A stretch of DNA of 41,126 nt, taken from positions 1-41,126 of the IMG/VR virus record IMGVR_UViG_3300048834_000619; one strand, given 5' to 3'. This DNA comes from a virus. Of the stretch, positions 1 to 41,126 are shown piece by piece. The position numbers and the translations under genes are program-made. Below the pieces are notes generated by a model. That model did not search any database. It had not been told where the DNA came from and worked only from the letters and a program-made list of their open reading frames with translations. How positions within the stretch are numbered: position 1 is the first letter of the stretch; every line of letters starts with the position of its first letter.

Positions 1-127
1 CGGAGGCGGTCACCTTGTCGATGCGGGCCCGGTGGTTGTCGCGTCGCAGCGTGCGGGTGTCGCCCACGTCGAGGCCGAGCAGATCAGCTGCGGCCCCGTC
101 GTCCTCGGACAGCAGCTCGAGGAGAGC
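1..127. repeat. Terminal direct repeat, copy 1 (contig circularisation overlap)
   Basis: These 127 bases are identical to 41000-41126 at the other end. The large terminase reading frame passes through the repeat unbroken when the two ends are joined, so the repeat marks one locus seen twice. A length of exactly 127 is a typical assembler k-mer overlap for a circular or circularly permuted molecule, not a biological terminal repeat. Confidence 0.93.
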
Positions 128-508
128 GCCGTAGGTGTTGTCGGTCTGGTCGAGGCTGACCGCCGCGATCTGGATCAGCGGGGTCGGCTTCACCCATGGC
201 CGCCCGACCGGGTTGCCGTCGGCGTCCCAGCCGTCGAACACCACGTCGAGGCACAGCTCAGCGATCGAGAACTTGGCGGCCTCGGGCGACTTGCCGACAC
301 CCTTGGAGCCCATGAACTGGCCACGGCGCACCGCTCGGCGGTTCCGGACCGGGTCGATCCGGTAGAAGTGCACGATCTTGCGGACCTGCTCGTCGGTGCA
401 GGGCATCCACGAGAAGATCGAGTCGAGGTCGTCGACGATCGCCCAGCCGAGCGACGGGAACTGGTCCTCGAGCAGGTCCGACCCTTGGACCGGTCCACGC
501 CAGGGCAC
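1..508 (-). CDS. terL: Terminase large subunit, N-terminal part (continues at 41126)
   Basis: This is the ATPase motor that packages DNA into the prohead. The GTG start at 508 overlaps the stop codon of the small terminase (TAGTG), so the two are translationally coupled. Residues 66-74 read MGSKGVGKS, a Walker A-type loop. The frame runs off base 1 and continues at the other end of the window; the joined gene (508-1, then 40999-39933 in unit coordinates) encodes about 524 residues, normal for phage large terminases. The piece seen here is the first 169 codons. The other part holds the Walker B-like and nuclease regions. Confidence 0.9.
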   Translation of the reverse strand, partial: MPWRGPVQGSDLLEDQFPSLGWAIVDDLDSIFSWMPCTDEQVRKIVHFYRIDPVRNRRAVRRGQFMGSKGVGKSPEAAKFSIAELCLDVVFDGWDADGNPVGRPWVKPTPLIQIAAVSLDQTDNTYGALLELLSEDDGAAADLLGLDVGDTRTLRRDNHRARIDKVTAS

Positions 509-1020
509 TAGACGGCCTTGAGGCCACGGCGGCCCCGCCGCTTGGTCTCCTTCGGGTCCTGCTCGGGCTCAGGGTCGGCCACGATCTTCCAGCGGAGCTG
601 AGCCAGGCCCTTCGGGGTGAGGCCGAGACGATCATCGATCTGGCGCATCTCTCGGGCCACCGCCAGCTTGCCGCCAGCCATGGCCTTCATCCGCATGATC
701 AACGCCTTCAGCCGCTCGCCGGCGTCGCCCGGGTCCTCGCCGAGGAGGAACTCCAGGTCGATGTCGACGTGCTCGATGGTGGACAGGTCGTCCTCGAGCT
801 GGGCTCGACGGGCTGCGAGGTACAGGGCGCCGTCGTCCCACGCGCACGCCTGCGGCGTGTGCCACGCCCACGCCCACCAGGCCTGGCCCTTCTCGCCGAG
901 CTCGTAGGTCGCCGGCGGATCCGGGGCGGGATCCTGGCGCCCTGACACCGGCAGCGAGGTGGTGGGGATCGTCGGCTTGTTCCGGCGGATCGCAGCCGGG
1001 TCGGGCAGGGGTCCAGGCAT
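508..1020 (-). CDS. terS: Terminase small subunit
   Basis: This 170-residue protein recognises the phage DNA for packaging. The N-terminus MPGPLPDPAAIRRNKPTIPT and the segment GQAWWAWAWHTPQACAWDDG match the pattern of actinophage small terminases, with basic and helical segments after them and a Lys/Arg-rich tail. The ATG at 1020 is preceded by GGAGG. Its stop overlaps the GTG of the large terminase. Position directly upstream of the ATPase subunit supports the call. The packaging site (cos or pac) is expected close to here, but no site could be identified by eye. Confidence 0.85.
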   Translation of the reverse strand: MPGPLPDPAAIRRNKPTIPTTSLPVSGRQDPAPDPPATYELGEKGQAWWAWAWHTPQACAWDDGALYLAARRAQLEDDLSTIEHVDIDLEFLLGEDPGDAGERLKALIMRMKAMAGGKLAVAREMRQIDDRLGLTPKGLAQLRWKIVADPEPEQDPKETKRRGRRGLKAV

Positions 1021-1206
1021 GTCGCCTCCTCACCGCCGACCGCCTGTCGCAGCCAGCGAAAGCCCTGGTAGATCAACAACTAACCCGTACAGACGGGCGC
1101 TCGGCCCCAGAACTGGCCAGCGCACCCCAACCCCGGATCCGCCAATCCCGTACAGATCTTGAATGCCTAACCGATGCGGGTTCCAGGTCGGGGTGGGGGG
1201 AGGGGC
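1021..1206. other. Intergenic region between HNH gene and terS
   Basis: No gene seen. It carries two direct copies of CCCGTACAGA (1084-1093 and 1147-1156), 63 bp apart, which read TCTGTACGGG in the direction of the late operon. These may be protein-binding or packaging-site repeats; function unknown. The terS ribosome binding site (GGAGG) lies at the lower edge. Confidence 0.4.
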
Positions 1207-1557
1207 CTACCCGGGGCCCCGGCCAGCACGCCGAGCCCGGGCCGACTCGGCTGCCGTCTTCGCACGGTGGCACGGAACCTCGTGGATCGGCGCCAGGTTC
1301 GCCTCATCATCGGTCCCGCCCTCGAAGTAGGGCACGACGTGATCGACCACGCTCGCACCAGCACCGCCACAGACGTGGCAGACACCGCCGTGGGACCGGA
1401 GGACCCTGGCGTTTCGCTGCTGCAGCTTGCGGCCCGATAGAGCCGCAGGCCTTCTGCGTTCACGATCAGCCCAAGGTGGCCTGGCATGCACTGGGCACGG
1501 CTCGTCGCTCACGCAACCGGTGATCCTGCACACGGCGGGGGCGCGATGACGGGCCAC
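1207..1557 (-). CDS. HNH endonuclease upstream of the terminase genes
   Basis: A 116-residue HNH protein: Cys60/Cys63 (CHVC), Asp72-His73, Asn87 and Cys96-His97 give the zinc-bound beta-beta-alpha-metal nuclease signature, with a further Cys-rich N-terminus (CRITGC, CPVH). HNH proteins beside the small terminase are common in siphoviruses and assist cutting or packaging of concatemers (established for HK97-type phages). The GTG at 1557 was chosen because GGGGAG lies 8 bases upstream; a longer frame reaches 1590 but lacks such a site. It is the first gene of the late operon. Confidence 0.8.
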   Translation of the reverse strand: MARHRAPAVCRITGCVSDEPCPVHARPPWADRERRRPAALSGRKLQQRNARVLRSHGGVCHVCGGAGASVVDHVVPYFEGGTDDEANLAPIHEVPCHRAKTAAESARARRAGRGPG

Positions 1558-1686
1558 GGTGGCATCTCCCCGAGTGCTGGAACACACCAACAGAAGCCTC
1601 CCGTCGACAAACGACCGAAGGCAGTGGTACGGTCCGAGCCGGAATCTGTCGGGACAGGGTCGTACGAAGGGGAACGCTTAGGCACA

Positions 1687-1746
1687 GCCGGAGATGGTCC
1701 CCGATGGGGATGCGGGGTCTGATCCACCCCAGGCATCTTGCTCGGC
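1687..1746. other. Nested inverted repeats, cloverleaf-like potential structure
   Basis: An outer stem (GCCG 1687-1690 with CGGC 1743-1746; AGATG 1692-1696 with CATCT 1734-1738) encloses two perfect hairpins: TCCCC/GGGGA (1698-1702, 1706-1710) and GGGGT/ACCCC (1714-1718, 1726-1730). It lies in a gene-free stretch in the leader of the late operon, next to another hairpin at 1762-1788. It is not a recognisable tRNA. It could be a small structured RNA read rightwards, a leader structure read leftwards, or a DNA structure for packaging. Confidence 0.4.
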
Positions 1747-1761
1747 AACTGATTCCACTCG

Positions 1762-1788
1762 GGGAGCCGGTCCACTGGGCCGGCTCCC
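1762..1788. terminator. Hairpin, possible rightward terminator
   Basis: Perfect 9-bp stem, GGGAGCCGG / CCGGCTCCC, with a 9-base loop. On the plus strand it is followed by TTCCATTTCTCC, modestly T-rich, so it could end a short rightward transcript covering 1687-1746. Leftward, it lies in the leader of the late operon, where no T tract follows. Confidence 0.45.
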
Positions 1789-1812
1789 TTCCATTTCTCC
1801 CTTGCTCCTCCC

Positions 1813-1829
1813 AACACGGTTTCCGTGTT
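1813..1829. promoter_or_regulatory. 17-bp palindrome, candidate operator
   Basis: AACACGGTTTCCGTGTT has perfect 7-bp arms around TTT. It sits just downstream of the proposed late promoter, where a regulator could block or pause transcription. No second copy was seen by eye in the window. Confidence 0.45.
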
Positions 1830-1843
1830 ACGAGAACGTGCGC

Positions 1844-1873
1844 AACCTAACCCCGGTTTAGAAGTTCCGTCAA
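1844..1873 (-). promoter_or_regulatory. Candidate late promoter
   Basis: Reading leftwards, TTGACG (1873-1868) and TAGGTT (1849-1844) are 18 bases apart, resembling a sigma-70-type promoter with a good -35 and a weak -10. It lies between the early-operon terminator and the HNH/terminase operon, and just upstream of the 17-bp palindrome. Prediction only. Confidence 0.4.
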
Positions 1874-1891
1874 GAACCTTGACACGACGAA

Positions 1892-1916
1892 AACCCCGGA
1901 CCGAGGGCCTGGGGTT
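1892..1916 (-). terminator. Rho-independent terminator of the early operon
   Basis: AACCCC (1892-1897) pairs with GGGGTT (1911-1916), with further pairing inside around a GAG/CTC loop. Read on the minus strand, the hairpin runs into TTTTCGTC, the T tract expected of an intrinsic terminator. It lies about 120 bp beyond the last early gene (stop at 2034), so it separates early from late transcription. Confidence 0.65.
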
Positions 1917-2033
1917 CGCTGAGCTTCGCTGGGCCTTCGTGCCGCCTCCGGGAACTGCTCGGGGCGAACGGCACTTCTGACCAACTAGCGAACACCGTAC
2001 CGGCCCGGCACGAGCAGATGGTGGATCCCCAGG

Positions 2034-2579
2034 TCAGGCGCCGTGCCCACCGTGCCCATCGACTTCAGGCTCGGTGCGGCCTTGTCGCCATCGGATGAAG
2101 GCGGCACGTTCGCCGGTGGGTCGGGTCTGACGCCAGCGCTGGAATGCGACCCGGCAGGCGTTGCAGAAGCCGGCTCGAAGGCGGTCGTTGTTGGTGCCGG
2201 GAACCCACAGTTCGCAGGCGAGGCAGTGGCCGGCGCCAGCGGATGCTGTGGCTCGGCCCTGGTGCTCGGTGTCGAGTGCTGCGTGGGCGGTGATGCGGGT
2301 GATGAGGTCCTGGCCGTGAGCGGAGACCCGGAAGGCGAGCTCGAGCCAGCGGTCGAGGTCCCGGTCCACGTTGTCGAACGGTGCTGGTCGGTCAGCTGCG
2401 GCCTCGGTGGAGGTGAGCTCGGCGTTGCCACGACCACCAGGTGCACCGATGGTCGATGCCGGGAACCCACGGGCGGCGAGCACAGGAGCGAGCTCGACGG
2501 CACGCTCGCCGTGGTCGTCGAGGACCTGGGCCAACTGGCGTAGCTGGCGGGCGAGCTTGCCGGGGTGCGGGGCGCTCAC
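2034..2579 (-). CDS. Zinc-finger-like early protein, unknown function
   Basis: A 181-residue protein not recognised as a known family. Its C-terminal third has a four-cysteine cluster, CLAC...CNAC, that probably binds zinc, followed by repeated WR motifs (FQRWRQ, FIRWRQGR) rich in Arg and Trp, as in nucleic-acid-binding proteins. The N-terminal part is helical. The GTG at 2579 overlaps the stop of the preceding gene (GTGA). It is the last gene of the early operon; the terminator follows about 120 bp downstream. Confidence 0.6.
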   Translation of the reverse strand: MSAPHPGKLARQLRQLAQVLDDHGERAVELAPVLAARGFPASTIGAPGGRGNAELTSTEAAADRPAPFDNVDRDLDRWLELAFRVSAHGQDLITRITAHAALDTEHQGRATASAGAGHCLACELWVPGTNNDRLRAGFCNACRVAFQRWRQTRPTGERAAFIRWRQGRTEPEVDGHGGHGA

Positions 2580-2920
2580 CGGCCACGCTCGAGGTCGATG
2601 CGGGCCCGCTTGTAGTCGAGCAGCGCCTTGGAGGTCGCTGGAGCGTCCGGGTTGGCCAGCACCGCCCGCAAGGCCCGGTCGGCATGAGCAAGGGCAGTTC
2701 CGCACCGGTCGAGCGCAGCGGCGGTCTCGGTGGCCTTCTGGTGCCAGACCCGCCACAGCATCACGTCGTGCGGTCCCCCAACGACGTCGGGCTCATCGAG
2801 CAGCCGCTGCAGCTCCCGCAACTGGTGACGGAGCCGATCCCGCTCGACCTTGACGTCGACCGCCTCACTGACCAGCTCGTCCCGGGCCTTGTCGGAGATC
2901 TTCACACTGGCATCACCCAT
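2576..2920 (-). CDS. Helical early protein, unknown function
   Basis: 114 residues, largely charged helix: VKVERDRLRHQLRELQRLLDEP could form a coiled coil. No enzymatic motif seen. The ATG at 2920 has GGAGGG 8 bases upstream; a further in-frame ATG at 2941 has no such site. The gene overlaps the end of the HNH/replication gene by 8 bp and its own stop overlaps the GTG of the next gene, so it is translationally coupled within the early operon. Confidence 0.6.
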   Translation of the reverse strand: MGDASVKISDKARDELVSEAVDVKVERDRLRHQLRELQRLLDEPDVVGGPHDVMLWRVWHQKATETAAALDRCGTALAHADRALRAVLANPDAPATSKALLDYKRARIDLERGR

Positions 2921-3977
2921 CGATCGAGCCCTCCGCTTCATCGTCTGCAGCACGCGTTCGATCGGGTGGTGGGTCTGTGTCGCCGCCTGACGGCGGCTCC
3001 CGTCCCGGCCCGAACCCGACCAGGCCCGTGCCGTCCGCGCCCGGCCCGGCCTCGCCCCGCACCAGCCCGACCAGGCCCGGCCCACCCCGGCCCGGTCCCG
3101 TCTCGGCCCGGCCCGGATCTGACCCGGGCCGACCTGGGCCCGAATCAAGACCCGGATCAAGGTCCAGACCTGGGCCGACCCGGCCCGACCCGTCTCGCGG
3201 GCGCCCCCGCGAGAGGCCTTGATCTGGCTCAGGTTCAGAATCTGGGCGGCCTTGATCGCGGCCTTGATCGCGGCCTTGATCGGGCTCTGGTTGGACGGTG
3301 GTCGCGGCCGGCACCGGAAGGAGAGCCATCCCGGCCTGTTCGGGCGTGCGGTCGCGCTTGATGCCGTTGCAGCGACGGCAGGCCACGACGAGGTTGTCGA
3401 GCGTGTTCTCGCCCTCCGGGTTGACGTGATCGAGGGTGCGGGACCGTGGGGACTTCCGGTCGTGCGGGTTGGCCGATGTCTCGACTCCGCAGTACCGGCA
3501 CATCCCTTGATCGCGCTGGCGGATCTGCTCCTTGAGAGCCGGCAGGTCCTTGAGACGCCGGCGGCGCTCGTCCTTGAACTTCTCCAAGGCGGCCTGCTCG
3601 TCGTCGACCACGTCAGGCCGCCTGGGCGGCGGGTTGCAGTCCATCCAGTCGTGGAAGATGACGTCGCCGGGTTCCAGGTCCGGGATGCTGTACCGCTCCA
3701 TGTACTCGCAGCAGCGCTGGCAATCAGCGATCGTCTCGTGGTCGTGCCACAGGCGCACCTCTACGAGCTTTGCCTTCGCCTTCCTCACCTTCGACGGTGT
3801 GCGCAGGTAGGCGTGGAAGGCCACGAGGTCAACTTCGTGCTGGCGGATGACCCCTCCGGTGCCGGCCTGGCAAGAGTGCGGGCCAGCGACATCCCACAAC
3901 AGCCGCGGCTCCCAGCCGCCGAGGGCGAGGATCTTCGGATGGCTGTTGACCTTGTCGTCCTTTCGGTTCCACGACAT
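2913..3977 (-). CDS. Replication-initiator-like protein fused to an HNH domain
   Basis: 354 residues in three parts. Residues 1-120 resemble the N-terminal domain of actinophage replication/DNA-binding proteins (DDKVNSHPKILALG; later FHDWMDCNPPPRRPDVV). Residues 158-210 are an HNH nuclease domain: Cys160/Cys163, Asp183-His184, Asn195 and Cys200/Cys203-Asn204. From about 225 on, the chain is disordered and built from DQGR and GPGR-like repeats. The matching DNA carries iterons and a hairpin (see 3155-3283), so the replication origin may lie inside the gene, as in lambda O. The ATG overlaps the preceding stop (TGATG). Start and domain order are clear; the replication role is inferred. Confidence 0.7.
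   Translation of the reverse strand: MSWNRKDDKVNSHPKILALGGWEPRLLWDVAGPHSCQAGTGGVIRQHEVDLVAFHAYLRTPSKVRKAKAKLVEVRLWHDHETIADCQRCCEYMERYSIPDLEPGDVIFHDWMDCNPPPRRPDVVDDEQAALEKFKDERRRRLKDLPALKEQIRQRDQGMCRYCGVETSANPHDRKSPRSRTLDHVNPEGENTLDNLVVACRRCNGIKRDRTPEQAGMALLPVPAATTVQPEPDQGRDQGRDQGRPDSEPEPDQGLSRGRPRDGSGRVGPGLDLDPGLDSGPGRPGSDPGRAETGPGRGGPGLVGLVRGEAGPGADGTGLVGFGPGREPPSGGDTDPPPDRTRAADDEAEGSIDG
3155..3283. repeat. Iterons: candidate replication origin inside the HNH/replication gene
   Basis: Three tandem 12-bp units of GGCCTTGATCGC lie at 3248-3259, 3260-3271 and 3272-3283 (last base differs). A fourth unit starts at 3215, right after a hairpin, and an inverted core CCTTGATC lies at 3155-3162. On the coding strand the tandem units encode DQGR repeats. 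Repeats next to a hairpin inside an initiator-like gene resemble phage origins such as that in lambda O. A purely protein-level repeat is the alternative. Confidence 0.45.
3193..3214. repeat. Perfect hairpin beside the iterons
   Basis: TCTCGCGGG (3193-3201) pairs perfectly with CCCGCGAGA (3206-3214) around CGCC. The iteron at 3215 starts at the next base. Candidate origin structure or protein-binding palindrome. Confidence 0.5.
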
Positions 3978-4243
3978 CAGAGAACCCCCACCAGGAGTTC
4001 CCTGGGCACGATCAAGTGCCAGACGCCGTCGATCGACGTCAGGCACACGGTGTACCGCTCGGCGGCGATCTCAGCGGACCTGGGGGTTGCCTTGCGGCGT
4101 GGGACCGAGGCGATGAAGGCAGCCAGGAGGGCCCGCTGCACCTCGAGAGGAGACGGTGGCACGGTGTGGATCTCGACAGCCAGGGAGCCTTCGCCGTGCT
4201 CGAGGACGGCACGGGGGTCACGGCTTCGGCGCTTCGGGGCCAT
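3977..4243 (-). CDS. Small early protein, unknown function
   Basis: 88 residues with a basic N-terminus (MAPKRRSRDPRA) and an alpha/beta-looking middle (ERYTVCLTSIDGVWHLIVP). No family recognised. The ATG overlaps the stop of the preceding gene (TGATG) and its own stop overlaps the ATG of the next, which supports a real, coupled gene. Confidence 0.6.
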   Translation of the reverse strand: MAPKRRSRDPRAVLEHGEGSLAVEIHTVPPSPLEVQRALLAAFIASVPRRKATPRSAEIAAERYTVCLTSIDGVWHLIVPRELLVGVL

Positions 4244-4413
4244 CAGGCGGACCTCCGGTCAGCGAGGAGGTCGGCGACGGCTTGGCGGCCCTCGATCAGC
4301 GCCCACTCGCGACGACGGGCCCACCACCGGGGGGTGAGGGCCCGCACAGCACGGGGAACTACATCGGTGTCGTTTCGGCTGAGGCCAGCCAGTTGTGCGG
4401 GTTGGCGGAGCAC
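4243..4413 (-). CDS. 56-residue basic early protein
   Basis: The GTG at 4413 opens a frame of 56 codons, directly after an in-frame stop at 4420-4422, and ends in TGATG overlapping the next ATG. The protein is Arg/Trp-rich (PRWWARRREWALIEGRQ), as expected for a small nucleic-acid-binding protein. It fills the gap between two well supported genes in the same tiled operon. Function unknown. Confidence 0.5.
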   Translation of the reverse strand: MLRQPAQLAGLSRNDTDVVPRAVRALTPRWWARRREWALIEGRQAVADLLADRRSA

Positions 4414-4419
4414 GGGCGC

Positions 4420-4692
4420 TCAGGCCTCCTTGATGGCGCATGGGTGCGCGATGAGGGTCGGGCGCTCGGCGGAGCGCAGCGGGTAGATGGGTCGGTCCTC
4501 GGAGCTGATCGGGGCATGCGGGAGACCGGCGAGGACCGGGTCGTTCGTGAGCTGGCCGCAGTCGCGGCAGCGCCCCGTCGACGGATCGGGGTCGTGGTGA
4601 CCGAATGGCGGGCACCAGCCGGCCGCCGCCCTGTTGGCAGAGGCGGCAGCAAGCTCGGCCAGCACCTGGGGGCCAGGCGGCGGAGGGATCAC
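4420..4692 (-). CDS. Small cysteine-motif protein, unknown function
   Basis: 90 residues. A CPPFGHHDPDPSTGRCRDC segment provides Cys and His residues for one zinc site, typical of small phage zinc-ribbon-like proteins. The GTG at 4692 overlaps the preceding stop (GTGA). Longer frames upstream in this register are shadows of the neighbouring gene. No catalytic motif seen. Confidence 0.55.
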   Translation of the reverse strand: MIPPPPGPQVLAELAAASANRAAAGWCPPFGHHDPDPSTGRCRDCGQLTNDPVLAGLPHAPISSEDRPIYPLRSAERPTLIAHPCAIKEA

Positions 4693-4904
4693 CGGTGACC
4701 CTTCGCAGCGCGCACTAGGGGCCGACCCCACCGGTCGGTGCCCTTCCGCTCGAGCAGGCCAAGGGCGAGCAGACGGTGCCCCACACGGGTGTCGATCACG
4801 TGGGACTCGGCGGAGGTGCGATTCGACAACGACGCGTAGCCCGCTGCCTGGACCACGCCCATCGCCTTGCGCTGGGCTCCGGTCAACCGGTGCGGCGCAG
4901 TCAT
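4689..4904 (-). CDS. Winged-helix-like small protein
   Basis: 71 residues: LTGAQRKAMGVVQAAGYASLSNRTSAES... then DTRVGHRLLALGLLERKGTDRWGRPLV. This looks like a winged helix in which a hairpin (LERKGTDRWGRPLV) forms the wing, as in small phage DNA-binding proteins that pair an HTH with a short 'vgHRLLALGLLER' segment. The ATG at 4904 overlaps the stop of the 41-residue membrane gene (ATGA). Target and role unknown. Confidence 0.6.
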   Translation of the reverse strand: MTAPHRLTGAQRKAMGVVQAAGYASLSNRTSAESHVIDTRVGHRLLALGLLERKGTDRWGRPLVRAAKGHR

Positions 4905-5026
4905 CGCCGGCCTCGGGAGTCTCGACGCTCACCCAGCCAGGCCCAGGTGACCGCCACGGCCACCACGGCAGCGACCCAGGCTTGGAACGCCACGCCGGCC
5001 CAGTTGGTGATCGTCACGGCGGTCAC
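4901..5026 (-). CDS. 41-residue single-pass membrane protein
   Basis: The GTG at 5026 overlaps the stop of the ASCH-like gene (GTGA) and the stop overlaps the next ATG (ATGA), giving perfect tiling on both sides. The sequence has one hydrophobic helix (about residues 9-31, ending AVAVTWAWL) followed by a short basic tail (GERRDSRGRR), consistent with a small inner-membrane protein. Function unknown; small phage membrane peptides can modulate host metabolism or superinfection. Confidence 0.6.
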   Translation of the reverse strand: MTAVTITNWAGVAFQAWVAAVVAVAVTWAWLGERRDSRGRR

Positions 5027-5412
5027 GGCGTCACCGTGTCGAGGTACCGCCACTCGATGCGGGTCACCACCGTGTGGGGCTCGCAGTTCATCTGCTCACA
5101 GAACCAGCGCACCCACTCCCCCACCGGGGGCAGGCCGGTGTCGTCGTGGATCTCGGCGAACACCTCGGCGGGCACGCCCTCTGCAGCGATGTCCTCGTCG
5201 GTGATCTTGGACAGGGGTTCGAAACGGACGTCGACCACCTGAACGAGTGCGAGCCTCTGGGGCTTCTGGCCCTTGGCGAGGCCCATCGACTTGTTGACTA
5301 GCCACAGCAGGTCGCCGGGACGGAGGAACCGCCAGCCGATGCGGCGGGTCACGGTCTTGGTTCGGGCGTCGACCGCGCCCCTCGTGTGGGAGACGGCCAT
5401 GTTGCGGGGCAT
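5023..5412 (-). CDS. ASCH-domain-like (PUA-like fold) protein
   Basis: 129 residues. The arrangement TKTVTRRIGWRFLRPGDLLWLV, then GQKPQRLALVQVVDVRFEPLSKITDEDIAAEG, then FCEQMNC...VTRIEWRYL follows the pattern of phage ASCH-like proteins, whose fold (established for the superfamily) binds RNA or modified bases. The ATG at 5412 overlaps the stop of the upstream gene. In the early operon it may act on RNA or nucleotide modification; the specific substrate is unknown. Confidence 0.65.
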   Translation of the reverse strand: MPRNMAVSHTRGAVDARTKTVTRRIGWRFLRPGDLLWLVNKSMGLAKGQKPQRLALVQVVDVRFEPLSKITDEDIAAEGVPAEVFAEIHDDTGLPPVGEWVRWFCEQMNCEPHTVVTRIEWRYLDTVTP

Positions 5413-5699
5413 CAGAACCCGACCAGTGGTGCGTCGACGGCGTGGTCGACGTGGAGGAGGTGGATCGGGAGGCCTCCCCAGGTGGAGAGCCAGAGGGTGC
5501 CGCCGCGAGCGAGGGCGGCGAGCTCGATCTCGTCGAGTTGCCAGGCCACACGGACCACCTGGGTCCCGTCGACCTCGGTGATGATGGCCGGGCAGGGCAC
5601 GACGTCAGGGCCCTCGGCCGGACCGCCGATGACCACCGCCCGGGGCCGTTGGTCGGCCCAGCGGTCGAGGCCGGCCTGGCCGGTGTCGACGGGTTCCAT
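5412..5699 (-). CDS. Small early protein, unknown function
   Basis: 95 residues starting MEPVDTGQAGLDRW, with a beta-rich middle (VVPCPAIITEVDGTQVVRVAWQLDEIELAALARGGTLWLSTWGG). The pattern '...LDEIELAALARGGTLWLSTWGGLPIHLL' recalls small conserved phage proteins of unknown role. The ATG overlaps the stop of the ParB-like gene (TGATG) and the stop overlaps the next ATG. Confidence 0.6.
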   Translation of the reverse strand: MEPVDTGQAGLDRWADQRPRAVVIGGPAEGPDVVPCPAIITEVDGTQVVRVAWQLDEIELAALARGGTLWLSTWGGLPIHLLHVDHAVDAPLVGF

Positions 5700-7699
5700 C
5701 AGGCGGCCGTCGTGCGGGTCTTGTGGGCAGGGCACACGAACCCGACGCCGTCGCCGTCGGGGCGGCGCTTGCGGCCCCAGCCGGCCTCCTTGGCCCGCTT
5801 GTGGGCGCCTCCGTCCCCGGGGAGCACCTCGGTGCAGTCGAGGTCCATGCAACGGTCCAGGGGCCGGTCGGCGTCGCAGGAGGGCAGTTCGGCGGCCGGG
5901 GGGAGGTTCTCTCCGTCAGGGTCGGGGCCGGGCTCGTCGGGGGTGTCGAGATCGAGTTCGGGCTCGGTCCAGGGCGGCTTGGCGGCATGGACGGCGGCGA
6001 GGACCTGGCGGCCGCTACCGGTGAGCCGGATCCGGACAAGGCCGGGTTCGGCTGGGCCGGCGTCGGACACGTCGGCCCAGCCGCGGGCCTCCATGTCGGC
6101 CGGGACCGACCCGGCCGGGAGAAGGAAGTCGGTGGTGGTCGGTTCGAGCTCGTCGAGGACGTCGGCCAGGTCCTCGTCGAGGTACAGCTCGTCGACGTCG
6201 ATGCCGGTGTGGACCGGGGTCCGGGCGGCTCGTCGCTCGCGGTCGCGGCGGTTCTCGTCGAGCACGTCGAGCTCGTAGGCCGTGGGCTCGTAGCCGAGGT
6301 CGATTAGGTGCTGGACGTGGTCGCACCACAGGTCCCGGTCGGCGTCGCCGGGGAAGGTGCGGCGGTGTTCGGCGTCGAGGGCGACGATCGCCCACGCCCA
6401 CCGCTGCTGCAGCTCTGGGTCGGTGCCGTCGGCTGCGGCAGCCTCCCAGGTGCGGAGGATCTCGTCGTTGGCCTCCCAGTCGGCGTCGGGGTGGGTTGCA
6501 TCTGGGACGACGAGGTCACCGATCGCTGCCCGGTCGGGGTCGCCGGCGTCCATGGTCCAGGTGATCAGCGTCCGGGCCACCATCGGTGGCATCGGGGTGA
6601 AGCGGTTGTCGGCGATCGCGGTGAGGAGGAACGAGTAGCGGGATTCGGCGGCTTCCTTGGCGGCCTTGGCGAGGGCGGCGCGCTCGGCGCGGTCGCGGGC
6701 CAGTGCGGCGTCGGCTTGGGCGTCCTCGTCGGCGGTGGCGACGAAGTCGGCGTAGAGCTCTTCGGGCACCTGCAACCCCGACCGGGTCACCCCGTTGTCG
6801 AGGGTGAGCGTGGTGTGGCGGGCGGGAGCGATGCACACACCGATTCGCTCCACTTCCCAGTCCAGAGCCGTGCCGGGCACCCGCTGGGGCTGCAGGTACA
6901 CGACGTGGCACTCCTCGTCGGCGTGGTCGACGCCGTCGGGCAGCTCACCGAACGAAGCGACGGTGACCGATGCGCGGTGCGGGGTGAACACGTTGGAGGG
7001 CCGCTCCCACGAGTTGGCGTAGCGGATCTCGACGAGGCCGGCCTCGTCGAGGTCTCGGCGGGCGGCGGTCATCGCCTGCTCCCGGGACCGGTCCGTGACG
7101 AACCGGTCGAGCTCCTGGGCCAGGTTCTTGCACGCCTTCGCTGGCAAGGCTGCGACGTGGGCCATCACTTCGGCGTCGTGCGCCCAACCCGCCAGGGTGG
7201 TGGCGTCAGCCAGGTTGAGCCCGTTCCCGAAGCGGGCCAGCACGGCTGGCGGGAGCATCACGAGATCGAGCCGTGAGCGAACCGTGGGCACCGATGTGCC
7301 GACCTTGCGAGCGATGTCGGCAACGGTGTATCCGCACTCCGACGCCAGGCGGGCGAACGCCCGGCCCTCCTCCACCGGAGTGAGGCCGACCCGCTGGCAG
7401 TTCTCCACGAGCATCAGCTCGAGGATCTCCTCGGTCTTCAGGTCCTCGACGATGCAGGGCACCTCGGCGAGCCCGGCGACCCGGGCGGCTGCGAGCCGGC
7501 GGTTGCCGGCCACCACCAGGTGCACATCGTCATCGCTCGGTGGAAGAACGATCAGCGGGGTGCGCATGCCCATCGTGGTGATCGTCTGCGCCAGCTCCAA
7601 CACGTCGCCGACGTCGGCGCGGATGTTGTCGGGATGGTTCTCGATCGAGTCCACCGGCAGGTAGACGATGACCTTCTCGGCCGTTGCAGTCGGGGTCAT
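5699..7699 (-). CDS. Large ParB/Spo0J-family protein
   Basis: 666 residues. Residues 10-100 form a ParB-type N-terminal domain with VVAGNRRLAAARVAG (63-77; the usual GERR is GNRR here) and VENCQRVGLTPVEEG (98-112); 123-145 is a helix-turn-helix (YTVADIARKVGTSVPTVRSRL). ParB proteins bind centromere-like DNA and act as CTP switches; relatives in phages include nucleases and transcription regulators. The remaining 500 residues are unusual: a long helical/acidic region and a C-terminal Cys/His-rich end (LDCTEVLPGDGG...GFVCPAHK), which may bind zinc. The ATG at 7699 overlaps the preceding stop (ATGA). It is the largest early gene. No parA neighbour, so a regulatory or replication role is more likely than partition. 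Confidence 0.8.
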   Translation of the reverse strand: MTPTATAEKVIVYLPVDSIENHPDNIRADVGDVLELAQTITTMGMRTPLIVLPPSDDDVHLVVAGNRRLAAARVAGLAEVPCIVEDLKTEEILELMLVENCQRVGLTPVEEGRAFARLASECGYTVADIARKVGTSVPTVRSRLDLVMLPPAVLARFGNGLNLADATTLAGWAHDAEVMAHVAALPAKACKNLAQELDRFVTDRSREQAMTAARRDLDEAGLVEIRYANSWERPSNVFTPHRASVTVASFGELPDGVDHADEECHVVYLQPQRVPGTALDWEVERIGVCIAPARHTTLTLDNGVTRSGLQVPEELYADFVATADEDAQADAALARDRAERAALAKAAKEAAESRYSFLLTAIADNRFTPMPPMVARTLITWTMDAGDPDRAAIGDLVVPDATHPDADWEANDEILRTWEAAAADGTDPELQQRWAWAIVALDAEHRRTFPGDADRDLWCDHVQHLIDLGYEPTAYELDVLDENRRDRERRAARTPVHTGIDVDELYLDEDLADVLDELEPTTTDFLLPAGSVPADMEARGWADVSDAGPAEPGLVRIRLTGSGRQVLAAVHAAKPPWTEPELDLDTPDEPGPDPDGENLPPAAELPSCDADRPLDRCMDLDCTEVLPGDGGAHKRAKEAGWGRKRRPDGDGVGFVCPAHKTRTTAA

Positions 7700-7995
7700 G
7701 AGGACTGGTCCTTTCGTTGTTCGAGTACTCGGGCCACCAGCACCGGCCACCCAGTGGCTGGGGTCACTGGCGCGTCGGCGGGGACGTGGCACCACGTCCC
7801 GTCAGCGGCCACCAGCCAGGCGTCGCCGGACTGAGCCGCCAGGTCGCCGGCGACGTGAGCGGCGAGCGCCAGGTGAGAGATCGGGCCGTACACGGTGCCG
7901 TCGGGGTCGCGGGCTTCCCACGGGCCGGCGGGATGGTCGGGCAGCGGATCCCAGAGGCGGAGCTGGCCCGGCGGCGGGCAGCAGACGGCGGTCAT
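7696..7995 (-). CDS. Small early protein, unknown function
   Basis: 99 residues, MTAVCCPPPGQLRLWDPLPDHPAGPW... followed by a compact domain that includes GTVYGPISHLALAAHVAGDLAAQSGDAWLVAADGTWCHVP. No family recognised. The ATG at 7995 has GGGGGAG 6-7 bases upstream. It starts after a 41-bp gap from the cupin gene, one of the few spacers in this operon, and its stop overlaps the ParB-like ATG. Confidence 0.6.
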   Translation of the reverse strand: MTAVCCPPPGQLRLWDPLPDHPAGPWEARDPDGTVYGPISHLALAAHVAGDLAAQSGDAWLVAADGTWCHVPADAPVTPATGWPVLVARVLEQRKDQSS

Positions 7996-8036
7996 GCCGC
8001 TCTCCCCCGCCGCTTGAGCTGGGCGGGCGGTGGTGA

Positions 8037-8663
8037 TCAAGGGACCACCTCGCCCCACATGGCGAGGGCCACGTCGCAGATTGCTCGCACCTCGGTGTCG
8101 GTGGCGGGCCGAGGTTTCGCTTCCACCCACTCGTCGGGCCCGGTGATCGGCCAGTACACCCGGGCCTCGTCGCCGGTGACGGCCGACGTGGCCCGGTTGA
8201 GACGGCGGATCAATGTGACTGTGCCCGTCATGTACAACGTCTCGTGCAGCTCGACGCTCGTCAGGGCGTAGCCGTCGCCGGCCCGGTAGGTCGATCGACA
8301 GGTCTCCTTGAGCACCACCTCGGTCACCGGTGACAGCTGGGCGCCTTCGATGCCGGGCTGGATCACCACACGACGGTGGGTCGGGTTATAGCGGCTCTGG
8401 GCCTGCTCGTACTCGACGTTCGAGACCGCCCCGGAGAGCACCAGCGACTCGAGGCCCCAGGGGTGATCGTGGATCGTGGCCACCTCGTCGGTCTGGAACC
8501 GGCGGTCCCAGACGTGGAGCCGGTAGTCGCGGCCCATCAGGTCCGTGCGGAGCATCCCGAATCCCTGCAGGGTCCACGGATGACCTTCGGGGTGGGTCAA
8601 AATCTGACGCACCAGGACGTCCAGCTCGGGGGTGTGGTGCATCGTGCACTCCTCGGTTGTCAT
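8037..8663 (-). CDS. Cupin-fold protein
   Basis: 208 residues. The core RLHVWDRRFQTDEVATIHDHPWGLESLVLSGAV has the cupin metal motif with His50, His65, Asp66 and His67, and the following strands (YNPTHRRVVIQPGIEG, TYRAGDGYALTSVELHETLYMTGTVTLI) complete a cupin-like barrel that could include the remaining metal ligand. This is similar to small-molecule dioxygenase-like cupins; substrate unknown. The ATG at 8663 overlaps the stop of the preceding gene (ATGA). A metabolic enzyme in the early operon may modify a host metabolite or a nucleotide. Confidence 0.65.
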   Translation of the reverse strand: MTTEECTMHHTPELDVLVRQILTHPEGHPWTLQGFGMLRTDLMGRDYRLHVWDRRFQTDEVATIHDHPWGLESLVLSGAVSNVEYEQAQSRYNPTHRRVVIQPGIEGAQLSPVTEVVLKETCRSTYRAGDGYALTSVELHETLYMTGTVTLIRRLNRATSAVTGDEARVYWPITGPDEWVEAKPRPATDTEVRAICDVALAMWGEVVP

Positions 8664-8974
8664 GCCACGTCCTGGCGGTGATGGTCGGCGCCGGTCTTGA
8701 ACCGCTTCGACTTGCGGTAGGCGTCCCGGACCCGGGCGGCGCGGTGATCGACGGCGGACAGGACCTGGCCGGTGCGGCGACGACGATCGGCTCTATCAGC
8801 GGTGGCAAGCCACCACGACAGGCCCCACCCGCAGTCCGGATCCGGGTTGCCCCACGGCCACCGCTCGATCTCCTTCACTCGGGCGCGCTGCAGGGCGTCC
8901 ACGCCGGCCTCCTCGTCGGCGTTGGACCATCGGCCACCGCCACGGCCGTAGCGCTTGTCTGCGGTCCAGGTCAC
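8660..8974 (-). CDS. Basic early protein, unknown function
   Basis: 104 residues rich in Arg, Lys and Trp: TWTADKRYGRGGGRWSNADEEAG, IERWPWGNPDPDCGWGLSWWLATADRADRRRR and a basic C-terminus (KSKRFKTGADHHRQDVA). No known family. The GTG at 8974 overlaps the preceding stop (GTGA); longer open frames upstream are shadows of the neighbour. Confidence 0.55.
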   Translation of the reverse strand: MTWTADKRYGRGGGRWSNADEEAGVDALQRARVKEIERWPWGNPDPDCGWGLSWWLATADRADRRRRTGQVLSAVDHRAARVRDAYRKSKRFKTGADHHRQDVA

Positions 8975-9270
8975 TGGGCCATCTCCCACGGGCGCGGTCG
9001 GCGGTGGGCGCGGCGTTCGATCGACGTGATCCCAGCGGTGCGGAGGGCCCGGTCCTGCGCTGCGGCTTCCTGGGCCTGGTCCCAGTCGGGCCACACCTGC
9101 CGGGGGTCGAGGCCGGCCTCGTCGGCCAGCACCTGGGCCGCTCCGGTGGGCAGACCGCGGATCAGGTACCGCTGGGTGGCCGCCGGGGTGCAGCCGAGCG
9201 ACAGCAGCGCGTCCGCTGGTGGGAGGCCGAGGCGCTCGGCCAGCGGGGTGACGAGGAACCGGGCGCTCAC
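8971..9270 (-). CDS. HTH-like small DNA-binding protein
   Basis: 99 residues. The stretch ERLGLPPADALLSLGCTPAATQRYLIRGLPTGAAQVLADEAGLDPRQVWPDW reads like a helix-turn-helix segment followed by a second helical region, with a basic C-terminus. The GTG at 9270 overlaps the preceding stop (GTGA). A role in gene regulation is inferred only from the HTH-like segment. Confidence 0.5.
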   Translation of the reverse strand: MSARFLVTPLAERLGLPPADALLSLGCTPAATQRYLIRGLPTGAAQVLADEAGLDPRQVWPDWDQAQEAAAQDRALRTAGITSIERRAHRRPRPWEMAQ

Positions 9271-9578
9271 CGTGGCACCCCAGGGGCGCAGGTCAGGCCG
9301 GCTGCCACAGTGCGCAGCACAGCCACGGCGGCCGGCGAGTGATCGAGGTGTGGCATCAGCTGGTTGCACAACCAGACGTGGAACACGATCAGCTGGTCGC
9401 AAGTCGACACGTCGGCAAGGTCGACGCCGTGGGACCCGAGCTCGACGGTCATCGACCTGATCACACGGCGGAGCGACTCGGCCGCATCTGGGTCCATCGG
9501 GTCGATCAGGCCGGCCCGGAGCGTGGCGCGCTGTTCGGCTGCCAACGATGCCGCCTGGGAGACGTCGACCGCTGGCAT
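9267..9578 (-). CDS. Small early protein, unknown function
   Basis: 103 residues, helical: AEQRATLRAGLIDPMDPDAAESLRRVIRSMTVELG..., then a hydrophobic stretch DQLIVFHVWLCNQLMPHLDHSPAAVAVLRTVAAGL. No family recognised. The ATG at 9578 overlaps the preceding stop (TGATG), and the stop overlaps the next GTG. Confidence 0.55.
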   Translation of the reverse strand: MPAVDVSQAASLAAEQRATLRAGLIDPMDPDAAESLRRVIRSMTVELGSHGVDLADVSTCDQLIVFHVWLCNQLMPHLDHSPAAVAVLRTVAAGLTCAPGVPR

Positions 9579-10039
9579 CAGCGGGCCTCCATCTTCTTCG
9601 CCCACTCGTCGAGGACCTCGGCCACCGTGCGGGCCGTGTCCGCAGCGTTGCGAAGGTGGAGGACCGTCGAGCCGGCAGGGACCGCCGGCGCCGTGTTGAA
9701 GGCAGCGGCAGCCACAGCCCGGTGCTGTGGGCCGACAGTGTCGGCCATGAGGTCATGGAGCCGGACCGACAACCAGACCGCCTTGTCTCGGAGGGCTTCG
9801 ACGGCTTCCTCGTCCGCCTCGAGGGCGGCTTGGACCTGGGCCTGGGCGGCCGCGAACGGGTTGGCAGGTGGGTGCGGGCTCCGGTGCGACCGGAGAGGCG
9901 CAAGTTCAGGGCAACCATCCCTGGCCTCGGTGCTACCGAGGTCATCGCCTACGGACCCGCCCACCACTTCCCCACCAGCCGGCAACTGGCCGGTGAGGGC
10001 ATCAGAGGCGCCGGGCGTGGACGGCACGGTGCCGGTCAC
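9578..10039 (-). CDS. Helical early protein, unknown function
   Basis: 153 residues with a Gly/Pro/Ser-rich N-terminus (residues 1-60, probably disordered) and a helical C-terminal half (AAAQAQVQAALEADEEAVEALRDKAVWL...). No catalytic motif. The GTG at 10039 overlaps the stop of the preceding gene (GTGA). Much longer upstream extensions in this frame belong to other genes. Confidence 0.5.
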   Translation of the reverse strand: MTGTVPSTPGASDALTGQLPAGGEVVGGSVGDDLGSTEARDGCPELAPLRSHRSPHPPANPFAAAQAQVQAALEADEEAVEALRDKAVWLSVRLHDLMADTVGPQHRAVAAAAFNTAPAVPAGSTVLHLRNAADTARTVAEVLDEWAKKMEAR

Positions 10040-10272
10040 GACGCTGGCGCCAGGATCTGAGCGAACTGGGTGACCGCCTCGGCGAAGCGGTCGAGCACCT
10101 CGCCGGGGGTCATGTCGGCCACCTCGAGCACGTGACCCGACACGAGGACCACGCGGCAGCCGTCGAAGTCCCCGGGGTCGACCGGTTCGATGGCAGCGAC
10201 CTGGGCCGGTGCCACGAACACCGAGTAGCCGGCGAGCGGTGACGGCAGCTCCACCCACACGTGGCGTGTCAT
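10036..10272 (-). CDS. Small early protein, unknown function
   Basis: 78 residues of alpha/beta look: VWVELPSPLAGYSVFVAPAQVAAIEPVDPGDFDGCRVVLVSGHVLEVADMTPGEVLDRFAEAV. It resembles small conserved phage/bacterial proteins of the 'immunoglobulin-like or beta-barrel, metabolite-binding' type (inference from the pattern of short strands around VSGHVLEV). Overlaps both neighbours by 4 bp. Confidence 0.5.
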   Translation of the reverse strand: MTRHVWVELPSPLAGYSVFVAPAQVAAIEPVDPGDFDGCRVVLVSGHVLEVADMTPGEVLDRFAEAVTQFAQILAPAS

Positions 10273-10673
10273 GACGCGACCCGGCCCGGCTCACCGGTGA
10301 GCAGCTCACGGAGCGCGTCGCGCTCGGAGGCGACCACTCGTGAGCAGCCCCCGTCGGTGCACGACAGATCCCAGGAGTCTTCGACCAGCCGCTCCAACAG
10401 GTGAGCGGGGACCTGGACCATCCGGGAGAACCACGCCACCCGGTCACCGCCGTCGTCCGGCGACACCGTGGCGGTGGTGTGGTTGGCGCCCAGCCACACC
10501 AGGGCGGCGTCGGTCGGGACCAGGACCCGGCGGCCGAGACGGTGCACCGGCAGATCCCCGGCCCGGATGGCGCTACGCACCATCGACAACGAGACCGCAC
10601 CGAGCTCGGCCACCTCCGCGGCGCCCAGCACGGGCCGGGCTCGCAACTCGGCGAGACGATCGGCCGCCGTCAC
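10269..10673 (-). CDS. HTH_17/excisionase-like DNA-binding protein
   Basis: 134 residues. The N-terminal part GAAEVAELGAVSLSMVRSAIRAGDLPVHRLGRRVLVPTDAALVWL is a winged HTH of the MerR/excisionase type that commonly ends with the hairpin 'VHRLGRRVLVP'. A C-terminal region with Cys residues (SWDLSCTDGGCSRVV) follows. It is a good candidate for an excisionase or early regulator. The GTG at 10673 overlaps the preceding stop (GTGA). Confidence 0.65.
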   Translation of the reverse strand: MTAADRLAELRARPVLGAAEVAELGAVSLSMVRSAIRAGDLPVHRLGRRVLVPTDAALVWLGANHTTATVSPDDGGDRVAWFSRMVQVPAHLLERLVEDSWDLSCTDGGCSRVVASERDALRELLTGEPGRVAS

Positions 10674-11110
10674 CGGTCGCCGTCCTCGTCATCGGCCTCG
10701 GGCTCGTCGTCGTCGTCGTCGGCCACGGGGTCGACCGAGTGGGAGCCGGTGGAGCGATGCTCGCCGGTGCGGCTCGACCGCTTGATCTCACCGGTCTCGG
10801 GGTCGAGCAGCGCGAACACCTCGTCGAGCTCCTCCTCCAGGCCGAGGGGCAGCACGGTCTGGCCGGTGCGGTGCTCCAACGAGCGACGCAGCAGCGTCTT
10901 GGCCAGGTCGAGCTCTTCCAGCGGCACCGCCTCGATCCGCAGCACCCGAGCCGTCGGTACGACGTCACCGGAGTCGATGTCGGTGGTGATCTTCGAACAG
11001 TCGACCAGGGCCACCACTGCGTGGGCCTGCCACGGATGGTTCACCAGGTCCCGGGCGATCGAGACGAGGCCGTTGGCCTCACCCTTGGGGAGCGATCCGG
11101 ACATCTTCAT
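10670..11110 (-). CDS. Conserved early phage protein with acidic tail
   Basis: 146 residues: a folded part (HPWQAHAVVALVDCSKITTDIDSGDVVPTARVLRIEAVPLEELDLAKTLLRRSLEHRTGQTVLPL) followed by a very acidic C-terminus (VADDDDDEPEADDEDGDR). The combination resembles conserved actinophage early proteins that sit near replication genes, function not known to me. The ATG at 11110 overlaps the preceding stop (ATGA). The acidic tail may interact with a DNA-binding partner. Confidence 0.6.
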   Translation of the reverse strand: MKMSGSLPKGEANGLVSIARDLVNHPWQAHAVVALVDCSKITTDIDSGDVVPTARVLRIEAVPLEELDLAKTLLRRSLEHRTGQTVLPLGLEEELDEVFALLDPETGEIKRSSRTGEHRSTGSHSVDPVADDDDDEPEADDEDGDR

Positions 11111-11544
11111 GGGCCCTCCTCAGGGCAAGAGAACGAACCCGACGCCCACAGCAGTGCGTCGGGCAGATCGGACAGGGCCCCGACCGTGCGGGCCGTCCCT
11201 TGGTTCGGGAGGAAGACGGCGCCGTCGATCACCCGGCCGTCGAGGTTCACCACGCCCACGAACCGGGCGGCGTCGAACCGGATCCCGTGAGCGTGGGTCA
11301 ACAGGCCCGTCGACGGCTCGCTGTACGCCAGGTACACCGCCGCCGCAGCCGCCAGATCGAAGGCCGGCTGGTGCGGGGCAGCCAGCCGGGCGTGGTCCGG
11401 CCAGTCCCAGCCACACCGCAGCCACGCTGAGCGGAGCCGGTCTCGGCGCTCCCGTGAGCACGTGTTGAACGAGTCAGGTCCTGCCGTCACCATCCCGAAT
11501 GACCCGTTCGGGATCGTCACCAGATAGGGCAGGGCCACCGCCAT
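11107..11544 (-). CDS. Stand-alone ComM/ChlI N-terminal (S5/Lon-like) domain
   Basis: 145 residues resembling the N-terminal domain of ComM/magnesium-chelatase ChlI-type AAA+ proteins: a 'PDSFNTCSRERRDRLRSAW' helix, then PAFDLAAAAAVYLAYSEP and FVGVVNLDGRVIDGAVFLP, in the same order as the 'SRxRVRAAL ... FDLPIALGLLAAS ... FLGELSLDG' motifs. The AAA+ ATPase module that normally follows is missing, and the protein ends after about 145 residues. It is a short, phage-borne relic or partner domain. The ATG at 11544 overlaps the preceding stop (TGATG). Homology is my reading by eye; the role is unknown. Confidence 0.5.
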   Translation of the reverse strand: MAVALPYLVTIPNGSFGMVTAGPDSFNTCSRERRDRLRSAWLRCGWDWPDHARLAAPHQPAFDLAAAAAVYLAYSEPSTGLLTHAHGIRFDAARFVGVVNLDGRVIDGAVFLPNQGTARTVGALSDLPDALLWASGSFSCPEEGP

Positions 11545-11735
11545 CACCGCCACCACCCATCAGGCCAGCCACCGAGTGCCTCATCCAGCTCGACCGGATC
11601 CACCGACCGATCCAGCGCCCGGGCCAGCCGACGGGCCACCACCGCCCCAGCCGTCGCCACACCGACCGCCGTGGCGAACCCGCCAACGAACACCGCCGCA
11701 CCCAACGCGGCCACCTTCACGACGGCGGCCGTCAC
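11544..11735 (-). CDS. Small membrane protein
   Basis: 63 residues with one long hydrophobic segment (about residues 3-32: VVKVAALGAAVFVGGFATAV...GAVVA) and a short cytoplasmic tail with acidic and Trp residues. The GTG at 11735 overlaps the stop of the Cro-like gene (GTGA), so it is cotranslated. No function known. Confidence 0.55.
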   Translation of the reverse strand: MTAAVVKVAALGAAVFVGGFATAVGVATAGAVVARRLARALDRSVDPVELDEALGGWPDGWWR

Positions 11736-11950
11736 GACGCTGCGGACTCGACGGGCGAGTTCAAGATGGCCAGGACATCGACCTTCAGCGCATCGGCCAA
11801 GGCCAGGGCCACCGCCGGAGAGGCTCCACGGCGGCCGGCCTCGATGTTCGACAGGTGAGCCTGGCGGATGCCAGCTGCCTCAGCGAGAGCAGTGCAGCTG
11901 AGCCCGGACCGCTCCCGGATCGTGCGTAAGGCCACTGGGTTGACGTGCAT
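11732..11950 (-). CDS. Cro-like HTH regulator, first early gene
   Basis: 72 residues from ATG 11950. HTH_3/Xre-type fold: LRTIRERSGLSCTALAEAAGIRQAHLSNIEAGRRGASPAVALALADAL, with turn helices 2-3 at ALAEAAGIRQAHLSNIE. It opens the leftward early operon and faces the repressor gene at 12125 across the operator region, which is the usual place for Cro. No clear Shine-Dalgarno precedes the ATG; TATACG (11955-11960, read leftwards) may be a -10 element, so the transcript could be leaderless. A TTG at 11962 would give a longer product. Confidence 0.75.
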   Translation of the reverse strand: MHVNPVALRTIRERSGLSCTALAEAAGIRQAHLSNIEAGRRGASPAVALALADALKVDVLAILNSPVESAAS

Positions 11951-11971
11951 GGCCGTATACAACCACGTTCA

Positions 11972-12018
11972 GCAACGATGAGCAATACCCCGGTGATCAA
12001 GGGGCCGCTGTCAGCAAT
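11972..12018 (-). promoter_or_regulatory. Operator pentamers upstream of the early operon
   Basis: Read on the minus strand, ATTGC (11982-11986) and GTTGC (11972-11976) are direct repeats exactly 10 bp apart, one helical turn, with a third ATTGC at 12014-12018. The same pentamers occur with the same spacing on the other strand at 12073-12097. They lie just upstream of the Cro-like gene, so they are likely repressor/Cro sites controlling the early promoter. Confidence 0.5.
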
Positions 12019-12072
12019 GGCGCCCCCACCTGGGGAACGACATCCGTGGGATTTGAACTACCGCCCTGTCGT

Positions 12073-12097
12073 ATTGCCCGGCGTTGCTGGGCATTGC
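12073..12097 (+). promoter_or_regulatory. Three phased operator pentamers upstream of the repressor gene
   Basis: ATTGC (12073-12077), GTTGC (12083-12087) and ATTGC (12093-12097) repeat with an exact 10-bp period. They lie 28 bp ahead of the repressor ATG at 12125, overlapping where its promoter is expected. Together with the minus-strand copies at 11972-12018 they form a symmetric pair of operator blocks between divergent HTH genes. Confidence 0.55.
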
Positions 12098-12124
12098 TAG
12101 ATATTTCTGGGAGGATGTCGGCGC

Positions 12125-12568
12125 ATGCCGCCTCGCACCGTCGCCGCCCCCCAGGAAGCTTGGGACCGTCTCGCGGCCGTCCTCCGGCGGATACGCGACG
12201 ACCGCGGCCTCACGGTCGATGACATCGTCGATCGAGCGAAGGCTGGCTCGACGAAGGGTGTCTCGCGGACCGTGATCAGCCTCCTCGAGAACGCCAGGCA
12301 GACCAGCTACGCCGTCCGCACCCTTCGGGCGGTGAGCGTCGGGCTCGGCTGGGAACCGAACGCCATCGAGCTCATCCTCAACGGCGCCGACCCCAACGAC
12401 CTGCCCTGGTCGGCCGATCCGATCGCCAGCGCCCTCGCCAGCCGCACGCCGCCAACGCTCTCGTCGTCACCGTCCACAGACGTGATCGACCTGTCCGACC
12501 TCACACCAGCACACCGAAGGGCCGTCGAGGGCCTCGTCCAGGCCCTCCTCGACGCCCAACACGCCTAA
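12125..12568 (+). CDS. HTH repressor (CI-like)
   Basis: 147 residues. The N-terminal 85 residues form a long HTH domain: AWDRLAAVLRRIRDDRGLTVDDIVDRAKAGSTKGVSRTVISLLENARQTSYAVRTLRAVSVGLGWEPNAI. The C-terminal part is a short linker plus a helix (LTPAHRRAVEGLVQALLDAQ) that could mediate dimerisation. There is no LexA-like peptidase domain, so induction is probably not by classic autocleavage. GGGAGGA precedes the ATG by about 10 bases. It is divergent from the Cro-like gene and starts the rightward lysogeny operon. Confidence 0.75.
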   Translation: MPPRTVAAPQEAWDRLAAVLRRIRDDRGLTVDDIVDRAKAGSTKGVSRTVISLLENARQTSYAVRTLRAVSVGLGWEPNAIELILNGADPNDLPWSADPIASALASRTPPTLSSSPSTDVIDLSDLTPAHRRAVEGLVQALLDAQHA

Positions 12569-12582
12569 CCCATGGGGGGCCA

Positions 12583-13191
12583 ATGAACCGAACCATCCGA
12601 ACGCGCACCGTCGGCGGCCCGACGGCAAGACCGGTCGGGCGTCCGGTCAGGCTCGCCCTGGCCGGTGTAGCGGCCGCAGCCTTGGTTATCGCTGGCTGCG
12701 GCGGTGACGGCGATTCCGAGAGTGCAACGACGACAACGGTAGAAGCGGCCACCACGACGACGGGGAGCGAAGCTCCGGCCACCGCCGAAGATGAGTCGGC
12801 GGCGATACGAGGGTGGGCGAGCGACCTTGCCCCCGTGTTCGCCGCGTTCCAGGAGTCGTCTGAGGCCATCAGCACCGGGTGTCGCATGGTCCCCGAGGAC
12901 TGCAGCACGGCCGAGGTGATCGGGCGCATCACGGTCGGCCTCAACGCCGAGCGGATCCAGCTCGAACTCGAACTCACCGAGGAAGCCCGAGGTGCCCCGC
13001 CGGGCGAGATCGAGGACCTGGTCGCCACCACAGCCGACGCTGCCGACGCCGTGAAGTCCAGCTACGACGCAGCCGACGCCGAGCAATGCCCGAACGACGG
13101 AGCCAGCCCGTGCCGCGAGCACCTGGTTGAGTTCGCCCGAGCCGTCTCCGACATGGACGACGAGCTCGTCCGCTGGAGCCCGTACCTGTGA
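12583..13191 (+). CDS. Lysogenic-conversion lipoprotein candidate
   Basis: 202 residues. A basic N-terminus, a hydrophobic stretch (LALAGVAAAALVIAGC) and a lipobox (VIAGC, Cys39) make it a type II signal-peptide lipoprotein; mature sequence begins CGGDGD, followed by a Thr/Ala-rich linker and a helical, acidic domain with two Cys pairs. ATG at 12583 lies just after a G-rich stretch (GGGGGG). It is the second gene of the repressor operon, so it is likely made in the lysogen and displayed on the cell surface; superinfection exclusion is a reasonable but unproven role. Confidence 0.7.
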   Translation: MNRTIRTRTVGGPTARPVGRPVRLALAGVAAAALVIAGCGGDGDSESATTTTVEAATTTTGSEAPATAEDESAAIRGWASDLAPVFAAFQESSEAISTGCRMVPEDCSTAEVIGRITVGLNAERIQLELELTEEARGAPPGEIEDLVATTADAADAVKSSYDAADAEQCPNDGASPCREHLVEFARAVSDMDDELVRWSPYL

Positions 13192-13258
13192 GCACCCCGG
13201 GATCCGTCCGCACGCTCAGTGCCCCAGCTCATGCCTACCGGCCATCCCTGTCGCGCAC

Positions 13259-14311
13259 ATGACGGACCGGCTCATCCAGAAGCACTCGCTGCAGCGGTCG
13301 GACGGCGAGCTCACCTTTGACGAACGCGGCGTCGTGACGGCGGCCGGAGACTTCGCCGCCACCTACATCACCAACGGGCGGTGGAAGGGCCGAGCAATTC
13401 CAGATCACGAGCTGGAACACATAGTCACCGACGCCTTTCCGGATGGCGACTGGCGCACGCCTCCGCGGTCCAGCGGGGCTCAGGAGCAGGCCCGCCAGCA
13501 CACGCTGGACTTCATGGCAACGGTTCGGGATCTCGAGGGCGTGACGTCCCCGAGCGACGAAACGCTGGCGTCGGCGACCGGTCGACACATTTTGGACGTG
13601 CGAAACCTTGCCAGATTGCTCGCAGATGCCGGCCACCTCGAGATCGTCGAGCACGGCGAGCACCCCAACGATCCGTTCGCCGATGCCAGGCTCACAGCGG
13701 CCGGAGCCGCTTGGCTAGCTGAGGAGCGCCCAGACGCTGGCACACCATCGCGAGGCCCTGAACCTCCCTCTGAGCGGCTCGTCTTCTTCATCACACCCCT
13801 CGGCAAGGAGGGGTCACCTCAGCGCGTGCGGTCCGATCAGATCATGCGCGAAGTTCTCCAACCAGCGCTTGACGACCGGAACACCAAGCACCCCAGCGGC
13901 CCTCCGCTCCGTGTGATCCGATCCATCGAGAGCGACGCTCCGGGAGACGTCACCACCCAGATCGTCCAGGACATCTGGCGGTCGGCCTTCGTGGTCGTTG
14001 ACCTGACCGGGCACAACCCGAACGTGATGTACGAACTCGGCTTGGCCGATGCTCAGGCGATTCCGACGATCCGGCTGACATCAGACCTCCAGCAGTGGTC
14101 CTTTGACCAGGTCACGATGAACGCCATTGAGATTCCCGGTAGCTCCGAGACCGGGGCCATCCGCAAGGCCGAGTCCAAGCACGCGATGGAGCGAGTCTCC
14201 GGGCAGATCGACAGGGTTTTGGCCGCTGGCTTCCAACTTCACACCGCAGTGACGGCCGCCGGCTTTGGCCGCGAGGCCTATCGCAAGGACCACGAGGCCC
14301 ACGGCCGGTGA
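13259..14311 (+). CDS. Winged-helix plus TIR-like/nucleoside-deoxyribosyltransferase-like protein
   Basis: 350 residues from ATG 13259. Residues 95-155 form a winged-helix-like module (SDETLASATGRHILDVRNL...LTAAGAAWLAEE). Residues 173-290 are an alpha/beta domain with SERLVFFITPLGKEG at the start and DLTGHNPNVMYELG (248-261) later, the signature of predicted TIR-like/nucleoside 2-deoxyribosyltransferase-like proteins; Glu259 is the likely catalytic acid by analogy. Such domains act as nucleotide or NAD-cleaving effectors in anti-phage defence (established for several TIR families). The stop overlaps the GTG of the HNH gene (GTGA), implying a two-gene unit. No strong ribosome binding site precedes the ATG. 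Defence role is inference. Confidence 0.65.
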   Translation: MTDRLIQKHSLQRSDGELTFDERGVVTAAGDFAATYITNGRWKGRAIPDHELEHIVTDAFPDGDWRTPPRSSGAQEQARQHTLDFMATVRDLEGVTSPSDETLASATGRHILDVRNLARLLADAGHLEIVEHGEHPNDPFADARLTAAGAAWLAEERPDAGTPSRGPEPPSERLVFFITPLGKEGSPQRVRSDQIMREVLQPALDDRNTKHPSGPPLRVIRSIESDAPGDVTTQIVQDIWRSAFVVVDLTGHNPNVMYELGLADAQAIPTIRLTSDLQQWSFDQVTMNAIEIPGSSETGAIRKAESKHAMERVSGQIDRVLAAGFQLHTAVTAAGFGREAYRKDHEAHGR

Positions 14312-15039
14312 ACTCCGCCCGCTTGCCTTGCCTGGTCTGTCGGACTACCACAGGTCGGTACAGCTCCCAGGAGCACATCATCCCCGAGGCACTCGGGAAC
14401 ACCACCCTCGCCCTCGACCGTGGCGTGGTCTGCGACCGGTGCAATAACGGCAAGCTCTCGGTCCTCGACCAGGCCCTCGTCGACTTCCACCCGATCAAGA
14501 TGACCCGCGCCTTCTACGGCATCCAAGGCAAGACCGGGAAGCGCCCCCAAGCACGGTTCACGATGGGCACCCTCGGCCACGACGACAACGGCGTCATCGA
14601 TCTCACGCTCAACCAGGGGGCCGAACGGGGCACCTTCCTGCCCTACACGACGGCCGAGGGCGACCCCGGCTTCAGGCTCAACACCGGTGGTGGCAGGCGC
14701 CTCACCCCGAAGTACTCCGCCCAGCTGGCAGCCGCTCTCCTCAAGATGGGACTCGAGGCCGCCCACCTCGACCACGGCACGGTGATGCTCGCACCCCAGT
14801 TCGACCACGTACGAGCCGCGATCGTCGGCCAACCCACCGGGCCCAGGAACCTGGTCGTCGCCCGCTTGTCGAAAGCACCCCGGGCGCGGGTCGAACTCAC
14901 CTACTTCCTCACGCCACAAGGCGGGGGGTCGATCCTCGTCGGGTTCGAGTTCTACGGCATCGCCCTGTTCACCCACAGCCTCCACGAACTCAAGGTCACC
15001 GGGCCGTTCGACGCCAACTCCGACGTGCACCGATTCTGA
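14308..15039 (+). CDS. HNH_5-type endonuclease-like protein
   Basis: 243 residues. The N-terminal 50 residues carry CLVC (Cys8/Cys11), SSQEHIIPEALGN (Glu22-His23) and VCDRCNN (Cys42/Cys45-Asn46), the pattern of HNH_5 nucleases. The remaining 190 residues form a long domain with no recognised motif, more than a homing nuclease needs. The GTG at 14308 overlaps the stop of the TIR-like gene (GTGA), so both are likely one unit and one mechanism, for example effector plus nuclease or sensor. It ends 50 bp before the convergent restriction-methylation gene. Confidence 0.7.
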   Translation: MNSARLPCLVCRTTTGRYSSQEHIIPEALGNTTLALDRGVVCDRCNNGKLSVLDQALVDFHPIKMTRAFYGIQGKTGKRPQARFTMGTLGHDDNGVIDLTLNQGAERGTFLPYTTAEGDPGFRLNTGGGRRLTPKYSAQLAAALLKMGLEAAHLDHGTVMLAPQFDHVRAAIVGQPTGPRNLVVARLSKAPRARVELTYFLTPQGGGSILVGFEFYGIALFTHSLHELKVTGPFDANSDVHRF

Positions 15040-15089
15040 TCGCTCATCACACCGCAGACGACTCTGCGCAGAGACCGGCGCTCAGCCGA

Positions 15090-17645
15090 TCAGTCTCCAC
15101 CGACAGCTTCGACCTCCCGGGCGATCAGGTCGGCCTGAGACCGAAGCTGCGACCGCACTGTCACGGTCCTCTGGGTGGTCTCCGCAATCCGCGCCCGGTC
15201 AGATTCGTCCCGGGGGATCGGCAGCTGCAGCTCCAGGAGTCGGCTCCCCAAAGTGTCGATGATGTCCTGCGTGAACTGCTTGGACCGGATCTGCCGCTTC
15301 ACGATCGGCGCATTGAGCGAAGCGAACAGCAGCCAGGGATCGATTTTCAAGCGGTCCAGCACCCGGATACGGAAGATGTGGCTCTGGAAGAGCATGGGCA
15401 GGTCGTACTTGGTTACCACTGCACAGGTGCCAATGAGGTAGGTCCCGTCTCTGACGAGGAGGATGTCGTCCTGCTCGACATCGCATTTGCCACGCAAGGA
15501 CATGTAGAGAGATTCACTGACGCCCTGCTTGGCGTCGCTCTTGAGCTCCCAGTTCGAGATGTCAGAGGTTCTGATGAACGGCACTGGGCCGGTCCCGTAC
15601 GCCATCTTGCCGACCTCGATCCCCGTACCAATGCTGACCGCGTCCGCCGCTACGAGCTCGCCCAGCGTCACCAGGTCGTGGGTCTTGCGCAATGTGGCAA
15701 TATTCTTCTTCAGATCCGGGTCGTAGTACTTTGGCACGAGAATTTGGTTCTGGACGTCCTTCTTGTCGAGGACGTAGCCCAGGTGGTCGGTGGTCCTCAG
15801 CTTCCCGGCCTGGTGAAGTTTGAACCTCTCAGCAACGATCGGTACGTCGTCCATGAGCCGGGCCACGCCCTTCTCGTCTATGCGTACGGTTCGGTTGCCG
15901 CGGGAATCATGCCCGCACCACTTGGCGTCAGCCATGAAGATCTTCGACGTGCCAGGAGTCTTTCGCAGCAGAAGTACGCACACCTTGGCGTGAGTGCCAC
16001 CCTTGCCGCTTGTCTTGAAGAGAGCCTCCGGCAACGTGACCACTGCCTCGATAGTGGTCCGCTCTTCGAGCCACCGCAACACATGTTGATAGGACGGGTT
16101 CCCGAGGATGCTCTCCGGGAGGACGATTCCTAGCCGGCCATCGGGCTTGAGGAGCTGTAGGCACCGTTCAAGGAACAGCAGTTGCGGCGGTTGGTCTGCC
16201 TGGAGCGTCGTGGTCAGCTCCATCGCGCCGGACGAAGTGTCGCGCTTCCAGCGATGGCCGAGGTCGTACTGGCCGAGCAGGGGTGCCCCTGTGATCTTGA
16301 TCTTCTTGCCGAAGGGCGGGTTCGTCATCACTACGTCGAAGGAACCGAGCCCGATCTTCATCTGGGCGGCGTACTCCCACTCGGTGGGCGCCTGAAGGCT
16401 GTTCGAGCAGAAGACGCCCCCCTTGCCGTCGCCCACAATTGCCATGTACGCCTTGGTCACCTTGGCGAGAAACGAGTCCTTGTCCAGGCCGCGAAACGTC
16501 TTCGTGGCTACGTCCCGCTTCTTTCGGTCGAGTTGGACATCAGACCACCCCATCTCCTCGGCCTGGCGCTCCAGCTTGCTCCACACGTGCTCAAGAGCTG
16601 CGATGAGAAACCCACCCGATCCACAAGCCGGGTCGATGATCATCTCGCCTGGCTCGGGGTCCAACATCTCAATGACCATCCGCACCACGTTGCGAGGCGT
16701 GAAGAACTGGCCCTCCGCACCGCGGAGCGCAGGGCCGATGAACACCTCAAACGCGTCCCCAATGGCATCACGGTCGGCCTCAGTCACACAGTAGGTCTGA
16801 AGCTCGCCCACGACATAGGCAATGCTCTGACGATCCAGCGTGATCGAGTCGCTCTCGGTGAAGACCTCGTTGTACTCGGCCTTGACCTCCTTGAAGAGCT
16901 GGAGAATCCGCTTCTCGATTGCCTCGGCATCCTCGCCTGGCCCGGCCCGGAAGGTGACGTTGTCGTTCTGGCGCGTGTTCAGCTCGTCAAAGATTTTGCA
17001 GAACAGAATGTTTACGATTTCCTGTGCCAAGGCCTCGTCGCGTGTGATGCCTGTGACGTTCCCCGCCAAGTGGTTCCGCAAATCACGGAAGACGGCCTTC
17101 AGATTGGACGGCTTGACCAGATCCTTTCTGGTGTACTTGCCGACGTCATCGACCTCCTGACCGAACCGCGGAATATTCGGAAGCACTTCGTAGACGCGCG
17201 TGCCATCTGGCCGGAAGACCTTGCGTAGATACTCGTGGTCCTCACCGTTGAACCAGATCCCGATCTCCGCAGACGGGCTCATGTCCATGTACAGCCTTAG
17301 CTGCATGATGCCGTCCCTGCGGCTTTTCCGCTTGCACTCGATGAGGATGCGTGCGTTGTCCTCTCGGTGCTCGTGCGAGTCGAACACAGCGATGTCGACC
17401 GGGTAGCTCTTCGCCTTGTCGCTCGGCGACTTCCTCACACGGAACTGCGGCCGCGTCTGCACGTGATCCTTCGGGTAGTGGAAGTCCTCCACGAGGCGAC
17501 GAGCCATCACCTGGACCGCCTCGCGCTCCTCTGGGGTGTCGCGTACGGGCAAGCCCGAGATGAAGTCCTCGAGGTAGCCATCGGCAGGCATGCCGGGGAT
17601 CTCGGGCATGTCCTCATCGACCTCACCGTTGAGATCGTCAGTCAC
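15090..17645 (-). CDS. Single-polypeptide restriction-methylation-specificity enzyme
   Basis: 851 residues if started at GTG 17645 (GGGGGAG just upstream); ATG 17699 would give 869. Residues 35-160 form an HsdR N-terminal-like nuclease domain with VDIAVFD (Asp84) and LIECKRK (Glu103-x-Lys105), a PD-(D/E)xK signature. Residues 170-640 are an HsdM-type N6-adenine methyltransferase with DPACGSGGFL (338-347) and NPPF (442-445). The C-terminal 200 residues resemble one HsdS target-recognition domain. There is no helicase/translocase, so it looks like a type IIG-like enzyme. It lies downstream of, and on the same strand as, the integrase; a defence role in the lysogen is inferred. Confidence 0.75.
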   Translation of the reverse strand: MTDDLNGEVDEDMPEIPGMPADGYLEDFISGLPVRDTPEEREAVQVMARRLVEDFHYPKDHVQTRPQFRVRKSPSDKAKSYPVDIAVFDSHEHREDNARILIECKRKSRRDGIMQLRLYMDMSPSAEIGIWFNGEDHEYLRKVFRPDGTRVYEVLPNIPRFGQEVDDVGKYTRKDLVKPSNLKAVFRDLRNHLAGNVTGITRDEALAQEIVNILFCKIFDELNTRQNDNVTFRAGPGEDAEAIEKRILQLFKEVKAEYNEVFTESDSITLDRQSIAYVVGELQTYCVTEADRDAIGDAFEVFIGPALRGAEGQFFTPRNVVRMVIEMLDPEPGEMIIDPACGSGGFLIAALEHVWSKLERQAEEMGWSDVQLDRKKRDVATKTFRGLDKDSFLAKVTKAYMAIVGDGKGGVFCSNSLQAPTEWEYAAQMKIGLGSFDVVMTNPPFGKKIKITGAPLLGQYDLGHRWKRDTSSGAMELTTTLQADQPPQLLFLERCLQLLKPDGRLGIVLPESILGNPSYQHVLRWLEERTTIEAVVTLPEALFKTSGKGGTHAKVCVLLLRKTPGTSKIFMADAKWCGHDSRGNRTVRIDEKGVARLMDDVPIVAERFKLHQAGKLRTTDHLGYVLDKKDVQNQILVPKYYDPDLKKNIATLRKTHDLVTLGELVAADAVSIGTGIEVGKMAYGTGPVPFIRTSDISNWELKSDAKQGVSESLYMSLRGKCDVEQDDILLVRDGTYLIGTCAVVTKYDLPMLFQSHIFRIRVLDRLKIDPWLLFASLNAPIVKRQIRSKQFTQDIIDTLGSRLLELQLPIPRDESDRARIAETTQRTVTVRSQLRSQADLIAREVEAVGGD

Positions 17646-17760
17646 GGCTCCCCCATGCAGGGCATCGTAGTTGGCTCCCAGCTCTTGGCGCGAGGCCATG
17701 CATCGTGAGGCATGGCCTCGCGGTAGGCGAGCCGCCCGGTCCGCGACTTCGCCAGAAGGG

Positions 17761-19017
17761 TCAAGATGCAGACCCTGCAGCATGGCTGGGATCAAGGAGC
17801 TCGCTCGCCCGCAACGCTGTGGCCGCAGGGCGGGTGCCGAGATCTTGGACGTAGCGGGCGGTGGTGGCGGGGTCGGTGTGGCCGACGTGGCGGGCGATGT
17901 CGTCGATGGGGACGCCGTCGACGTAGAGGGCGGTGACGGTGGAGCGGCGGCCGGTGTGGGTGCCGATGCGGTCGGGGTCGATGCCGGCGCGCTGGCAGGC
18001 GTCGTTGAGGGCCTGCTGGACGTTCTGGCGCTTCGCCAGGGCACCGGCGGGGGTGGTGAACACCAGATCGACCAGCTCGCCCTCGTAGCGGTGCTGGGGC
18101 CAGCGCTTCCCGGCCTTGGCCTTCTCGGCCTCTTGGGCGACCCGGCGGGCTTCGAGCATGGTGACGGCCGTGGGGGCCAGGTGGTGAACGCCGGCGGTGG
18201 CCGTGGTCTTGAGGTTGTCGAGACGGGCGCCCACTCCACCGCCCTCGTAGGTGCACCCTCGGCGAAGGGTGGCGGTGCCGGTGCGGGCTTCGACGTCGAG
18301 GTCGAGGTCGGACCAGGCGAGGCCGAGCGCCTCGTTCACCCGGATGCCGGACGTGAACAGAAGGCAGATGGCGGCGTCGTAGCGGCGGTCCGGGCCCAGC
18401 GCGCCGAGAAGCTGGCGGACCTCGGTGGCGGTTAGGACCCGGCGGCGGGTGCGTTGCTCGGCGGGGGCCTTGGGGGTGCGCACGGCGGAGACGGGGTTGT
18501 GGGTGAGGTAGCCGAGCTCGACGGCGGCCTGGGCGATCTGGCGGAGTCGGGCCCGGGTGTTGGTGATGGTGCCGGCCTTACGGCCGTCTCGGCGCAGCTC
18601 GGCCAGCAGCGACCGCACGGTCTCGATGTCGAGTTCGGCGATCGGCAGGCCACCGATCTTGGCGTTGATGCGCGCCACGTCCTTGCCGTAGGCGTGGAGC
18701 GTCGACGGCCGCACCGTCGCCGCCGCAACGTCTTCGAGCCACCAGGTGGCCACCGCCGCCACCGTTGGGTCGGTGCCAAGCCGGCCCGACGGCGTGGCCC
18801 GCCGGGCGGCCTCGAGCTTGGCGTCACGGCGCGCCGCGGCCTCGGCCTTCGTGCGGCCCGACACGGTACGGCGCTTGCCGGCAGCGTCGAAGTAGGTGGC
18901 CTTGTACACGCCACGGTCGGCCACCCAGTAGATCGACCCCTCGCCGTTGCCGGCCTTGTCGGCCACCTTCAGCTCGCCGTCGCCGTCGACGAAGCGCTTG
19001 CCCTGACGTCGTGCCAT
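17761..19017 (-). CDS. int: Tyrosine integrase
   Basis: 418 residues catalysing site-specific recombination between attP and a host attB. Arg226 (SGIRVNEAL), Lys270 (NLKTTAT), His354-Arg357 (THTGRRS), His380 (HVGH) and Tyr389 (TTARYV) form the catalytic set. The N-terminal 90 residues form an arm-binding-like domain, followed by a SAM-like core-binding domain. The ATG at 19017 has GGGAGGTG 5 bases upstream; a more upstream start at 19059 would run through the attP arm repeat. Candidate attP sites lie just upstream (19036-19253). Its stop lies 115 bp before the restriction-methylation gene. Confidence 0.92.
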   Translation of the reverse strand: MARRQGKRFVDGDGELKVADKAGNGEGSIYWVADRGVYKATYFDAAGKRRTVSGRTKAEAAARRDAKLEAARRATPSGRLGTDPTVAAVATWWLEDVAAATVRPSTLHAYGKDVARINAKIGGLPIAELDIETVRSLLAELRRDGRKAGTITNTRARLRQIAQAAVELGYLTHNPVSAVRTPKAPAEQRTRRRVLTATEVRQLLGALGPDRRYDAAICLLFTSGIRVNEALGLAWSDLDLDVEARTGTATLRRGCTYEGGGVGARLDNLKTTATAGVHHLAPTAVTMLEARRVAQEAEKAKAGKRWPQHRYEGELVDLVFTTPAGALAKRQNVQQALNDACQRAGIDPDRIGTHTGRRSTVTALYVDGVPIDDIARHVGHTDPATTARYVQDLGTRPAATALRASELLDPSHAAGSAS

Positions 19018-19035
19018 GCCCACCTCCCGGCCGCT

Positions 19036-19057
19036 GGGTAGCAACCAGGGTAGCAAC
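19036..19057. promoter_or_regulatory. attP arm-type repeat, left
   Basis: Two GTAGCAAC units spaced by 12 bp, together matching 19232-19253 at 20 of 22 positions. It lies 19 bp upstream of the integrase ATG. Arm-type sites for a tyrosine integrase are typically paired like this around the core, and an arm next to the gene could also let the integrase repress its own promoter. Confidence 0.6.
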
Positions 19058-19110
19058 ACTCAGTGACACTCAGGGATGGCCGAGGATGCCCGGCACCGCT
19101 GAACCGTTGG

Positions 19111-19159
19111 TTTCCTGGGGTTCTGTGCGCCTCACTGGCGGTTGAGAACCCTCAGGAAA
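19111..19159. repeat. Imperfect inverted repeat beside the att core
   Basis: TTTCCTGGGGTTCT (19111-19124) pairs with AGAACCCTCAGGAAA (19145-19159) with one extra base, around a 20-base loop. There is no T tract on either strand, so it is unlikely to be a terminator. It lies between the two attP arm repeats and next to the tRNA-like core, so it may be part of the recombination site. Confidence 0.45.
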
Positions 19160-19166
19160 CCCTGTC

Positions 19167-19185
19167 GTGGAGCTAAGGAGAATCG
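19167..19185. promoter_or_regulatory. Candidate attP core resembling the 3' end of tRNA-Ala
   Basis: GTGGAGCTAAGGAGAATCG is the reverse complement of a tRNA-Ala-like 3' end (CGATTCTCCTTAGCTCCAC: T-arm part, 7-base acceptor strand TAGCTCC, discriminator A). A phage-borne tRNA 3' end is the usual core of an attP that targets the tRNA gene. It lies between the paired arm repeats. The tRNA identity is from memory of tRNA-Ala sequences. Confidence 0.5.
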
Positions 19186-19231
19186 GGAGGTCGGGCCTAT
19201 TCTTCCTGGTAGGAGTGTCGGCGATTGTCCC

Positions 19232-19253
19232 GGGTAGCAACCAGAGCAGCAAC
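19232..19253. promoter_or_regulatory. attP arm-type repeat, right
   Basis: GGGTAGCAACCAGAGCAGCAAC, near-identical to 19036-19057 (2 differences) and 196 bp away, on the other side of the tRNA-like core. Candidate second integrase arm site. Confidence 0.6.
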
Positions 19254-19296
19254 CGGGGGCGTTTGCCTGGCAAGTAGGACGGGTACCGCTGCCACC

Positions 19297-19395
19297 GTGA
19301 ACGACGACGACCAGGCGCTCGACGACGACGCCGAGGCCCTTGTGGCCGAGCTGCTCGACGAGGTCGACGCCCTCGACCTCTGGGGCGACGAGTAG
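19297..19395 (+). CDS. Possible 32-residue acidic microprotein
   Basis: GTG 19297 opens a 32-codon frame with 10 Asp and 4 Glu (VNDDDQALDDD..., ending LDLWGDE). No good ribosome binding site precedes it, and a high-GC sequence can produce acidic frames by chance. If real, its charge could mimic DNA; it sits just after attP. Confidence 0.25.
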   Translation: MNDDDQALDDDAEALVAELLDEVDALDLWGDE

Positions 19396-19428
19396 CCCGG
19401 TGTCACGGCCCGGCGGTACCGGGCGGGT

Positions 19429-19644
19429 GTGCGTGTCTGGCTCGTGCGAGCGGCCGAGGGAGGCGGGTGGCTGCGCGAGGTCCACGACGGCCGGCCGATC
19501 GTGACCGGCGACCGCCGGGAGGCGATGCAGCTCGCCTCTCTTGCCGAGGCCCAGGAAGTGGTCGGCGAGCTCGGGAACACCAGATGGGTGATGGTGGCAG
19601 CTGAGGCCACGAGGCGGTATCGGCGCGGCTTGTATTTGTACTAG
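19429..19644 (+). CDS. Small rightward protein, uncertain
   Basis: 71 residues from GTG: VWLVRAAEGGGWLREV, then VTGDRREAMQLASLAEAQEVVGELGNTRWVMVAAEATRRYRRGLYLY. The alternating strands and charged helices look like a small folded protein, but there is no clear ribosome binding site. Its stop lies next to the GTAC-repeat region that precedes the next gene. Confidence 0.4.
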   Translation: MRVWLVRAAEGGGWLREVHDGRPIVTGDRREAMQLASLAEAQEVVGELGNTRWVMVAAEATRRYRRGLYLY

Positions 19645-19690
19645 TTCCGTACGAACTCCTTGCCATTCTTGTACGAATTCGGTACAGTAT
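19638..19690 (+). promoter_or_regulatory. Candidate promoter with two GTAC-N7-GTAC operator repeats
   Basis: TTGCCA (19660-19665) and TACAGT (19683-19688) are 17 bases apart and read toward the gene at 19695. Two GTAC-N7-GTAC elements (19638-19652 and 19671-19685) lie 33 bp apart, about three helical turns; the second overlaps the promoter spacer and -10. This looks like operator control of a lysogeny-phase or early rightward promoter. Which protein binds is unknown. Confidence 0.5.
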
Positions 19691-19694
19691 GGGC

Positions 19695-19862
19695 ATGGAC
19701 GAAGCGCACCTCACTGGCCAGGAGATCCGGGACCTGATCTTCCTTCTCCTCGATGCGATCGACATCGCCGAGGGAACGGCCGAAGCCTCCGACACCTGGG
19801 CAGCTCAGGCGTTCGACCAGTGCCAGATGCTCGTCGACCGGCTCTACGAGGCGACCGACTGA
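19695..19862 (+). CDS. 55-residue acidic helical protein
   Basis: ATG at 19695, 168 bases, stop at 19860-19862. The sequence is acidic and helical (EIRDLIFLLLDAIDIAEGTAEASDTWAAQAFDQCQMLVDRLYE). It starts a few bases after the candidate promoter -10, so the transcript may be nearly leaderless. No family recognised. It precedes the HTH gene at 19932. Confidence 0.5.
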   Translation: MDEAHLTGQEIRDLIFLLLDAIDIAEGTAEASDTWAAQAFDQCQMLVDRLYEATD

Positions 19863-19931
19863 TCCGCCGGCGGCGGCCCGAGACCGGGTCGCCGCCTACC
19901 CTCCAACCCACTCCGCAGAGGAACGATCCCG

Positions 19932-20144
19932 ATGACCAAGAACAACGACGACGAGACCCGCAAGCGCCAGGCCCTCCGACTGGCGGCCCAAGCCACCGCG
20001 AAGACCCGCACCGCCGAGGCCGCCGAAGAACGAGCGATCCGCTTCGCCCGCGAATCCGGGGCCTCGCTACGCGAAATCGGCGAAGCGATCGGGCGGCCGC
20101 ACATGACCGTGAAGGCCATGTCGGAACGCGCCGGCCACCCGTAG
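19932..20144 (+). CDS. Small HTH protein
   Basis: 70 residues: a charged N-terminal helix (MTKNNDDETRKRQALRLAAQATAKTRTAEAAEERAIRFARESG) followed by an HTH-like segment (ASLREIGEAIGRPHMTVKAMSERAG). Such segments resemble sigma-region-4-like or Xre-type turns. ATG at 19932 has AGAGGA 9 bases upstream. A hairpin terminator follows. It may regulate the integration module; target unknown. Confidence 0.65.
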   Translation: MTKNNDDETRKRQALRLAAQATAKTRTAEAAEERAIRFARESGASLREIGEAIGRPHMTVKAMSERAGHP

Positions 20145-20151
20145 ACGCGAA

Positions 20152-20199
20152 GAAGCCCCCACCTCAACCCGGCGGCGGAACCAGGGAGGTGGGGGCTTC
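20152..20199. terminator. Bidirectional terminator hairpin
   Basis: GAAGCCCCCACCTC (20152-20165) pairs perfectly with GAGGTGGGGGCTTC (20186-20199) around a 20-base loop. It lies between the rightward HTH gene and the end of the leftward late operon (20288), which converge here. No T tract follows, so it may rely on stem strength. Confidence 0.6.
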
Positions 20200-20227
20200 G
20201 GCGGTGATGGTAGCCACAGCGGGGGGT

Positions 20228-20271
20228 GGTCCCGCCACCCACGGGGAAGGAAGAGTGTGGGCGGCGGGACC
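20228..20271. terminator. Second hairpin at the end of the late operon
   Basis: GGTCCCGCC (20228-20236) and GGCGGGACC (20263-20271) are perfect 9-bp arms with a 26-base loop. It lies 17 bp downstream (leftwards) of the stop of the last late gene. Weaker than the neighbouring 14-bp hairpin; could assist termination. Confidence 0.35.
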
Positions 20272-20287
20272 GACCCGGGACCCTATT

Positions 20288-20737
20288 TCACGGGGTCAGG
20301 TCGTCGGGCCGTTCCTCGTCGTCGGCGGGGACGTGGCGGGCGATGTAGTCGCACGACAACTCGATCGCTTCGACCCGCTCGGCCAGGCCGGCGAGCTCGT
20401 CGCCCTGCTCGGAGATCCGGCCACCGAGGACGACCATCCGCTCGTCGCCAGCCTGGAGCCGCTTGTGGATCGCAGCCAGGTTCTCGTCCTGACGGCCCTG
20501 CCCGGAGATCATCGACGACATGCCCGACACAAGGTGCTGCTGGGATGCGGTCAACTCCTCGACCTTGTGCGCGATCCCCGAGACGGCCTCGTGCAGGTTG
20601 CCGTGGCCGTTCGGTTCACCCAGCCGTTTCTCGAGCCGCTTGGCCACCTGGGCGGCCACCACCGCTCCCGCTGAGCCGATCGCGCCGAGGGCCCCAATCG
20701 TGGCCACCACGATGGCCACGATCCCCTCCTCGCTCAT
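20288..20737 (-). CDS. Membrane-anchored coiled-coil protein, lysis-associated
   Basis: 149 residues: one N-terminal membrane helix (GIVAIVVATIGALGAIGSAGAVVAAQ, residues 5-30) then a long charged coiled coil (AQVAKRLEKRLGE... ISEQGDELAGLAERVEAIELSCDYIARHV). The pattern resembles the DUF2746-type membrane proteins of actinophages that lie next to lysis genes. The ATG at 20737 overlaps the amidase stop (ATGA). It could be a second holin or a spanin-like helper; it is the last gene of the late operon. Confidence 0.6.
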   Translation of the reverse strand: MSEEGIVAIVVATIGALGAIGSAGAVVAAQVAKRLEKRLGEPNGHGNLHEAVSGIAHKVEELTASQQHLVSGMSSMISGQGRQDENLAAIHKRLQAGDERMVVLGGRISEQGDELAGLAERVEAIELSCDYIARHVPADDEERPDDLTP

Positions 20738-21555
20738 GGCTGCTCGAGGGCGATCGGCACCCAGAACGACAGGGCGCCGAGGGTGTCGGGGCCGGCGATG
20801 CCGTCGATGTCCACGCGTCCGGAGCCGGCGAGCTGGCGCATGGCGTCGGCGAACCGCTGGAACTCGGCCACCGCGGCCCTGCAGTCGGCGTCGTAGAGGT
20901 CATGGATGGCGATCTGACGGCCGCCGGCTTGGCCGTTGGCGTTGATCCGTAGGCGCCACACGATATTGAGCATCGCCCGGAGGAATTCGACACCGGGGCC
21001 CCTGTCGCCGGTGCGAAGGATCGCAACGGCGGGCGGTCGGGCGCCGGTGAGGATCCGGGCGGCCTCCCGGTTGATCTCGGCGATCGCCGGGTGGAGCTTG
21101 TCGCCTGGGCAGGCGGTCGAGGCCCTGGGGGCGTCACGGTGTCCGCCCGTGACCGCCCGGGTCGTCCACCACTGCTGCCGGTGCCCGTGGGCGACGAGCT
21201 GGGCGATCGTGTCGAGCATGGCATCGGACGGTGCTCGGTGGGTGAAGTCACCGATGGCGCAGATGGCATGGCTCGTGGTGTTGTCGCCGGCGGTGTGCCC
21301 GCCAGCGACGAGCGGACCTCGGCCTTCCCAGGCCTTGCCGTCGTCGCTGGTGAGGAAGTTGTAGGCGATGTCGTTCCAGCCGTTGGTGTGCTGGTGCATG
21401 GCCTGGATGTTGCGGAGGTATCCGGCGGTTCCGCTGACGGCCGATGGCCAGCCGGCGGTGTGGTGGAGCCACAGCCGTGGCGTGGTGTCGATGCGGTGCG
21501 GGGCCCGCTTGGGCTTGGCGGCGCCCCACTCGGGGCGGGCGGTGATGGCGACCAT
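20734..21555 (-). CDS. Endolysin: N-acetylmuramoyl-L-alanine amidase with C-terminal wall-binding domain
   Basis: 273 residues. Residues 1-165 are an amidase_2/PGRP-type zinc amidase: HHTAG with His31/His32, GGHRD (His139), TACPGDKL (Cys149). Residues 180-273 form a peptidoglycan-binding-1-like domain (ILRTGDRGPGVEFLRAMLN... VDIDGIAGPDTLGAL). It cuts the bond between muramic acid and L-Ala in the host wall at the end of infection. Start ATG 21555; next to the holin. Confidence 0.88.
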   Translation of the reverse strand: MVAITARPEWGAAKPKRAPHRIDTTPRLWLHHTAGWPSAVSGTAGYLRNIQAMHQHTNGWNDIAYNFLTSDDGKAWEGRGPLVAGGHTAGDNTTSHAICAIGDFTHRAPSDAMLDTIAQLVAHGHRQQWWTTRAVTGGHRDAPRASTACPGDKLHPAIAEINREAARILTGARPPAVAILRTGDRGPGVEFLRAMLNIVWRLRINANGQAGGRQIAIHDLYDADCRAAVAEFQRFADAMRQLAGSGRVDIDGIAGPDTLGALSFWVPIALEQP

Positions 21556-21561
21556 GGGGTG

Positions 21562-21918
21562 TCAGCTCCTGGGGTTGGTGAGACGGGGAGGCGGTCCGGT
21601 GTGGAACCGGGCGACGCGGGTGCCGGTCACGCCGAGCAAAGCTGCGGCCAGATCGACCCACAGGGTCGCCTCGGCCTCGGAGGCGAGCCCGTAGACGACA
21701 GCGGCTGCGCCGATGGCGGTGGCGATGCCGTAGAGCCAGGCCCGGGCGTTGTGGGCGTTGAGCGTGGCCATGCCGTTGCCGAGCACGGCGCCGGCCAGGC
21801 CGGCCAGCACGGCCGCTTCGGTGCCGGTGGCGAGCCCGTAGGCGATGGCGATCGGTACGAGGGCGTTGAGGCCCGAGTAGATCCGGGCCCGGGTGGGCTC
21901 GGCGAGCAGGACATCCAT
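21562..21918 (-). CDS. Holin
   Basis: 118 residues with about three hydrophobic helices (VPIAIAYGLATGTEAAVLAGLAGAVLG; AWLYGIATAIGAAAVVYGLAS; LWVDLAAALLGVTG) and a charged N- and C-terminus, the usual build of a small actinophage holin that permits endolysin release. GGGAGGA precedes the ATG at 21918 by 5 bases. It lies directly upstream of the amidase in the transcript. Confidence 0.7.
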   Translation of the reverse strand: MDVLLAEPTRARIYSGLNALVPIAIAYGLATGTEAAVLAGLAGAVLGNGMATLNAHNARAWLYGIATAIGAAAVVYGLASEAEATLWVDLAAALLGVTGTRVARFHTGPPPRLTNPRS

Positions 21919-21983
21919 GGTTCCTCCCAGGAGGGTTGGTGCGCGGCGAACAGCCCCGGCCAGCGCTGCGGGGTGAGGTCAGG

Positions 21984-23813
21984 TCAGGGTTCGGTGGACA
22001 GGACTTGGATGGCGCCGGTGGGGAACCGGACGCACAGCTGGGTCTTGCCGCCGCTGTCTCGGGCGAAGATCACGGCGTGATCTGCGGCCGGCGCAGCGGG
22101 GGCGATGGTCTCGGTGATCAGCATGCGGTTGGCGGGCAGGGTGTCGAAGCGGCCGAGGTTGAAGCCGAGCAGCCCCGCCGCGGTGCGGCCGAGCCGCACG
22201 TCGACAGCACCGAGGCCGCCGCCCCACTCGATGACGCCGCCGCCGGACAGCTCTCCGATGGCGAGGCGGGCGTGGGTGTCGCCCAGCGACTGGAACACCA
22301 GCTGCCCGTCGGCGAGAAGCACCTTCGGCGAGTTGACCGCCACCTGCGTCCAGACGGTGCCGGTCCACTGGAGGGTGAGGGTGGCGCCGGGGATCAGGTA
22401 GGCCCACTGGGCGAGGTTCGACGCAGCGATGGCCGGGAGCCCTCCGGCGGCGGCTTCGCCGGCGAGGCCGATCGGGTAGGCGCCGACGTTGTGGAGCGTG
22501 ATGCGCTCGCCCGGCTGGCCGTCAGGGATCACGGGGGCTGCGGTGTTGATCGCCAGGGCAGTCGAGGTCAGGTGGTACGTCGTGGCGCCACGGGGGATCG
22601 TGGTCGACGCCCCGACGGTGACCGCCTGCGGGGGCTCGGCGGTCGCCGACTCGTTCCACACGCCGAAGTTCTCGTCACCGAAGGCTAGGTGTGGCACGAA
22701 CAGGCCAAGCTGTTGGGCCACGGAGCCGGCGGGCTCATCGAAGCCCGAAGGCTCGGTGGCCTCCAGGTCCTTGACAGCGAACCCGATCTTGCGGTGCAAC
22801 GACGTGTTGCCCCCGATGACGCCCGCCGAGAAGAACGACGCGTACGCCGACTCGTTGGTCACGCCATCGATGATCCCGTTGTTGCGGGTGAGCCACACCG
22901 GCGTGTCCACGAACTCGGCACCGCCCGAGTTGGTGTCGTTCTGCGAGTAGGTCACGGTGCCGGCGTCAGCGAACCGCCAGCGGCCACCGATGTAGCCCCA
23001 CGCCGGAACCTGAATGCGGTCCTGGCCGGGCGTGTTGCCGATCGCCATGAAGTCGAGGGCCATCACCGGCTCGAAGTAGACGGCGGTCTGGTCGGCGCTC
23101 AGCTCGTGAACGCCCTCGAGTGACCACACGCCGCGTGGTCCGAAGCTGTGGGACTGGATGTCGGGCTGGGTGATCGTGGCATCCCACTTCACGCGGTGCG
23201 CGGTACCGACAGCGACATCGGTGGGGGCCACAGCGGGGGCCGAGTTCCAGATGGTGTCGATCGACGTGACCCGCCGGATCACGCCGCCCTTGACCTCGCC
23301 GGACGTGTACATGCCAGCGGCCAGCCACAGGTCGCCGTCCTCGGCCTTCTCGACCGCTGGCGTGGCGTCCTGGGCGCCGGCAAGCAGGCCTGGCACATCG
23401 ACCGTCTGCGTGCTGGGGTCGTAGGTGGCGATGCCCGTGGCGGCCACCACACCCGGAGGGCCCTGGACAGGCGCCCAGTCGTCCGGGGCAGGGCCCTCGA
23501 GGCGCTGGATCGACGTCTCGGCCCAAGAGACCTCCTCGTCGTTGAGGTCAGAGAGGTCGAGGTAGCGGCGGACCTGCCCGACGACCACCCGGTAGATGAT
23601 CGGATCACCCGCCTCGGACACCTTGTCGAGGTCGAGCTCGTCGTTGTGGCCGTTCTCGTCGAGGTCGACGTGGGTGGTCCCGTGCAACACCACCAGGTCG
23701 TCCTCTCGAGACACCGTGACGCCGGCGGTACCGGTCATCGCTGTCACCTGGCCATCCCGGCCGGCCATGGCCTGGCGGCCCGGGTACTCGCCGTCGATCA
23801 GCAGCTTCACCAT
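21984..23813 (-). CDS. Tail fibre / receptor-binding protein
   Basis: 609 residues. Beta-rich, with Gly/Asn/Thr-rich repeats and the C-terminal motif ADHAVIFARDSGGKTQLCVRFPTGAIQVLS, a conserved ending of phage fibre or baseplate proteins. It should contact the host surface. It is the last structural gene before the lysis genes, typical for siphoviruses. ATG at 23813 has GAGG about 7 bases upstream. Confidence 0.7.
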   Translation of the reverse strand: MVKLLIDGEYPGRQAMAGRDGQVTAMTGTAGVTVSREDDLVVLHGTTHVDLDENGHNDELDLDKVSEAGDPIIYRVVVGQVRRYLDLSDLNDEEVSWAETSIQRLEGPAPDDWAPVQGPPGVVAATGIATYDPSTQTVDVPGLLAGAQDATPAVEKAEDGDLWLAAGMYTSGEVKGGVIRRVTSIDTIWNSAPAVAPTDVAVGTAHRVKWDATITQPDIQSHSFGPRGVWSLEGVHELSADQTAVYFEPVMALDFMAIGNTPGQDRIQVPAWGYIGGRWRFADAGTVTYSQNDTNSGGAEFVDTPVWLTRNNGIIDGVTNESAYASFFSAGVIGGNTSLHRKIGFAVKDLEATEPSGFDEPAGSVAQQLGLFVPHLAFGDENFGVWNESATAEPPQAVTVGASTTIPRGATTYHLTSTALAINTAAPVIPDGQPGERITLHNVGAYPIGLAGEAAAGGLPAIAASNLAQWAYLIPGATLTLQWTGTVWTQVAVNSPKVLLADGQLVFQSLGDTHARLAIGELSGGGVIEWGGGLGAVDVRLGRTAAGLLGFNLGRFDTLPANRMLITETIAPAAPAADHAVIFARDSGGKTQLCVRFPTGAIQVLSTEP

Positions 23814-23822
23814 CGGGCCGCC

Positions 23823-24230
23823 TCAGACCTGGAAGATGCGGTAGGGGCCGTTGTCCCAGGCCACGACGATCGGGTTGCCGTCTGACACCCGCAAGATGTT
23901 CGTGCCGTCGGTGTGGATGTCGGTCGCCCACAACAGCCGGTCCGTGGCCGCGTCGCCGGTGTCGTGGGCGATCAGGACCCGGCCGACGGACTCGGCTGCG
24001 GTCACGCCCGACACCGAGCAGTCATCCGCATCGAGCACCCCGTTGCCGACGATCGTCATCCCGGAGAGCGACGCTGTGGCCAACACGTTGGTGACGTCGT
24101 CGCGGAACTCGTGCGCCGGGTTCAGCGTGTAGGCGGGCCGGGTGAGGATCACCAGGAAGTCGTCGTCGGGCCAGTCGATCTCGCCTCGGGCGAAAGCGTC
24201 GCGGGCATGGGGGTACACGAGCTGGGCCAT
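23823..24230 (-). CDS. Minor structural protein
   Basis: 135 residues: HARDAFARGEIDWPDDDFLVILTRPAYTLNPAHEFRDDVTNVLATASLSGMTIVGNGVLDADDCSVSGVTAAESVGRVLIAHDTGD, then strands ending in PYRIFQV. This matches the recurrent small phage minor structural protein (often found next to fibre genes in actinophages). Small gap to the fibre gene. Role in the baseplate inferred from position. Confidence 0.6.
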   Translation of the reverse strand: MAQLVYPHARDAFARGEIDWPDDDFLVILTRPAYTLNPAHEFRDDVTNVLATASLSGMTIVGNGVLDADDCSVSGVTAAESVGRVLIAHDTGDAATDRLLWATDIHTDGTNILRVSDGNPIVVAWDNGPYRIFQV

Positions 24231-24242
24231 GAGGGGCCTCCT

Positions 24243-24653
24243 TCAGAGGTCGGTGCCGTGGGGTTGGAGACTGAGGTTCGGGGGCTTCTCGTCCGGGTGG
24301 TGTTCCCAGTCGCAGTCGTGGCACGCGGCCACCCACCAGCCGGCGGGGATGATCCGGGGCCCGAACGGCCACGGCACCTCTGCGACGGCACGGCGTTGCA
24401 TCGGGACGCCAGGTCCTCGGGCGTCGAGGAATGCTTCGGCGATGGTGAAGTAGCCGGCTCCCAGGCCGTCGGCCGGGTCGGGGGCGATGACGAGCTGGAC
24501 GGTGATCCCGGCGATCTCGATGCCGCCGGGGTCGACGGTGTCTTGGCCGTCGGTGCCGAGGGTGACCTCGATGTAGGACAGGCAGTAGGGGCGGGTCGGC
24601 TTCCACATCGGCCACATCCAGATCGGGTTGGCGATCGGAGTCGGGTCGACCAT
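24243..24653 (-). CDS. Minor tail protein, unknown
   Basis: 136 residues, MVDPTPIANPIWMWPMWKPTRPYCLSYIEVTLGTDG, beta-rich and Trp/Pro-rich. The ATG at 24653 overlaps the preceding stop (TGATG). Similar short proteins follow the large minor tail protein in other siphoviruses. Function unknown. Confidence 0.55.
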   Translation of the reverse strand: MVDPTPIANPIWMWPMWKPTRPYCLSYIEVTLGTDGQDTVDPGGIEIAGITVQLVIAPDPADGLGAGYFTIAEAFLDARGPGVPMQRRAVAEVPWPFGPRIIPAGWWVAACHDCDWEHHPDEKPPNLSLQPHGTDL

Positions 24654-25153
24654 CAGGCCTCGCCGCCCGTGGCCGCGGGTTGGCGTGGCCACCGGTAGGA
24701 GAACACCGGCGGCGTGTTGTCGATCTTGGCGTCGGGGTCGTGGCCCGGCGGGTGCGGCGAAGCGAACTCAGAGGTGGATCCGCTCGAGGCGCGTGCGATG
24801 CGGCGGTTCAAGGCGTTGAGCTTGTGGTCGAGCGGGTCGCCGAGCTCGGGGGTGACCACGGTGTTGGCCTCGTCGTCGAAGCCGATCGCTATCGACTGGA
24901 CGACCAGCCCGTCGAGGCGGTCGCCCAGGTAGAACCCGGCGCCGGGCTGCTGGGCAGGAGTGTGGACGTGCCCGCTGACCGAGGTGGTGTCCCGGCGGGT
25001 CCGGTGGGCTTCGAGGATGTCTTCGCCGAGCTTGTGGGCCTGGTCGTAGTCCTGGACGCCGGCCATCTCGATGAACTGCTCAGCGCCGGCGTCGCCGACG
25101 CTGATCAGCCCCCGTGCCCAGCGGATCAACAGGCGGGTGGTGGTGGAGAACAT
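24653..25153 (-). CDS. Minor tail protein, unknown
   Basis: 166 residues: MFSTTTRLLIRWARGLISVGDAGAEQFIEMAGVQDYDQAHKLGEDILEAHRTRRDTTSVSGHVHTPAQQ, then GFYLGDRLDG and a helical end. The ATG overlaps the stop of the 907-residue gene. The N-terminal half resembles phage proteins that follow the tape measure and Dit genes; no enzymatic motif seen. Confidence 0.6.
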   Translation of the reverse strand: MFSTTTRLLIRWARGLISVGDAGAEQFIEMAGVQDYDQAHKLGEDILEAHRTRRDTTSVSGHVHTPAQQPGAGFYLGDRLDGLVVQSIAIGFDDEANTVVTPELGDPLDHKLNALNRRIARASSGSTSEFASPHPPGHDPDAKIDNTPPVFSYRWPRQPAATGGEA

Positions 25154-27876
25154 CAGATCGCCGCCCTCTCGGTGATGGCGGCGGCGTCGACCGTGTGGGT
25201 CCAGGGCATCCCCCGGGACACGCCGCCCTCGTCCTTCACGAACGCGTGGAACACGTCGGCGCCCGGCGCCGGGTAGAAGTCGATCAGGGCCTCGGCGAAC
25301 TGCTTGGCCACGTCCCAGTAGGTGGCACCGACCTTCGTGGTGAGTAGCGGTGCGTCTTCGCCCTTCGGCCAGGGGTTGCCGGCCGAGTCGGCGTCATCGG
25401 TGAACGAACACGACCAGGCTCCCGCTGGGGCGCCGCGGGCGGCGGCCTCCTCGACCAGGCGGCGCAGCACTCGGCCCGGCGTTGCCCGCATCGACACCGT
25501 GGGCCGCTCCAGCGCTTTCCAGCCGCCCCGGCTGTAGCAGTCGGTGCCACCGAACGCGTGCTGGTGGCGTTGCAGCAGCGACACCAGCACCCCGGCCGGT
25601 CCGCCGCCGCGGGCGTAGGCCTCGATCGCGATCAGATGGAAGTCCCAGTCGAAGTCGAGCTCAACCCGCTTGGTGGTGCCGCCCTGTTCGACCGTGGCCA
25701 CCAGCACCCCGTCGACGTAGACCCGGGCGTAGTCCCAGGCGCACACGAACAACGAGTAGGTGCCGGGGAACAGCCCGAACGGCATCCGGAAGAACGACCA
25801 GCCTTCAGGCTGGGAAGCAACGTCGACCTCGGTCGTCCACATCCACTGGGCCCGGTTGTCGGGCCAGTTGTCAGGCAGCGGGAAGATCTCCTCGGGGGTG
25901 CCGTAGCGGGCGTTGTCGCCGCCGATCGAGGTCGTCCAGGTCAGCCCGGGGACGTTGAGACCGTTCATCGGCCAACCCCAGATCCGGTCGTCCTGGGCGG
26001 GCTGGCCGACCCGGATCGGGTCACCGGCCCCGAAGTCGGGGTACACCGTGGTGCGAGACCAATCGACGAACAGCTTCGACGGAGTCGACGCCGTGACCAG
26101 CTGCTCGGCCTCCTCCCCCGGTGCGGCCACCACCGTGGTCACCTCAGCGACCACCCCCCGAAACACCGCCGCCCCACCAGACGTGTAGGTGACTGCGGTG
26201 CCCTCGCCGGGTCCGGGCGGCACCACCGTGAACGACCCCTGGCCCTGCTCGGAGAGCTGCGGCCGGCAGGAGACCGCCGTCGCCCACGGCCATCCGGCCA
26301 CCTCGAGCTTCGACGTTGGCGGCCCGTACTGGTAGCCCTCCGGCCACGGCGTTTCATCAGGTGCCGGAGGCGGCGGCGGGTTCGGGGTGTCGCTGTAGAT
26401 GTGGTGCACCCCGCCCAGCAGCGGCGGCGCAGCAACCGACGGCGCATAGACCGGTTCGGTCGGCCGAGACGGCCACACCAGCACGCCGCCGCGCAGCAAC
26501 GGTGCCGGCACCGACGGGGCAAAGATCACGTCAGGGTCGTATGGCCAATTCACAACCCCACCGCCCGCCGCTACCGGAGCCGCCGCACCGGGCACCTCGA
26601 GCGGCGCCAGGGCCACACCGAGGTCATCGAAGGCGAGCAACTCGCCGTCGGCGCCGTAGACCACGATGGACACGTCGTGCCACTCGGGCTCAAAGCCTTC
26701 AGGCCAGGGGCCCTCGGTGCCCCATGTGGTCGTGAGGTAGAGCGTGTCGTCCCACCACGCCCGGATGGTCCACTCGGCGGTCTCGAGGTCAAGCTCGGCG
26801 GAGAGGGCCAGGTCGTGTGGGCCCGCGGTGGTGTCCACCGAGGTCGAGTCCTGGAAGTCCACGGTCTCGGCGGCTAGCCAGCGGGCGGTGACGAGATCGC
26901 CCGACGACGCGATGCCGGCTCCGACACCCAAGGTCGCCACTCCTCCCACCTGTATGTGTGTGGTGGCGCCGATGAACAGCCCGGCGAACCACGTACCAGA
27001 CGCGGGCACGTCGATCGTCAGCGATGCCGCCACGGGCGCCGGGAGCCCTGCAGCAGACGCAGGCAGGCGGGCGGCAGCGTGGTCGGCGGTGTAGCTCGTG
27101 ACCCTGGCCTTGTTGGTGTCGATCTCCCAAGCCCCGAGGTCGGCCTGCCACGACAGGTCCACGACAGATGCGGCGCCGAGCGTGACCGCGTCGGTCCGGT
27201 CGAAGTCGTCCCATGTGGCGGTGGATGGCGCGGGGGGCGGCCCAGAGGCCGCGGCCCACGCGTCGTACTGGTCGGACACCTCGGTCGGGGTGAGCGCCCA
27301 GTCGAACACGGCGAACCCGGCGCACAGGCCACCGACCGCGCCGCCGTCGTAGCCGCCGAAGCCGACGGTGAGCGTCTGAGTGAGCACGCCCTCCGCGAGC
27401 GTGTCGGTTGCCACCGAGGCACCGTTGACGTACAGGGTGAGATCGTCACCGTCGAGCACCGAGGTCAGCACGGTCCAGTCGTCGATGTCCTCGGCGGCGT
27501 CCTGCGCCCCGGCGAAGTCGAACACGCCGTCGGTGTTGGCCGCGGTCGCCTCGGCGCCGGTGCCGTCGAGGGCGTACAGCGTGACGGACTGGTCGGCGCC
27601 GACGGCGCTCACGAGCGTGTACCACGCAGCCGTCGATGCCTTGACGACCTGGGTGATCGACACTGAGCCGTCGACCTCGACGTCGGTGGACCACGCGCCC
27701 GCACCGATCACGAGCACGTCGCCGTGGGTGCCGTCAGTGGTCCACGAGTTCGAGCCGGAGTCGAGCGTCGCAGCCGTCGAGCCTTCGTCCTCGGGCGCTC
27801 CGCTACCTTCATCGCACCGCCACAGTCCTACAGGGAGGCCGGACAGTGCCGCCGTGAACCACTCGGCGCGTGCCAT
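25153..27876 (-). CDS. Large minor tail protein (tail tip/hub, LamG-like domain)
   Basis: 907 residues. The N-terminal part begins MARAEWFTAALSGLPVGLWRCDEGSGAPEDEG and contains a concanavalin-like/LamG domain (TLTVGFGGYDGGAVGGLCAGFAVFDWALT); repeats of an APSVxAPxLxGGV type follow. The middle (SKLEVAGWPWATAVSCRPQLSEQGQGSFTVVPPGPGEG) resembles the tail-associated hub protein, and a PA14-like segment (YSLFVCAWDYARVYVDGVLVAT) occurs before the C-terminus. It probably forms the tail tip. ATG at 27876 overlaps the stop of the 30-codon frame before it (TGATG). A longer frame upstream (to 27978) is a shadow. Confidence 0.75.
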   Translation of the reverse strand: MARAEWFTAALSGLPVGLWRCDEGSGAPEDEGSTAATLDSGSNSWTTDGTHGDVLVIGAGAWSTDVEVDGSVSITQVVKASTAAWYTLVSAVGADQSVTLYALDGTGAEATAANTDGVFDFAGAQDAAEDIDDWTVLTSVLDGDDLTLYVNGASVATDTLAEGVLTQTLTVGFGGYDGGAVGGLCAGFAVFDWALTPTEVSDQYDAWAAASGPPPAPSTATWDDFDRTDAVTLGAASVVDLSWQADLGAWEIDTNKARVTSYTADHAAARLPASAAGLPAPVAASLTIDVPASGTWFAGLFIGATTHIQVGGVATLGVGAGIASSGDLVTARWLAAETVDFQDSTSVDTTAGPHDLALSAELDLETAEWTIRAWWDDTLYLTTTWGTEGPWPEGFEPEWHDVSIVVYGADGELLAFDDLGVALAPLEVPGAAAPVAAGGGVVNWPYDPDVIFAPSVPAPLLRGGVLVWPSRPTEPVYAPSVAAPPLLGGVHHIYSDTPNPPPPPAPDETPWPEGYQYGPPTSKLEVAGWPWATAVSCRPQLSEQGQGSFTVVPPGPGEGTAVTYTSGGAAVFRGVVAEVTTVVAAPGEEAEQLVTASTPSKLFVDWSRTTVYPDFGAGDPIRVGQPAQDDRIWGWPMNGLNVPGLTWTTSIGGDNARYGTPEEIFPLPDNWPDNRAQWMWTTEVDVASQPEGWSFFRMPFGLFPGTYSLFVCAWDYARVYVDGVLVATVEQGGTTKRVELDFDWDFHLIAIEAYARGGGPAGVLVSLLQRHQHAFGGTDCYSRGGWKALERPTVSMRATPGRVLRRLVEEAAARGAPAGAWSCSFTDDADSAGNPWPKGEDAPLLTTKVGATYWDVAKQFAEALIDFYPAPGADVFHAFVKDEGGVSRGMPWTHTVDAAAITERAAI

Positions 27877-27968
27877 CAGGACAACAGCTCCAGGACGGTG
27901 CCGGCGCCGTCGTCGCCGGGCCCGTAGAACACCGGCCCGAGAGCCAGCACGTCGTCGTCGAAGGTCAC
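27876..27968 (-). CDS. 30-residue tiled open frame
   Basis: GTG at 27968 overlaps the stop of the upstream gene (GTGA) and its stop overlaps the ATG of the 907-residue gene (TGATG), so it fills the gap exactly. It encodes 30 residues (VTFDDDVLALGPVFYGPGDD...). Exact overlap on both sides argues that it is translated, at least to couple the two big genes. Alternatively, it is a remnant of a gene extension. Confidence 0.5.
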   Translation of the reverse strand: MTFDDDVLALGPVFYGPGDDGAGTVLELLS

Positions 27969-28414
27969 GCCAAGCCACCGCCCGGGAACGTCAGCTCGAG
28001 CACAGCGCGCCACCCCTCGGCGGTCTGCTCGCCGGCACGGACCTGCACGTGGGCTGCCGCTGACACCGACCCGCCCGCTGGGAGCGTGAGCGACACCGTG
28101 CGGGTGTTGGCGGTGGTCCGCACGTTCGCACGCAGGTACGCCAAGTTGGCCCGGTACCCGGCCCGCAAGGATGCCGTCGGCGCCCCGGTGCGGTCCACGT
28201 CGCCGGCGATCAGCATCGGCAACGACCACGACGTCTCATCGTCACGGCGGGGCATCGCCAACCGGCCAGTGCGGCCGGGGATCTTCAGCGACTGACCACG
28301 CTGGTCTGGTGGGTTCCACAGCTCGTGAACATCGAACGTCACCCACGCCGGGCAGTGCATCGACGTCGCCCCGACCGTCAACGTGCCGTCCCACGTCGTC
28401 GACACCCACTCCAT
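27965..28414 (-). CDS. Distal tail protein-like (Dit)
   Basis: 149 residues: MEWVSTTWDGTLTVGATSMHCPAWVTFDVHELWNPPDQRGQSLKIPGRTGRLAMPRRDDETSWSLPMLIAGDVD. This beta-rich protein sits right after the tape measure gene, where distal tail proteins of siphoviruses are encoded. The ATG at 28414 overlaps the tape measure stop (TGATG). Name inferred from position and size more than sequence. Confidence 0.6.
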   Translation of the reverse strand: MEWVSTTWDGTLTVGATSMHCPAWVTFDVHELWNPPDQRGQSLKIPGRTGRLAMPRRDDETSWSLPMLIAGDVDRTGAPTASLRAGYRANLAYLRANVRTTANTRTVSLTLPAGGSVSAAAHVQVRAGEQTAEGWRAVLELTFPGGGLA

Positions 28415-31400
28415 CAGCCGCCCGCCTTCGACGGGTGCAGCCACAGCTCGGTCGACATGTGGTCCAACAGATCGATGGCGTGGCGCTTCGGGTCGGTGGT
28501 CTCGAGGCGGATGTCCCCCGAGAACTCCACCCCCTTGCCGCCACCCACGAGAGCCTCGAGCGCAGCCACCAGCCCGCCCGACGACAAGGCGCCGGTGCCC
28601 GTGCCAGCGTCGCCCACCAGGCCACCCATGGCCATCGGCACCGTGCCCTTCGGGACCAGGTCGTAGTTGTACCAGCCAGCAGCGGTGCGCAAGTGGGGTA
28701 CAGACCGGGCAGGGATCCCGTTCTTCGGAACGAACACCTCACCGCCTGTGGCGGGCTCGGCCCACTGGTACATGGTCCGGTTCGCGTAGCGGGCCTGAGG
28801 GATGCCACCCCACCGGTAGCTCTGGAGCCCGCCCCACCGGCGCTCACGTTCGTAGTAGTCACCGAAGTGCCTGGTCGCCGGGTCGGCGTAGTAGGCCTGG
28901 ATCGTGGCCACCCGGTCCCTGGCCAGCTCGTCGAGGGCCGCATCCGTGGCAGCGAGACCGGCCGGATCGATGGTCGCCTGGATCAGGGTCTCGATCTGGC
29001 GGGGGGTGAGCCCCAGGGTGGTGAGGTACGCCTCCATGTCGCCCTTGGCGATGCCGGCGGCGTCTGCTGCCTCGAAAAGAGCGTCGCGGGTGTTGGCGAG
29101 CATCCAGGCCGCCTCATCGGTGCGGCCTGCCGCCATGTAGGCCTCGGCGAGCTCCAGGGCCGACTCGGCGGCCGAGGACAGCGCAGCCCGGTTCTCGCGG
29201 CCCTTCTCGGTCGTGGAGTCGATGCCGGCGCCGTTCTCCAAGAAGGTCGTGGTGAGCTCCTCAAGCGCCGAACCCCACCGGGTGGTGGCGTCGAACACGG
29301 ACTGCTCGACCCCAAAGATCGACTCGACGGTTTGCTTCCAGGCGTCGAGCCGGTCCTTGGCGCTGGCGGTCTCGTCACCGAACACCGCCATCGCTGACGC
29401 CAGCGACTCGGTCACGGGCGTCGCCGTGGACCCGGCCTCACGGGTGGCGTTGATCTGGCTGGATAGCTCGGCCACCGACAGCGAGGCCGTGTCGATGCCG
29501 TCGGACTCCAGCCGGCGCACCCAGTTCTCCACGGAGTCGATCGACTCCTGGGGGATCTGGGTTAGCGCACCCAGATCGAACAGCGACGGCTTGAGGCCCT
29601 CAGCCTCGGCCGCCACGTACCGGTACCGGTACTGCAGCTGGTAGTAGGCCCGATCGGCGTCGAGCGTCGCCTTGGACATCTCGTCGGTGAGCGCGATGTT
29701 GTCGGCCACCGTGTTCTTCATGGGCGTCATGATCTCCAGGGCGCCCTTCATGCTCCCGCCCCAGCCCTCGTTCTTCTTGCGGGCCTCGTTGGCGGCGGTC
29801 GCCTGCTCGCGCAGCTGGTTCGCTGTGGAACGCATCGACTCGGTCGACAGCTCGTCGGTCTTGGACTTGATGTCGTCGACGGCCTCGCGAGCCTGGGCCC
29901 TCGACTTCGACCAGGCGTCACCAACCAAGAACGCCCCGGCGACGACGCCCATCGTGGCCATCCGTAGAGCACCGATCGGGGCGATCATGCCGCCCATGGC
30001 GGCACGGGTCTGAGCCACCCCGGCCGCCATGCCCGCGCTCATCCGTGCCCCGGCAGCGGGCACGGCGAACATGTTGGCCATCATCAGGCGGATGCCACCG
30101 GTGAACATCGCGACCCGGCCCGTCGCGTTGAAGGCTGAGATCGCCACCACGTCGAGACCGAGCGACATGCGGGCCATGGCGGCGCTCGACAGCGCGGCCG
30201 CCCCGGCTGCGATCTTGAGCCCGATGTAGGACCCTGCCACCACAGCGACGACCGTCGAGTGGTCAGCGAGCAGCCCGGTAGTGCGCTCGACGATGTCGGC
30301 CGTGGCAGTCAGCACGGTCACCACACCGGCGCCGGCGAGCTTGGCTGCGAACTCGGTGACGGGACGGCCGGCTGCCACCAGGTCGCCCAAGACCTCGATC
30401 ACGTTCTCGCCGGTGTCCACGAGGTCCCGTCCGGTCGAGATCAGCGGATCGAAGAACCCTTCGGGCGGTGAGGCCAGGAAGTCGACGGCCAGGTTGGCGG
30501 TGTCGACCAGGCTGCGGATCATCGGGATGCCGGCGGTGCCGATCTTGATCACGAGGGTCTCGACCGACCCGGACAGCTCCTCGAGCGATCCGTTGAGGTT
30601 GTCGAGCCGTGCCGCAGCGACGTCCTCGGCGGTGATCTTGTCGAGCTCGGCCGACAGGTTCGAGATCCCAGCCGCGCCCTCGTCGTAGAGCACCGCTGCG
30701 GCACGGATCGCGTCTGCCCCGAACAGCACGTTCAGGGTGGCGAGCTGCTGCTGGCGGGTCTGACCGCGGAGCGCCTCCTGTAGGACGCCTGACACCTCGG
30801 CGAGCGACTTCACTTCACCGGTGGCGTCGAAGAACTTGTTCGCCCCGTCAGCGGTGATGATCCCCAGCTCCGACATCAAAGCGGCAGCCCGGTCGGTGGT
30901 GGGCTCGAGGCGCATCAGCATCGTCTTGAGCGACGTGCCGGCGTCGCTGCCGATGATGCCGGCGTTGCCCATGGCGGTGATGCCCACGGCCAGGTCCTCG
31001 AAGGAGAACCCGACCAGGTTGGCCACCGCGCCCGACATCTGTAGCGAGTACGCGAAGTCCTCGACCTCGATCGCCGACGCGTTCGCTGCGCCGGCGACCA
31101 GGTCCGCGATGCGGGGCATGTCCGCCGCGGTGAGGTTGAACGAGTTCATCGCGTTGGCGGCGATCTCGGCCGCCTTCGGGAGCTCGACCGCCCCGGCGGC
31201 GGCGAGGGCCACCGTGGCGTCCGCTGCGCCGCCCATGACGCCCTCGACGGACACGCCGGCCTTGACGAGTTCCTCCATGGCCATGGCCGACTCGGAGGCG
31301 CTGAAAGCGGTGTCGGCGCCGAGCTGGAGGGACTTGGAGCGCAGCTGATCCAGCTGGGAACCGGTCGCACCCGACACCGCCCCCACGGCCGAGATCCGGG

Positions 31401-31638
31401 CCTCGAAGTCGCGGGCTACGTTGAGCGTCTTGAGGAACGCCACAGCCGTGAGAGCGAGCGGACCGGCGACCTTGAGCTTCTGGCCGAACCCGGCCGCGAA
31501 CCCGCCCCCCATCGAGGCGCCGGCCTGTCGGCCGACCCCGGGCATGACCCCGGCGAGCTCGCGGTTCATCATCGCCGTCACCCCCCGGAACGAGGGGATC
31601 ACCTGGAGGGTTGCGTAGCCGGCGTTTCCTGCGCTCAT
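28414..31638 (-). CDS. Tail tape measure protein
   Basis: 1074 residues, setting tail length. The N-terminal third is of TP901/PhageMin_Tail type: ELVKAGVSVEGVMGGAADATVALAAAGA, LVAGAANASAIEVEDFAYSLQMSGAVANLVGFSFEDLAVGITAMGNAG. Long helical regions follow, then a glycine-rich C-terminus with PATGGEVFVPKNGIPARS. ATG 31638 has GGGAGGGGAG upstream; an open frame upstream of this is a shadow. The rule of about 1.5 angstrom per residue gives a tail of roughly 160 nm. Confidence 0.9.
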   Translation of the reverse strand: MSAGNAGYATLQVIPSFRGVTAMMNRELAGVMPGVGRQAGASMGGGFAAGFGQKLKVAGPLALTAVAFLKTLNVARDFEARISAVGAVSGATGSQLDQLRSKSLQLGADTAFSASESAMAMEELVKAGVSVEGVMGGAADATVALAAAGAVELPKAAEIAANAMNSFNLTAADMPRIADLVAGAANASAIEVEDFAYSLQMSGAVANLVGFSFEDLAVGITAMGNAGIIGSDAGTSLKTMLMRLEPTTDRAAALMSELGIITADGANKFFDATGEVKSLAEVSGVLQEALRGQTRQQQLATLNVLFGADAIRAAAVLYDEGAAGISNLSAELDKITAEDVAAARLDNLNGSLEELSGSVETLVIKIGTAGIPMIRSLVDTANLAVDFLASPPEGFFDPLISTGRDLVDTGENVIEVLGDLVAAGRPVTEFAAKLAGAGVVTVLTATADIVERTTGLLADHSTVVAVVAGSYIGLKIAAGAAALSSAAMARMSLGLDVVAISAFNATGRVAMFTGGIRLMMANMFAVPAAGARMSAGMAAGVAQTRAAMGGMIAPIGALRMATMGVVAGAFLVGDAWSKSRAQAREAVDDIKSKTDELSTESMRSTANQLREQATAANEARKKNEGWGGSMKGALEIMTPMKNTVADNIALTDEMSKATLDADRAYYQLQYRYRYVAAEAEGLKPSLFDLGALTQIPQESIDSVENWVRRLESDGIDTASLSVAELSSQINATREAGSTATPVTESLASAMAVFGDETASAKDRLDAWKQTVESIFGVEQSVFDATTRWGSALEELTTTFLENGAGIDSTTEKGRENRAALSSAAESALELAEAYMAAGRTDEAAWMLANTRDALFEAADAAGIAKGDMEAYLTTLGLTPRQIETLIQATIDPAGLAATDAALDELARDRVATIQAYYADPATRHFGDYYERERRWGGLQSYRWGGIPQARYANRTMYQWAEPATGGEVFVPKNGIPARSVPHLRTAAGWYNYDLVPKGTVPMAMGGLVGDAGTGTGALSSGGLVAALEALVGGGKGVEFSGDIRLETTDPKRHAIDLLDHMSTELWLHPSKAGG

Positions 31639-31660
31639 GGCTCCCCTCCCTCGGTGTGGG

Positions 31661-32376
31661 TCAGCGGTTGTTGTGGGCCTCGGCGCGGGCCTTCGCAGCA
31701 CGCAGCACCCTGAGCCGCTCGGGCGACAGCACGCCCTTCTTGGCGGCGTGGGGCGACAGCGGATGTGGGGCGGGGTTCTTCACGCCCAGGGCAGCGACCA
31801 CCGAGCGGCGGGTGTCGTCGAGCACCTGGTGGAGCACGCTCCACTCAGGCGGCTTGTTCACCGCCCGATCGAGAGCAGAACCTGCCGGCAGGTGCCGCAC
31901 CAGGACGAGCAGCCGGCGCAGCGACGGCCCGGACCGGTCACGGCCTGGGCCTGGTAGCCACCGCTCCGGAAGGCAGATCCCCGGGTAGGTGGCGAGCAGT
32001 GCGGCCTCCACCGCGTCGGGCCAGGCCCGGAGCAGACGGAGGAGGCCCGCTATTCCCCCTGATTGGCCTCGCCGAACGCCGCCATGATCGTGGCCATCAA
32101 GTCGTTGGCGTCACGGGCGGTTCGACGGTTGCCGGCACCGAACTGGGCGAACTGGCGTCGGCCGAGCACTGCTCGCAGGAACGCGATGCCCTTGCCGCTC
32201 TCGAGTGCTTCGATCGCCTGGTAGTCCCAGTCGCCGTCGTCGGCGGGCACGGTCCAGGGCCGGCCGTTCCACTCGACCGCGATCATCTCGACCTCGTCCA
32301 CGCCATCGGTGGTCGGTTCGGTGTCGGGCTCGGCGGGGGCCGCAGCGGTAGCGGGAGCGGTCTGTTTGTTGGGCAT
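31661..32376 (-). CDS. Tail assembly chaperone GT (-1 frameshift product)
   Basis: The G frame (32376-32050) ends CAG GGG GAA TAG; the GGGGGAA heptamer at 32053-32059 lets the ribosome slip back one base, after which the frame is open to 31661 and reads AGLLRLLRAWPDAVEAALLATYPGICLPERW without interruption. The fusion is about 238 residues, 107 from G and 131 from T. The T half alone is open from a GTG at 32011, but coding character continues back to the slip site, which supports frameshifting. G and GT chaperone the tape measure, as in lambda. Confidence 0.75.
32050..32376 (-). CDS. Tail assembly chaperone G
   Basis: 108 residues: a Pro/Ala-rich acidic N-terminus (MPNKQTAPATAAAPAEPDTEP) then EVEWNGRPWTVPADDGDWDYQAIEALESGKGIAFLRAVLGRRQFAQFGAGNRRTARDANDLMATIMAAFGEANQGE. 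This is the usual chaperone composition between the major tail protein and the tape measure. ATG 32376 has GGAGT upstream. Frameshift near its end gives GT. Confidence 0.75.
   Translation of the reverse strand: MPNKQTAPATAAAPAEPDTEPTTDGVDEVEMIAVEWNGRPWTVPADDGDWDYQAIEALESGKGIAFLRAVLGRRQFAQFGAGNRRTARDANDLMATIMAAFGEANQGE
32053..32059 (-). promoter_or_regulatory. Slippery heptamer GGGGGAA
   Basis: The codons CAG GGG GAA TAG carry G GGG GAA immediately before the G stop codon. P-site GGG can re-pair perfectly after a -1 slip; the A-site re-pairing is imperfect, so the efficiency may be low, as suits a minor GT product. Confidence 0.6.
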
Positions 32377-32418
32377 GGGGGTGACTCCGTTCGTGGGCGA
32401 CTCCGTGGACAGGTGGTG

Positions 32419-32457
32419 CGTCCCGGGCCGGAGCGGAGTCGGCTCCGGCCCGGGACG
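32419..32457. terminator. Strong hairpin after the major tail protein
   Basis: CGTCCCGGGCCGGAGC (32419-32434) pairs perfectly with 32442-32457 (16 bp) around a 7-base loop. On the minus strand it follows the major tail gene stop by about 38 bp and has no T tract. It may attenuate transcription or protect the upstream mRNA so capsid and tail tube exceed downstream proteins. Confidence 0.6.
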
Positions 32458-32495
32458 TTCCGTGCGGCCGGCTGCAGGGGCAGCAGGCCAGACGG

Positions 32496-33287
32496 TCAGG
32501 GGGCGGTGACGGTGACGGTCTCGGTGTCGGTCTGGCCGCCGTAGGTGGCGGTGATGTCGGCGGTGCCCGCCTCGACACCCACGACGAACCCGGACCCGTA
32601 GGGCACGGTGGCCGTGTCGGTGTCGTCGGAGCTCCAGTCGGCCGAGGCGGTGACGTCGACGGTCGAGGCGTCGTCGTAGGTCGCGGTCGCGGTGAGCGAG
32701 GTGATCGCCCCCTCCTCGACCGACGCGGTGCCCGAGATCGCCAGCGACTCGAGGACCGGGCCCCCGATGCCGGGCTGGCGGAGCAAGAGCTCGAAGTCGG
32801 CGTTCGGGAAGAACGTCACCTCGAACTCCCACATGGTGACCTCGGACTCGGCGTCCTTCACCTCACCGATCAGGTCGACCTCGGCCTGGTAGTAGGAGAT
32901 GAGCCGCTTCTTGGTCGTGCCCTCACGCATCTCGAACGCGACGAGGAGCCGCTCGAGGGCCGGCACCTTGAGCACGCCGGTCGCCAGGTCCGAACCCGGC
33001 CAGGCCAGGCCGGCGACGACCTCGCCGCCGCCTTCGAACGCGGTGAACTTCTGGGTGAGCTTGAAGTTCTTGCGGGTGGAGCGCAACAGCCCGCCGCCCC
33101 AGAAGAACTTGTCGGACTTCTCGACGTTGCGGGCGATCGGGAACCCGGCGTCGCCGTCGAGGCAGCCGACGTACTTCCAGCTGGCGTGCCACGCGTCGTT
33201 GACGGTGGCGGGGATCTCGGTGCCGAGCGGGGCGACGAGGACGTCAGCGTTCGGCCACAGTTCGGCGAGGGATGGATCGTTGGCCAT
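32496..33287 (-). CDS. Major tail protein with Big_2 (Ig-like) domain
   Basis: 263 residues. The first 175 residues form the tail tube protein; residues 180-263 are a Big_2-type Ig-like domain (SLTATATYDDASTVDVTASADWSSDDTDTATV...GTADITATYGGQTDT), a decoration common on siphovirus tubes. AGAGAGG precedes the ATG at 33287. The gene comes just before G/GT and the tape measure. Confidence 0.8.
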   Translation of the reverse strand: MANDPSLAELWPNADVLVAPLGTEIPATVNDAWHASWKYVGCLDGDAGFPIARNVEKSDKFFWGGGLLRSTRKNFKLTQKFTAFEGGGEVVAGLAWPGSDLATGVLKVPALERLLVAFEMREGTTKKRLISYYQAEVDLIGEVKDAESEVTMWEFEVTFFPNADFELLLRQPGIGGPVLESLAISGTASVEEGAITSLTATATYDDASTVDVTASADWSSDDTDTATVPYGSGFVVGVEAGTADITATYGGQTDTETVTVTAP

Positions 33288-33368
33288 GGGGGCCTCTCTT
33301 TCGTGTTCGGGGAGCGCGCCCGGACGGGAACGCAGAAGGGGTGGTGCGGGCCCGTGTCGGGCAGGTCG

Positions 33369-33764
33369 CTATGCCAGCGGGGTCGAGCGGACCGTCATCG
33401 AGACGGTGAACGTGGCCAGCTCGGCGCCCGTGTCGGGATCGCGGGCGGGCAGCACGCCCGTGGCGGGGCGGATCGTGGAGATCACCCCGGTGCCGTCGTG
33501 GGCACACAGCCGGGCCTCGGCATCGAGCGCCAGGTCTTTGGCCTGTGACGTCGACGACGCCCAGGCGGTCACCCGGATCAGCGCCTGCGACGTGAGGCGG
33601 TGCGGTGGGGTCCTGGTGCCGTCCCAACCGACCTGCAGGTGATCGGGCGAGTCCTTGGTCCAATCCGAGGGCACGCCGATGCCGACCGTCGTCGGTGATG
33701 GCGTGAGCTCAGAGAGCAACGCCCTTGCGGCCTTCTCGACGTCGGGCACGCGCATCTCGGTCAC
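33369..33764 (-). CDS. Tail terminator-like protein
   Basis: 131 residues: MTEMRVPDVEKAARALLSELTPSPTTVGIGVPSDW, then ALIRVTAWASSTSQAKDLALDAEARLCAHD and a C-terminal strand. The size, pattern and position between head closure proteins and the major tail protein fit the terminator that caps the tail tube. ATG 33764 overlaps the preceding stop (ATGA). Confidence 0.65.
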   Translation of the reverse strand: MTEMRVPDVEKAARALLSELTPSPTTVGIGVPSDWTKDSPDHLQVGWDGTRTPPHRLTSQALIRVTAWASSTSQAKDLALDAEARLCAHDGTGVISTIRPATGVLPARDPDTGAELATFTVSMTVRSTPLA

Positions 33765-34024
33765 CGCCTCGACCTCACGTCGAGACCGGCCCGTGCTGCG
33801 GCTCGGGTCAGCACGCCGTACTTGGCCTGGGTGGCGGCCCCGGCTGGGTGAGCGATCGTCACGTCGACGACAGCCCGGTCCGTGGTGCGCTCGCTGGTCT
33901 CAACCGGGAGGTCCGTAGCGTCACGGGCATGCCCGGCGACCTCACGGGCCGCCTCGCGAACGAGCTTGCGGATCTGGTCGGACTTGGCGATGTCGGCCAT
34001 GCCGGAGCGGTCGAGAACGAACAT
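33761..34024 (-). CDS. Head-tail joining protein (HK97 gp10-like)
   Basis: 87 residues starting MFVLDRSGMADIAKSDQIRKLVREAAREVAGHARDATDLPVET. HK97 gp10-like proteins sit between head closure and tail terminator genes and share such a helix. The ATG at 34024 shares one base with the upstream stop. An open frame upstream to 34108 is a shadow. Confidence 0.55.
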   Translation of the reverse strand: MFVLDRSGMADIAKSDQIRKLVREAAREVAGHARDATDLPVETSERTTDRAVVDVTIAHPAGAATQAKYGVLTRAAARAGLDVRSRR

Positions 34025-34365
34025 CAGCCCTCCGCTCTGCGCAACGCGACCTCGATGCCACCGACCTGGTGCCCGATCCACGGGCCCGGCTCGCCGGTGA
34101 CGTCCCACAGGTCGCCATCGATGCGGAACTGGTCATGGCGGGTCACATCGGTGCCCGGCGGAAAGTAGGCGGTGTAGCCGACGACCACACCGTTGCGGGC
34201 CCGCTCAGTGGTCTCGCCTAGAGACACCAGGTCGGTGCGGGGAGCGAGCAGCACTCCTTCGATGTCCTCGTCGGCGGTCGTGCTGGTGATCGGGTCGCCG
34301 TCGGCGTCCCAACCACCTGGGGTGGAGCGGACCCGGGTGACCGACCGGGTCTTGAGACGGGTCAC
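34024..34365 (-). CDS. Head closure / stopper-like protein
   Basis: 113 residues: VTRLKTRSVTRVRSTPGGWDADGDPITSTTADEDIEGVLLAPRTDLV, beta-rich, ending with WDVTGEPGPWIGHQVGGIEVALRRAEG. The size, fold signature and position match SPP1 gp16-like stopper proteins. GTG 34365 overlaps the preceding stop (GTGA). Confidence 0.6.
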   Translation of the reverse strand: MTRLKTRSVTRVRSTPGGWDADGDPITSTTADEDIEGVLLAPRTDLVSLGETTERARNGVVVGYTAYFPPGTDVTRHDQFRIDGDLWDVTGEPGPWIGHQVGGIEVALRRAEG

Positions 34366-34958
34366 GGCTGGTCCCGGTGAACCGGCACCGACGACGGGCC
34401 GTCCACGCCGCACAGCTGGTCGAGCAGCCGCCGGGTGGAACGGGTGAGCGAAAGGTCTGGGCTCTGGCCCGGCGCGAACGACATCTGGAACGGACCGGCG
34501 CCCTCCTGAGTGACAGCAGGGCCCCCGCCAGCGGTCATGGTGCCCACGACCATGGCCACCACCGCCGCCACGATCTGACCAGGCACGACAACCCAGCCAG
34601 CCGTGTACTCCACGGTCAGCTCCCCCATCGGCCACCACACGTCCCGGCCGTCCTCCCGGCGGATCAGCAGGGCCGGGCGACGGTTGCCGCCCGGCTCCCA
34701 CCGGTACTCGGATGGGTCGACCGTCGCGCCGTCGGCGACTACCGAAGCCACGGCGGTCATCGGCCGTTGCGGGAGGTATGCGACGCCCTCCCATGGGCGG
34801 ACCGTCGAGGTTACGGTGCCCGACACGATCTGTTGACCGTGGGCCCCGGCGAGCACCGCATCAGACGCCAGCTCGAGCAGCCGGTGCACCCGGCCCTCGT
34901 CGGCCGGGTACGACCCCGTGACCGCTGCGTAGTCGTCGATGCTCGCCAGGACCACCAC
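34362..34958 (-). CDS. Head-tail connector (gp6/gp15-like)
   Basis: 198 residues: MVVLASIDDYAAVTGSYPADEGRVHRLLELASDAVLAGAHGQQI, then an alpha/beta body ending in a long helical segment (IVAAVVAMVVGTMTAGG). The N-terminal pattern (IDDYAAVTG...RVHRLLELASDAV) is that of the HK97 gp6/SPP1 gp15 family. GGAGGAC lies just upstream of GTG 34958. Confidence 0.7.
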   Translation of the reverse strand: MVVLASIDDYAAVTGSYPADEGRVHRLLELASDAVLAGAHGQQIVSGTVTSTVRPWEGVAYLPQRPMTAVASVVADGATVDPSEYRWEPGGNRRPALLIRREDGRDVWWPMGELTVEYTAGWVVVPGQIVAAVVAMVVGTMTAGGGPAVTQEGAGPFQMSFAPGQSPDLSLTRSTRRLLDQLCGVDGPSSVPVHRDQP

Positions 34959-34967
34959 GGTGTCCTC

Positions 34968-35624
34968 CTACTCGCCGTCGACAGCCACCGGGGTGGCGGT
35001 CACCGGCTCGGACCACGGCCCGGGCCCGGCCTCGGTGACGGCGCGCACCCGGAACCGGTAGGCGACGTCGTTGGCGAGATCGAGCACCTCGAAGGGCGAC
35101 TCGGTGCACGGGTCGATCTCGGCGGCCTCAGGGTCGCTGGCGCCGTCCTCGATCGACTCGACCTCGAACCCGACAGCGGGCCCGGAGGGCACCCAGGACA
35201 CCGTCGCGGCCTCGACGCCGGCCTCCACGGCCACCTCTCCGACCTCCACCACAGCGGCCCCCGGATCGGGGTCGCCGGGATCCACGGACGGCGGCTCGAC
35301 GGCAGCGATGGCCGCCAAGATGTCGTCCTTGCGGGTCGCTCCCTGAAGGTCGATGCCCACCGCTGCGGCGTAGGCCTTCAGGTCCTTGACCGTCGGCTTG
35401 GCCGGCAGCACCGGCACAGCCGGCACCTGGGTCGACGGGGCCGCGGCCGCCGGGGCCGTGTCGGGGTCCAACGGAGCGGAGTCGCTGGACCGGTCGATGT
35501 TGTAGCCCTGGCGGCGGAAGTACGCGAGGGCGCGAGGGTTGGTGGTCTCCGCCTTCCCGTCGACGAAGTACACGCCGGCAACTCGGCCCGTGTACCCCGC
35601 GACGGGGGCGGTCACGGACGCCAT
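34968..35624 (-). CDS. Head protein with HeH/SAP-like and FnIII domains
   Basis: 218 residues. N-terminal short domain (VAGVYFVDGKAETTNPRALAYFRRQGYNI), then a HeH/SAP-like helix pair (TVKDLKAYAAAVGIDLQGATRKDDILAAIAAVE), then a C-terminal fibronectin type III domain (TVSWVPSGPAVGFEVESIED...YRFRVRAVTEAGPGPWSEPVTATP). FnIII domains occur as carbohydrate- or decoration-type modules on capsids. It is coupled to the capsid gene by a one-base overlap. Role: capsid decoration or head-tail junction, inferred. Confidence 0.6.
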   Translation of the reverse strand: MASVTAPVAGYTGRVAGVYFVDGKAETTNPRALAYFRRQGYNIDRSSDSAPLDPDTAPAAAAPSTQVPAVPVLPAKPTVKDLKAYAAAVGIDLQGATRKDDILAAIAAVEPPSVDPGDPDPGAAVVEVGEVAVEAGVEAATVSWVPSGPAVGFEVESIEDGASDPEAAEIDPCTESPFEVLDLANDVAYRFRVRAVTEAGPGPWSEPVTATPVAVDGE

Positions 35625-36931
35625 CAGCGGACCCGGATTCCACGGAAGACGGCCGCTGCCTTGGTCGCCTTCAAGGCCACCGAGGCGGGGCCGAGCTCGA
35701 CCTCGCCCTTCTTGACCGCGCCGGGCTGGGTGAAGTCCGGGAGCCAGACCTGCACGAGCGGGGCACCGACCGTGGAGACGCCGTGGAACCCGTCCATGCC
35801 GACGCGCACGGCGTACAGGTCGGTGAGACCACCGAGGTCGGCGGTCTCGGCGGCCGTGACCACCACCGGCACCACATCGTCGAGGACCGACTGGTCCGAG
35901 ACGGTGACCTCCATGTCGACACCGGCGAGATCACCCGAGAACGTGATCGTCCACGCACCGGCCGAACCGGACACGGTGCCGTTGCCGGCGCCGACGCTTT
36001 CGCACGCCTCGACGGCGAGCTCGGCGGTGGCGATGTTGGCGTTCCAGGCGATCGCTGCGGTCTCGTCGCTGACCCCGGTGTCGAGATTGGTGATGGTCAG
36101 CTTGAAGCTGCCACCGTCGGCGCCGGCACCGTTGGTGATCGTCCAGACGCTGTTGTCGGAGTCGTAGACCGGGATGATCGGCTGGTTGGAGCCGGCCTTG
36201 TTCCCGGGGTCGGCGAACACGACGTCGCCATAGGACTCCCGGAAGATGGGGCGGCCGTTCTCGCCGACGAGCCCCTCGATCGGGGCCCGCACGTACATGC
36301 TCGAGCGGCGGACGATGGCGCGCACCTTGGCCAGGGCGAGCTTGTTGCCGAGCACGAGGGTCGGGGTCCCATCGAGGACCCCGAGGAAGTCGTCCAAGGC
36401 GTCGAGGGCCTTGTGCTTGACGGACGCGTCGGTGTCGAGGTCGACCCAGTCGGAACGGGCCGAGTCGGTCACCTCGGTGTCGGATCCGGTGAGGGCCTTG
36501 TCGAGGCCGTCGAAGCCGTGGGCGTCGACGCCGGTGTCGCCGTTGATGACCAGGTCCTGGAACTTGGTCCGGGTCGACTTGATCTTGTTGCGCAGGTTCA
36601 GCGACACCGCGCTGGACGCTGCGGGGCCGACACGGGAGAGGACCCGGTCGACCTCGAACGAGCCACCCATCACGGCCAGGGTGGTCGTGTACAGCTCGGT
36701 GGTGACCTCGGAGGGGTCGTACTCGGTGTTGAGCTCGCGGGTGTCAGCGGTGCCTTCGGTGACCTGGCGGCGGTAGCCGTAGGTGAGGGTCGCCCCGCCG
36801 CCGGCCGGGTTCACCGCATCGTCGAAGGGAAGGGCGTCGAGGATGACGGATTCCTTGCGGAACTCGTCGATCACCATGACGTCCAGGTCGGTCTGGGCGT
36901 TGCGAGACGCCTCGGTCAGTGAGGTGGGCAT
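35624..36931 (-). CDS. Major capsid protein, HK97 fold, with an inserted Ig-like domain
   Basis: 435 residues. The N-terminal arm (LTEASRNAQTDLDVMVIDEFRKESVILDALPFDDAVNPAGGGATLTYGYRRQ) matches actinophage capsid proteins of the HK97 fold. Residues about 259-367 are an insertion (GGSFKLTITNLDTG...AAIAWNANIATAELAVEACESVGAGNGTVSGSAGAWTITFSGDLAG) of a repeat-domain type common in virion proteins; the fold resumes with LYAVRVGMDGFHGVS. The insertion probably projects as a decoration. Downstream of scaffold. Confidence 0.85.
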   Translation of the reverse strand: MPTSLTEASRNAQTDLDVMVIDEFRKESVILDALPFDDAVNPAGGGATLTYGYRRQVTEGTADTRELNTEYDPSEVTTELYTTTLAVMGGSFEVDRVLSRVGPAASSAVSLNLRNKIKSTRTKFQDLVINGDTGVDAHGFDGLDKALTGSDTEVTDSARSDWVDLDTDASVKHKALDALDDFLGVLDGTPTLVLGNKLALAKVRAIVRRSSMYVRAPIEGLVGENGRPIFRESYGDVVFADPGNKAGSNQPIIPVYDSDNSVWTITNGAGADGGSFKLTITNLDTGVSDETAAIAWNANIATAELAVEACESVGAGNGTVSGSAGAWTITFSGDLAGVDMEVTVSDQSVLDDVVPVVVTAAETADLGGLTDLYAVRVGMDGFHGVSTVGAPLVQVWLPDFTQPGAVKKGEVELGPASVALKATKAAAVFRGIRVR

Positions 36932-36962
36932 TGGGGCCCCTTTCGTTTCGGGTTGGAGGCGA

Positions 36963-37610
36963 CTACTTCGCCGGGTTCAGTGCGTTGGCCACCGCGTCGT
37001 CGAGCGAGGCGGCTTTCTTCGGCTTGTCGCCGCCCCGGGGACCGCCGTCTGCAGAGCCAGGGCCCTGCTTGACGATCGCCGAGTACTTCTTGGCGTGGGC
37101 CTCGACCTTGTCGGTGTCGACCTCGCCGTCGTCGTCGAGGAACCGGGTCAGGTCCAGGTCCTCGACGATGTCCTTGGGCACGCCGGCCGCCTTGAGCTCA
37201 GCCGCAGCGAGCTTGGAGGCCGACGTCTTGAGCGCCTCGGCTCGGCCGGCCTCGCGGGCCTCCTCGAGCGCCTTCTCCTGATCGGAGAGCCCGTCCTTGC
37301 GGAGCTTCTCCAGCTCGGCCAGGGCGGTCTTCTTGTCGCGCTCGTGCTTGCGGGAGAGCGCCTTCCACTTGGCGGCCTCGTCGCCGTCGGGGTCCGGCGT
37401 CGGCGGGTCAGCCGGAGGATCAGCCGGAGGGTCGGCGGGCGGATCTGCCGGGGGATCAGCTGGAGGGTCGGCCGGAGGGTCCGTGGGCGGATCATCAGGT
37501 CCGTCACCGCCACGCACATCGACAGCCAGGGCGCCGTCGGCGGTGAAGTAGCGGCCCACCACAGGCGACGAGGCCAGGTGTGCGAAGGGGTGATCGGAGT
37601 CGAGGTGCAT
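36963..37610 (-). CDS. Capsid scaffolding protein
   Basis: 215 residues. After a short N-terminus (MHLDSDHPFAHLASSPVVGRYFTADGALAVDVRGGDG) comes a run of ADPP repeats, then a charged helical core (AAKWKALSRKHERDKKTALAELEKLRKDGLSDQEKALEEAREAGRAEALKTSASKL) and a basic C-terminus. The composition and position between the MuF-like gene and the capsid gene fit a scaffold. ATG 37610 follows GGGAGA; an open frame upstream is a readthrough of the spacer. Confidence 0.75.
   Translation of the reverse strand: MHLDSDHPFAHLASSPVVGRYFTADGALAVDVRGGDGPDDPPTDPPADPPADPPADPPADPPADPPADPPTPDPDGDEAAKWKALSRKHERDKKTALAELEKLRKDGLSDQEKALEEAREAGRAEALKTSASKLAAAELKAAGVPKDIVEDLDLTRFLDDDGEVDTDKVEAHAKKYSAIVKQGPGSADGGPRGGDKPKKAASLDDAVANALNPAK
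37402..37498. repeat. 12-bp tandem repeat in the scaffold gene
   Basis: About eight imperfect 12-bp units encode successive ADPP/TDPP motifs in the scaffold. Repeats like this are prone to copy-number change and form a flexible linker between the N-terminal part and the helical core. Confidence 0.75.
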
Positions 37611-37654
37611 TGGGTCTCCCGTGTCGGGTTGGTGCCCCCTGTCGGGGCGGGATC

Positions 37655-38473
37655 TCAGGTGAGCCGGTGGGTGCCGGTGTCGAGCAGGCGCAGCCGTTCC
37701 TCGGCGCGCTCGGCTCGGGTCTCCCACTCCTGCTCACGGATCGACAGGCGCTCACGCCGTGCCGGATCCGCTTCGGTGACCTGCTCGAGGCGGGCCTCGG
37801 AGGAACGTCGTCGGGCGGTCCGGGCCTGGCGGTTCAGGCTCGCCCGGTGGTGGCGGTGGCGGTACTGGGCGGCCGCCTGATCGTCCCAGCCGGCAGCGTC
37901 TCGAGTTGCGGTGTTGCGGGGCGTGCCGACCTGGGTCGGCACCGGAACGCAGTCGCAGTTCGTGTGACCGAACGTGGCCGCAGCAGCCGAGGGGAACTCG
38001 ACGGTGGACAGGTTCATGCACCAGCGACAGGACTTACCGGTGACGAGGCGCACCCACCTCGGGAACGTCCCGGCGGGCACGGCCTCGGCGATGGTGTGGC
38101 GGGCGGTTCGATAGACGCTGTCGCGTCCAACCGATGAGGCCACGCTTCGCGCCCCGGCGGCCGCCTGGCCCGGGTCGTCGGCCAGACGGGCGTAGCGGTC
38201 GAACGGATCGAACAGGTGGGTCACCGCTTCGTCGACGATCAGATCCGACGGATCGACCAGGCGGGCGGTGGTGAGGGTGGCTGCGTAGGCGACGGTTAGA
38301 TCGACCGAGGCCGTGGCGGCTGCTCGCACCACCGGTGTGGCGTTGCGGTGGAACTCGAGCGAGTCTGCGACCGTGAGGTCTGGGAGGTCGTCCCACAGCC
38401 GCAACACCGCGGTGGAGGTGCGGGTCGAGATCCGGGCCAGTGCCGTGGTGTAGCGGTCAGTCGCCGTCACCAT
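37655..38473 (-). CDS. MuF-like minor head protein
   Basis: 272 residues; helical N-terminus and a central Cys-rich stretch (GKSCRWCMNLSTVEFPSAAAATFGHTNCDCVPVP) typical of MuF-like head morphogenesis proteins, which lie next to portal genes and enter the capsid. A Glu/Arg-rich helical C-terminus follows. The ATG at 38473 overlaps the portal gene by 17 bp. Confidence 0.7.
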   Translation of the reverse strand: MVTATDRYTTALARISTRTSTAVLRLWDDLPDLTVADSLEFHRNATPVVRAAATASVDLTVAYAATLTTARLVDPSDLIVDEAVTHLFDPFDRYARLADDPGQAAAGARSVASSVGRDSVYRTARHTIAEAVPAGTFPRWVRLVTGKSCRWCMNLSTVEFPSAAAATFGHTNCDCVPVPTQVGTPRNTATRDAAGWDDQAAAQYRHRHHRASLNRQARTARRRSSEARLEQVTEADPARRERLSIREQEWETRAERAEERLRLLDTGTHRLT

Positions 38474-39914
38474 CGACCCCAGGGTCAGAGGGCGGCTCGG
38501 GGTCGATCTCGGGGGCGAGGGCGTCTTCGATCAGGCGGGCGGCACGGTTCTGTTGGACCCAGCGCAGAGCCTCGGCCTGGTCGACGCCGGGCAGCATGGC
38601 GAACACGACATCGTCGGGGGCGCCGAGCGACTTGGCCTGGACGGCGAGGTTGGCTTGCTCGGTTGCGGTGCGCTCCTCGAACTCGCCCCAGACGGTGCGG
38701 ATGGCCGGATCGTTGGCCTTCGGGTTGTTCTCGACTAGCAACGCCAGGCGGATCACCTCGGCGGCGTCGGCGCCGAGGGTGCGGCCGTGGTCGCGGACCT
38801 TGGAGGTCTGGATGCCTTCGATGCGGGCGAGGGAGTCCGAGGCCACGTTGATCATGTCGCCGAGCAGGAACGCGTAGGGCGGGGTGCCGCTCGTGGAGGC
38901 CATGACCTTGACCCACATCAAGGTGGCGTCGATGAAGGGCCGGAAGTCGGCCTGGGAGAACTCGCCGACCTTGATCGGCTCGTCGCCGTCCTCGCCGGGC
39001 TTGAAGGTCCACATCCGGGCCGCCGAGGCCTTCTGGATCTGGGCGCGGTCCGGGGTGCCATCGGGCAGCGTCGGGTAGTCCCAGCCGGTCACCCACCGTT
39101 GCCGGAAGGCTTGGTACTCCATCGTGACGAGCATGTTCATCACGGTCTGGTTGATGCGCCGCTGCTCGTTGAGCTGCTTGGTGAACTCGGGCTGGCCACC
39201 GCCGTAGAGCGCAGCCTTGAGCGGCGGGTTCGCCCGGGTCTCGACCAGGGTCACCTCACCGAACGGGTTCGGCAGCGGCCACGGCTCGTCTGGCACCTCT
39301 CGCTCGGTCCATGAGTCGAACCCCGTGGCGCCCGGGATGATCAGGCCCGATGCTGTCCCGCGGGACTGGAACTTGTAGATCGCTGTGGGGGTGTAGAGGG
39401 TGGCGAGCGTACGGCCGTCCTCGTCGACCCACCGCTTCAGTCCGGCAGCTCGACGACGACGAGACCCAGCCTCGTACACCACGATCGTCTGCGCCGGGTC
39501 CTCGACGGTTATCTCGGCCTTGCCGTCCTTGTCGGGCCACACCAACACGAACCCCTGGCCGGTCTGCAGCGCAGCGTCGCGCACCAGGCCGTAGTCCCCG
39601 TCGAGGTGGTTGCGGCCCCAGATCGTCCAGGCATCGACATCCGTCGACGTCGGCGACTCCGAGAACCGGAAGCCCTCCACGTGCAGCTTCGCCGCCGGCA
39701 CGTCGACGATCGGGGGCAAGAAGTTGGTGATCGCCAGACGAGACATCGCCACGAACGCTGCGTGCGCCTCTCGGTCCACCGCGGCCGAGGTGTTCGGCGG
39801 CGGATCCGGGATCGGATGGCGGCCCTCGTACCAGTCGGTCGCCTCCTTGACGGCCTTGGCCCGCTTGTCGAGCTCGAGCGACAGCTTCGTCAGGAGCAGC
39901 TTCGGATCGATCAC
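38457..39914 (-). CDS. Portal protein (SPP1 gp6-like)
   Basis: 485 residues forming the dodecameric DNA entry ring. MIDPKLLLTKLSLELDKRAKAVKEATDWYEGRHPIPDPP and later ATLYTPTAIYKFQ, QWRVTGWDYP and SSGTPPYAFLLGD are the order seen in SPP1-type portals of actinophages. GTG at 39914 has GAGAGGAG 7 bases upstream and lies 18 bp downstream of the terminase stop. Confidence 0.88.
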   Translation of the reverse strand: MIDPKLLLTKLSLELDKRAKAVKEATDWYEGRHPIPDPPPNTSAAVDREAHAAFVAMSRLAITNFLPPIVDVPAAKLHVEGFRFSESPTSTDVDAWTIWGRNHLDGDYGLVRDAALQTGQGFVLVWPDKDGKAEITVEDPAQTIVVYEAGSRRRRAAGLKRWVDEDGRTLATLYTPTAIYKFQSRGTASGLIIPGATGFDSWTEREVPDEPWPLPNPFGEVTLVETRANPPLKAALYGGGQPEFTKQLNEQRRINQTVMNMLVTMEYQAFRQRWVTGWDYPTLPDGTPDRAQIQKASAARMWTFKPGEDGDEPIKVGEFSQADFRPFIDATLMWVKVMASTSGTPPYAFLLGDMINVASDSLARIEGIQTSKVRDHGRTLGADAAEVIRLALLVENNPKANDPAIRTVWGEFEERTATEQANLAVQAKSLGAPDDVVFAMLPGVDQAEALRWVQQNRAARLIEDALAPEIDPEPPSDPGVDGDGD

Positions 39915-39932
39915 AGGCCACTCCTCTCTCCG

Positions 39933-41126
39933 TCAGGTGAACGCCGCCTCACGGCGCCGCCGGCGGCGCAGGGCGCCCTTGGCCACCGCGTCGGATGCTG
40001 CGGTGTGGGCGAGGATCCCCGCCATGCGGGCGTCGATCTTGAGCGGCGACTTCGGGGACCGCTTCTGGATGATCCACAAGAACTTGCCCTTGCCGTCGCG
40101 CAAGGTGATCTGTTGGCGTTGGGCGTTCAGGTGGTGGGCGGTGAGCACCGGGTCGCCGTCGTGGGTCATACCGCCCGGGCGCAGCTGCTGGTCGAAGGCC
40201 TGGATCGCCTCGGCCATCGGGCGGGGCCTGTTCGTCCACCACTTGCGCACCGTCCCGTACTGGCCGTCCCAGCGGTCGACGGCGTCTTGCCAGTACGGCG
40301 GGTCGCAGTAGGCGAGCTCGACCCGCCAGGTGTCATAGGCCCGCTCCATGGCGGCGTCGACCTCGTGCTCGGGAACTTCCCAGTCGTCATCGTCAACGTC
40401 GGGCGGGCGCTCCCACGCCTGGATCAAGAACTCGTGGCGGTCCTCGAGGCGAACCCCGACCAGAGCGGTCGAATCATGGAACCGAGCGCCGTCGAACCCC
40501 ACAGCGATCTGGTCACGGCCCTTCGGGACCGTGAGGCCATCAGGGTGTCGCAGCCCAGCCCACTGCGGGGCCTCCCAGGCTGCGTCGGATCCGGCCCACA
40601 CCTCGTTGAGGAAGAACCGGCGGTAGTCGGCCTCGGTGTTCTCCGGGTCGTCGAGCTCGTCGACCAGGCGGTCGATGTTCACCCAGTGGCAGTCGACGTA
40701 GAGCCGCTTGAGCGCAGCCCGCACCGACCGGCGGTTGGTGAGGCGCTTCACGTGCCGGGCCTGGGGCTTCCACTGGTAGACGTCGGCCGGCTTGTGCTTG
40801 GCCACCCGCTCGTCGGTGAGCTGAGCCACCGAGTTGAGCGACGGGTCGTAGGCGTTGGTGGTCTCCAGGGTGGAGCCGTCCATCTTCGCCGTGTTGCGGT
40901 TGAGGGTGCGGGACAAGGCTCGGCCACCGTTGCTGGGCAGCCACAGGTGGGTCTCGTCCTTCACCGCGAACACAACCGGCTGGCCCTCACGGGCGCCGGC
41001 GGAGGCGGTCACCTTGTCGATGCGGGCCCGGTGGTTGTCGCGTCGCAGCGTGCGGGTGTCGCCCACGTCGAGGCCGAGCAGATCAGCTGCGGCCCCGTCG
41101 TCCTCGGACAGCAGCTCGAGGAGAGC
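39933..41126 (-). CDS. terL: Terminase large subunit, remainder (5' end lies at 508, across the join)
   Basis: This is the main part of the large terminase. A Walker B-like stretch (VVFAVKDETH, Asp/Glu at about residues 184-185 of the joined protein) is followed by a C-terminal region that starts with a nuclease-type motif (VGFDGARFHDS, Asp at about 339). This is the usual ATPase-then-RNase-H-fold nuclease order. An in-frame GTG at 41066 could look like a start, but the frame is open upstream through the join to the coupled GTG at 508. It stops 18 bp before the portal GTG. The first 127 bases duplicate positions 1-127. Confidence 0.9.
   Translation of the reverse strand, partial: ALLELLSEDDGAAADLLGLDVGDTRTLRRDNHRARIDKVTASAGAREGQPVVFAVKDETHLWLPSNGGRALSRTLNRNTAKMDGSTLETTNAYDPSLNSVAQLTDERVAKHKPADVYQWKPQARHVKRLTNRRSVRAALKRLYVDCHWVNIDRLVDELDDPENTEADYRRFFLNEVWAGSDAAWEAPQWAGLRHPDGLTVPKGRDQIAVGFDGARFHDSTALVGVRLEDRHEFLIQAWERPPDVDDDDWEVPEHEVDAAMERAYDTWRVELAYCDPPYWQDAVDRWDGQYGTVRKWWTNRPRPMAEAIQAFDQQLRPGGMTHDGDPVLTAHHLNAQRQQITLRDGKGKFLWIIQKRSPKSPLKIDARMAGILAHTAASDAVAKGALRRRRRREAAFT
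41000..41126. repeat. Terminal direct repeat, copy 2
   Basis: Exact copy of bases 1-127. Removing one copy gives a 40,999-bp circle. It lies inside the large terminase gene, in the ATPase half of the protein downstream of the Walker A motif. Confidence 0.93.

Follow-up and report, generated by a model that had tools for sequence, protein, structure and literature searches.

HaeIV, a Type IIG/IIB enzyme of organisation 2 R~M~[TRD], carries a nuclease, a methyltransferase and one target-recognition domain (TRD) in one chain, and has been suggested to work as a homodimer that reads a symmetric interrupted site (PMC3874165). In the Type IIB enzymes BsaXI and BcgI an RM chain is accompanied by a separate S protein with two TRDs. 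The single-chain Type IIB enzymes TstI and AloI hold all functions in one polypeptide with two TRDs per RM, at about 1250 aa for the AloI type, and a rule of one RM per TRD has been formulated (PMC3874165). The conversion of a two-TRD S subunit into a half-S fused to the RM part has until now been argued from engineered enzymes (PMC6158711).

The enzyme analysed here comes from virus record IMGVR_UViG_3300048834_000619, whose 41126 bases make up the window, that is, the whole stretch of DNA studied. It resembles HaeIV in having nuclease, methyltransferase and one TRD in one chain, a likeness of organisation drawn without sequence comparison, and its gene is phage-borne. The order of nuclease and methyltransferase is that of BsaXI and BcgI, and the gene layout of these two is that of the split relatives of the phage enzyme. 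In the phage enzyme itself S is halved and fused to RM. Like TstI and AloI it is a single polypeptide, but with one TRD and 851 aa. A phage-borne RM relative at 36% identity occurs in the Mycobacterium phage prophiGD51-2 (genes 13, 12), where the RM gene and its downstream gene are two separate genes lying between primase and terminase, away from the integrase. We give a probability of roughly 80% to the reading that the protein is a complete Type IIG/IIB restriction-modification enzyme of HaeIV organisation, acting as a homodimer on an interrupted palindrome and carried as recent cargo by a temperate phage. The enzyme itself is of a known kind and one more case of it, adding to the examples a complete restriction-modification system that consists of one gene and is carried by a phage; its interest lies mainly in a recognition part that is one module and fused here, and two modules and separate in its split relatives.

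Genomic setting

The following features define the locus.

1 to 127, no strand: terminal direct repeat of 127 bp, with an identical copy at 41000-41126 (end-to-end comparison)
15090 to 17645, minus strand: single-chain restriction-modification enzyme, 851 aa, nuclease, methyltransferase and one TRD (ORF, Pfam, structure model, Foldseek)
17689 to 17722, no strand: perfect inverted repeat, 13-bp arms and 8-bp spacer, terminator or attP candidate (repeat search)
17761 to 19059, minus strand: tyrosine integrase, motifs SGIR, HTGR, HVGH and ARY present (motifs and Pfam)

With the same repeat at each end the record is probably complete, and it encodes phage TerL, portal, scaffold, major head, tail and tape measure proteins. 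The earlier note had given the enzyme these coordinates and this strand and had placed it beside a phage integrase on the same strand, which is what we find: 115 bp separate the integrase stop (17761) from the GTG start of the enzyme (17645), a start codon that is uncertain, with ATG 17609 and ATG 17699 as alternatives. The GC content of the enzyme gene is 60.5%, against 70.0% (s.d. 1.0) in other stretches of equal length in the record. Because the lowest value among such stretches elsewhere is 66.6%, the gene is probably foreign to its phage and a recent acquisition. The host of this temperate phage is probably actinobacterial, judging from the high GC, the relatives of the portal protein and the tree of the RM part. 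A related phage has ~77% nucleotide identity across the structural genes, over a compared stretch that ends short of the integrase region. The same phage that has the integrase also encodes a ParB-like protein of 698 aa (5699-7795, minus strand).

The inverted repeat between the two genes has no second copy as written in the window, nor in 100 shuffles of it. Its arms and spacer have a 13-8-13 geometry, the same as that of loxP. No T-tract terminator was found at the repeat, the pattern occurs in no viral contig of the collection searched, and the attB-like 21-base pattern is present in 0 of 396 Actinomycetota genomes. Judged by its form, the repeat may mark the end of integrase transcription, as a terminator lacking a T tract, or may be the attP core. 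If it is attP, integration would part the integrase from the enzyme gene and leave the latter at the far end of the prophage.

On the other side of the enzyme gene lie two plus-strand genes. The C-terminal part of the first product (13127-14311) bears a weak resemblance both to TIR effectors (PADLOC, E 6e-8) and to nucleoside deoxyribosyltransferases (Pfam E 0.04); the protein has remote matches in Streptococcus and Staphylococcus phages, and its gene may be another defence gene. The second (14308-15039) encodes an HNH_5 endonuclease and begins within the last bases of the TIR-like gene; no match to it was found in the phage collection.

Structural model

The AlphaFold model of the enzyme was built from 16 diverse sequences and replaced a first model from 7 similar sequences that was poor (pLDDT 46). 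For the single chain of 851 aa it reaches a mean pLDDT of 85.2 and a pTM of 0.79, and contains the nuclease core, the methyltransferase, the TRD and a final helix of 35 residues. The best Foldseek match in PDB is BsaXI (E 6e-24), followed by the Type IIG enzyme BpuSI as the next protein. BsaXI is also the best sequence match in PDB, in an alignment that is strong only over the methyltransferase part. The likeness to BsaXI holds domain by domain, since superposition of the whole chains is loose (TM 0.38, rmsd 31 Å).

Recognition domain and subunit arrangement

15249 to 15773, minus strand: single TRD, residues about 625-799, equivalent to one half of an S subunit of Type I-like kind (aligned to two-TRD S proteins; weak MAD5 match)
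15102 to 15206, minus strand: long C-terminal helix, residues 814-848, predicted dimerisation zipper (model secondary structure; role after PMC3874165)

A single TRD had been proposed for the enzyme, and the alignments bear this out: its S unit is single, where the S proteins of its split relatives carry two. In the five split relatives analysed (L008, L011, L018, L022 and L045) an S protein of 490-496 aa comes after the RM frame, and each of these S proteins contains two successive stretches that align with the half-S of the phage enzyme. The fused relatives, by the same kind of alignment, have the S unit once. The single-TRD claim rests on these alignments with two-TRD S proteins; BLAST self-comparison, which detected no internal repeat in any chain, the two-TRD S proteins included, is not evidence on TRD number. 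One TRD per chain is the HaeIV-like organisation, and the occurrence of two TRDs in split pairs and one in fused relatives fits the rule of one RM per TRD.

By that rule a fused protein with one TRD would be expected to work as a homodimer that reads an interrupted palindrome, and by analogy with the described enzymes this is probably what the phage enzyme does. The modelled C-terminal helix is compatible with a homodimer on a symmetric interrupted site, dimeric enzymes of this sort having a long helix (PMC3874165). We think it unlikely that the enzyme works instead as a monomer, or in the manner of MmeI, on a continuous asymmetric site. Several Type IIG enzymes with a single TRD, Eco57I and MmeI among them, do bind continuous sites (PMC3874165); however, the TRD here is of the Type I S kind, being the unit found in two copies in each S protein of the split relatives, and the chain ends in the long helix, as in dimeric enzymes.

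The mechanism that we propose for the homodimer is as follows. Two copies would pair through the C-terminal helix into an (RM)2S-like unit, which would read an interrupted palindrome and methylate one adenine per half-site; at unmodified sites the enzyme would cut at fixed distances outside the site.

Nuclease domain

17169 to 17537, minus strand: nuclease domain, residues about 37-159, with D84, E103, K105, Q115 and Y119 (Pfam, alignment, model)

Pfam HSDR_N_2 matches residues 44-159 with 39 bits (cut-off 25). The earlier note had named D84, E103 and K105 as nuclease residues, and they stand exactly where it put them; the HsdR-like PD-(D/E)xK nuclease has D84 and E103-x-K105 and, in addition, Q115xxxY119. 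In the alignment, D84 is invariant across the 38 relatives that keep the N-terminal part, and E103, K105, Q115 and Y119 are each kept in 35 of them. The conservation of these residues, which spans several phyla of relatives, is far beyond chance. The nuclease core, whose lack in a structure prediction would have spoken against the reading of the earlier note, is present in the predicted structure: residues 38-132 follow the helix-strand order of the PD-(D/E)xK core, mostly at pLDDT 82-93, with a lower value (71) at residues 71-80. A weak profile alignment (2.3 bits), a hint, sets D84 opposite D90 of BsaXI, a residue required for cutting, as its alanine mutant no longer cuts (PMC11997821).

Methyltransferases on their own are common in phages, and the enzyme might likewise serve in practice only as a methyltransferase that marks phage DNA against host restriction, its nuclease domain being structural or too weak. 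In keeping with this, three relatives are without the nuclease motif and in five the alignment begins only shortly before the methyltransferase part. We nevertheless regard it as improbable: D, ExK and QxxxY are intact in the phage enzyme and kept in 35/38 relatives, and the nuclease core is modelled with confidence. Protective modification by mobile elements has been discussed (PMC12707154).

The three relatives that have lost the motif (L033, L060 and L064, 3/38) are, from their sequences, possibly methylation-only or partner-dependent forms. The other five (L014, L023, L025, L057 and L059) are without the nuclease domain, and the one on an Acinetobacter plasmid (L014) has a 386-aa gene, without a Pfam match, directly upstream.

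Methyltransferase domain and enzyme class

15846 to 16775, minus strand: adenine-N6 methyltransferase domain, residues about 291-600, DPACGSGGF at 338 and NPPF at 442 (Pfam, alignment)

The HsdM-type methyltransferase that had been recognised from its DPACGSGGF and NPPF motifs is also found by Pfam, N6_Mtase matching residues 291-599 with 126 bits (cut-off 20). Neither a helicase nor a translocase family is detected by Pfam anywhere in the chain, so that restriction, modification and one recognition unit, the last seen by alignment, are joined in one chain that lacks a helicase, as had been claimed. Type IIG enzymes combine an N-terminal PD-(D/E)xK cleavage domain with a gamma-type adenine methyltransferase in a single chain and have no ATP-dependent helicase/translocase; the phage enzyme shows this make-up, the helicase/translocase being absent by Pfam. 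Type I and Type ISP were considered and rejected, as the helicase/translocase was not found by Pfam.

It is highly improbable that the enzyme is a piece of the MADS defence system, or works like it as a MAD2 methyltransferase fused to a MAD5 specificity protein: MAD2 and MAD5 are homologous to its RM part and, weakly, to its S part (NCBIfam NF047738, 402.8 bits over residues 22-600; NF047740, 44.9 bits over 629-833), and RM proteins at 35-37% identity to it score nearer MAD2 (608-674 bits), but its own scores lie far under the curated cut-offs of 720 (MAD2) and 400 (MAD5), on which membership was rejected, no further MADS component was matched by any of the six window proteins, its neighbours among them, that were scanned with NCBIfam, and no partner gene is common to the relatives compared. 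Our literature search found no paper on MADS with MAD2.

Proposed role in the lysogen and first entry

The earlier note had suggested that the enzyme could be made in the lysogen, where it might shield the host from other phages and mark phage DNA. As a Type IIG/IIB enzyme with both activities, the protein would be phage cargo that most plausibly helps the lysogen resist competing phages, a benefit that we infer from carriage alone. No paper on phage-encoded restriction with superinfection was found in the literature, and a consensus search gave no sigma-70-type promoter for the enzyme gene.

At first entry the host DNA is unmodified. This problem is real, and published Type IIB behaviour offers a generic answer by analogy: methylation takes place at single sites, whereas for cutting several subunits must bridge two sites, and in the single-chain TstI methylation of unmodified sites roughly keeps pace with their first cleavage (PMC4027205). 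Given this behaviour and few enzyme molecules early in infection, methylation could outrun cutting.

Relatives and the fused and split forms

The search of a genome collection gave ten loci, nine of them at 58-65% identity over most of the protein or its split parts; the match to the tenth (L010) covers its C-terminal half. The close relatives occur in Mycobacteriaceae, Nitrospirota, Chloroflexota and Verrucomicrobiota; among the 289-400 genomes sampled from each phylum, matches to the full length or to the RM part are uncommon. One relative, L009, is from Mycolicibacterium sp. CR10. In a quick tree built from the RM part the phage enzyme stands next to two Mycobacteriaceae proteins (L003, from Mycobacterium sp. 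E3251, and L005; support 98), and on this tree at least three switches between the fused and split layouts are required. The RM parts of the fused L004 and the split L008 and L011 are about 78-94% identical by domain, and these natural pairs permit a direct test of how a two-TRD S gives way to a fused half-S.

In the core group, near copies left out, the S units are 44-67% identical, and the methyltransferase parts of those compared 59-73%; the S unit of the phage enzyme is 24-30% identical to those of the distant members L012, L020 and L030. The S-unit sequences suggest half-sites common to the core group. Should the TRD classes seen here be constant in specificity, the sites of enzymes from several phyla would be predictable from a single methylome.

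No conserved partner gene stands beside the relatives compared. Neighbours are shared within one lineage only, with two exceptions: the integrase, which lies beside the gene both in L022 and in this phage, and a regulator common to L011 and L022. Searches of viral contigs with the enzyme protein alone returned nothing, and with the integrase no relative. Phage-borne relatives, which are few in the collections searched, were found by alignment-based search of viral contigs. Besides the prophiGD51-2 relative (L013) there is one in a Helicobacter heilmannii prophage (L012); L018 lies between terminase and portal genes, and L022, as noted, beside an integrase.
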